Shown here piece by piece: positions 1-36,005 of a DNA stretch of 36,005 nt. Within the stretch, counting starts at the first letter, position 1. Each line of letters opens with the position of its first letter. The stretch comes from Bacteroides sp. (lineage in GTDB: Bacteria; Bacteroidota; Bacteroidia; Bacteroidales; Bacteroidaceae): the NCBI GenBank assembly GCA_017472925.1, contig JAFUNS010000040.1:1-36005 (forward strand). The letters are read 5' to 3'. Below the pieces are notes generated by a model. It was not told the origin of the DNA. It did not search any database and worked only from the letters and a program-made list of their open reading frames with translations. A program made the translations under genes and the position numbers.

Positions 1-266
1 TCGCCACCCATCAATTGGGTAAGCTCATCGTGTACAATCTTCACCATCAACTGGCTGGGCTTAACGGCGGTAAGCACGTTCTGTCCCAAGGCTTTTTCCT
101 TGACGGTATCAGTAAAGTTCTTGGCTACCTTGTAGTTGACGTCGGCATCGAGCAAGGCTCTACGGACATCCTTCAAAGTCTCCGCTACATTAATCTCGGT
201 GATCTTACCTTCACCCTTCAGAATCTTAAAAGACCGTTCCAGTCTTTCACTTAAATTGTCGAACAT
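1..266 (-). CDS. ffh: Signal recognition particle protein Ffh (5' end only)
   Basis: The reverse strand reads MFDNLSERLERSFKILKGEG from an ATG at 266 and runs off the left edge after about 88 codons. This is the N domain of SRP54/Ffh, with the four-helix bundle and the conserved run RRALLDADVNYKVAK. Ffh binds 4.5S RNA and signal sequences and targets ribosomes to the membrane through FtsY. The GTPase (G) and methionine-rich (M) domains lie outside the window. It sits downstream of the MATE gene on the same strand with a 62-nt gap that contains its own -7-like element, so it may be transcribed independently. The family call is secure although only the N domain is visible. Confidence 0.93.
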   Translation of the reverse strand, partial: MFDNLSERLERSFKILKGEGKITEINVAETLKDVRRALLDADVNYKVAKNFTDTVKEKALGQNVLTAVKPSQLMVKIVHDELTQLMGG

Positions 267-303
267 ATATGCTTATTTATTATTTCTTCAAAGTTTTGAG
301 CGG

Positions 304-311
304 CAAAATTA
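304..311 (-). promoter_or_regulatory. -7 element upstream of ffh
   Basis: Read leftwards the bases are TAATTTTG, matching TAnnTTTG, about 38 nt before the ffh start. No good -33 TTG lies at the usual distance, so support is moderate. Confidence 0.45.
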
Positions 312-328
312 ATAAAAAAGATTCATAA

Positions 329-1651
329 CTATATCTTCTTGTTCTGCCAATTTGCTTTTTTCAAGTAAATTACGCTCGTCAGCAGCAATAATCCGTAGTA
401 AAGGGCCTCGGTTGTGAAGCATATGGCAACAGGCGCTTTCAAGATAAGGCCTACCCAGCACACATAGAGGGCATAGATGACCAAGGTACCTGTTTCAAGG
501 TAAAGGGCAGCTTGGGTATTGCCCGTGCCCGATATGCCATTGAAGTAGATGTTGGCCACAGAAGCAATGAGCATGGCTCCTCCAATAACATATAGCGAGG
601 GGATGGACTCGGCTTGCAACAAAGGCTCGTTGGTGTAGATGGAGAGGGCGGCTTCGGGGAGGAAAACCATCAGGGCTACACAAGCCAGTACGATAATGAA
701 CGAAACCTTGGCTATGCGTCCCATGAGGTGCATGACATGGTCAATTCCACCAGAGCCTATCAGGTTGCTGACCAGTGTGTTGGTGGTAGTGGACAAGGCT
801 TGTACCGGGATGAGGATAACAATGTAGATGCTACGCACAATGTTGGCAATGGCCAGCTCGCGTTGGCCCAACCGTTCGATGGCCAGAAAGAAAACAAACC
901 AGGTGGCCATGGAAAGGAAGTATTGAACCATGGTGAAGCACGAAATGCTGAGAATGCGTCCCAACAAGGTGAAATCAAAACCGGAAAAACGGTTGAGAGC
1001 GTATTTCTTCAAGTCGACATACAACCAGGTGTAGAGGAGGCAGAAGAGGGTAGAGGCGGCTTCGGCCATGACCGAGGCAATAGCAGCTCCCTTCAAGCCC
1101 AGCTGAGGGAAACCAAAGTGTCCGAAGATGAGGGCATAGTCAAGGAATACATTAACCAAAGCCATAACTATAGCGTTGATGGTGAGGACTTTGGTACGGG
1201 TTATGCCTACATAGAGGGCGCGGAACATGACATTGACAAATGAGAAAAAGAACCCGAATATACGCCAATGGAAAAACTCCAATGTGCCTTCAAATATGGA
1301 ATCGGAGGAGATGAGCATGCGTACCAATGTGGGAGCAGACCACTGACAGAGGCCGAAAAGAATGGCCGCCATGACCAATAGGAACAGGCAACCTTGCATC
1401 ATCACTGGCCCTACTTCTTTATAGTGTTGCTCTCCATTGCGGCGGGCAATGAGTATCTGGGAGCCGGTACTGAAACCAAAGGCTACCGTAAAGATACAGA
1501 TATATAACAAACCACCCATGGCCGAAGCACCCAATTCCACTTCGCCTACATGACCCAAGAAAGCGGTGTCGGTCACATTAATCACATTCTGGGCCAATAA
1601 GGCCAACAAAATGGGATAACTTACATTCCATATTTCTTTGTTACTATACAT
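329..1651 (-). CDS. MATE family multidrug/Na+ efflux transporter
   Basis: This is a 440-residue polytopic inner-membrane protein with about twelve hydrophobic segments arranged as two MatE repeats. The N-terminal pattern WNVSYPILLALLAQNVINVT followed by DTAFLGHVG is characteristic of the DinF-like MATE branch. MATE proteins expel cationic or amphipathic compounds using Na+ or H+ gradients; the substrate here is unknown. I chose the ATG at 1651 (MYSNKEIW) over the longer frame from 1726. The longer frame would place codons over the -7 promoter element, and its extra 25 residues do not look like MATE. The gene stands alone, with ffh 62 nt downstream. Confidence 0.9.
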   Translation of the reverse strand: MYSNKEIWNVSYPILLALLAQNVINVTDTAFLGHVGEVELGASAMGGLLYICIFTVAFGFSTGSQILIARRNGEQHYKEVGPVMMQGCLFLLVMAAILFGLCQWSAPTLVRMLISSDSIFEGTLEFFHWRIFGFFFSFVNVMFRALYVGITRTKVLTINAIVMALVNVFLDYALIFGHFGFPQLGLKGAAIASVMAEAASTLFCLLYTWLYVDLKKYALNRFSGFDFTLLGRILSISCFTMVQYFLSMATWFVFFLAIERLGQRELAIANIVRSIYIVILIPVQALSTTTNTLVSNLIGSGGIDHVMHLMGRIAKVSFIIVLACVALMVFLPEAALSIYTNEPLLQAESIPSLYVIGGAMLIASVANIYFNGISGTGNTQAALYLETGTLVIYALYVCWVGLILKAPVAICFTTEALYYGLLLLTSVIYLKKANWQNKKI

Positions 1652-1682
1652 ATATATAATAAGGTGTTGTGTAAAAAGCGTG

Positions 1683-1716
1683 CAAAGATACTTCTTTCGG
1701 CACAAATAAGCCAAAA
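1683..1716 (-). promoter_or_regulatory. Promoter of the MATE gene
   Basis: Reading leftwards, TTTTG (1716-1712) is followed after 21 bases by TATCTTTG (1690-1683). This is a good Bacteroidetes -33/-7 pair about 30 nt upstream of the chosen start. Confidence 0.75.
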
Positions 1717-1827
1717 TTGTAGGCATAAAACTTATTAATGGATGGAATTAAACTATCCTTTTTGTGGGTTAGTTTCTTTTGAAACCATTGAAAAATGCAA
1801 CAGATTTTGCAGATAATTGCACATTAA

Positions 1828-1859
1828 TTTGTTTAGTGTGTAATTTTATACTACCTTTG
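1828..1859 (+). promoter_or_regulatory. Promoter of the FadL-type gene
   Basis: TTTG at 1828-1831 is followed after 20 bases by TACCTTTG at 1852-1859, an exact Bacteroidetes promoter. The start codon follows 29 nt later. Confidence 0.85.
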
Positions 1860-1888
1860 CACCCGAAAATCAATTAATAAAAGAAAAA

Positions 1889-3211
1889 ATGAAGAAATTA
1901 TTCTTGATGAGCGCAATGGCGCTAATGGTTTCAATTCCAACTTTTGCAGGTGGTATTCTTACCAACACTAATCAGAACGCAGCATTCCTTCGTAACCCCT
2001 CACGCGATGCAGTCATCGCAATTGATGGTGTATACAGCAATCCGGCTGGTATCGCTTTCATGCCGGAAGGCTTCCATTTGTCCATCAGCTGGCAAGCTGC
2101 TTGGCAGAAGCGACAAATCAATTCAACTTTTGCTGCTTATCCTTTAAACGGGGGCGCACAGACAAAGGATTTTGAAGGTGTAGCTAAGGCTCCTATCATT
2201 CCTTCTTTCCAGGCTGCTTATGTAATCAACGACAAGTGGTCAGTATCTGCTCAGTTCGCAGTAGGCGGTGGTGGCGGTAAATGCGAGTTCGACAATGGTT
2301 TGCCCATGTTCGAAAAATTGGTTTATAGCAACGCAGTTGCAGGTGTAAATGCTATGATTCCAGGTGCTTCTGTAGCTCGTTATGGCTTGAATCAGAATTT
2401 GACAGGCGAACAATACTTCTATGGTATTCAAGTGGGTGGTACTTACAAGTTGGCCGACAACTTCTCTGTTTTCGGTGGTGTTCGTACTGTATTGGCTAGT
2501 TGTTCTTATGTAGGTGGTATCACAGGTATTAATGGTGATGTGAAGCTTCCTGAAGCCATGGGTGGTACAGTTATGCCTAACCAGATTAAATCGGATGATC
2601 TTTTGTTGGATTGTTCACAGAGTGGTACAGGCTTTACACCGATCATTGGCTTGGATTGGAAATTGGGTAAGCTTAATTTGGCTGCTAAGTATGAATTCCG
2701 CACTAAGATTAATCTTGAAAACGATGCAGACAACAGTCCTAATGTAGACGCAATGATGGCTGACTACAAGGATGGTAACAAGGTTCGTTCAGACATACCT
2801 GCTTTGTTGACTTTGGGTGCTCAATATGAATTGTCTAAGGTTCGTTTGAACGCTGGTTTCCACTACTATTGGGACAAGGATGCCAAGGGTACTCCTATCA
2901 AGAAGGGTGACAACACTTGGGAAGCTAACTTGGGTGTTGAATGGGATGTAAACGACAAGATATTGTTGAGCTGCGGTGGTCAACGTACACAATATGGTTT
3001 TGATGATGCTGATATGGCAGATACTAATTTCAACGTTAACTCAACAGCTATTTGCATCGGTGGTGCCTACAAGTTCAATGAAAAGATGAAGCTGAATGTA
3101 GGTTATATGCATTCTTTCTATGGCGAACATGAAGTAGCCAACCAATATGGTAAAGACATTTATACCCGTAAGAATGATGTAGTAGGTGCTTCACTCGACA
3201 TTACATTTTAA
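1889..3211 (+). CDS. OmpP1/FadL/TodX family outer-membrane protein
   Basis: The protein has 440 residues. A signal peptide (MKKLFLMSAMALMVSIPTFA) leads into GGILTNTNQNAAFLRNPSRD, the start of the N-terminal plug typical of FadL/TodX transporters. The family pattern with NPAGIAFMP and AAYVINDKWSVSAQFAVG follows, and alternating beta-barrel strands end in the aromatic C-terminus DITF. FadL-type channels take up hydrophobic compounds such as long-chain fatty acids across the outer membrane; the true ligand here is not known. The gene is monocistronic, with a strong promoter upstream and a hairpin terminator directly downstream. Codon use looks like that of a highly expressed gene. Confidence 0.9.
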   Translation: MKKLFLMSAMALMVSIPTFAGGILTNTNQNAAFLRNPSRDAVIAIDGVYSNPAGIAFMPEGFHLSISWQAAWQKRQINSTFAAYPLNGGAQTKDFEGVAKAPIIPSFQAAYVINDKWSVSAQFAVGGGGGKCEFDNGLPMFEKLVYSNAVAGVNAMIPGASVARYGLNQNLTGEQYFYGIQVGGTYKLADNFSVFGGVRTVLASCSYVGGITGINGDVKLPEAMGGTVMPNQIKSDDLLLDCSQSGTGFTPIIGLDWKLGKLNLAAKYEFRTKINLENDADNSPNVDAMMADYKDGNKVRSDIPALLTLGAQYELSKVRLNAGFHYYWDKDAKGTPIKKGDNTWEANLGVEWDVNDKILLSCGGQRTQYGFDDADMADTNFNVNSTAICIGGAYKFNEKMKLNVGYMHSFYGEHEVANQYGKDIYTRKNDVVGASLDITF

Positions 3212-3235
3212 ATAGTAAAGAATTAGTTGGTTAAT

Positions 3236-3266
3236 AAGGGTGTGCCTCACGGTACACCCTTATTTT
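3236..3266 (+). terminator. Terminator after the FadL-type gene
   Basis: An 11-bp stem, AAGGGTGTGCC (3236-3246) with GGTACACCCTT (3251-3261) and one G-U pair, has a 4-nt loop and is followed by ATTTTG. It may also serve the converging fimbrillin gene. Confidence 0.8.
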
Positions 3267-3333
3267 GATATATAGGCCACTAAACAGGTCGATTTTCACA
3301 AACAGTTCCTATCGCATGGCCTAAAAGTTATTG

Positions 3334-4602
3334 TTAGTTGTTGCTTGATATAATTTTTACTAATCGCACTCTGTACTTGGTTTGTGTGCCTGCTTCTTGA
3401 AATTTGGATGATGACTTAAATCCAAAGGCGTAGACTTCCCCATCTTGGTCGTACAGGTATCGTTTGTCTATGTTGATGGGCGTGTAAGCCTCTGCTTCCA
3501 AAAGCTCGTTCAAAGTATCGAGCGCTTCGTTTTGGAAGGTGGCATTCAAAGTCCTTGCTTGAGTTTCGTTAGGCAATAGCCATCCGTTGGTGGAATATTC
3601 TTCAAGAAATTCGGCCAAATCGCCTGCATAGCATCCCCATTCTTCTAGGCTCATTAGCAGGATGCCTTCTTCGTTGGTCTCTACCACGATACCATTATTC
3701 CAAATGCTTCCTACTTCGATGGTTTCATCTGTATTTGAGTTGTTGTCCGAAGTGTTTCCTTGGGTGGGAGAGGTTCCAAAGTCAAACTCTACATCGATGG
3801 AAGTGTCCCATCCGTCGATAATGAAATCGCTTCCTACCATTACACCTCCTGAATAATTTCCACTGATGTTGAAGGGGTGGTTTGCTTCGGGCTTTCCTTT
3901 GTAAGTATAGGCATAGGTGGCTTGTTTCCCGTCTTTTGAAGTCAGCAAGATGGAGAATACCGTTTCGTTGCCACTACCAGGAAATGTGTAGATGGTATTT
4001 GCTCGCCAAATACTGTCGGTGGCCATCTGACAAGGAATCTCTATCTTTTTCGCTTCTTGTCCATATTCTCCGTTCATGGTTACTGACCCATACATGGGTG
4101 ATAGGGTAAACTGTACTCCCGATACATCGTTGGGTATCCCGTTTAAGGCAATCGAGATGGAAGATACGGCATAGGATAAGGTAATGTTCAAGGAAATAGG
4201 CTTGTTGTCTACTTTTACATCTGCTTTTCCCATCATCATAGGGGTGGTAGCCCCTTGGGTACTTTGTAGGACAATTTCTTCCAGAGCATGAACCTTTTGA
4301 GGCAATACATATCCTCCTTTTACACCCGCAATGGCTACAATTCTATATTCTCCTGATGTCAATTTTAGTCCGATGGTGTCTCCGGCTTGTTGGACGGTTT
4401 GAGAGGCGCTGCATGTGCCCTCCTTATCAAAGGCATATAGGTAGAGAGGATACTCTATTTGTATGTTTTCTGCCGAGCGGGCTTTCACTTTCAGTATCTG
4501 CGACTCCTGACCTATTGTTTCTTCTGATATCTTTTGGCAAGAAGATACCAAAAGACAGAGAAATGAAACTATGATGAATGTTTGTGCTCCCTTTTTGCTC
4601 AT
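3334..4602 (-). CDS. FimB/Mfa2-like fimbrillin-family lipoprotein
   Basis: The chosen start is the ATG at 4602 (MSKKGAQTF), 4 nt after the upstream gene's stop, giving 422 residues. A hydrophobic signal ends in LLVSSC with the lipidated cysteine at 22. The following beta-rich part (YPLYLYAFDKEG, then SYAVSSISIALNGIPNDVSG) resembles Mfa2/FimB-type anchors and minor fimbrial subunits of Bacteroidales. After a Ser/Asn/Thr-rich linker near residue 290, a separate C-terminal region of about 120 residues contains WLLPNETQA and ends in YRVRLVKII. It is probably a cell-surface domain; its function is not known to me. It is the second gene of a two-gene unit. Family assignment is by pattern only, so the precise subfamily is uncertain. 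Confidence 0.72.
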   Translation of the reverse strand: MSKKGAQTFIIVSFLCLLVSSCQKISEETIGQESQILKVKARSAENIQIEYPLYLYAFDKEGTCSASQTVQQAGDTIGLKLTSGEYRIVAIAGVKGGYVLPQKVHALEEIVLQSTQGATTPMMMGKADVKVDNKPISLNITLSYAVSSISIALNGIPNDVSGVQFTLSPMYGSVTMNGEYGQEAKKIEIPCQMATDSIWRANTIYTFPGSGNETVFSILLTSKDGKQATYAYTYKGKPEANHPFNISGNYSGGVMVGSDFIIDGWDTSIDVEFDFGTSPTQGNTSDNNSNTDETIEVGSIWNNGIVVETNEEGILLMSLEEWGCYAGDLAEFLEEYSTNGWLLPNETQARTLNATFQNEALDTLNELLEAEAYTPINIDKRYLYDQDGEVYAFGFKSSSKFQEAGTQTKYRVRLVKIISSNN

Positions 4603-4606
4603 ATTA

Positions 4607-5545
4607 CTATTCTTCAACGTCGATAATAATTTCTTCAAATTCATAATCTCCATCCCAAGGGATGATTTTGGTTCCTGTTATGCTGAGCGTCTTGTTTCTT
4701 ATCGTTATTTGGACGTTTTGTTGCATGCCTCCAGTGAACGTTTTGTATGGAAAATCAGTTGTCTCTGCCAAATATGTCTGGTTGCCTATGCTATATTCAA
4801 TGCTGAGGGTAACCGCAGAAGTGTCTTTCTTTTCATTGACGATGAGGTAGAAAGTGGCATTTCCTTGTGTCATAGACTTGTTGGGGCTGATGGTCAGCGT
4901 GTCCGAGTGGTTAGTATATGGTTCAACTTTATCGTTGAATGAGTAGGTGGTAGGGGTGGTGATGTTATAACCTACAATTGTAATTTTGTTGAGGGTAGCA
5001 TTAGCCAAGTCTTCTATGGCCATGAACTTAAGTTGCACCAGCGAGGAGACATGCTTGAATGAAGTGCTATCTGTATTAAAGTTAACCACTCCATTGTCAC
5101 CATATTTCTGCTGGGTAGTGGCAATTAGGAAATCGCATCGTGAAAGGCTTTCCATGGTGCCGTCCTGTTGTTTCAGGTTAGGCATGGGAATGTTGGTGTT
5201 TGAGGTGGCTTTACTATAGGGATAGAATGCTCTGAAAGTATGTAAGCTGTCTTTGTCGGGCCAATACACCTTTTCCTCAGGTATCCACAATTCTCCGTTG
5301 TATTCCCAACGGACTACGGGTTCTTTATCTACAAAAATTCCTATGGAGTCTTTTTGTTGGAAAGTTGCAAGGGTTGGACTATCACCTCCATATCGACTTT
5401 TGACGGGGGCTGTTCCCTCTATCTGCGCAACGATGTGCATGGATAACTCTGCCGTAGGTAACGGCAATTCGTTGTTCTCTACTTGGCATGAAGCCATACA
5501 AGTCAGGCTGTAGCATAGGCATGCTATGATGTGCTTGTGTTTCAT
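4607..5545 (-). CDS. Fimbrillin-family lipoprotein (Mfa-like)
   Basis: This is a 312-residue protein from the ATG at 5545. The leader ends CMASC, so the cysteine at 20 is probably lipidated. Typical fimbrillin-like features follow: KDSIGIFVDKEPV, then FRAFYPYSK, then an FKHVSSLVQLKF strand, which is the pattern of the Mfa_like_1/FimA-related family that builds surface fimbriae or acts as an accessory pilin. It leads a two-gene unit, and the downstream FimB/Mfa2-like gene begins 4 nt after this stop. A clean promoter precedes it. I chose 5545 because the 12 codons upstream overlap the expected transcript start. Confidence 0.75.
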   Translation of the reverse strand: MKHKHIIACLCYSLTCMASCQVENNELPLPTAELSMHIVAQIEGTAPVKSRYGGDSPTLATFQQKDSIGIFVDKEPVVRWEYNGELWIPEEKVYWPDKDSLHTFRAFYPYSKATSNTNIPMPNLKQQDGTMESLSRCDFLIATTQQKYGDNGVVNFNTDSTSFKHVSSLVQLKFMAIEDLANATLNKITIVGYNITTPTTYSFNDKVEPYTNHSDTLTISPNKSMTQGNATFYLIVNEKKDTSAVTLSIEYSIGNQTYLAETTDFPYKTFTGGMQQNVQITIRNKTLSITGTKIIPWDGDYEFEEIIIDVEE

Positions 5546-5578
5546 AAATACTTGAGTTTTATTTTTAATTTTGTACGA

Positions 5579-5610
5579 CAAATATATATTTCTGGTTTAA
5601 AAAAAACAAA
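5579..5610 (-). promoter_or_regulatory. Promoter of the fimbrillin pair
   Basis: Reading leftwards, TTTG (5610-5607) is followed after 20 bases by TATATTTG (5586-5579). It lies in a very AT-rich stretch and predicts a short 5' UTR of about 25-30 nt. Confidence 0.8.
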
Positions 5611-5768
5611 TATTATTTTTTAAATATTTCATAAAGCGTTGTAATATAGATGGTTATATTTTGTTTTTTTTCTCTTAATATCCTTCAGTCTATTATTGCT
5701 CACCTTATTATATTGCGCGACGCGTGAGCCGATAAGTAAAAAGATACAAATTTTAAAGGTTCTCATGG

Positions 5769-5797
5769 TTGGCTAAAGAAAATTATTCGTAACTTTG
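5769..5797 (+). promoter_or_regulatory. Promoter of pgk
   Basis: TTG at 5769-5771 is followed after 18 bases by TAACTTTG at 5790-5797. The spacing is a little short but the -7 matches exactly. The region between here and the fimbrillin promoter is AT-rich and shows no gene. Confidence 0.7.
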
Positions 5798-5848
5798 TGC
5801 CACAAAAATCGAAATATCATTAAATTATACACTATAAACAAAGAGAAT

Positions 5849-7099
5849 ATGATGACAATTGACAAATTCAACTTTGCCGGAAAGAAGGCAATTGTCCGTG
5901 TGGACTTCAATGTACCTTTGAACGAAGAAGGTAAAATTACTGACGATACTCGTATCCGCGGTGCACTTCCTACCTTGAAGAAGGTATTGGCTGATGGTGG
6001 TGCTTTGATTATCATGTCGCACATGGGTAAACCTAAGGGTAAGGTTAATGCTAAGTATTCATTGAGCCAGATTGTAGATGCTGTAGCCGAAAAATTGGGT
6101 GCTCCTGTTCAGTTTGCTCCTGATTGTGCAAAGGCTGCTGAAGCTGCTGCTGCTTTGAAGGCTGGTGAAGTTCTTTTGCTTGAAAATCTCCGTTTCTATC
6201 CTGAAGAAGAAGGCAAGCCTGTAGGTATCGACAAGGAAGATCCTGCTTACGAAGAAGCAAAGAAGGCTATGAAGACTTCACAAAAGGAATTCTCTAAGAC
6301 ATTGGCTTCTTACGCTGATTGCTACATCAACGATGCATTTGGTACTGCTCACCGCAAGCACGCTTCTACAGCTGTTATCGCTGACTATTTCGATGCAGAT
6401 CACAAGATGCTCGGTTACTTGATGGAAAAGGAAGTACAGGCTGTTGACAACATCTTGAAGGACATCAAGCGTCCGTTTACTGCTATCATGGGTGGTTCTA
6501 AGGTATCTACTAAGATTGGTATCATCGAAAACTTGATGGATAAGGTAGACAACTTGATTCTTTGTGGTGGTATGACTTATACTTTCGCTAAGGCTCAAGG
6601 TGGTGAAATCGGTAACTCTATCGTTGAAATGGATAAGTTGGATTTGGCTCTCAATATCATCGAACAAGCTAAAGCTAAGGGTGTAAACTTGGTATTGGGT
6701 ACTGACTGTGTAGCTGGTGACGATTTCAAGAATGATTGCAACACTCAAGTATGTCCTGCCAATGCTATTCCTGCTGGTTGGGAAGGTCTCGATGCTGGTC
6801 CTGAAACTCAGAAGGCTTTTGCTGCTGCTATCGAAGGTGCTAAGACTATCCTTTGGAATGGTCCTGCAGGTGTATTCGAATTCGATAACTTTACTGCTGG
6901 TTCACGTGCTATCGCTGAAGCTATCGCTAAGGCAACTGCCGAAGGTGCATTCTCATTGATTGGTGGTGGTGACTCTGTAGCTTGTATCAACAAGTTCGGT
7001 ATGGCTGACCAAGTTTCTTATATTTCTACAGGTGGTGGTGCTTTGCTTGAAGCTATCGAAGGTAAGGTTCTTCCGGGTGTAGCTGCTATTAAGGGCTAA
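5849..7099 (+). CDS. pgk: Phosphoglycerate kinase
   Basis: Phosphoglycerate kinase catalyses 1,3-bisphosphoglycerate + ADP to 3-phosphoglycerate + ATP in glycolysis, in the cytoplasm. The 416-residue length is normal. Family signatures are all present: [20 protein letters not shown], the substrate-binding [30 protein letters not shown], and the C-terminal nucleotide-binding [13 protein letters not shown] and [13 protein letters not shown]. The start is taken at 5849 (MMTIDKFNF) because the longer frame from 5795 would begin inside the -7 element. A second ATG at 5852 is equally possible. The gene is monocistronic with its own promoter and hairpin terminator. Confidence 0.97.
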
Positions 7100-7133
7100 T
7101 CTTTCTTTGACAAAGAAATATTGATAAAAATGT

Positions 7134-7170
7134 AAGTGGATGTGTCTATGTGATGCATCCACTTTATTGT
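7134..7170 (+). terminator. Terminator after pgk
   Basis: A 9-bp stem, AAGTGGATG (7134-7142) with CATCCACTT (7156-7164), encloses a 13-nt loop and is followed by TATTGTTG. The T-run is weak. Confidence 0.65.
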
Positions 7171-7266
7171 TGATGCCTTTTTCCCCTTTTTTAGGGCTAA
7201 AATTAGAATGAGTTCCGTGACTTAAACGAAAAAAATATCCGCAAATCAAAAAAACTTCTATTATTG

Positions 7267-7298
7267 TTTGGAAGTTTCAAATAAAACATCTACCTTTG
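7267..7298 (+). promoter_or_regulatory. Promoter of the tRNA cluster
   Basis: TTTG at 7267-7270 is followed after 20 bases by TACCTTTG at 7291-7298, about 38 nt before the first tRNA. All four tRNAs probably share this transcript, which ends at the hairpin at 7683-7717. Confidence 0.85.
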
Positions 7299-7335
7299 CA
7301 CTCGCTTTCGGAAAGGAAGTAAGTCCTTTGAAGTT

Positions 7336-7412
7336 GGTGTGGTAGTTCAGTTGGTTAGAATACCTGCCTGTCACGCAGGGGGTCGCGGGTTCGAGTCCCG
7401 TCCATACCGCCA
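7336..7412 (+). tRNA. tRNA-Asp (GTC)
   Basis: The acceptor arm GGTGTGG pairs with CCATACC. The anticodon stem CCTGC/GCAGG encloses loop CTGTCAC with anticodon GTC. The T arm is CGGGT/TTCGAGT/CCCG-like. The discriminator is G, and the 3' CCA is encoded (7410-7412), unlike the other three tRNAs in this cluster. Confidence 0.95.
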
Positions 7413-7449
7413 TAATGAACAACATCGCTTAGGTGATGTTATTAAGGAT

Positions 7450-7521
7450 GGTCCGTTCGTATATCGGTTAGTACTCAAGATTTTCATTCTTGCAAGGGGG
7501 GTTCGATTCCCCCACGGACTA
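7450..7521 (+). tRNA. tRNA-Glu (TTC)
   Basis: The acceptor GGTCCGT pairs with ACGGACT, with the terminal pair being G-U. The D stem is GTAT/GTAC. The anticodon stem CAAGA/TCTTG holds loop TTTTCAT with anticodon TTC, and the T stem is GGGGG/CCCCC. CCA is not encoded: the bases after the discriminator are CAG. Confidence 0.92.
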
Positions 7522-7527
7522 CAGCCT

Positions 7528-7600
7528 GCGGAAATAGCTCAGTTGGTAGAGCACAACCTTGCCAAGGTTGGGGTCGCGAGTTCGAGCCTCGTTTTCCGCT
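7528..7600 (+). tRNA. tRNA-Gly (GCC)
   Basis: The acceptor GCGGAAA pairs with TTTCCGC. The D arm is GCTC/GAGC. The anticodon stem CAACC/GGTTG holds loop TTGCCAA with anticodon GCC. The discriminator is T and no CCA is encoded. Confidence 0.95.
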
Positions 7601-7607
7601 CTCCATT

Positions 7608-7681
7608 GCCTCTTTAGCTCAGTTGGCCAGAGCACGTGATTTGTAATCTCGGGGTCGTTGGTTCGAATCCGACAAGAGGCT
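7608..7681 (+). tRNA. tRNA-Thr (TGT)
   Basis: The acceptor GCCTCTT pairs with AAGAGGC. The D arm is GCTC/GAGC. The anticodon stem CGTGA/TCTCG has a U-U mismatch at its centre and holds loop TTTGTAA with anticodon TGT. The T stem is GTTGG/CCGAC. No CCA is encoded. Confidence 0.93.
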
Positions 7682-7682
7682 C

Positions 7683-7717
7683 AAAAAAAAGGATACGCTA
7701 AAACGTATCCTTTTTTT
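7683..7717. terminator. Bidirectional terminator between tRNA-Thr and the OMF gene
   Basis: A perfect 7-bp stem, GGATACG (7691-7697) with CGTATCC (7704-7710), is flanked by eight A on the left and seven T on the right. It can therefore end both the rightward tRNA transcript and the leftward outer-membrane-factor transcript. Confidence 0.9.
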
Positions 7718-7736
7718 GTTTTATACATATATCCTT

Positions 7737-9125
7737 TTACCATCCTCCTCCTAAAGCTTGATACATCTGTACCAGACATACCAAGGAATAACCTTTGGCT
7801 TTGACTAACGAATTCTCGTATGTGAGTAAGGAACGTTGTGAATCGAGCACGTTTTGGAAGGGAGTCAAGCCTTGTTTGTATAAGTCGAGGGAGAGATTGA
7901 AGGCTTCCTTACCCTGATTCAACATTTCGCGACAAGCCACAATCTGTTTGATGGAATTCTTGTAGGCGCTCATGGCATTGTTTACTTCTTGTACTGCAGT
8001 AAGTACAGTATTATTAAACTGATTGATGGACTCGTCTAATTGAGCTCGTTGCAAACGGATGTTATTTGTCCGTTCGCCTCCGCTGAAGAGCGTCCAACTT
8101 ATTGTAGGAGCGATGCTCCATGTCAGACTGTTTTTTCTAGTAAAGTCACGTAGGTCGTGCGAAGTATACCCTAATGTTCCATTCACAAAGAATGTAGGAA
8201 ACCAATCGCTCTTGGCTGCTCCCAAGAGAGCTGCTTGTGCATTGACTTGGCGCTCAGCAGCACGTACATCAGGGCGACGTAGCAACAACTGCCCAGGGAT
8301 ACCTACTCCTACGGGTTCTATATAATCGGGTAAGGGACGTGAGGTACTAAGCGCTTCTTCTACTTCATGTGGATATAATCCCAAGAGTACGGCTAATGTG
8401 TTCATGTATTGGATGATACTTGACTCTGTAGTCGGGATGGAGGCCAAGGTGCTGTAATAAACCGATTTGGCTTGTGCCACATCAAGTTTGGAGACCAATC
8501 CTGTGTTGTAGCGTACTTCTGTAATCTTTACCACAGCCTCCTGAGATTGGGCGTTTCGTTGGAGTACATCCAGCTCCTGTTGCATTTCGCGCAAGTTGAA
8601 ATAGGCCGATGCTACTTCTGCGCAAAGACTTACCATAGTGGCATTATACTCCTCTCGAGTGGCAGCGTAGTTCTCTTTTTGTGCCTTGACCTTCATACGG
8701 ATGGCACCGAATACATCTACTTGCCAACTCATATTGAGTGTGGCATTGTAATAACCGTTCCATGTCTGTGGAGTCCCCGTACCAGTATTCCCACTGGTTT
8801 GTTGGCGTGTCCATCCGCCATTAATATCAAAAGTAGGGAAATAATCGCTCCGTGCAATGCCTAAATTGGCTTTAGCCATATCGATGCGGTTGAGTGCCAT
8901 TAGGGCAGAAGGGTTCTGGTCTATCGCCAGGTGAATGAGCGAGTCGAGGGTAGCATCTTCAAATACCGTCCACCAACGATCATCTATTGGTAATACTTGT
9001 TGGAAGAGGGCATCGTTTTGTTGCCATTTTTCTGGCAACGGATGGGTAAGGTGTTTCTCCGTTTGTTGAGCATTCAAGGTCAAAGGAAGTAAACACATGT
9101 AAAGGACAAAACGCATTCTTGTCAT
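7737..9125 (-). CDS. TolC/OprM-like outer-membrane factor (NodT family efflux)
   Basis: This is a 462-residue outer-membrane channel of tripartite efflux pumps, the component that docks with an RND or MFS pump and a periplasmic adaptor. The signal peptide is MTRMRFVLYMCLLPLTLNAQ and is cleaved by type I signal peptidase, since there is no lipobox. Two OEP repeats are visible, about residues 50-240 (DDRWWTVFEDATLDSLIHLA) and 270-450. The repeat marker LLLRRPDVRAAERQV and the C-terminal YEYRS-like LLTYENSLVKAKG region are also present. The start may be at 9125 or at the fourth residue (9116). No pump or adaptor gene is adjacent, so it probably serves a pump encoded elsewhere. An imperfect palindrome overlaps its translation start (see findings). 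Confidence 0.9.
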   Translation of the reverse strand: MTRMRFVLYMCLLPLTLNAQQTEKHLTHPLPEKWQQNDALFQQVLPIDDRWWTVFEDATLDSLIHLAIDQNPSALMALNRIDMAKANLGIARSDYFPTFDINGGWTRQQTSGNTGTGTPQTWNGYYNATLNMSWQVDVFGAIRMKVKAQKENYAATREEYNATMVSLCAEVASAYFNLREMQQELDVLQRNAQSQEAVVKITEVRYNTGLVSKLDVAQAKSVYYSTLASIPTTESSIIQYMNTLAVLLGLYPHEVEEALSTSRPLPDYIEPVGVGIPGQLLLRRPDVRAAERQVNAQAALLGAAKSDWFPTFFVNGTLGYTSHDLRDFTRKNSLTWSIAPTISWTLFSGGERTNNIRLQRAQLDESINQFNNTVLTAVQEVNNAMSAYKNSIKQIVACREMLNQGKEAFNLSLDLYKQGLTPFQNVLDSQRSLLTYENSLVKAKGYSLVCLVQMYQALGGGW

Positions 9126-9180
9126 AGTCTATCACTTTAGTTTTTGAGCATAGTGATAAACAGATAAGGATGCGTTTTGT
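9106..9180. repeat. Imperfect palindrome over the OMF start codon
   Basis: Outer arms ACAAAACGCAT (9106-9116) and ATGCGTTTTGT (9170-9180) are perfect complements. Inner arms TATCACT (9130-9136) and AGTGATA (9152-9158) also pair. The start codon (9125-9123) lies in the structure. Confidence 0.7.
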
Positions 9181-9217
9181 TTAGTCAAACGATTAAAATA
9201 GATTGATGCCTATTCTT

Positions 9218-9919
9218 TTAACCTACTCCCAAATCGGTATTCTCCATAAGCACCTCTATCCTTGGATCTTCCTTAATGAGTGGATAAACTTCGCTGGAAA
9301 ACCATGCCACCAATTCGTCATCACGCTTCAATGAAGTGTTGTTGTTGCAAAACACATTCACACTGAAGTATTCGAAATGCTCTTTGGCTACGGCTATATC
9401 TGTTAAGATATGTTCACGAGATTCGCCCTTGGTTCCACAAAGCAGACATACTCCTTGAAAATGGCGGGCAATGTCAGTGGGGCTCACATAGGCTGGAATT
9501 CCTTTTCTCCATTGTGTGCGTAGCTCTGTATCAAAGGTTTCCACACCACAGCGGAATTTTACCGTGGCGGGGGCAAAGTATTTGGCAAAATCTGCCAATT
9601 TGTGACGATACATATAATGCATTTCCATCCAAAGGGTATGGATGTGTTTCTCTTTGATAATCTGTTGGATATAATTAATCGTTTCTTCATCAAGTTCATA
9701 AGCAGAACCCGAGTTAATCACATCAAGTACGCCATATATCCCTGTTACCTTACTTAGAACTTCGCGATTCACTTCAAAAGGATGTTCACTCACATCTTCG
9801 TGGTAATCACAAAACGTACATTGCCGCCATCGGCATCCAGTGCCTTGCAACAAGACAAATTCGCGGGGCAGCTTGGTGTGAATTACTGCATATCTATCCA
9901 CGGCGACTCCTTTCTGCAT
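9218..9919 (-). CDS. Radical SAM-like protein next to a queuosine-precursor transporter
   Basis: This is a 233-residue cytoplasmic protein. The N-terminal GCRWRQCTFCDYHED gives cysteines 29, 34 and 37 (CX4CX2C) for a 4Fe-4S cluster that would cleave SAM to a radical. Most radical SAM enzymes use CX3CX2C, so the spacing is unusual. Later runs such as GVLDVINSGSAYELDEET and FRCGVETFDTELRTQW fit the partial TIM barrel of the superfamily. The gene overlaps the end of the YhhQ transporter gene by 26 nt, which implies translational coupling. That context suggests a role in queuosine/queuine salvage, for example a queuine-releasing lyase like QueL of Clostridioides. I infer this from the neighbour, not from sequence identity. 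Confidence 0.75.
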   Translation of the reverse strand: MQKGVAVDRYAVIHTKLPREFVLLQGTGCRWRQCTFCDYHEDVSEHPFEVNREVLSKVTGIYGVLDVINSGSAYELDEETINYIQQIIKEKHIHTLWMEMHYMYRHKLADFAKYFAPATVKFRCGVETFDTELRTQWRKGIPAYVSPTDIARHFQGVCLLCGTKGESREHILTDIAVAKEHFEYFSVNVFCNNNTSLKRDDELVAWFSSEVYPLIKEDPRIEVLMENTDLGVG

Positions 9920-10574
9920 ATTTCTTTGCCCAGTGTATTACTGCATAAGCCATCGGAGTTCCGAAAGAAGCTTCTATCAACAACTTGGAGAAATATTGGA
10001 AAGCAATCATCATCAGCAAATCGTGTGTAGAAACCGTTCCTGCAAAGGCTATTAATACAAAAGGAAGCGAATCGAACAAATAGCCAATCATGGAACTACC
10101 GATGGTGCGTACCCACAATCGGCGACCTTTGGTCTTTTGTTTGATGCGTTCCATAAACCAAGCGTTGGAAAGTTCACCCAATAAGAATCCTGCCAATGAG
10201 CCTAATACGATACGCGGCACATAATTAAAAATATGGTTGTAAGCACCAGCGGTTTCCGCCAAATAATCGGGGGAAGGAAGCCATACACCAATCTGTGTAC
10301 ACACCACCATGAGAATGTTGCAGAAGAAAGTCATCCATATCACTTTCTTGGCTGTATGATAGCCCCACAACTCTGTCAGTACATCGCCCAGCATGTAGGC
10401 AAAAGGGAACGTAATGGTTCCTGCATCAAAATAAAACAAACCGAAAATGCTGATTACCTTCACAGCCATTACATTTGACACCAAATAGAGTGTCACAAAA
10501 AAAGTAGACACTATCATAAGCGGTGTGTGACTGCTTGCTCGGTTTTTGAAAGGGTTTTCCGATACCTTATCCAT
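9894..10574 (-). CDS. yhhQ: YhhQ family queuosine-precursor transporter
   Basis: A 226-residue integral membrane protein (VUT/YhhQ family) with about six membrane segments. YhhQ imports 7-deazaguanine precursors (preQ0/preQ1, or queuine in some lineages) used to make the tRNA modification queuosine. Family patterns seen include LYLVSNVMAVKVISIFG, FDAGTITFPFAYMLGDVLTE and GSSMIGYLFDSLPFVLIAF. I placed the start at 10574 (MDKVSENPF) because the longer frame to 10640 would cover a -7 element, TATCTTTG. It is transcribed together with the overlapping radical SAM gene downstream. Confidence 0.9.
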   Translation of the reverse strand: MDKVSENPFKNRASSHTPLMIVSTFFVTLYLVSNVMAVKVISIFGLFYFDAGTITFPFAYMLGDVLTELWGYHTAKKVIWMTFFCNILMVVCTQIGVWLPSPDYLAETAGAYNHIFNYVPRIVLGSLAGFLLGELSNAWFMERIKQKTKGRRLWVRTIGSSMIGYLFDSLPFVLIAFAGTVSTHDLLMMIAFQYFSKLLIEASFGTPMAYAVIHWAKKYAERSRRG

Positions 10575-10597
10575 AAGTAATAGTTTTAATTCCGCTG

Positions 10598-10605
10598 CAA
10601 AGATA
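10598..10605 (-). promoter_or_regulatory. -7 element of the yhhQ/radical SAM unit
   Basis: Read leftwards the sequence is TATCTTTG, 24 nt before the chosen ATG. A matching -33 at normal spacing is not evident. I see no preQ1 riboswitch in the short leader. Confidence 0.6.
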
Positions 10606-10712
10606 ACAATAAAAATAACAACTTGAATAAAATGTGACAAGACTCATTGCTCAAAACAAATTAAAATGTGCATTTTTAACCCTTTATTTTTTTATACCTA
10701 AAATAGTTTAAC

Positions 10713-10720
10713 TAAATTTG
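10713..10720 (+). promoter_or_regulatory. -7 element of the etf operon
   Basis: TAAATTTG matches TAnnTTTG about 50 nt upstream of etfB. The -33 region is only T-rich (around 10689-10692), so this is a moderate call. Confidence 0.55.
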
Positions 10721-10771
10721 TGACCTAAATTGGTTTTAAAGAAGATATAACTAATACCAAATATATTAATT

Positions 10772-11665
10772 ATGAGTTTGAAAATTGTAGTATTGGCGAA
10801 GCAAGTGCCCGACACTCGCAATGTGGGCAAGGACGCCATGAATGCCGACGGTACTATCAACCGTGCGGCACTTCCGGCCATCTTCAATCCGGAAGACTTG
10901 AATGCCTTGGAACAGGCACTCAGACTGAAAGACACTCATCCTGGCTCTACAGTAACTATCCTTACCATGGGCCCTGGACGTGCTGCCGAAATCATTCGCG
11001 AAGGACTTTATAGAGGGGCTGATAATGGCTATTTGCTGACTGACCGTGCTTTTGCTGGTGCAGATACTTTGGCTACATCGTATGCATTGGCGACTGCTAT
11101 CAAGAAAATTGGTGACTATGACTTGATTATTGGTGGACGTCAGGCAATTGATGGTGATACCGCTCAAGTAGGTCCACAAGTAGCTGAAAAATTGGGATTG
11201 ACTCAAATAACTTATACCGAAGAAGTATTGAACGTAGACGAAGAAGCTCGTCGCATCACTGTAAAGCGTCATATTGATGGTGGTGTGGAAACTGTAGAAG
11301 GTCCATTACCTATCGTATTGACCGTAAACGGAAGCGCTGCTCCTTGTCGTCCACGCAACGCTAAGTTGGTGATGAAGTACAAGCGTGCACTCGGTGCTCA
11401 GGAAAAGGCTGCCATCACTAAGGACGGTGCAGAACTGGCATACGCTGAATTGTACGACAAGCTTCCATATTTGAACATTGTAGAATGGAGTGTTGCTGAT
11501 GTAGATGGCGACACCAAACAATGTGGTTTGTCGGGTTCTCCTACCAAGGTAAAGAAGATTGAAAACATCATCTTCCAGGCCAAGGAAAGCAAGACTTTGA
11601 CAGGAAGCGACCAGGATATAGAAGATTTGATTGTTGAACTGTTGGCTAACCACACTATCGGATAA
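10772..11665 (+). CDS. etfB: Electron transfer flavoprotein, beta subunit (FixA-like)
   Basis: This is a 297-residue cytoplasmic protein, the small subunit of the heterodimeric ETF that carries electrons from acyl-CoA dehydrogenases. Recognisable beta-subunit patterns are KIVVLAKQVPDTRNVG at the N-terminus, INRAALPAIFNPEDLNALEQ, the nucleotide-loop region DYDLIIGGRQAIDGDTAQVG, and the late PCRPRNAKLVMKYKRA segment. It is longer than the human and E. coli versions (about 255), as is usual for the group of ETFs found in anaerobes. It is the first gene of a three-gene operon; etfA begins 5 nt after its stop. Whether this ETF bifurcates electrons cannot be decided by eye. Confidence 0.93.
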   Translation: MSLKIVVLAKQVPDTRNVGKDAMNADGTINRAALPAIFNPEDLNALEQALRLKDTHPGSTVTILTMGPGRAAEIIREGLYRGADNGYLLTDRAFAGADTLATSYALATAIKKIGDYDLIIGGRQAIDGDTAQVGPQVAEKLGLTQITYTEEVLNVDEEARRITVKRHIDGGVETVEGPLPIVLTVNGSAAPCRPRNAKLVMKYKRALGAQEKAAITKDGAELAYAELYDKLPYLNIVEWSVADVDGDTKQCGLSGSPTKVKKIENIIFQAKESKTLTGSDQDIEDLIVELLANHTIG

Positions 11666-11670
11666 AGACT

Positions 11671-12690
11671 ATGAATAACGTATTTGTATACCTTGAACTT
11701 GAAGGCGCCAATGTAGCCGATGTAAGTCTCGAACTTTTGACCAAGGGTCGTAAGTTAGCCACTCAGTTAGGTTGCCAGTTGGAAGCCATTGCTGCCGGCA
11801 CCGACCTTGCAGGAATTGAAAAACAAGTATTGCCTTTCGGCGTCGACAAGCTTCATGTGTTCGATGCTCCGGGCTTGTTCCCTTATACTTCTCTTCCCCA
11901 CACTTCTATTCTTGTGAACTTGTTCAAGGAAGAAAAGCCTCAGATTTGCTTGATGGGTGCAACCGTTATCGGTCGTGACCTCGGTCCTCGCGTTTCTTCG
12001 GCTTTGACTAGCGGTTTGACCGCCGACTGTACTCAGCTTGAAATCGGTCCTCACGAAGACAAGAAGAATGGCATCACTTACGAAAACTTGTTGTATCAAA
12101 TTCGTCCGGCCTTCGGTGGTAATATCGTAGCTACCATCATCAACCCCGAACACCGCCCACAGATGGCAACCGTTCGCGAAGGTGTGATGAAGAAGGAAAT
12201 CCTTGACGAAAACTACGCAGGCGAAGTGGTGAACCACGATGTAGCCAAGTATGTTCCTGAAACAGACTATGTAGTAAAGGTAATCGACCGTCATGTAGAA
12301 AAGGCCAAGCATAACTTGAAGGGTGCCGCTATCGTGGTAGCCGGAGGTTATGGTATGGGCTCTAAGGAAGGTTTCGACAAGTTGTTCGAACTTGCCAAGG
12401 AACTTCATGCTGAAGTAGGTGCCAGCCGTGCAGCTGTTGATGCCGGTTTCTGCGACCACGATCGTCAGATTGGTCAGACAGGTGTAACTGTTCATCCTAA
12501 GTTATACATTGCTTGTGGTATCTCTGGACAAATCCAGCACATTGCAGGTATGCAGGATGCAGGTATCATCATCTCTATCAACAATGACCCGAACGCTCCT
12601 ATCAACACCATTGCCGATTATGTAATCAATGGTAATGTAGAAGAAGTGGTTCCTAAATTAATTAAGTACTACAAAAAGAACAGTAAGTAA
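11671..12690 (+). CDS. etfA: Electron transfer flavoprotein, alpha subunit
   Basis: This is a 339-residue partner of the beta subunit. The C-terminal FAD-binding domain is clear: GGYGMGSKEGFDKLFELA, then EVGASRAAVDAGF, then GQTGVTVHPKLYIACGISG followed by QIQHIAGMQDAGIIISINND. These are the ETF-alpha signature that wraps the FAD. The N-terminal half is the Rossmann-like ETF domain. The stop overlaps the next gene's ATG by one base (TAATG), so the acyl-CoA dehydrogenase is translationally coupled. The pair most likely accepts electrons from that enzyme. Confidence 0.94.
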   Translation: MNNVFVYLELEGANVADVSLELLTKGRKLATQLGCQLEAIAAGTDLAGIEKQVLPFGVDKLHVFDAPGLFPYTSLPHTSILVNLFKEEKPQICLMGATVIGRDLGPRVSSALTSGLTADCTQLEIGPHEDKKNGITYENLLYQIRPAFGGNIVATIINPEHRPQMATVREGVMKKEILDENYAGEVVNHDVAKYVPETDYVVKVIDRHVEKAKHNLKGAAIVVAGGYGMGSKEGFDKLFELAKELHAEVGASRAAVDAGFCDHDRQIGQTGVTVHPKLYIACGISGQIQHIAGMQDAGIIISINNDPNAPINTIADYVINGNVEEVVPKLIKYYKKNSK

Positions 12691-14396
12691 TGGCAAACTT
12701 TTATACAGAACATCCCGAACTGAAATATCATCTGAATAATCCGATGATGGGACGCATCTGCGAACTCAAGGAACGCGGATACGAAGATAAAGACAAGTAT
12801 GACTATGCTCCGCAAGACTTTGCTGATGCCATGGATTCATACGACAAGGTGCTTGAAATCACTGGTGAAATCACTGGCGAAATCATTGCTCCAAATGCAG
12901 AAGGTGTAGACGCTGAAGGTCCTCATTGTGCCAATGGCCGTGTGACTTATGCAAGCGGTACTACCCAGAACCTCGACGCCATGGTAAAGGCAGGCCTCAA
13001 CGGTATGACCATGCCTCGCCGTTATGGTGGTTTGAATTTCCCGATTACTCCGTACACCATGTGTGCAGAAATCGTAGCTGCTGCCGATGCTGGTTTCAGT
13101 AACATTTGGTCACTCCAGGACTGTATCGAAACATTGTACGAATTCGGTAACGAAGACCAGCACAGCCGTTTCATTCCTCGCATCTGTGCAGGCGAAACCA
13201 TGTCAATGGACTTGACAGAACCGGATGCAGGTTCCGATTTGCAGTCAGTTATGTTGAAGGCTACTTATGACGAAGAAAACAAGTGCTGGCGTTTGAATGG
13301 TGTAAAGCGTTTCATCACCAACGGTGACGCTCACTTGCACCTTGTATTGGCTCGTTCGGAAGAAGGTACCAAGGACGGTCGTGGCTTGTCTATGTTCATC
13401 TACGACAAGAACGATGGTGGCGTAGACGTTCGCCGTATCGAAAACAAGCTCGGTATCCACGGTTCTCCTACTTGTGAACTGGTGTACAAGAACGCCAAGG
13501 CTGAACTTTGCGGTGACCGCAAACTTGGTTTGATTAAGTATGTAATGGCTTTGATGAACGGTGCCCGTTTGGGTATTGCTGCCCAGTCTGTAGGTCTTTC
13601 ACAAGCAGCTTACAACGAAGGTTTGGCATACGCCAAGGACCGTAAGCAATTCGGCAAGGCTATCATCGAATTCCCGGCTGTATACGATATGCTTGCTATC
13701 ATGAAGGCCAAGCTCGATGCCGGTCGTTCGTTGTTGTACCAAACTTCACGCTACGTAGATATCTACAAGGCATTGGATGACATTGCCCGCGAACGCAAAC
13801 TCACTCCGGAAGAACGTCAGGAACAGAAGAAGTTCGCCAAGTTGGCTGATGCTTTCACTCCGTTGGCCAAGGGTATGAACTCAGAATATTGTAACCAGAA
13901 CACCTACGATTGTATCCAGATTCACGGTGGTTCAGGTTTCATGTTGGAATATGCTTGTCAACGCATCTATCGCGACGCTCGTATCACCTCCATCTACGAA
14001 GGTACTACTCAGTTGCAGACCGTTGCCGCTATCCGCTATGTAACCAACGGTTCGTATGCCACCACTTTGCGCGAATACGAAATGATTCCTTGTAGCGAAG
14101 CTATGCAACCACTGATGGACCGCATCAAGAGCATGACTTGCAAGTTCGATGCATGCACCAATGCTGTGAAGGAAGCCAACGATCAGGAAATGCTCGATTT
14201 CGTAGCTCGTCGCTTGTACGAAATGGCTGCTGTTTGTGTGATGTCTCACCTCATCATCCAAGACGCTACCCGTGCACCTGAATTGTTCACAGAATCGGCT
14301 CACGTATATGTAAACTATGCTGAAGCAGAAATTGAAAAGCACTTCAATTTCATCCGCAAGTTTACTGCCGACCAATTGGTGAACTATCGTCAGTAA
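12690..14396 (+). CDS. Acyl-CoA dehydrogenase
   Basis: This is a 568-residue FAD enzyme that desaturates acyl-CoA thioesters and hands electrons to ETF. Visible domains are the alpha-helical N-terminal part, the middle beta domain with MSMDLTEPDAGSDLQSVMLK, and the C-terminal four-helix domain with YAKDRKQFGKAI and IQIHGGSGFMLEYACQRIYR. The IYEGTTQLQ motif places the probable catalytic base at Glu437. An extra C-terminal extension of about 120 residues makes it longer than the classical 380-residue enzymes and resembles the larger AcdA/FadE-like type. It is the third gene of the ETF operon, directly coupled to etfA. Substrate chain length is not predictable here. Confidence 0.92.
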   Translation: MANFYTEHPELKYHLNNPMMGRICELKERGYEDKDKYDYAPQDFADAMDSYDKVLEITGEITGEIIAPNAEGVDAEGPHCANGRVTYASGTTQNLDAMVKAGLNGMTMPRRYGGLNFPITPYTMCAEIVAAADAGFSNIWSLQDCIETLYEFGNEDQHSRFIPRICAGETMSMDLTEPDAGSDLQSVMLKATYDEENKCWRLNGVKRFITNGDAHLHLVLARSEEGTKDGRGLSMFIYDKNDGGVDVRRIENKLGIHGSPTCELVYKNAKAELCGDRKLGLIKYVMALMNGARLGIAAQSVGLSQAAYNEGLAYAKDRKQFGKAIIEFPAVYDMLAIMKAKLDAGRSLLYQTSRYVDIYKALDDIARERKLTPEERQEQKKFAKLADAFTPLAKGMNSEYCNQNTYDCIQIHGGSGFMLEYACQRIYRDARITSIYEGTTQLQTVAAIRYVTNGSYATTLREYEMIPCSEAMQPLMDRIKSMTCKFDACTNAVKEANDQEMLDFVARRLYEMAAVCVMSHLIIQDATRAPELFTESAHVYVNYAEAEIEKHFNFIRKFTADQLVNYRQ

Positions 14397-14416
14397 TCGT
14401 AGTTTAATAATAAGAT

Positions 14417-14457
14417 AAAAAAGAGGATGCATCTTTTTGAGGATGTATCCTCTTTTT
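14417..14457 (+). terminator. Terminator of the etf/acyl-CoA dehydrogenase operon
   Basis: The 17-nt arms AAAAAGAGGATGCATC.. (14417-14433) and GGATGTATCCTCTTTTT (14441-14457) pair with one G-U/mismatch around a 7-nt loop, ending in five T. Confidence 0.88.
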
Positions 14458-14466
14458 GATTTTGAT

Positions 14467-14528
14467 AAAGCGTCGTTTTACGAGGAAGAAAACGACGCTT
14501 TACTACACTTAAAGCATCGTTTTTCTTC
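14467..14528. repeat. Three-armed inverted/direct repeat cluster
   Basis: AAAGCGTCGTTTT (14467-14479) is a perfect 13-bp complement of AAAACGACGCTTT (14489-14501). The second arm can instead pair with AAAGCATCGTTTTTC and following bases (14511-14528). It lies between the operon terminator and the promoter of the GH105 gene. Confidence 0.75.
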
Positions 14529-14558
14529 GTAACCCTTAGCTGTTCTCAAAAAGATAAT

Positions 14559-14566
14559 TATCTTTG
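14559..14566 (+). promoter_or_regulatory. -7 element of the GH105 gene
   Basis: TATCTTTG lies 27 nt before the ATG. The -33 box is weak (TTAG near 14536). Confidence 0.6.
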
Positions 14567-14593
14567 CACTCATTACCATGAAAAACAAAGACC

Positions 14594-15826
14594 ATGAAGA
14601 AAATTATACTCCCTCTGATGGCGGCAGGACTTTTACTCTCTTGCCAACCCTCTACACAGAAGCAGGCTATGCCCGAATTCTTGCAAAACGCCGAGTATCA
14701 AGTAACAGATAGTGCTAAGGCTATGTATAACCATTATGCCAAATGGTTTGCTGATAGTGAAATGAAACGCTTCCCCGAAGCCTGGCAATTGGATCATGGC
14801 AAACGATTGTTCTTTGGTTATGCCCAAGGAGTGGGTTGCTGTGCCATGCTCGAAATGTGGAAAGCCACTGGCGATGCCAAGTATTACGATTATGTAGCCG
14901 AATGGGCAGATACCATTGTTTTCGAAGATGGAAATATCCATTTGTACGACATGTCGACCTACAACATCGACTATATCAACTCCGGTAAAGTACTTTTCGA
15001 TGTATATAAGCAGACAGGTAATGAGAAATACCGCAAGGCTATGGATTTGTTGGTCAAGCAAATGAAACAACATCCCCGCACGTTGGAAGGCGGTTATTGG
15101 CACAAGCTGAGATATCCTCACCAGATTTGGCTCGACGGACTTTATATGGGTTCGCCTTTCCTGGCTCACTATGGCGCAGAGTTTGACCAACCCGAATGGA
15201 TTGACGAGGCCGTGAAGCAGTTCACCCTCTGTCACATGCATACTTACGATGCCAAGACCGGACTTTATCACCATGCTTGGGATGAAAGCAAATCGCAGCG
15301 CTGGGCCAATAAGGAAACCGGTCATTCACCCAATTTCTGGGGTCGAAGCATCGGTTGGTGGTTCATGGCCATGGTCGATGTGCTCGACTATATCCCCGAA
15401 AACCACGAAGGTCGTTCCCGCATCATAGGCTACATCCAAGGATTGGCCGATGCATTGCCCAAGTACATGGACGAAGACGGATTGTGGTATCAGGTAGTCG
15501 ATATGCGCGAACGCGAAGGAAACTTCCCCGAAGCCTCTGTCACCACCCAGTGCATGTATGCTTATGCCAAGGCAGTAAACAAAGGATACATCGACGAGAA
15601 ATATCGAGCCATCGCCATCAAGGCTTTCGATGGACTGAAGAAAACCTTATTGAAAGAATTGCCCGATGGAACATTGAGCCTCACCCGTTGTTGTCAGGTA
15701 GGCGGTTTGGGAGGCGATCCCTATCGCGATGGCAGCTTTGAATACTACATCGGCGAAAAGATGCGCGACAATGATGCCAAGGCCACAGGGCCTTTCATTA
15801 TGGGATTGTTGGAGTTAGGGAAATAA
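14594..15826 (+). CDS. GH105 unsaturated rhamnogalacturonyl hydrolase-like lipoprotein
   Basis: This is a 410-residue protein with a lipoprotein leader (MKKIILPLMAAGLLLSC, Cys17). The (alpha/alpha)6 barrel family GH88/GH105 hydrates the enol-ether of unsaturated galacturonyl residues left by pectin lyases. Typical motifs are HQIWLDGLYMGSPFLAHYG with Asp181, YHHAWDESKSQRWA with His227, NFWGRSIGWWFMAMVDVLDY and a late GGDPYRDGSFEYYIGEK. The 46-residue spacing from Asp181 to His227 is, as I recall, the same as between the active-site Asp and His of Bacillus YteR. It stands alone, with no SusC/SusD pair or other carbohydrate genes adjacent. It is likely periplasmic-facing or on the cell surface. 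Confidence 0.88.
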   Translation: MKKIILPLMAAGLLLSCQPSTQKQAMPEFLQNAEYQVTDSAKAMYNHYAKWFADSEMKRFPEAWQLDHGKRLFFGYAQGVGCCAMLEMWKATGDAKYYDYVAEWADTIVFEDGNIHLYDMSTYNIDYINSGKVLFDVYKQTGNEKYRKAMDLLVKQMKQHPRTLEGGYWHKLRYPHQIWLDGLYMGSPFLAHYGAEFDQPEWIDEAVKQFTLCHMHTYDAKTGLYHHAWDESKSQRWANKETGHSPNFWGRSIGWWFMAMVDVLDYIPENHEGRSRIIGYIQGLADALPKYMDEDGLWYQVVDMREREGNFPEASVTTQCMYAYAKAVNKGYIDEKYRAIAIKAFDGLKKTLLKELPDGTLSLTRCCQVGGLGGDPYRDGSFEYYIGEKMRDNDAKATGPFIMGLLELGK

Positions 15827-15866
15827 GTAGATGATTATCCAATAGTTAAAACAATTATAAATGATT

Positions 15867-15900
15867 AAAATAGCACTCTTTACGGGTGCTATTTTTGTTT
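15867..15900 (+). terminator. Terminator after the GH105 gene
   Basis: Arms AAAATAGCAC (15867-15876) and GTGCTATTTT (15886-15895) form a perfect 10-bp stem followed by T-rich sequence. Confidence 0.85.
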
Positions 15901-15988
15901 GTGCAAGCATCTTTGTTAATCGTTGCTAAGCCTTTTTACACCTGTTTTTGTACCTCCTGTGCTGTTAAGTTAATTCAATGATTAAATA

Positions 15989-17419
15989 TTATTTACTAGA
16001 ATCATTACTATCAAATAGCGATTTCAGCTGGCGGTCGAAGTCACTCATAATTTCTCTATCTTGTATCACCCTGAACTTTTCATATTCCGTCAATGCTTTT
16101 TCTTCAGCCTGCTCATGAGTAATATGCCCCGCATCTGGAAGCAAGGCTTTATTGTTCAATTCCATATATCTACTTAGGACATCTTTCCAGTCAGCCATTG
16201 TCATTAGTATATGGTCTCTGGCTCGAAGTTCAGCCATATCAATGAAAGCATTACTCAAAAGATTTAGCGATTCAACCTCCTTTTCGCTAAGATAGTTCTT
16301 AGCTATTGTAACATCAGACTTTATAACTCTGCCATCGGGAGCGTTCTTCCAAGTAGTAAGTCCCATATGAGGGCGTTCTGCATTGGCTCGGTCATAGATG
16401 ATTTCTGCAGCAGTCTGTTTAGTTACGGCATAGTGCATCATATTCTGCACCGTCTTGAAGAATAGCTTGGTAGTTTCGCTATCCTTGTCGTAGTCGGCAC
16501 TACATTCACTATAAATATCAGTAATCTTCTGATAGTAACGACGCTCCGAAAGGCGAATCTCACGAATACGATCAAGCAAATCATCAAAATAATCCGCTCC
16601 GAAAACATTCTTACCTTTTAGTCGCTCATCATCCAGCACAAATCCCTTTGTTAGGTATTCTTTCAGAATCTGAGTTGACCAGATGCGAAACTGTGTTGCC
16701 TCATAACTATTCACACGATAACCAACTGCAATTACTACATCGAGGTTGTACAAAACAACATTTTCCGAACATTTGTCCGGAGCATACAAATATTTTTTGT
16801 AACCATCGGACAAATGTATTTCTCCACTTTCGTCAATCTGATGTAAGTGGTAACTGATATTTTGCTGTGTAACTCCAAACAATTCAGCCATTCTCTGCTG
16901 AGATAACCAAAATGTATTAGTATCAAAGACCACTTGCACCTGAGTCTTTCCGCGTGCTCCTTTGTAGAGAAGAATTGTCGATTCCATGCTACGAACTGCC
17001 ACATCGCTCGTCATAGTAGCAGAGAAATACTCCTGAGCGACCTTCACCATATCCTTCTTTTGGTCGGCATTCATAGCGATAGCCATACAAGCTGCTCGTG
17101 AAAGTTTGATGCTAATCACTTCACGCACACCACCATTTCCGAGCTCTGCCATTTCGGTAAACTCCACAAAGTGCTCTCCAAGATGATAACCCTTCTGTGC
17201 TACCCAAGCCTGAGCCTTTGCCATCACGCGTTCGAAGTTCCAATACTTCCCATAGCCCATTACTCGCGCCAACTTACGCGAGTTCCACCACTCCTTACCC
17301 TCAGCATCCACTACACGAAGTTGCTCGAAGGGTGATTGCAGTTTGGGAGTATTGTCGTTTGACACCTGACGTATATTTTTTTTATAGTCTTCTTGTTTCA
17401 TATCCTTGTTATTATCCAT
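15989..17419 (-). CDS. DinD/BRO-like N-terminal domain fused to RhuM domain
   Basis: This is a 476-residue protein in two parts. Residues 25-140 (FEQLRVVDAEGKEWWNSRKL, then RVMGYGKYWNFERVMAKA, then ISIKLSRAACMAIAMNAD) match the DNA-damage-inducible protein D/BRO-N type domain. From about 145 on it is RhuM-like: VVFDTNTFWLSQQRMAELFG, then VTQQNISYHLHQIDESGEIH, then YNLDVVIAVGYRVNSYEATQ and FRIWSTQILKEYLTKGFVLD. The segment LSQQRMAELFGVTQQNISYH looks like a helix-turn-helix. RhuM proteins occur in pathogenicity and defence islands; their biochemical role is not established. It lies 65 nt downstream of the short-Argonaute gene on the same strand with no clear promoter between, so it may belong to the same transcript. 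Confidence 0.82.
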   Translation of the reverse strand: MDNNKDMKQEDYKKNIRQVSNDNTPKLQSPFEQLRVVDAEGKEWWNSRKLARVMGYGKYWNFERVMAKAQAWVAQKGYHLGEHFVEFTEMAELGNGGVREVISIKLSRAACMAIAMNADQKKDMVKVAQEYFSATMTSDVAVRSMESTILLYKGARGKTQVQVVFDTNTFWLSQQRMAELFGVTQQNISYHLHQIDESGEIHLSDGYKKYLYAPDKCSENVVLYNLDVVIAVGYRVNSYEATQFRIWSTQILKEYLTKGFVLDDERLKGKNVFGADYFDDLLDRIREIRLSERRYYQKITDIYSECSADYDKDSETTKLFFKTVQNMMHYAVTKQTAAEIIYDRANAERPHMGLTTWKNAPDGRVIKSDVTIAKNYLSEKEVESLNLLSNAFIDMAELRARDHILMTMADWKDVLSRYMELNNKALLPDAGHITHEQAEEKALTEYEKFRVIQDREIMSDFDRQLKSLFDSNDSSK

Positions 17420-17484
17420 AGCATATCTACTGTATTTCGCCTCTGAAGTGTGATTACTTACGATATGATTTTCAACCTTATAGA

Positions 17485-18981
17485 TTAAATGTAATGCTTA
17501 AATGGCAACACTCCACTACGCATATTTCTTCCTGCGGTAAGAATCTCACCTATTGAATCTGCGAACTTTAATGTTACAGGGACACCATCGCCATATATAC
17601 AAGTATTGTAATTAAGTTTTGAAAGTCCAAGAATATCCTTACATACAGTTGTTATATCTCCACTCCCTCTAGTTATATAAACGTCCAATGGACTAGGAAC
17701 TTCTAACCCTATTTGACTTTTGAATCGGGGAATGAAACCTTTTGTCCAAAGATATGCTCCATGTGTATCATATTTCAGCATCAGACCTCTTGGTACACAG
17801 TAAGAACTATCTCGAAACAATTTAAAGTTACTAACTTCTCGGATTCTAACACCTATAATTCGTGATTTCCCTTGTGTCGCTTCATTAAAACCGGCCCATT
17901 CTTCATCATCGAAATAAGTCTTAGCATGAATAAAGATTTCCTCTGGATAATAATTAAATTTTGCATAAAAAGCATCCATTGACTGAGAAATCATAGAATA
18001 AGCATCATCTCTTGAAAGATGAAATTCTTTAGTTTGTGGATTCCACCAAGGCCCAACATTACCACGAAATACCATTCCATCTCCAGAATCAAGAAACATT
18101 TGGGCTGCACAACAAGCATTTCTGCTTTTATCCTTTTCTTCCGTCTTTTTATATACAAGACCTAGATAGCATACATTATCTCTAACATCCCCTAGTTTCC
18201 ATGGCAAACCACCTAATTTATAATACAATGTAGTCGAGATGTTCCAAGCCTTTGCACTTTCAAATTTTATAATATCTTCGCTACTTAATGAGTATTCGCA
18301 TATTTTACTTTCTCTTATGATTTGCGTAACAATTCTATGCTGTAGAACTTTTGCTTTTAGTTGATTATGAAAGTTAACTTCAAATTGATAGGCTTCTCTA
18401 AGTTTATCTTCCTCCTCTTGAAAAAACAGATTTAACTGATTAGTTTCACGATCTTTTTTTCGTAATGTAGTTGTTATATTGGATTCATCCTTGGGGATCC
18501 TAGATTTAGGTCTCCCATAAGTATATACATATTCAGGAATGACAACAAGCCAAATTGACACTATCCTATCCTCTTCAGAAGTATATTGAATTAGTTTATC
18601 CACATAAAGATTGGTCCAATTATGGATTCGTTGGTGAGAATCAACGTATTTTTTATATTGCTCCAAATCACTGTCTTTTATGTCTATTTCAATCAAACTA
18701 TCAAAATTAATGGATATTCCAAATGCAGATTCTATTCCAGGGAAATTGGGGCGTGCAAAATCTTCATTCACAATAGGAGAATGTAATCTCTTTAGATAAT
18801 CTTTGAGTTGCTTACGTAAATATTCTGGTCCTATTATTCCAAGAGTAATAGCACCTCCCACTTTTCTGCTATCAAATGGGCCATATAATAATAGCCCATC
18901 GCGGGGATCTATAGCTTTCTGATTAAAACCAAACGTTAATCTAGGTTCTGGTAAATATTGTATTTCGGGATCAATTATCAT
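17485..18981 (-). CDS. Short prokaryotic Argonaute (MID-PIWI) of a SPARTA-type system
   Basis: This is a 498-residue protein with the pattern of short pAgos. A MID domain contains HNQLKAKVLQHRIVTQ, in which His205 and Lys209 have the spacing of the guide 5'-phosphate ligands in Maribacter short pAgo (as I recall, H207/K211). The PIWI domain has the hallmark YYKLGGLPWKLGDVRDNVCY, then LGLVYKK, GDGMVFRGNVGPWWN, IHAKTYFDDEEWAGF and a C-terminal NMRSGVLPFKHYI. Short pAgos lack PAZ and slicer activity and use RNA guides to sense DNA. The gene overlaps TIR-APAZ by 11 nt, so the two form one translationally coupled unit. In known SPARTA systems the heterodimer oligomerises on invader DNA and triggers NAD(P)+ hydrolysis. 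The gene is AT-rich against the flanking core genes. Confidence 0.9.
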   Translation of the reverse strand: MIIDPEIQYLPEPRLTFGFNQKAIDPRDGLLLYGPFDSRKVGGAITLGIIGPEYLRKQLKDYLKRLHSPIVNEDFARPNFPGIESAFGISINFDSLIEIDIKDSDLEQYKKYVDSHQRIHNWTNLYVDKLIQYTSEEDRIVSIWLVVIPEYVYTYGRPKSRIPKDESNITTTLRKKDRETNQLNLFFQEEEDKLREAYQFEVNFHNQLKAKVLQHRIVTQIIRESKICEYSLSSEDIIKFESAKAWNISTTLYYKLGGLPWKLGDVRDNVCYLGLVYKKTEEKDKSRNACCAAQMFLDSGDGMVFRGNVGPWWNPQTKEFHLSRDDAYSMISQSMDAFYAKFNYYPEEIFIHAKTYFDDEEWAGFNEATQGKSRIIGVRIREVSNFKLFRDSSYCVPRGLMLKYDTHGAYLWTKGFIPRFKSQIGLEVPSPLDVYITRGSGDITTVCKDILGLSKLNYNTCIYGDGVPVTLKFADSIGEILTAGRNMRSGVLPFKHYI

Positions 18982-20371
18982 CGGTTGTTATATTGTCATT
19001 AGTTTCAAAATAATCAGAGATACAATCTATAGCCATTGGCTTTCTTGGATCTAAATAATCAAAATCAGACCAAAACAGCTCTGGCCATTCTTTCAATTCG
19101 ATTTTATTATTATCATAATCTATTCCAATAGTAATTCTTCCATCAGATCCTTTTAACGATTGAATCATTGCTAAAAATAAGTCCCGCCATTCTTCATTGA
19201 AAAACATTTTAGCTTTGTCTCTACGATATGAGTGCATCTTCTTTTCTTCTGTTATAGGTGTTCTTCCATCTGATGTAAAAACAAGATGAGATTTGACTAA
19301 ATAACAACAAAATGGGTCTATTAATACATTTCCAGACACGGCATAATGCCAAAAAAGCGATTTATATTTGCCATACAGAGCTTTTTTCTTTTTACGTTTG
19401 TTTGCCGAATATGGATATGTAAACTGCACATTGTATTTTTCATTTCTAAACATAGGCCTATAATATGCTATTCTTCTTCCTGACAACTCATACTTAAACA
19501 ATCCCTTTTGCCTAAGAAGTGAATTCCATACGCTCATCATTAATCTCTTAAATGCATTTAGCTTATCAATATACGAAGGAAACGAATCATTATATACATT
19601 AGGACTATATAAATCATCTATATTACAAACAAAGACATTCTTAGGAGTGATATCATCGCCAAATAGATTATCCTCTCCAACAATTCTAGTCTTTATATTA
19701 GATTCAAATGTGACAATCAAATTACTATTTAGATTTATCGGTATTCCAGAATTTAAACTGCGTATTAACTTTGCTTGTTCCGCCGAATGAAACCTATAAA
19801 TATAAAATCTTTGAGGTAGAAATTTAAATCCCCACCAAGAAGAATAATAAAGTCGTTTAATAGATTTCATTTGGATGTTTGATGAATATTCATTCTCATA
19901 CCACTCAGAAAATGAGGAGCCATTTAGACCTTGATTTCTCGGGACACCATCTTTTTCCAATTTTTTCAATAACTGTTTTAATCCATTCGCCCAGTTGTCA
20001 GCAAATGGGATATGATTTATGTTTGGCATCCCAATTGCTAGATGGTACTGAGAATCATCTATGTGTAATGGAATAATAAAATCTTTCAATCCATTTTCAC
20101 TTGCTACACTTTTTCCATATTCTACTTCATTTTCAATTCCTGGTTTCAAAACGCCTTCTGAATTTATTATATTTTTGGAATATACTAAAAGGATTTTTAC
20201 AGCGCCATCTATTGCTTTCTGGATTGTTGGCCAAAAACGTTCTCCTCCAAGCAATCCCTTTTTATCCACCCAAACATTATATCCTAACATCTCTAATCTG
20301 GATGCAACCCATATAGAAAATTCATTGTCTTGTGGCGTCGAATGACTTATGAAAATAGTATTTCTGTTCAT
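18971..20371 (-). CDS. TIR-APAZ effector subunit of a SPARTA-type system
   Basis: A 466-residue protein. Residues 1-140 form a TIR domain: NTIFISHSTPQDNEFSIWVA, GYNVWVDKKGLLGGERFW, then AVKILLVYSKN. The glutamate cluster E80/E82/E84 (GIENEVEYG) sits where TIR NADases keep the catalytic Glu. From about 150 the protein is the APAZ region, which substitutes for the missing N/PAZ half of Argonaute. APAZ and short pAgo bind each other, and target recognition activates the TIR NADase, killing or arresting the cell. The gene begins 11 nt after the stop of the methyltransferase-HIT gene and overlaps the pAgo gene by 11 nt. It therefore seems to be the fourth gene of a longer operon. Confidence 0.9.
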   Translation of the reverse strand: MNRNTIFISHSTPQDNEFSIWVASRLEMLGYNVWVDKKGLLGGERFWPTIQKAIDGAVKILLVYSKNIINSEGVLKPGIENEVEYGKSVASENGLKDFIIPLHIDDSQYHLAIGMPNINHIPFADNWANGLKQLLKKLEKDGVPRNQGLNGSSFSEWYENEYSSNIQMKSIKRLYYSSWWGFKFLPQRFYIYRFHSAEQAKLIRSLNSGIPINLNSNLIVTFESNIKTRIVGEDNLFGDDITPKNVFVCNIDDLYSPNVYNDSFPSYIDKLNAFKRLMMSVWNSLLRQKGLFKYELSGRRIAYYRPMFRNEKYNVQFTYPYSANKRKKKKALYGKYKSLFWHYAVSGNVLIDPFCCYLVKSHLVFTSDGRTPITEEKKMHSYRRDKAKMFFNEEWRDLFLAMIQSLKGSDGRITIGIDYDNNKIELKEWPELFWSDFDYLDPRKPMAIDCISDYFETNDNITTDDN

Positions 20372-20382
20372 TGATAGAATAA

Positions 20383-21252
20383 TTAATATTTCTGTTTATC
20401 TGGTATTACCCCTCGCACACCACCTTTAGGATTTTTCACATCACCTTTATATCTCGGTATCAGATGCATGTGTACATGAAAGACGGACTGTCCCGCAGCT
20501 TCGTTTACATTGATTCCGATATTATACCCATCGGGATGGAAGCGTTCGTCAATCTTTCGCTTTACATATTGTAGCATTACATTCATGGCCTCACGTTCGT
20601 GGTTGGTAAGGTCAAAATAATTAGCCACATGGCGCTTAGGAATAATTAATGCGTGGCCTGGCGATACGGGATAACCATCATAGAAAGCAACGCAGGTAGC
20701 AGTTTCACAAATAATCTCAACTCGTCGAGACAACTTGCAGAAAGGACACTTTTCACCTTCCACACGAGGCAATTTGTTGAAATGATTGTATTGATACAAT
20801 TCATAACTACTAGTATGTGTCAAACTGTGGAATGGCAACTTTACATTACATTGATATGTATATTGTTTATGTATTGCATGAAGCCGGAAACCTTCTTCTG
20901 TTAAATCACGACGAACAGAAAAAAAAGCTGTCCCCTTAGGTGTAAGCAAATTAGTAACATTCATCAAAACTTCTGCTTGCGCATATGGCTCCAATACATT
21001 TAATACATAATTACAGATAATGGTATCAAATTTTCCTTCCGGATAGTCTGGACGATAATAATAATCGTAGCCTATAATATCAAGACCTCTTCTCTTCAAT
21101 TCATCTGTATCATATCCGAATCCACAACCAAAATCAAGGATTCTTCCTTTTAGCAAATCATGCTGTAAAAGGTATCGGGTAGGCACAGATAAGTCTGTAC
21201 GCTTGATAGCCGTAAGATATGGATGATTTATTTTTTCAGGTTTCATAGGCAT
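20383..21252 (-). CDS. SAM-dependent methyltransferase fused to HIT domain
   Basis: About 289 residues from the ATG at 21252, which overlaps the HNH stop as TAATG; an in-frame ATG at 21264 is possible. Residues 20-150 are a class I methyltransferase: motif I GRILDFGCGFGYD (D40-G46), DIIGYDYYYRPDYPEG, then FDTIICNYVLNVLEP. No DPPY/NPPF motif is visible, so DNA-base methylation is not evident. Residues 169-280 are a HIT domain with Cys169/Cys172 (CPFC) and the catalytic HVHMH at 259-263. HIT enzymes cleave nucleotide-phosphoramidate or AMP-type conjugates. The fusion is unusual. It lies between an HNH nuclease gene and the SPARTA pair in one gene string. Confidence 0.85.
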   Translation of the reverse strand: MPMKPEKINHPYLTAIKRTDLSVPTRYLLQHDLLKGRILDFGCGFGYDTDELKRRGLDIIGYDYYYRPDYPEGKFDTIICNYVLNVLEPYAQAEVLMNVTNLLTPKGTAFFSVRRDLTEEGFRLHAIHKQYTYQCNVKLPFHSLTHTSSYELYQYNHFNKLPRVEGEKCPFCKLSRRVEIICETATCVAFYDGYPVSPGHALIIPKRHVANYFDLTNHEREAMNVMLQYVKRKIDERFHPDGYNIGINVNEAAGQSVFHVHMHLIPRYKGDVKNPKGGVRGVIPDKQKY

Positions 21253-22322
21253 TAGTATTTCCATAATTCAAACCCCATATTCTGAGCAATCTGAAACATT
21301 GGTGTAAATGTTTGATAGAAGCAGTCCAATAGGTGTTCTCTATCCATCTGTGCTATTTCTTGTGGTGTATTACCTAGAGATAGATAATCTTCTAATAATT
21401 TATCTTGTTTCCCTTTTTCAAGATTGATTCGTAATGCAGCTTGATGAGCTTCTGCTAATTTGTGAAGGTAAAGATTCAAATCTGGCAACTTATTGCTTTT
21501 CGAGCTGTTGATACTCGAATCAGCTGGCATAAGATTCCAAAGCAAATCATGTGAAACAAAACTCCAAGGAATAAAATGGTCAAGGTCGTATTCACGTTCT
21601 ATCAAGAGCTTGTTAGTATAAAGACATCTTACCTTGAATCCTCCTCTTATTGCCGTATCCCAAAACTTCCGTTGAGCAGACAAAGAACTTCTTTCCTCTT
21701 TCTTTATTAGTTTGTTGGGAATATTTGGAACATTCGGGTTGCGAACTTGTAAGAAGTTTGTCAACCCCCAATAAGCAAATGAACTAAGTATGTCGTAATT
21801 TTCTTGCAAATAGGTTTGCCATACAGGGTTTATTTCGACCCACAATACTCCATTGTCCTTTTCGAGTTTATACAAACATCCATTCTCGAATGTTTGTGAA
21901 CGTTTCACCATTTCACGGTCATCCGAAGTGTCTATCCATGGACGAAGAAAACGGAAAGGCACATTCATTTGAAGAAAATTCAGTTGCTTTCGTATATCTG
22001 ATCGTTGAGTTAGTGTTTGAAGCAATATTGTTAAATCTTTCATTCCAATGTTTATTGGAATATTATTCTCACGTTGCAAAGTGAGAATAGCTTCATAAAG
22101 CGATTCAGACTTTCCAAATGAAAGACGGAAATAATTGACTGGGTACCATGCATTAGCAACCATCGAAATCATAATCTCCCATACGTTCATTCTAGTCTTT
22201 CCTTGTTTCACATACAAGTCTAAAATACCGAGGAACCAATAATATTTATAGGTAGCCACAGTCTTGTCAAACACCCGATTGAGGTGCCGTGTTGTTAATG
22301 TCTGCGATTGAGGGATTTGCAT
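21252..22322 (-). CDS. HNH endonuclease domain protein
   Basis: About 356 residues. The HNH fold is at 244-280: EYDLDHFIPWSFVSHD with Asp248-His249, then LLWNLMPADSSINSSKSNKL with Asn263 and Asn277. This is a metal-dependent nuclease arrangement similar to restriction-type HNH proteins. The N-terminal 240 residues are helical with no domain I recognise and may bind the target. The start is taken as the ATG at 22322; a TTG at 22337, just after an AAGAG stretch and overlapping the regulator's end, is an alternative. The gene follows the XRE gene with almost no gap and overlaps the methyltransferase-HIT gene. Confidence 0.82.
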   Translation of the reverse strand: MQIPQSQTLTTRHLNRVFDKTVATYKYYWFLGILDLYVKQGKTRMNVWEIMISMVANAWYPVNYFRLSFGKSESLYEAILTLQRENNIPINIGMKDLTILLQTLTQRSDIRKQLNFLQMNVPFRFLRPWIDTSDDREMVKRSQTFENGCLYKLEKDNGVLWVEINPVWQTYLQENYDILSSFAYWGLTNFLQVRNPNVPNIPNKLIKKEERSSLSAQRKFWDTAIRGGFKVRCLYTNKLLIEREYDLDHFIPWSFVSHDLLWNLMPADSSINSSKSNKLPDLNLYLHKLAEAHQAALRINLEKGKQDKLLEDYLSLGNTPQEIAQMDREHLLDCFYQTFTPMFQIAQNMGFELWKY

Positions 22323-22338
22323 AGTCTGAATGAGCAAA

Positions 22339-22557
22339 TTACTCTTTTTGAGATTTTAATAGTACACGAACATCAACATCTAGTAGGTTCGCAATTTCCT
22401 GTAATTGAATGATTGACGGCTGTGATTTATTAGAACACCATCTTGAGATTGTGTTTTCTGATTTACCCATCTGCTCAGCCAACCATCTATTGGTTTTCTG
22501 CTTTTCAACAAGCGTAACTTTGATTCTATTCATCACTATTTGTTGATTATTCGACAT
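22339..22557 (-). CDS. XRE-family HTH transcriptional regulator
   Basis: A 72-residue single-domain Cro/C1-type protein: NRWLAEQMGKSENTISRWCS is the helix-turn-helix, followed by SQPSIIQLQEIANLLDVDVR. The size and position fit a controller (C) protein of restriction-like modules. It is the first gene of the leftward island operon and has a clear promoter 30-60 nt upstream, which it may itself regulate. Start at 22557; an internal Met at 22533 is possible. Confidence 0.88.
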   Translation of the reverse strand: MSNNQQIVMNRIKVTLVEKQKTNRWLAEQMGKSENTISRWCSNKSQPSIIQLQEIANLLDVDVRVLLKSQKE

Positions 22558-22589
22558 TTTAATTCAAATTATATCCATTAAATTATGAA

Positions 22590-22620
22590 CAAAGTTAATC
22601 ATTATTTCGCATATAGCAAA
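22590..22620 (-). promoter_or_regulatory. Promoter of the XRE-HNH-MTase/HIT-SPARTA operon
   Basis: Reading leftwards, TTTG (22620-22617) is followed after 19 bases by TAACTTTG (22597-22590). It is the only convincing promoter I find for the leftward island genes. Confidence 0.75.
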
Positions 22621-22669
22621 CTTTACGGACTATATAATTGTTGTTCTAAGAATTATTTAGGTGAAGGTA

Positions 22670-22700
22670 TTGGCTATTCCCCATATTTTTAGTAACTTTA
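22670..22700 (+). promoter_or_regulatory. Probable promoter of the VbhA-like antitoxin gene
   Basis: TTGG at 22670 is followed after about 20 bases by TAACTTTA (22693-22700), one base off the -7 consensus, 10 nt before the ATG. It diverges from the XRE promoter. Confidence 0.5.
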
Positions 22701-22710
22701 TAAGAAAATT

Positions 22711-23016
22711 ATGGGATTATTTGAGGAATATAAGAATCATCCTGATAAGGCTGTTAGAGAAAGAGCGAACAATTGGGGTGCAGCAATAGGGTTACAGAAT
22801 GTAGATGGGATTAGTGTGTCTGAGTTTTTGATTAAACTTGCTCAACAACAAATTGAGGGCGAGATTACTATGGAGGAAGTTACCCAAAGACTCAATGAGC
22901 ATTACAAGCATAGAAAACTTTATAGTTCTACTTATGAGATTGTTCCTCCTAACTCAGAGATGACCAAAAGAATGAAAGAGGAAAACGAACTCCGTAGACC
23001 AGAGATGTATAAATAA
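22711..23016 (+). CDS. VbhA-like antitoxin domain protein (orphan)
   Basis: A 101-residue protein. The segment NNWGAAIGLQNVDGISVSEF, then LIKLAQQQIEGEITMEEVTQ with RLNEHY, matches the small antitoxins that neutralise Fic AMP-transferase toxins by blocking the ATP site. Such genes normally precede a fic toxin gene. Here the next gene is a broken ATPase and no Fic motif (HPFxxGNGR) follows, so the toxin is missing. The C-terminal 30 residues (PPNSEMTKRMKEENELRRPE) look disordered. It is either a remnant or a stand-alone protein guarding against a Fic toxin encoded elsewhere. Confidence 0.75.
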   Translation: MGLFEEYKNHPDKAVRERANNWGAAIGLQNVDGISVSEFLIKLAQQQIEGEITMEEVTQRLNEHYKHRKLYSSTYEIVPPNSEMTKRMKEENELRRPEMYK

Positions 23017-23020
23017 GACT

Positions 23021-23254
23021 ATGAAAACTCCTTTTACATATGGCAAGATTGCGACCAATAAAGATTTCATTGGCCGAGAGGTTGAAACAACCAACTTGGT
23101 TTGAAACTTTGTATCGCTGAGTAATACAATCATTATTGCTCCTCGTCGCTGGGGTAAAAGTTCGCTTGTAAACAAAGCAGCAAAGTTGGCGATGGAGAAG
23201 GATGACAAGTTGCGTATCTGTCATATCGACCTTTTCAATATGCCTACTGGTTGA
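23021..23254 (+). pseudogene. Broken ATP-binding protein (AAA/archaeal-ATPase type)
   Basis: A start 4 nt after the antitoxin gene reads MKTPFTYGKIATNKDFIGRE, then hits TGA at 23102-23104. The same frame continues NFVSLSNTIIIAPRRWGKSS, a clear Walker A (APRRWGKSS), then DDKLRICHIDLFNMPTG to a second TGA at 23252-23254. Intact members of this ATPase family run for about 350-450 residues; here only the first 77 codons remain and the rest is absent. Two stops and a large deletion indicate a decayed gene rather than recoding. Confidence 0.8.
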
Positions 23255-23278
23255 AGACGGAGTATTTTGCAAAGTAAG

Positions 23279-23300
23279 TTCCGAAACCGCCGTTTCGGAA
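23279..23300. repeat. Perfect 9-bp palindromic hairpin
   Basis: TTCCGAAAC (23279-23287) and GTTTCGGAA (23292-23300) flank a 4-nt loop. A further GTTTCG follows at 23307. It sits in the gene-poor stretch 23255-23563 left by the decayed ATPase gene. The only other structure I see in that stretch is the terminator at 23473-23511. Confidence 0.7.
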
Positions 23301-23472
23301 ACAGTCGTTTCGCAACTATAAACAAACTCTGTCGATATATTGGTTGCTTTTACTCCTTTATTCTAAACTCAAGGTATAGAATACCCCCTTAAAAGGAATC
23401 AACTACTCGATAAATTTTCCATAGTACTACATAGTTAAAAACTGTGAGAACTACTAAAATCTACACAAAATT

Positions 23473-23511
23473 ACGGCTCTGACTCCATCATTGGTTTCAG
23501 AGCCGTTTTTT
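23473..23511. terminator. Terminator between the island remnant and the thioesterase gene
   Basis: ACGGCTCTGA (23473-23482) pairs perfectly with TCAGAGCCGT (23497-23506), followed by TTTTTT. A short A-run on the left lets it also act for the converging thioesterase gene. Confidence 0.85.
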
Positions 23512-23563
23512 GTACCTTTTAAAACGTTAAACAACTGATTGACAATCATCTATACTTTCTGCA

Positions 23564-23965
23564 TCAGGGAAGTGATAGCTCCACATCCTTCCGATAGCCC
23601 GACGAAGTCATCACAGCTATAGGCTCACCGGCCTTATCGGTGATTCTTACTTCTATAAACGGAATGCGGCGATGGTTGAAAGCCTCAACCGCTTCGGCAT
23701 ATACATAACCTTCTTTCGCAGCGCGGAGGAAGGTTATGTTGGCAGATAGGGATAAAGTCAATTGTTTCCGGCTATTGGCTACTGCGGCAAAGGCCAGGTC
23801 GGCCAGTGTAAACAAGGCACCCCCTTGGCACACACCCCCTGCATTCAGATGTTCTTTGGTTACCGTCATTCTTGCCTTGGCATAGCCGGGCTTTACTTCC
23901 ATCAGTTCCACTCCAGCATTGGCCGCAAAGCGGTCGGCCTTAAAGAATTCTATAAATTTTTCCAT
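23564..23965 (-). CDS. PaaI-type hotdog-fold thioesterase
   Basis: A 133-residue hotdog-fold protein. The active-site helix region HLNAGGVCQGGALFTLADLA and the preceding VKPGYAKARMTVTKEH are the PaaI/4HBT thioesterase pattern. In many relatives the helix carries the catalytic Asp; here D is present in FTLADLAF. It would hydrolyse an acyl- or aryl-CoA thioester in the cytoplasm; the substrate is unknown. It starts 5 nt after the Smr-protein gene, so the two are probably one transcript. Confidence 0.88.
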   Translation of the reverse strand: MEKFIEFFKADRFAANAGVELMEVKPGYAKARMTVTKEHLNAGGVCQGGALFTLADLAFAAVANSRKQLTLSLSANITFLRAAKEGYVYAEAVEAFNHRRIPFIEVRITDKAGEPIAVMTSSGYRKDVELSLP

Positions 23966-23970
23966 TACTT

Positions 23971-25017
23971 TTATCTGATTGTCACCATCGTAGCTCCAAA
24001 TCCATATTCGCGGAAGGAGGCATCCTGGCTCTGGTAATTCTTATATTTGTATTTCAATTCCTGAAGGATGGCCTTGCGGAGCACGCCATCACCCTTTCCG
24101 TGGATAAAGACAATCTTCTGACCTTTCTTGTTCTTGTACTCATCGAGAGTCTTGCGGAACACATCCAACTGATAGTTCAATATTTCGCCACTGCCCATCC
24201 CTGCAGTAGTGTCCAGCAATTCATGTGCATGGAGGTCCACTTCCACTATGCCATTGTCCTTGGGTTTCTTTCCTTCGGGCTTGCGGGCCGGCTGCATATC
24301 CTCGCGCTTCTTGGTGAGCAAAGCCTGCTTGATGTCTTCTCCTTTCAAAAAACTTTGGCGGGCCGGAGCATCATCCTTCACGATATCATAAATCAATGAA
24401 GGTTCTTCGAAGAACAAACTATCCTGGAACGTATGCAGCTTGTAGAACTTCACCGTGTCGATGCGCAATTCCACCGAAGCGGCCGGCTTCAGCATGAAAC
24501 TCTTGTCGTCCTTGAAGGCCAGTACCTGCACAGCCACATGCTCCAACTCGTTCAGCATGCTCTTTTCGAATTCCTCGATAAAGAATTTGGTATTGGGAGC
24601 CACGGTACCATGACAACGCACCCGCCAGTTATGCCCCTCGGCACTCAGGTATGTAAACACTACAGTATAGTTGCTGTCATTAATCAGATAGGCATCGAAG
24701 GCAGTTGTCGAGATGGCTTTGATGTCCTGCGGCACGAATCCCAGCATCACATTCAGCACATCACCACCCTTACGCTCAGGTTGCCGATAAGTGATAGGTT
24801 TCTCTTCCACTTTCGGCTGAGGGGCCGCTTGTGTAGCCGGTGCCGGCTTCCGCTTGATGTTATAATCATCTGTTTCCACCACTACACATTCGCGTATCAG
24901 CATCGGGATGTCGAATCCGTCGGCATCTTCTACCAGCACAATGTCCTTTCCTTGAAATCCGGTTACTACCCCGCCTCCCACTTCGCTCAGGAAGCGCACT
25001 TTATCTCCTATTTTCAT
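23971..25017 (-). CDS. DUF2027/Smr-domain protein
   Basis: 348 residues from the ATG at 25017 ([20 protein letters not shown]). The N-terminal 60 residues form a small beta domain seen at the start of Bacteroidetes Smr proteins, followed by a Pro/Lys linker. A middle beta-sandwich comes next (DUF2027-like: [35 protein letters not shown]), then a C-terminal Smr domain of about 80 residues with [12 protein letters not shown] and [14 protein letters not shown]. Smr domains are MutS2-type nickase or RNA-cleaving modules; the cellular target here is unknown. The longer frame to 25062 is rejected because it crosses the promoter. It is divergent from queA, and the two promoters overlap. Confidence 0.9.
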
Positions 25018-25039
25018 GTATTTTTCTTTTTTGTTTCGA

Positions 25040-25057
25040 CAAAGATAGGTACTTTTG
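25040..25057. promoter_or_regulatory. Overlapping divergent promoters (smr leftward, queA rightward)
   Basis: Leftward -7 TATCTTTG is at 25047-25040. Rightward -7 TACTTTTG is at 25050-25057. The two are only 2 nt apart, so they cannot easily be used at the same moment. The -33 elements are weak on both sides. Confidence 0.6.
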
Positions 25058-25074
25058 CGCAAAATTTCAGTCTA

Positions 25075-26298
25075 ATGGAAAAGAAAGATACCAAACATAT
25101 CAAAATCAGCGAGTTCAATTATCCGTTGCCCGATGAGCGTATTGCCAAGTTCCCTTTGTCTGAACGAGACCAATCCAAACTGTTGGTTTATCGCCGAGGC
25201 GAAGTGAGTGAAGACCGTTTCACCTCCCTGCCCAATTATTTGGAAGCGGGAGAGATGATGGTGTTCAACAATACCAAGGTCATCCAGGCACGTCTCCATT
25301 TCCGCAAGGAAACAGGTGCCCTCATCGAAGTGTTCTGCTTGGAGCCTATCGCACCCAATGACTATGTACTCTCTTTCCAGCAAACCCATCAGTGTGCCTG
25401 GCTCTGCATGATAGGCAACCTGAAGAAATGGAAAGAAGGTACCTTGAAGCGCACCATCCAGGTAAAGGGAAAGGACATCACCCTTTGCGCCACTCGGGGC
25501 GAATGTCGGGGTACCAGCCATTGGGTGGATTTCAGTTGGGACGACGACAGCCTCACCTTTGCCGATGTGCTCGAGGCGGTAGGCGAACTCCCCATCCCTC
25601 CGTATCTCAACCGCGAGACTCAGGAGAGCGACAAGCGCACCTACCAGACTGTTTACTCCAAAATCAAGGGTTCTGTTGCTGCCCCTACCGCCGGCCTTCA
25701 CTTTACCGAAAGCGTACTGAAAGCGTTGGACGACAAGGGAATAGACCGCGAAGAGCTGACCCTCCACGTTGGGGCCGGCACCTTCAAGCCCGTGAAGAGC
25801 GAAGAGATTGAAGGACACGAAATGCATACCGAATACATCTCGGTCAACAAGCGCACCATCCAGAAGCTTATTGCCCACGGCGGACAGACCGTAGCTGTAG
25901 GCACCACCTCCGTGCGCACCTTGGAGAGCCTTTATTATATAGGTATACTTTTGTCGCAAAATCCAGATGCCAATCAGGAAGAACTCCATATAAAGCAATG
26001 GATGCCCTATGAAAATACACTGATGCTTAGCGCTGTAGAATCGTTGCAGCACATCCTTGATTATATGGATCGCCACTCGCTTGATGCCCTTCACACCAGT
26101 ACACAGATTATCATAGCCCCCGGCTATGAATACAAGATTGTGAAGAAGATAGTAACCAACTTCCACCAACCCCAAAGCACCCTGTTGCTTTTGGTTTCGG
26201 CCTTTGTCAAGGGCGATTGGCGGAAGATTTATGACTATGCCTTGGCTCACGATTTCCGTTTCTTGAGTTATGGCGATTCCTCTTTGCTAATTCCATAA
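25075..26298 (+). CDS. queA: S-adenosylmethionine:tRNA ribosyltransferase-isomerase QueA
   Basis: 407 residues. QueA transfers the ribosyl part of SAM onto preQ1 in tRNA to give epoxyqueuosine, the penultimate step of queuosine synthesis. Signatures seen: EFNYPLPDERIAKFPLSERD, MMVFNNTKVIQARLHF, GSVAAPTAGLHFTESVLKAL, HVGAGTFKPVKSEEIEGHEM and GTTSVRTLESLY. It is about 50 residues longer than E. coli QueA (356), as in a longer variant common in Bacteroidetes. I take the ATG at 25075; a much longer open frame upstream overlaps the smr gene and has no QueA homology. A Nudix gene starts 2 nt after the stop. Confidence 0.94.
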   Translation: MEKKDTKHIKISEFNYPLPDERIAKFPLSERDQSKLLVYRRGEVSEDRFTSLPNYLEAGEMMVFNNTKVIQARLHFRKETGALIEVFCLEPIAPNDYVLSFQQTHQCAWLCMIGNLKKWKEGTLKRTIQVKGKDITLCATRGECRGTSHWVDFSWDDDSLTFADVLEAVGELPIPPYLNRETQESDKRTYQTVYSKIKGSVAAPTAGLHFTESVLKALDDKGIDREELTLHVGAGTFKPVKSEEIEGHEMHTEYISVNKRTIQKLIAHGGQTVAVGTTSVRTLESLYYIGILLSQNPDANQEELHIKQWMPYENTLMLSAVESLQHILDYMDRHSLDALHTSTQIIIAPGYEYKIVKKIVTNFHQPQSTLLLLVSAFVKGDWRKIYDYALAHDFRFLSYGDSSLLIP

Positions 26299-26300
26299 GT

Positions 26301-26801
26301 ATGAAGAAAGATAATAACGAAGAAATGTTCCCTGTTGTAGACGAGCAGGGCAACATCCTGAGCGCCGCTACCCGCGGAGAGTGCCACAATGGCAGTAAGT
26401 TGCTCCACCCTGTAGTTCACTTGCACGTGTTCAACCCCCAAGGCGAGCTCTACCTGCAGAAGCGCCCCGAGTGGAAGGACATCCAGCCCGGCAAGTGGGA
26501 TACAGCCGTAGGCGGACATGTAGATTTAGGCGAGAGTGTGGAGATTGCCCTGAAGCGCGAAGCGAGCGAAGAGTTGGGCATCAGCGACTTCACCCCCGAG
26601 CTGCTCACCAGCTATGTATTCGAGTCGGCCCGCGAAAAAGAACTCGTCTTTGCTCACAAGACAGTTTATGATGGTACTGTTACCCCCAGCGATGAACTCG
26701 ACGGCGGCCGTTTCTGGCCCTTGCAAGAAATACGCGATAATATAGGGAAAGGAATTTTTACTCCAAACTTTGAGAGTGAATTTGAAAAACTCAAATTTTA
26801 A
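26301..26801 (+). CDS. Nudix hydrolase
   Basis: 166 residues with a perfect Nudix box, GX5EX7REUXEEXGU, at 72-94: G72, E78, R86, E87, E90, E91, G93. The fold is like isopentenyl-diphosphate isomerase/YfcD-type Nudix proteins (HPVVHLHVFNPQGELYLQKR). Its substrate, a nucleoside-diphosphate-linked compound, cannot be told from sequence. It is co-transcribed with queA, the start lying 2 nt after that gene's stop. Confidence 0.92.
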   Translation: MKKDNNEEMFPVVDEQGNILSAATRGECHNGSKLLHPVVHLHVFNPQGELYLQKRPEWKDIQPGKWDTAVGGHVDLGESVEIALKREASEELGISDFTPELLTSYVFESAREKELVFAHKTVYDGTVTPSDELDGGRFWPLQEIRDNIGKGIFTPNFESEFEKLKF

Positions 26802-26905
26802 AGTATTTTTCTACTAAAAACAGTTGATTAATTGACGCATGTCAAGTAATCAAACGATAATATCATTTTTACTTATTATTTCATTATTCGTTTAAACAAA
26901 AGCAG

Positions 26906-26913
26906 TACTTTTG
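26906..26913 (+). promoter_or_regulatory. -7 element before a small ORF
   Basis: TACTTTTG matches the -7 consensus, 17 nt before the ATG at 26931. A matching -33 is weak. Confidence 0.5.
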
Positions 26914-26930
26914 TGTTGTAAAACATAAAA

Positions 26931-27032
26931 ATGAATAGATTTATGGGTAAATTTAAAGATTTTGCTAAAAAGATTCTCCTTATGATGCCAATCAATCACA
27001 CTGATTGGGGAATGGAAAACAATTTGGCATGA
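26931..27032 (+). CDS. Possible 33-residue small protein
   Basis: An ORF of 33 codons begins MNRFMGKFKDFAKKILLMMP and continues INHTDWGMENNLA. It has a -7-like element just upstream and a strong terminator downstream (27087-27123), so the transcript unit looks real. The N-terminal half is basic and amphipathic, the rest is polar. No family is recognised. It lies in the 345-nt stretch between the Nudix gene and groL; otherwise I see only a small hairpin (CCAATCA 26988-26994 / TGATTGG 27002-27008) inside it. The region might instead be a small RNA. Confidence 0.4.
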   Translation: MNRFMGKFKDFAKKILLMMPINHTDWGMENNLA

Positions 27033-27086
27033 TGTATGGCATCTATAAGATGCTGTACTCGAATTAGGAATGAAATGAATGTAAAT

Positions 27087-27123
27087 AAAAAGGCTGCTGC
27101 ATGTAATATGCAACAGCCTTTTT
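27087..27123. terminator. Shared terminator, small-ORF unit and groL
   Basis: AAAAAGGCTGCTGCAT (27087-27102) pairs with ATGCAACAGCCTTTTT (27108-27123), with one mismatch. A- and T-runs on the two sides let it work in both directions. Confidence 0.88.
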
Positions 27124-27146
27124 CCCTTTATGTATTGAAGCAATCA

Positions 27147-28796
<1,650 letters not shown>

Positions 28797-28799
28797 TTA

Positions 28800-29072
28800 T
28801 TATTCTACAACAGCGAGTACATCGCTCTGACGCATCATCAAGTACTTCTTACCTTCGAATTCCAGTTCGGTACCCGAGTATTTGCCATACAACACTGTAT
28901 CGCCTACTTTCAAAATCATTTCTTCGTCCTTGGTACCATTACCAGTAGCCACCACTTCGCCTTGCAGTGGTTTTTCCTTTGCTGTATCGGGGATGATGAT
29001 ACCACCAATTGTCTTTTCTTCTGCAGGTGCCGGAAGAATCAGCACTCTGTCTGCCAACGGTTTAATGTTCAT
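28800..29072 (-). CDS. groS: Co-chaperonin GroES
   Basis: 90 residues, complete. It forms the heptameric lid of GroEL. Markers are [20 protein letters not shown], then [20 protein letters not shown] (the mobile loop and base) and [19 protein letters not shown]. It is first in the groS-groL operon. I see neither a CIRCE element nor a convincing promoter immediately upstream; a palindromic -7 pair lies 160 nt away (29232-29247). Confidence 0.98.
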
Positions 29073-29207
29073 AGTTCTTATATTTTAGTTTATATTATTT
29101 TCGGTGTAATTCATACTTCAAAAAGTATGCCAAAACCTTAATTTAGTCAACTTCTGCCTTTTTGTCAGTCTGTAATGACAACTTTCCTTTAAAAATGTTC
29201 ACTTAGA

Positions 29208-29247
29208 TTGTCAAGTTTCTTCGTCTTTCATTATCTTTGCAAAGATA
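29208..29247. promoter_or_regulatory. Promoter of the nitroreductase/flavodoxin operon with palindromic -7
   Basis: TTG (29208-29210) plus 21 bases to TATCTTTG (29232-29239) is a good rightward promoter. The next bases CAAAGATA (29240-29247) are the same -7 box in the opposite direction. Confidence 0.75.
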
Positions 29248-29265
29248 TAATAAAACTCTTGCATT

Positions 29266-29880
29266 ATGAAACAAATTATTCTCCTCTCGGCTGTATTGGT
29301 GTCATTGTTTACCAGTTGTACTCCTCAGCCCGCCGCACCCAGCGGACCTACGTTTGACGAAGTCGTTACTACCCGTCGCAGTATTCGTAACTATGATGCC
29401 ACCAAGACCATCTCCGAAGCCGAAGTGCGCCAGTTGCTCACCACCACTCAGGAAGCTCCATCTTGGGCCAATGGTCAGCCCACCAAGTATTATGTGGCCA
29501 TGACTCCCGAAAAGGTACAGGCTGTCCAAGAGCTGATTGGCGATTTCAATAAGCGCAATGTACAAGGTGCTCCTGTACTTATGGTTTCTACATTCGAAAA
29601 CACCAAATCAGGTTTCTTCAATGGCCAAGCCACCAACGAAATTGGCGAAGGATGGGGAGCTTACGATAATGGTGTTAGCAATGCTTATTTGGTATTGGCT
29701 GCCCGTGCCATGGGCTTTGATACCCTTATCATGGGAATGCGAAACTCAGATGCTCTCCGCACTCTGTTTAATATTCCTGAAAGCGAAACCATCATGGCCG
29801 TTATCTCTTTAGGTTATCGTGCTGCTGAGCCCAATCGTCCGGGTCGTCGTCCGTTAGAAGAAATTGTCACATTCTATTAA
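29266..29880 (+). CDS. Nitroreductase-family lipoprotein
   Basis: 204 residues. The leader MKQIILLSAVLVSLFTSC puts a lipobox cysteine at 18. The rest is a small nitroreductase (FMN-dependent) domain: FDEVVTTRRSIRNYDATKTI, TQEAPSWANGQPTKYYVAM, NAYLVLAARAMGFDTLIMG and VISLGYRAAEPNRPGRRPLE. These proteins bind FMN and reduce nitro compounds or quinones with NAD(P)H. Being a lipoprotein outside the cytoplasm is unexpected for a nicotinamide-using enzyme, so the electron donor may be different. It is followed by a flavodoxin lipoprotein gene after 19 nt. Confidence 0.88.
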   Translation: MKQIILLSAVLVSLFTSCTPQPAAPSGPTFDEVVTTRRSIRNYDATKTISEAEVRQLLTTTQEAPSWANGQPTKYYVAMTPEKVQAVQELIGDFNKRNVQGAPVLMVSTFENTKSGFFNGQATNEIGEGWGAYDNGVSNAYLVLAARAMGFDTLIMGMRNSDALRTLFNIPESETIMAVISLGYRAAEPNRPGRRPLEEIVTFY

Positions 29881-29899
29881 CCAATATAATGTAGAAGAT

Positions 29900-30709
29900 A
29901 TGAAACATTATTTCCGCATTGCAACAATGGCTGTTGCAACATTGATATTAACAGCTTGTGGATCCAAGGAATCGGGTAAGAAGCACCTGGTATTGTACTA
30001 TTCCCAAACCGGCGCAACAGAGGCAGTAGCTCTTGAACTTCAGAAAAGCTTGGGAGCCGACATCGAAGCTATCCAATTGGTAGAACCTTATTCTGGTACT
30101 TATGCCGAAACCATTGAACGTGCAGGTAAGGAGCGTCAGGAAGGTATCCTTCCCGAGTTGAAGCCTCTCAAGGCTGACCTCGCCAAGTATGAAACCATCT
30201 TCTTGGGATATCCCATTTGGTACGGTACCTATGCCATGCCTATCCATTCGTTAGTAAAGAACATCGATTTCGAAGGCAAGAAGATAGTTACCTTCTGTAC
30301 CTTTGGTAGTGGAGGTTTGGAACCTGCCATTGCCGATTTAAAGAAAGCATTACCCAAAGCTATAGTGGCCGAAAACGGTTTTGGTATCCGCAATGCCCGT
30401 ATTGCAGCTACATCAAAGGAATTGAACCGCTTCTTGGTAGAGAACAATTACGTGGAAGGTAGCGTTGAGGCTCTTCCAGGTTATTCTGAATCACGTCCCG
30501 TTACTGAACAAGAAAAGCAAATATTCGATGCCGCTTGTGGCGATTATCAGTTCCCATTAGGTAACCCTGTATTTGTAGGTAAACGTGGCACCAATGATGG
30601 TGTAGATTATGTGTTCAGCGTAGAGAATAGTGGCACAACCAGTACTATCTATGTAACTGTGAGCAACGAAGAAGGAGCAAAGCCCGAATTTACTCGTGTA
30701 GTGAGATAA
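29900..30709 (+). CDS. Flavodoxin-domain lipoprotein
   Basis: 269 residues from the ATG at 29900 (MKHYFRIATMAVATLILTAC, Cys20 in a lipobox). Residues 25-180 are a flavodoxin fold: the FMN phosphate loop YYSQTGATEAVA, then FLGYPIWYGTYAMPIHSLVK and VTFCTFGSGGLEPAIADL. About 80 further residues (PVTEQEKQIFDAACGDYQFP onward) form a separate C-terminal beta-like region. It probably carries electrons in the periplasm, perhaps to the nitroreductase-like lipoprotein encoded just upstream. I rejected the start at 29864 because it lies within the preceding gene and lacks a signal. Confidence 0.87.
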   Translation: MKHYFRIATMAVATLILTACGSKESGKKHLVLYYSQTGATEAVALELQKSLGADIEAIQLVEPYSGTYAETIERAGKERQEGILPELKPLKADLAKYETIFLGYPIWYGTYAMPIHSLVKNIDFEGKKIVTFCTFGSGGLEPAIADLKKALPKAIVAENGFGIRNARIAATSKELNRFLVENNYVEGSVEALPGYSESRPVTEQEKQIFDAACGDYQFPLGNPVFVGKRGTNDGVDYVFSVENSGTTSTIYVTVSNEEGAKPEFTRVVR

Positions 30710-30739
30710 CTTCTCTTTAGTAAGAATCTCCATTACAAA

Positions 30740-30901
30740 AAGAAAGAGGCTGTGTCAAAATGAAAACATACTATCATTATGTCGTGTCATTCTGAACGAA
30801 GTGAAGAATCTGTTTACATAAAGTGGATGTAATCAGATCCTTCGCAATGCTCAGGATGACACTATGATAGGAAATTTCTATTTTGACACAGCCTCTTTCT
30901 T
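30740..30901. repeat. Long imperfect palindrome (MITE-like element or large terminator)
   Basis: The 22-bp outer arms (30740-30761 and 30880-30901, core GAGGCTGTGTCAAAAT) are perfectly complementary. Inner pairs are CTATCAT (30771-30777)/ATGATAG (30864-30870), GTGTCATTCTGA (30784-30795)/TCAGGATGACAC (30851-30862) with one G-U, and GTGAAGAATCTG-like/CAGATCCTTCGC near the tip. The whole 162 bp folds into one hairpin. It lies after the flavodoxin gene. Confidence 0.85.
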
Positions 30902-30954
30902 CAGCATAAATTAATGTGTTAATGAATACGCTTTACAAATATAAGAATTTAACA

Positions 30955-31290
30955 TCAACGCATACCGCCTCTGCGACGATTCTTCTGCATTTCTTGATAT
31001 TTTTTGAACTGTTCTTCAGTAAGAATACCCTTAATCTTAGCTTCCATTTCAGCTCTTCTTTTCTGCATTTCCTCGCGTGATGGACGTTCCCCTTGTTGAC
31101 CTCTTTGTGGACGCATTGTTTCCATGAGCGCTTTGAATTCCTTGGTCTGTTCTTCGTTCAATCCCAAATCTTTCACCATCTGTTCCACCCGTTGTTGAGG
31201 ATTCATTCGTTGAGAACGATCTTGTGCCATACATACACTTCCGCTTGCCAAGAAAGCAAACATTGTCAAACTTAAAATAACCTTCTTCAT
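30955..31290 (-). CDS. DUF4890 secreted helical protein (Spy/CpxP-like)
   Basis: 111 residues. A signal peptide (MKKVILSLTMFAFLASGSVCMA) is followed by a highly charged helical protein with NPQQRVEQMVKDLGLNEEQT and KIKGILTEEQFKKYQEMQKN, the LTxxQ-like pattern of periplasmic stress proteins Spy/CpxP. It is probably a periplasmic chaperone or sensor-binding protein. No clear promoter is seen. It is convergent with the flavodoxin operon, with the palindrome between. Confidence 0.82.
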   Translation of the reverse strand: MKKVILSLTMFAFLASGSVCMAQDRSQRMNPQQRVEQMVKDLGLNEEQTKEFKALMETMRPQRGQQGERPSREEMQKRRAEMEAKIKGILTEEQFKKYQEMQKNRRRGGMR

Positions 31291-31554
31291 TGTTCTTATT
31301 ATTTAGTGATACATCTATACTTTCGACAGAACAATGGAATTAAAGTAAAATGTACGAACAAAATTTTAACACTAATTAGTTGTTGGATGTGCTTGAATCT
31401 TTAAGGAAGTTAGAATTATCGAATATCATTTGTTGATTCAATAAACTTTCATTTATTTTGCAATGCATAAAATTATCGATAGAACATTTTTGTAATTTTA
31501 TGGAATATATAAGAATCAAAGTAGGTCTAAGCCCAATACAATTACATTCTTTTT

Positions 31555-33285
31555 ATGTCCATGACTCTCGAAGAAGCGAAAGATATACTACTGAAGTTGG
31601 AAAACTTGGTTTCCAAAACAAATCAAATGTACAAGAAAGGTGAACGATTGGATTCTACACCTTTCTTGAAGCTTCATCGGAAAAGAGTCAGCATGTTTGA
31701 TGTGCAGGAAGAAGCTGAATGTATTGTGCGTGAAGGTGACTTAGATTTCTATCGAGCTTGGGCAGATAGAGTGTTGGATAAACCGACCAATTTGAATTTT
31801 CAGATATTCCGTCGAGAGATAGAATCGCTGAAAGCTGCTATGGAAATGGCTCTCCAAAAGAAAGAAGCTGGCGAGATTCATACCTTCTTCATCGATACAC
31901 CTACTACCATGAAAGTAGTGCATCATGATTTGGATAATCCCGATTGGCGGGAAGCTGTGAAGCATTCTCCCTATTTTACACAGGACCAAATCGATAGACT
32001 TCTGTTAAAGTCCGATTTGCTTTTGTCTTACTATCAACTTTATGACCAATGGACGGATAGCTTGCGAAGCGTTTCGGAAAACATTGTGGATGTAGACAAG
32101 TATGTACAGAATGCTTTCCGTATCATGTGGGTACTTCCGGCTGATTTGCCGGGACTGAAGCTTTCCCTTCATGCCCTCATGAAAGAACATCCCACTTGGA
32201 ATGATTTTCCTTGTAAGCTCTATCCCTATTCAAAGATGTTTTTTACCTCCTTTGTCATCCAGCAACTCTATTATTATCGGTATGACAAGGAAAGCTTGTT
32301 GTCTTATTCCAATCTTTGTCGTCATGCTTCTATCGTAGATTGGTACGATTCCTTGCAACGGACGGCCATTGTACACTTGAATCAGACTTCTGCTGAAGAG
32401 CTGAAAGACCTTGTTTGTCAGTTACAGCCCAATGTTATCCTTACACCGGGTACATTTTCTTCCGTACTTGATGCCTTGGGATGGAGTAATGAAGATGAAA
32501 ACCTTCGTCTGATGACGGGAAGTACTCGCGTACAAGGGATTGCCACTTCACATTACTTGCAAAATTTTACTTTCATTCAGACACCCATTCTGACGGATGG
32601 TACTATTTCTGTAGAAGAATACATGACCGATGTTTGTTCGTTGATGCGTTTGCTTTATGCCGACAACAAACAACCTTTCTCCGTTGCTATGGAAGTGAAA
32701 ACCGAGATAGATGAGACCACTTATCTGTACGATGCTGTCAAAGAAGCCATTGGACAGCATTGCTATATCGATGCCCAATATCCCGATGCCGAAACAGGAA
32801 CCTATCAGCCGATACACTTCCTGCCTTGTATGTTGAAGAAACATGTCGGTGAATGGTATGTGATTGGTAAGCATACCGACGGCACTTTTCATCCCTACTA
32901 TTTGGATTCCCTCCACTATATTTGTTTGACGGAAGAAAAGGAAGAAATCCCGGAATCCTTGTTGATGCCTTATCGATATGCATACGGAGTACACCTCCGT
33001 ACCGACCTTCATTTGAATCCCAATTTGGTTTCCGATGGAGCCGAACTGTTTGTGATTCGTATTCGGGTTCATGCACCGTTGTGGAAAGAGTTCATCCTCC
33101 ATCCGCTGCACTTTTCCCAAGACATGCTAACTCCAACAAAGCAAGATGGTGATTCCCGTATCTTCCAATACAAGATGTACATCACCGACGAAATCATCCG
33201 CTTGCTTCGTGGGTATGGCAAGCAGGTGGAAGTGCTTTCTCCTGTATTCTTTCTAGATGAAAACTTTCTGTATAATAAAAAATAA
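31555..33285 (+). CDS. WYL-domain protein with large uncharacterised N-terminal part
   Basis: 576 residues. The C-terminal 150 residues match the WYL fold: HFLPCMLKKHVGEWYVIGKH, then FHPYYLDSLHYICLTEEKEE, and the end LLRGYGKQVEVLSPVFFLDE, which is the WCX-like closing region. The central motif reads WYV rather than WYL. The first about 400 residues contain helices (EEAKDILLKLENLVSKTNQM) but no winged-helix I can see, which is unusual because most WYL regulators have an N-terminal DNA-binding domain. WYL proteins act as ligand-sensing regulators of defence and DNA repair genes. The region 31291-31554 before it holds no gene I can support. Confidence 0.72.
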   Translation: MSMTLEEAKDILLKLENLVSKTNQMYKKGERLDSTPFLKLHRKRVSMFDVQEEAECIVREGDLDFYRAWADRVLDKPTNLNFQIFRREIESLKAAMEMALQKKEAGEIHTFFIDTPTTMKVVHHDLDNPDWREAVKHSPYFTQDQIDRLLLKSDLLLSYYQLYDQWTDSLRSVSENIVDVDKYVQNAFRIMWVLPADLPGLKLSLHALMKEHPTWNDFPCKLYPYSKMFFTSFVIQQLYYYRYDKESLLSYSNLCRHASIVDWYDSLQRTAIVHLNQTSAEELKDLVCQLQPNVILTPGTFSSVLDALGWSNEDENLRLMTGSTRVQGIATSHYLQNFTFIQTPILTDGTISVEEYMTDVCSLMRLLYADNKQPFSVAMEVKTEIDETTYLYDAVKEAIGQHCYIDAQYPDAETGTYQPIHFLPCMLKKHVGEWYVIGKHTDGTFHPYYLDSLHYICLTEEKEEIPESLLMPYRYAYGVHLRTDLHLNPNLVSDGAELFVIRIRVHAPLWKEFILHPLHFSQDMLTPTKQDGDSRIFQYKMYITDEIIRLLRGYGKQVEVLSPVFFLDENFLYNKK

Positions 33286-33341
33286 CTCCTTGTTCTGACG
33301 ATAATTAAATTACTTTAGGCTTTATTCTCAAAAGAATTATA

Positions 33342-33349
33342 TATTTTTG
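33342..33349 (+). promoter_or_regulatory. -7 element of the ATPase-PIN pair
   Basis: TATTTTTG fits TAnnTTTG, 26 nt before the ATG; the -33 is weak. The pair therefore seems to be transcribed separately from the WYL gene. Confidence 0.5.
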
Positions 33350-33375
33350 TAAGTTTGAAAGTAAATAGTATAGAT

Positions 33376-34560
33376 ATGATAGAATATATTCAACTTCATA
33401 ATTGGAAAAGTTTTGCTGATGCAAAATTATTCATAGAGCCTCTGACGTTCATTATTGGAACGAATGCCAGTGGAAAATCGAATATTCTAGATGCGTTGTA
33501 TTTTCTGTCATGTTTGTCACAGGGTGATACTGTGGACGAATGTGCAAGAAAAATAAGGGGAGGCCAGGAATGGATTACTCGTTTGGGAGAAGAATCCTTC
33601 TCTCTTGAGATTAAAGTTCATCAGGAACAGACTAATATAGATTACTATTACGAGATTGAAGTCATTCGTGAAAATGAAAAATTTGTAGTCAAGAACGAAT
33701 CACTCCAAAGAAATGGAAAGGTTGCGAAAAATTATCTTTTCCAGACAATTCCTGCTAAAGAACAGATGCTTTTGCCTGTTACTACCTATACAGGGAAAAA
33801 AGGGAACCGCAGACGATGGGATTTATATAAGGAAAAATCCATACTGTCTCAGTTTGCCTTACAAAAAATACAAAAAGATGTATCCGAAGGCGTGACGTTT
33901 GTACAAGAAAAGCTAAAACAAATATTCTTTCTCGACCCTATGCCGCAACACATGCGCGATTATAGCTCTTTGTCAAAAACACTCAAAGAGGACGCATCGA
34001 ATATTGCGGGTGTAATTGCGGCTCTTGATGTACAAGAAAAGGAATCGGTATTGAAGAGGCTTACAGAATTTGTGCGTCCGCTACCCGAACGTGATATTCA
34101 AAAGGTATGGACAGAAACAGTCGGTATGTTTGCCAAGGATGCTATGCTCTATTGTCTTGAAGAGTGGACTAGTGAAAAGGAGATTACTTTGGATGCAAGA
34201 GGCATGTCGGATGGTACACTTAGATTTATAGCTATAGTGGCAGCATTGCTTACGATACCTAAAGGTACTTTGCTGATGATTGAGGAGGTAGATAATGGCC
34301 TTCATCCTTCTAGAGCAAAAGAACTGATAAAGGCATTGAGCATACTTGGTGAAGAGTGCGGATTGGATGTACTCTGTACAACACACAATCCGGTATTGAT
34401 AGATAATTTAAGTGGGGAGATGATTCAGAACATTAGTTTTGTTAAACGTGATTTAATTACAGGTTGCAGTACAGTCTCCCTGTTGGAAGATAAAGAAAAC
34501 CTAGCTCGTCTGATGGCGGCAGGAACTGTAGGTGATATGATGATAAATAATCAGATTTAA
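33376..34560 (+). CDS. AAA15/SMC-like ATPase of a two-gene module
   Basis: 394 residues from the ATG at 33376; a longer TTG frame from 33355 exists. It has the ABC-type layout of RecF/OLD-like ATPases: the N-terminal IQLHNWKSFADAKLFIEPLT, Walker A GTNASGKS (28-35), signature region ARGMSDGTLRF (274-284), Walker B LLMIEEVDNGLHP (299-311, with Glu303/304) and H-loop TTHNP (335-339). A coiled-coil insert lies between residues 150 and 230. This is the sensor ATPase type found in many defence systems such as PARIS and Gabija. No TOPRIM or nuclease domain is fused; a PIN-like gene follows 2 nt after the stop. Confidence 0.88.
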   Translation: MIEYIQLHNWKSFADAKLFIEPLTFIIGTNASGKSNILDALYFLSCLSQGDTVDECARKIRGGQEWITRLGEESFSLEIKVHQEQTNIDYYYEIEVIRENEKFVVKNESLQRNGKVAKNYLFQTIPAKEQMLLPVTTYTGKKGNRRRWDLYKEKSILSQFALQKIQKDVSEGVTFVQEKLKQIFFLDPMPQHMRDYSSLSKTLKEDASNIAGVIAALDVQEKESVLKRLTEFVRPLPERDIQKVWTETVGMFAKDAMLYCLEEWTSEKEITLDARGMSDGTLRFIAIVAALLTIPKGTLLMIEEVDNGLHPSRAKELIKALSILGEECGLDVLCTTHNPVLIDNLSGEMIQNISFVKRDLITGCSTVSLLEDKENLARLMAAGTVGDMMINNQI

Positions 34561-34562
34561 TT

Positions 34563-35084
34563 ATGAAGAAGAAAGTCATTATCATCGATACTAATGTAAT
34601 GTGTGTCTGGTTGCAGATACCAGGAAAGGAAACTGCTGGCAAGAACAATAGTATTACATACGAATCAGTTAAAACATATATTGAAGAGGAAACTCGTAAA
34701 GAGGCTACTCTTGTGTTGCCTTTGACATCGATTATTGAGACAGGCAACTTTGTAGCTCAAATAGAACAGAATAGAAATGCAATAGGAAGTAAGTTGGCTG
34801 ATATGATTATAGCCGCTGCCGCAGGTACAGCTCCTTGGGTTGCTTTTTCACAGCAAGGAGATTTGTGGACCAATGAGGCATTGGTTAATTTAGCCAATCG
34901 TTGGCGGGAGACCGTTGTTACTGAAAAACAGTCTATTGGAGATGCAGCAATTGTAGATGTAGCAGAATATTACGCTAAATCCCATTTGTTTGAAGTCGTG
35001 ATTTATACAGGTGATGGCGGCTTGAAGAACCATGAATATAGAATTGCCGGTCAAATTCAAAAGACATTAAGGAGAAATCGGTAG
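34563..35084 (+). CDS. PIN-like nuclease partner of the ATPase
   Basis: 173 residues with the acidic pattern of PIN-domain ribonucleases: KVIIIDTNVMCVWLQIP (Asp9), LTSIIETGNF (Glu59), SIGDAAIVDVAEYYA (Asp127) and VVIYTGDGGLKNHE (Asp151). PIN domains cut single-stranded RNA, often tRNA or mRNA, and are commonest as VapC toxins. The protein is longer than a typical VapC (about 130) and no small antitoxin gene is adjacent. The 2-nt gap to the ATPase suggests the two act as one complex, the ATPase controlling the nuclease. Confidence 0.78.
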   Translation: MKKKVIIIDTNVMCVWLQIPGKETAGKNNSITYESVKTYIEEETRKEATLVLPLTSIIETGNFVAQIEQNRNAIGSKLADMIIAAAAGTAPWVAFSQQGDLWTNEALVNLANRWRETVVTEKQSIGDAAIVDVAEYYAKSHLFEVVIYTGDGGLKNHEYRIAGQIQKTLRRNR

Positions 35085-35138
35085 ATGAGTATTGCTGTTG
35101 ATGTAATGAAAAACTGTTAAATTAATTAACAGATTACG

Positions 35139-35180
35139 CACGAAAGTGAACCTGATACAAACGGGTTCACTTTCGTGTTT
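35139..35180 (+). terminator. Terminator after the ATPase-PIN pair
   Basis: CACGAAAGTGAACC (35139-35152) pairs perfectly with GGTTCACTTTCGTG (35164-35177), followed by TTT. The stem is 14 bp. Confidence 0.9.
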
Positions 35181-35286
35181 TAAGAATCTATAAGAATCTC
35201 CATCTATTTATCTACTTCTACACATAATTCTGTACCTTGCAAACAAAATTTAAGCGAATAAAGGGAAGCTGTTTCTGTTTTTTCGT

Positions 35287-35294
35287 TATCTTTG
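35287..35294 (+). promoter_or_regulatory. -7 element of tandem RNA copy 1
   Basis: TATCTTTG lies 5 nt before the predicted RNA 5' end (GG at 35299-35300). The -33 region is not a clear TTG. Confidence 0.65.
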
Positions 35295-35298
35295 TGTA

Positions 35299-35551
35299 GG
35301 TTCTAGTAAGAACCAGACATACGGAAAGCGAAAAAGCGTTTAAAGATATTATTCCTTACCCTAAAATCGCCAAATCTTTAGTACAATGGGAATAATAGGC
35401 AACAAATGCTTACGCTCTGCTGTATACTTCTTCGTCGTAGGCAGGAATTATATCAGTATAGAGCGTGGGCTGTTGTTTCATATCTCTATTGTACGGGCGT
35501 TTGGCGATGCCTTGGAGTAAGAGATTTAAGCAACAGCGCCACGCTTTTTTT
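35299..35551 (+). ncRNA. Tandem structured RNA, copy 1
   Basis: About 253 nt from the -7 element to a T7 run (35545-35551). Stems seen: 5' hairpin GGTTCT/AGAACC (35299-35314). Long arm CATAC (35318-35322), AAGCGTTT (35334-35341) pairing with the AAATGCTT-like segment, and TATTATTCC (35347-35355)/GGAATAATA (35389-35397). 3' hairpin GCGTGG-GCTGTTG (35463-35475)/GCAACAGC-CCACGC (35530-35544) with inner ATCTCT (35482-35487)/AGAGAT (35520-35525). The loop ATCGCCAAA (35366-35374) can pair with TTTGGCGAT (35500-35508) in the other loop. No coding capacity stands out. The family is not recognised; a 6S-like or Bacteroidales-1-type RNA is one possibility. Confidence 0.8.
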
Positions 35552-35584
35552 GTACATAATTGATACATTGTAACGTAAATTCGC

Positions 35585-35592
35585 TATCTTTG
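35585..35592 (+). promoter_or_regulatory. -7 element of tandem RNA copy 2
   Basis: TATCTTTG, with TTG (35560-35562) 22 bases upstream, precedes copy 2 at the same relative place as in copy 1. Confidence 0.7.
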
Positions 35593-35594
35593 TG

Positions 35595-35850
35595 CTATCT
35601 CTCGTAAGAGAGGTAGACATACGAACTGCGAATGAGCGTTTAAAGATATTATTCCTTAACCTAGAAATCGCCAATTTCAACCACTAGGAATAATAGGCAA
35701 TGAATGCTTGCGCACCTGCTGTATGGTTACTTGTTATGTATACAAGGATTACACAGTATAGGGCGCGGGCTGTTGCTGTATTATCTAGTGGAGGGTGTTT
35801 GGCGATACCTTAGGTTAAGATAATGAGCGACAGTTCCCGCGCTTGTTATT
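35595..35850 (+). ncRNA. Tandem structured RNA, copy 2
   Basis: About 256 nt, offset from copy 1 by 300 bp. It has the same plan with changed bases: 5' hairpin CTATCTCTC-GTAA-GAGAGGTAG; TATTATTCC (35647-35655)/GGAATAATA (35687-35695); CATAC (35618-35622)/GTATG (35721-35725); 3' hairpin GCGCGGG (35763-35769)/CCCGCGC (35836-35842) with CTGTTGC/GCGACAG and inner TTATCT (35781-35786)/AGATAA (35818-35823). Loop-loop pairing ATCGCCAA (35667-35674)/TTGGCGAT (35799-35806) is joined by CTTAACCTA (35655-35663)/TAGGTTAAG (35811-35819). The 3' end is followed by TTGTTATTTTAAT rather than a strong T-run. Confidence 0.8.
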
Positions 35851-35922
35851 TTAATATTTCATCGATTTGATATAATCGTTTGAAGAATAAACACTTGAAG
35901 TTATTTTGAAAAGAGCGAAGTA

Positions 35923-35938
35923 ACGATTTGGGAATCGT
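35923..35938. repeat. Small hairpin near the right edge
   Basis: ACGATT (35923-35928) and AATCGT (35933-35938) flank TGGG. A leftward -7 box (TACCTTTG read from 35997 to 35990) lies close by. The last 150 bases hold no complete gene; a short leftward open frame crosses the right edge but is too short to assign. Confidence 0.4.
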
Positions 35939-36005
35939 GCGAATTTCTGCGGTTTGCGGTAGCAATACTCTCAAATAACTCTTGTGCTACAAAGGTAATG
36001 AAAAA

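Follow-up and report, generated by a model that had tools for sequence, protein, structure and literature searches.

An apparently uncatalogued family of folded leader RNAs with complementary hairpin loops in Bacteroidales, candidates for transcription attenuation by strand exchange

In the CopA–CopT pair of plasmid R1 and in similar antisense systems, the loops kiss, two helices and a four-way junction then form, and both lower stems are kept. In attenuators of the pT181 and leader-peptide types, one strand pairs exclusively in either a terminator hairpin or an upstream structure. 6S RNA is a long rod-like RNA with its own promoter. The FopS/GibS RNAs of B. thetaiotaomicron are a multicopy paralogous sRNA family with canonical promoters; as far as the accessible part of that report describes them, they consist of a single-stranded 5′ stretch and one terminator hairpin and have been deposited in Rfam (PMC11697453). 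The BrickBuilt MITE of P. gingivalis is a repeated intergenic long-hairpin element with internal 23-nt tandem repeats (PMC4596501).

The RNAs analysed here resemble CopA and CopT in having complementary apical loops on two hairpins (23/23 leaders compared), but the two hairpins share one strand at a distance of about 100 nt, instead of being on two RNAs from opposite strands; moreover, one hairpin is terminator-like and each copy carries private barcodes. Mutually exclusive pairing of one strand is shared with the pT181 and leader-peptide attenuators, whereas the competing partner is here a second, loop-complementary hairpin in cis, and no antisense gene or leader peptide was recognised in an unsystematic look. 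Like 6S/Bacteroidales-1, the RNA is long, rod-like and has its own promoter; unlike them, it is without a covariance-model match, is present in many copies per genome and has a gene start at a preferred distance. FopS/GibS is likewise a multicopy paralogous Bacteroides family with canonical promoters, but the present family has two hairpins with complementary loops and no Rfam match, and FopS as described in the accessible text was rejected as the same RNA on account of its different architecture. BrickBuilt shares the repeated long-hairpin form between genes of a Bacteroidales genome but differs in its terminal repeats and its internal 23-nt tandem repeats, and the text consulted mentions no fixed position relative to start codons (PMC4596501). 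Because of their other terminal repeats, MITE239, compared by description only, and BrickBuilt were not considered the same element.

The window, i.e. the whole 36,005-nt stretch of Bacteroides sp. DNA that was analysed, is an entire contig and ends at position 36005. Near its 3′ end two units lie on the plus strand, copy 1 at about 35296–35552 and copy 2 at about 35594–35853, and 195 nt of DNA remain 3′ of the copy 2 core. The copies were 74.9% identical over 247 nt (blastn, E about 1e-36), and a repeat search of the window returned five direct-repeat families (D1–D5), all in register, with 298–300 nt spacing and 77–91% identity. The calculated folds had energies of -90.6 kcal/mol (z -6.2) for copy 1 and -98.7 kcal/mol (z -6.8) for copy 2, and 0/200 dinucleotide shuffles equalled either value. 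No ORF of at least 80 aa was found within either unit. A first, sequence-only reading of this DNA had described two structured RNAs of about 255 nt, about 300 bp apart, each with its own -7 element and without a conserved reading frame, and all of this was borne out. Its remark that conservation is concentrated in loops and stem flanks was also correct in substance: the blocks TCGCCAA and GGYGTTTGGCGATRCC are the most constant parts of the units, and the two helices adjoining them vary freely in sequence with their pairing kept.

From 5′ to 3′, the elements are ordered as promoter, stem-loop, strand a, V1, K1, V2, strand b and inner hairpin, followed by strand c, V2′, K2, V1′, strand d, U-run, tail hairpin and start codon. 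Strands a and b form hairpin H1 with K1 at its tip, and c and d form hairpin H2 tipped by K2. In the common type, K2 reads GGY-GTTTGGCGAT-RCC and K1 reads GAAA-TCGCCAA-TTTC or an equivalent. The features of the two copies are as follows.

35287–35294 (+): copy 1, -7 promoter element TATCTTTG, by sequence match
35299–35314 (+): copy 1, 5′ stem-loop GGTTCT-AGTA-AGAACC, from the fold
35334–35411 (+): copy 1, hairpin H1 with tip K1; strand a at about 35334–35355, strand b at about 35388–35411; 5′ half alone -25.8 kcal/mol
35355–35361 (+): copy 1, barcode V1, 5′ strand CTTACCC, pairing with 35514–35515 and 35517–35521 with one bulge
35361–35381 (+): copy 1, K1 apical hairpin CTAAA-ATCGCCAAATC-TTTAG, by the loop complementarity test
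35381–35387 (+): copy 1, barcode V2, 5′ strand GTACAAT, pairing with 35488–35494
35461–35544 (+): copy 1, hairpin H2 with tip K2; strand c at 35461–35475, strand d at 35531–35544; 3′ half alone -45.5 kcal/mol
35488–35494 (+): copy 1, barcode V2, 3′ strand ATTGTAC, complement of GTACAAT
35495–35512 (+): copy 1, K2 hairpin GGGC-GTTTGGCGAT-GCCT, with GGY:RCC covariation in the family
35514–35521 (+): copy 1, barcode V1, 3′ strand, pairing with CTTACCC
35545–35551 (+): copy 1, U-run of 7 T directly 3′ of H2, read from the sequence
35585–35592 (+): copy 2, -7 promoter element TATCTTTG, by sequence match
35595–35616 (+): copy 2, 5′ stem-loop CTATCTCTC-GTAA-GAGAGGTAG, from the fold
35656–35663 (+): copy 2, barcode V1, 5′ strand TTAACCTA, with a perfect complement at 35811–35818
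35664–35678 (+): copy 2, K1 hairpin GAAAT-CGCCA-ATTTC, by the loop complementarity test
35681–35687 (+): copy 2, barcode V2, 5′ strand CCACTAG, with its complement at 35785–35791
35761–35842 (+): copy 2, hairpin H2; strand c at 35761–35776, strand d at 35827–35842; 3′ half alone -45.4 kcal/mol
35785–35791 (+): copy 2, barcode V2, 3′ strand CTAGTGG, complement of CCACTAG
35793–35810 (+): copy 2, K2 hairpin GGGT-GTTTGGCGAT-ACCT, by the loop complementarity test
35811–35818 (+): copy 2, barcode V1, 3′ strand TAGGTTAA, complement of TTAACCTA
35833–35838 (+): copy 2, GTTCCC in strand d; proposed tail partner of TTCCC is GGGAA at 35930–35934, 5 bp here
35843–35853 (+): copy 2, U-rich stretch directly after H2, from the sequence
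35920–35940 (+): copy 2, possible tail hairpin with loop TGGG, by analogy with relatives; local fold -4.7 kcal/mol
35998–36000 (+): possible start codon (ATGAAAAA...) of a gene served by copy 2

The two copies differ at their 3′ ends. Copy 1 is without a tail hairpin, without GUUCCC and without an ORF behind it, and has CAACAGCGCCACGC followed by 7 T. Copy 2 has GTTCCC, the ATG at 35998 and a possible tail hairpin, seen in the local fold only and absent from the best fold of the whole tail; the copy 2 unit may extend past 35850 to that hairpin and possibly to the ATG. Analogous 5′ stem-loops of different sequence were seen by eye behind the promoter in relatives. On the minus strand at 35988–35995, at the contig end, a -7-like element, TACCTTTG, points back at copy 2; it might give rise to antisense transcription of the leader or be a chance occurrence. 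Elsewhere in the window, a two-gene unit upstream of the leaders (33355–35084) encodes a 401-aa AAA_21/AAA_15 ATPase (E 1.3e-35) and, 2 nt after it, a 173-aa protein that had no Pfam match and by eye has the look of a PIN-type nuclease; the two may form a defence or toxin-antitoxin pair. Behind this unit comes a perfect 14-bp inverted repeat (35139–35177), and four tRNA genes stand in a row at 7336–7681.

A covariance-model scan against Rfam 15, which the sequence-only reading had proposed as a check, gave no match of the window element at the gathering score of any family. The suggested relation to 6S/Bacteroidales-1 RNAs was dropped on this result, and the seven weak matches of the window up to E = 10 include no 6S family. 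Among 20 chosen relatives, Rfam recognised one tRNA and one DUF805b RNA, neither overlapping the element, and nine variant leaders had no match up to E 0.1. A DUF805b RNA match of 38.9 bits is located near a leader, without overlap, at 1230–1264 (-) of locus L039. No comparable element is described in the literature covered by our search. These folded leader RNAs of about 250 nt appear to constitute an uncatalogued family.

The same reading had held that a lack of homologues in relatives would argue against function, and homologues proved to be abundant. Partial blastn matches were present in 7/40 related genomes, the window's own counted. A gapped motif pattern matched 25/393 genomes of the order (own included; up to 10 matches per genome) with none for the reversed pattern; one of the 25, L036, apparently in coding DNA, was judged a chance match and rejected as a member. 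In named genomes at least 119 stretches matched the pattern, by label nearly all from Bacteroidales or unspecified Bacteroidetes. Among the matches listed were Bacteroides fragilis Q1F2, B. finegoldii DSM 17565, Parabacteroides distasonis, Butyricimonas synergistica, Coprobacter secundus, Odoribacter lunatus and one MAG labelled Lachnoclostridium. We then used R1, a covariance model of 162 positions seeded with 40 of 101 listed sequences. It located six copies, all with E of at most 1.1e-9, in the window's genome, at least one copy in 36/40 sampled genomes of the genus (cut-off E 1e-3, maximum 8 per genome) and copies in 33/99 genomes of the order (cut-off E 1e-5, maximum 13 per genome), the own genome counted in both samples. 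On 118 genomes drawn from the phylum, R1 matched four, namely the own genome and three outside the order, labelled as of the same class or the same phylum. These three overturned a restriction to Bacteroidales, which the exact pattern had given (3/395 genomes, all in the order); by eye, their K1 and K2 loops, though of other sequence, are complementary and a U-run is present, and in two of the three an ORF begins 76–78 nt behind the match. Shorter variants of the family are seen in L189, L226 and L235–L237. Three IMG/VR contigs (L183, L184, L185) also carry the leader, with ORFs at 80–96 nt, and carriage by phages or islands may help it to spread.

The pairings were examined in two ways. In 112 matches aligned to the model, an alignment that came from 100 chosen sources and, being fitted to the model, is biased toward it, 92.9% of cells were paired versus 67.2% after shuffling and 40–52% after sliding, 25/26 modelled pairs had changed on both sides, and 0/500 shuffles reached the observed value on any of five measures. 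V1 showed all four Watson-Crick types and was paired in 98.8%, and in the K1 stem 99.4% of cells were paired. Three of the 112 rows are reverse-strand images of rows already present (L100 +, L143 -, L137 +) and were left in; an antisense image of the rod is able to score against the model.

The second test was free of alignment and compared the duplex energy of a member's own partners with that of swapped partners. It used 123 non-redundant members of 164, the rest being without flanks, with N or redundant. V1 gave z -49.4 and V2 z -33.5; whole strands gave -20.5 for b:c, -17.7 for c:d, -6.0 for a:b and -5.7 for a:d, versus +1.1 and -0.9 for the controls a:c and b:d. In the 95 members in which the motifs could be located, anchored segments gave z -20.0 for the upper and -0.5 for the lower stem of H1 (a:b), -10.4 and -16.4 for the two parts of H2 (c:d), -11.2 for the competing outer b:c stem, -1.6 for the inner b:c stem, which is nearly constant in sequence, and -3.6 and -0.7 for the closing stem of the rod (a:d); the controls were at -1.6 and +2.7 (a:c) and -1.4 and -0.3 (b:d). 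By these comparisons of sequences, H1 and H2 are the best supported of the predicted pairings, the outer b:c stem is well supported and the closing stem of the rod weakly. MAFFT alignments of the members, which are unequal in length, misregister V2 and a:b; their column statistics had the top stacks in V1, H2, V2, H1, K1 and K2, but z 4 was exceeded by no pair of outer b:c and by two pairs of the a:c control. For these reasons the partner-swap duplex tests were preferred.

At least five contiguous V1 pairs were present in 107/123 members, versus 5.5 expected from swapping. In K2, the Y-R pair of GGY:RCC covaries in step and is a standard pair wherever a member has letters at both positions. 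At least seven contiguous Watson-Crick pairs between K1 and K2 were found in 23/23 leaders with nine loop sequences, the leaders having been picked to include weak and variant matches and two duplicates in one set of 20 having been left out. The matched loop stretches were ATCGCCAA, AACCGCCAA, TCTGGAC, ATCCCCA, CTTCGCA, TCTGACA, ACTTAGC, TTCTCGCA and ACAGCCAA; swapped partners reached six pairs in 21.5%, mostly within one type. That whole loops have been replaced with their complementarity kept is strong evidence for a loop-loop contact, although loop complementarity by itself does not discriminate kissing hairpins from a continuous rod.

Next, we considered where members stand relative to genes. 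Downstream DNA of 320 nt or more was available for 147 members. In 117 of these, an ATG ORF of 60 aa or longer began on the same strand 25–130 nt after the core (median 89 nt), and in 87 of the 117 the start codon was at 78–110 nt; the mirrored upstream control gave 26/150. The remaining 30/147 loci had no same-strand ORF in range. The sequence TAnnTTTG, which we take to be the Bacteroidetes -7 box, occurred 40–135 nt before the core in 150/165 members, versus 12/162 on the reverse strand of that region and 13/151 in a region 300 nt further up. A coding start at a preferred distance and an upstream promoter, recognised by sequence match, are thus usual in the family, and from this position the usual member is predicted to be a 5′ leader of about 300 nt. 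The proposal of a regulatory RNA family consequently holds in part: the family is structured, of a regulatory type and new, but given the start codon at a preferred distance its members are as a rule not free-standing sRNAs. Copy 1, which has no coding start downstream, may be an exception to this rule.

Directly after strand d, at least five T in 7 nt were present in 89/100 members, versus 8/100 at a control position 45 nt further; this count omits 23 of the 123 members, in which the anchor motif was missing. When the 3′ half was folded by itself, at least four of the last five nucleotides of d were paired in 90/100. H2 is hence built like an intrinsic terminator, a GC-containing hairpin followed directly by a U-run, with a loop much longer than usual. 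A terminator scan found none in the window, the scan admitting only loops of 3–8 nt. As in attenuators, an alternative structure shares a strand with the terminator-like hairpin: c covaries with d and with b, and the pairings of c with b or d, and of b with a or c, are mutually exclusive. The GUUCCC-type block of d had a match of at least six Watson-Crick pairs in the tail in 25/63 members (5.1 expected; maximum 10.3 in 200 shuffles), and d:tail matches of at least five pairs ended a median of 23 nt before the ATG. In the whole-strand swap test, d:tail gave z -6.6, with controls that were not flat (a:tail -3.1, c:tail -2.3).

We consider it somewhat probable that these RNAs are bistable attenuators, in which H2 would be a terminator that is dissolved by strand exchange between H1 and H2, an intramolecular pairing like that of CopA and CopT. 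Each unit would be a self-contained 5′ leader RNA able to hold one of two folds. H1 would form first during transcription, and H2 with its U-run would form a hairpin like that of an intrinsic terminator. The complementary apical loops K1 and K2 would kiss, pairing would spread from them into V1 and V2 to give a four-way junction, and the end state would be one uninterrupted rod, with strand c now captured by strand b. In the rod the terminator would be lost and the polymerase would read into the gene about 90 nt downstream, after which the freed GUUCCC of strand d would pair with the loop of the tail hairpin, about 23 nt before the start codon. Through the barcodes, each copy would pair with itself and not with its paralogues. 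The family itself, its pairings, U-run and barcodes and its location before genes are shown by the sequences, whereas termination at H2, the switch between rod and hairpins, its direction and what sets its balance are inferred. The weak support for the closing and inner stems of the rod, the negative terminator scan, the 30 loci with no ORF in range, the tail controls that are not flat and the lack of a regulon naming a signal count against this reading. Copy 2 of the window probably serves as leader to a gene that the contig end interrupts. Copy 1, which combines a strong H2 and 7 T with the absence of a tail and of a downstream ORF, probably yields only a terminated RNA of about 250 nt.

The fold energies bear on a rival explanation, a 5′ mRNA stabiliser in which the rod or the kissing junction is always formed, the U-run terminates little and the fold only blocks RNases. 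Over 100 members, the unconstrained fold was better by a mean of 10.5 kcal/mol than the best fold without pairs between the halves, so that a switch would have to be kinetic; the unconstrained search, however, includes the split fold and can hardly lose. In the window the two folds were near-equal, at -77.2 (unconstrained) and -73.9 kcal/mol (split) for copy 1 and -80.7 and -78.1 kcal/mol for copy 2. The 5′ stem-loops that by eye are usual behind the promoter, and the diversity of the downstream genes, would also suit a stabiliser. Such a role leaves unexplained why c covaries with both d and b, the frequent U-run and the d:tail match near the start codon, and we regard it as unlikely.

The barcodes keep their pairing but diverge among the paralogues of one genome. 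Nine of the ten leaders in one genome, G376, are close paralogues (L043–L045, L047–L052), and between them the mean difference was 0.58–0.59 in V1 and 0.46–0.49 in V2, versus 0.04–0.09 for strands a and d, K1, K2 and the tail, with the inner part and the 5′ region in between at 0.20. V1 was nevertheless complementary at all seven positions in 9/9 of them (one G-U in one). Across the family, 113 distinct V1 7-mers were counted in 123 members. They matched flanking DNA no more often than swapped 7-mers did (40 versus 38.6 and 41 versus 38.5; n = 107), and a role of the barcodes as guides to neighbouring DNA was rejected for want of an excess. The divergence could reflect either selection for addresses that do not cross-react or drift of helices free in sequence, with template switching in the palindrome. 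A class of address-coded leaders in Bacteroidota, in which a kissing loop and two copy-specific barcodes driven to diverge let attenuators switch or feed back on themselves without cross-talk, is a possibility that we put forward only tentatively. In G376, related ORFs (MKKLI.C.G...) stand behind seven of the nine paralogues; two, of 941 and 989 aa (L044 and L047), were scanned at full length and have FGE-sulfatase and ALK/LTK glycine-rich domains. Of the ten G376 copies, five have a contig end no more than about 300 nt away, which is to be expected of repeats.

Tandem copies recur. At spacings of about 300–335 nt there are two in the window (300 nt), two each in L085 and L181 (about 330 nt) and four in L132 (331–335 nt), and pairs at about 500–550 nt are found in L090, L082, L161 and G819:C4. 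The first tandem copy had no ORF start within 130 nt in the window, L085, L090, L132, L181, L200 and L203; in L159, with copies 1.4 kb apart, an ORF follows each. These arrays lend some weight to a trans-acting or self-regulating RNA, in which terminated leaders would pair through K1/K2 and the barcodes with nascent copies of the same leader in a negative feedback, and tandem copies without an ORF, copy 1 included, would be dedicated sRNAs. Copy 1 indeed has a promoter box, H1, H2 and seven T with no ORF behind it, and copy-specific barcodes would be most useful if pairing in trans were possible. The window copies differ in their barcodes, however, so that only their kissing loops would match, most members have a gene at the preferred distance behind them, and the V1 7-mers showed no excess of matches in flanking DNA. 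This explanation, too, seems to us unlikely.

The downstream proteins were diverse: 56 Pfam families were recorded in 106 proteins, scanned out of 115 downstream references, nine close paralogues or short ORFs being left out. The most frequent were LRR_5 and LRR_8 (9 each) and LRR_4 (4), followed by Poly_export, DUF6140, Glug and others (3 each), and 76/117 proteins had a lipobox or hydrophobic N-terminus by a crude score. The genes include those of surface proteins, namely BspA-type leucine-rich repeat proteins, polysaccharide export proteins and lipoproteins, and of small DNA-binding-like proteins. In L083, L108 and L165 (B. fragilis Q1F2, B. cutis and B. stercorirosoris), the proteins behind the leader are probably the three Poly_export/SLBB entries of the tally, and their genes perhaps head capsule or exopolysaccharide loci. 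Small helix-turn-helix-like proteins also recur by eye, at about 70–85 aa in L189, L190, L221, L225, L087, L127, L157, L176, L072 and L152, and the leaders of the first four carry the ACCGCCAA/TTGGCGGT loop variant. Two identical leaders of the CTGGACA loop type, L215 and L216, lie 2.3 Mb apart in genome G010 before ORFs of 135 and 138 aa with similar beginnings. Among the best-represented families neither a defence theme nor a metabolic one was evident, an anti-phage defence regulon was rejected with single matches only in the best 25 of 29 families, and no regulon naming a signal was found among the 56 Pfam families of the 106 proteins.

Second-messenger riboswitches serve many unrelated genes. 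Numerous copies in one genome, placed before genes that are unrelated and often encode exported proteins, would accordingly suit a riboswitch or a protein-bound antiterminator whose K1/K2 junction senses a widespread signal. TCGCCAA/TTGGCGA was the commonest loop pair collected, though the searches were seeded with it. Unlike a ligand-binding core, the loops can be replaced as a whole if complementary, and their nine types hold no common sequence; a conserved binding core, if present, would lie elsewhere in the leader. We judge this explanation improbable. A DNA element, i.e. a miniature transposon or folded single-strand recombination site spread before genes, is very improbable: it would fit the imperfect palindrome, the up to 10 (pattern) or 13 (model) copies per genome, the contig end within 180 nt behind 4/10 copies in G376 and the three viral contigs, but not the preferred distance and orientation to start codons, the promoter box before 150/165 copies or the barcodes that differ between otherwise similar copies. 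Bridge-RNA, retron and integron attC origins were rejected on the preferred start-codon spacing and on the lack of a transposase or reverse transcriptase in the best 25 of the 56 downstream Pfam families.

Bacteroidales are major members of the human gut flora, and to our knowledge few cis-regulatory RNAs are known in them. The sequence comparisons made here show a widespread family of structured leaders that is absent from Rfam 15. Its members have helices kept by compensating changes, apical loops complementary to each other, a terminator-like hairpin and a preferred position in front of genes, and they would act as transcription attenuators operated by loop-loop strand exchange. At the least, the covariance model gives a means of finding a large set of unannotated leaders. 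If the attenuator mechanism is true, it would be a new way to build a transcription switch, and in the barcode helices selection against cross-reaction between RNAs could be tested directly. Should the more tentative address-coded reading be true as well, gene-specific addressing in these bacteria would be carried by hypervariable RNA helices.
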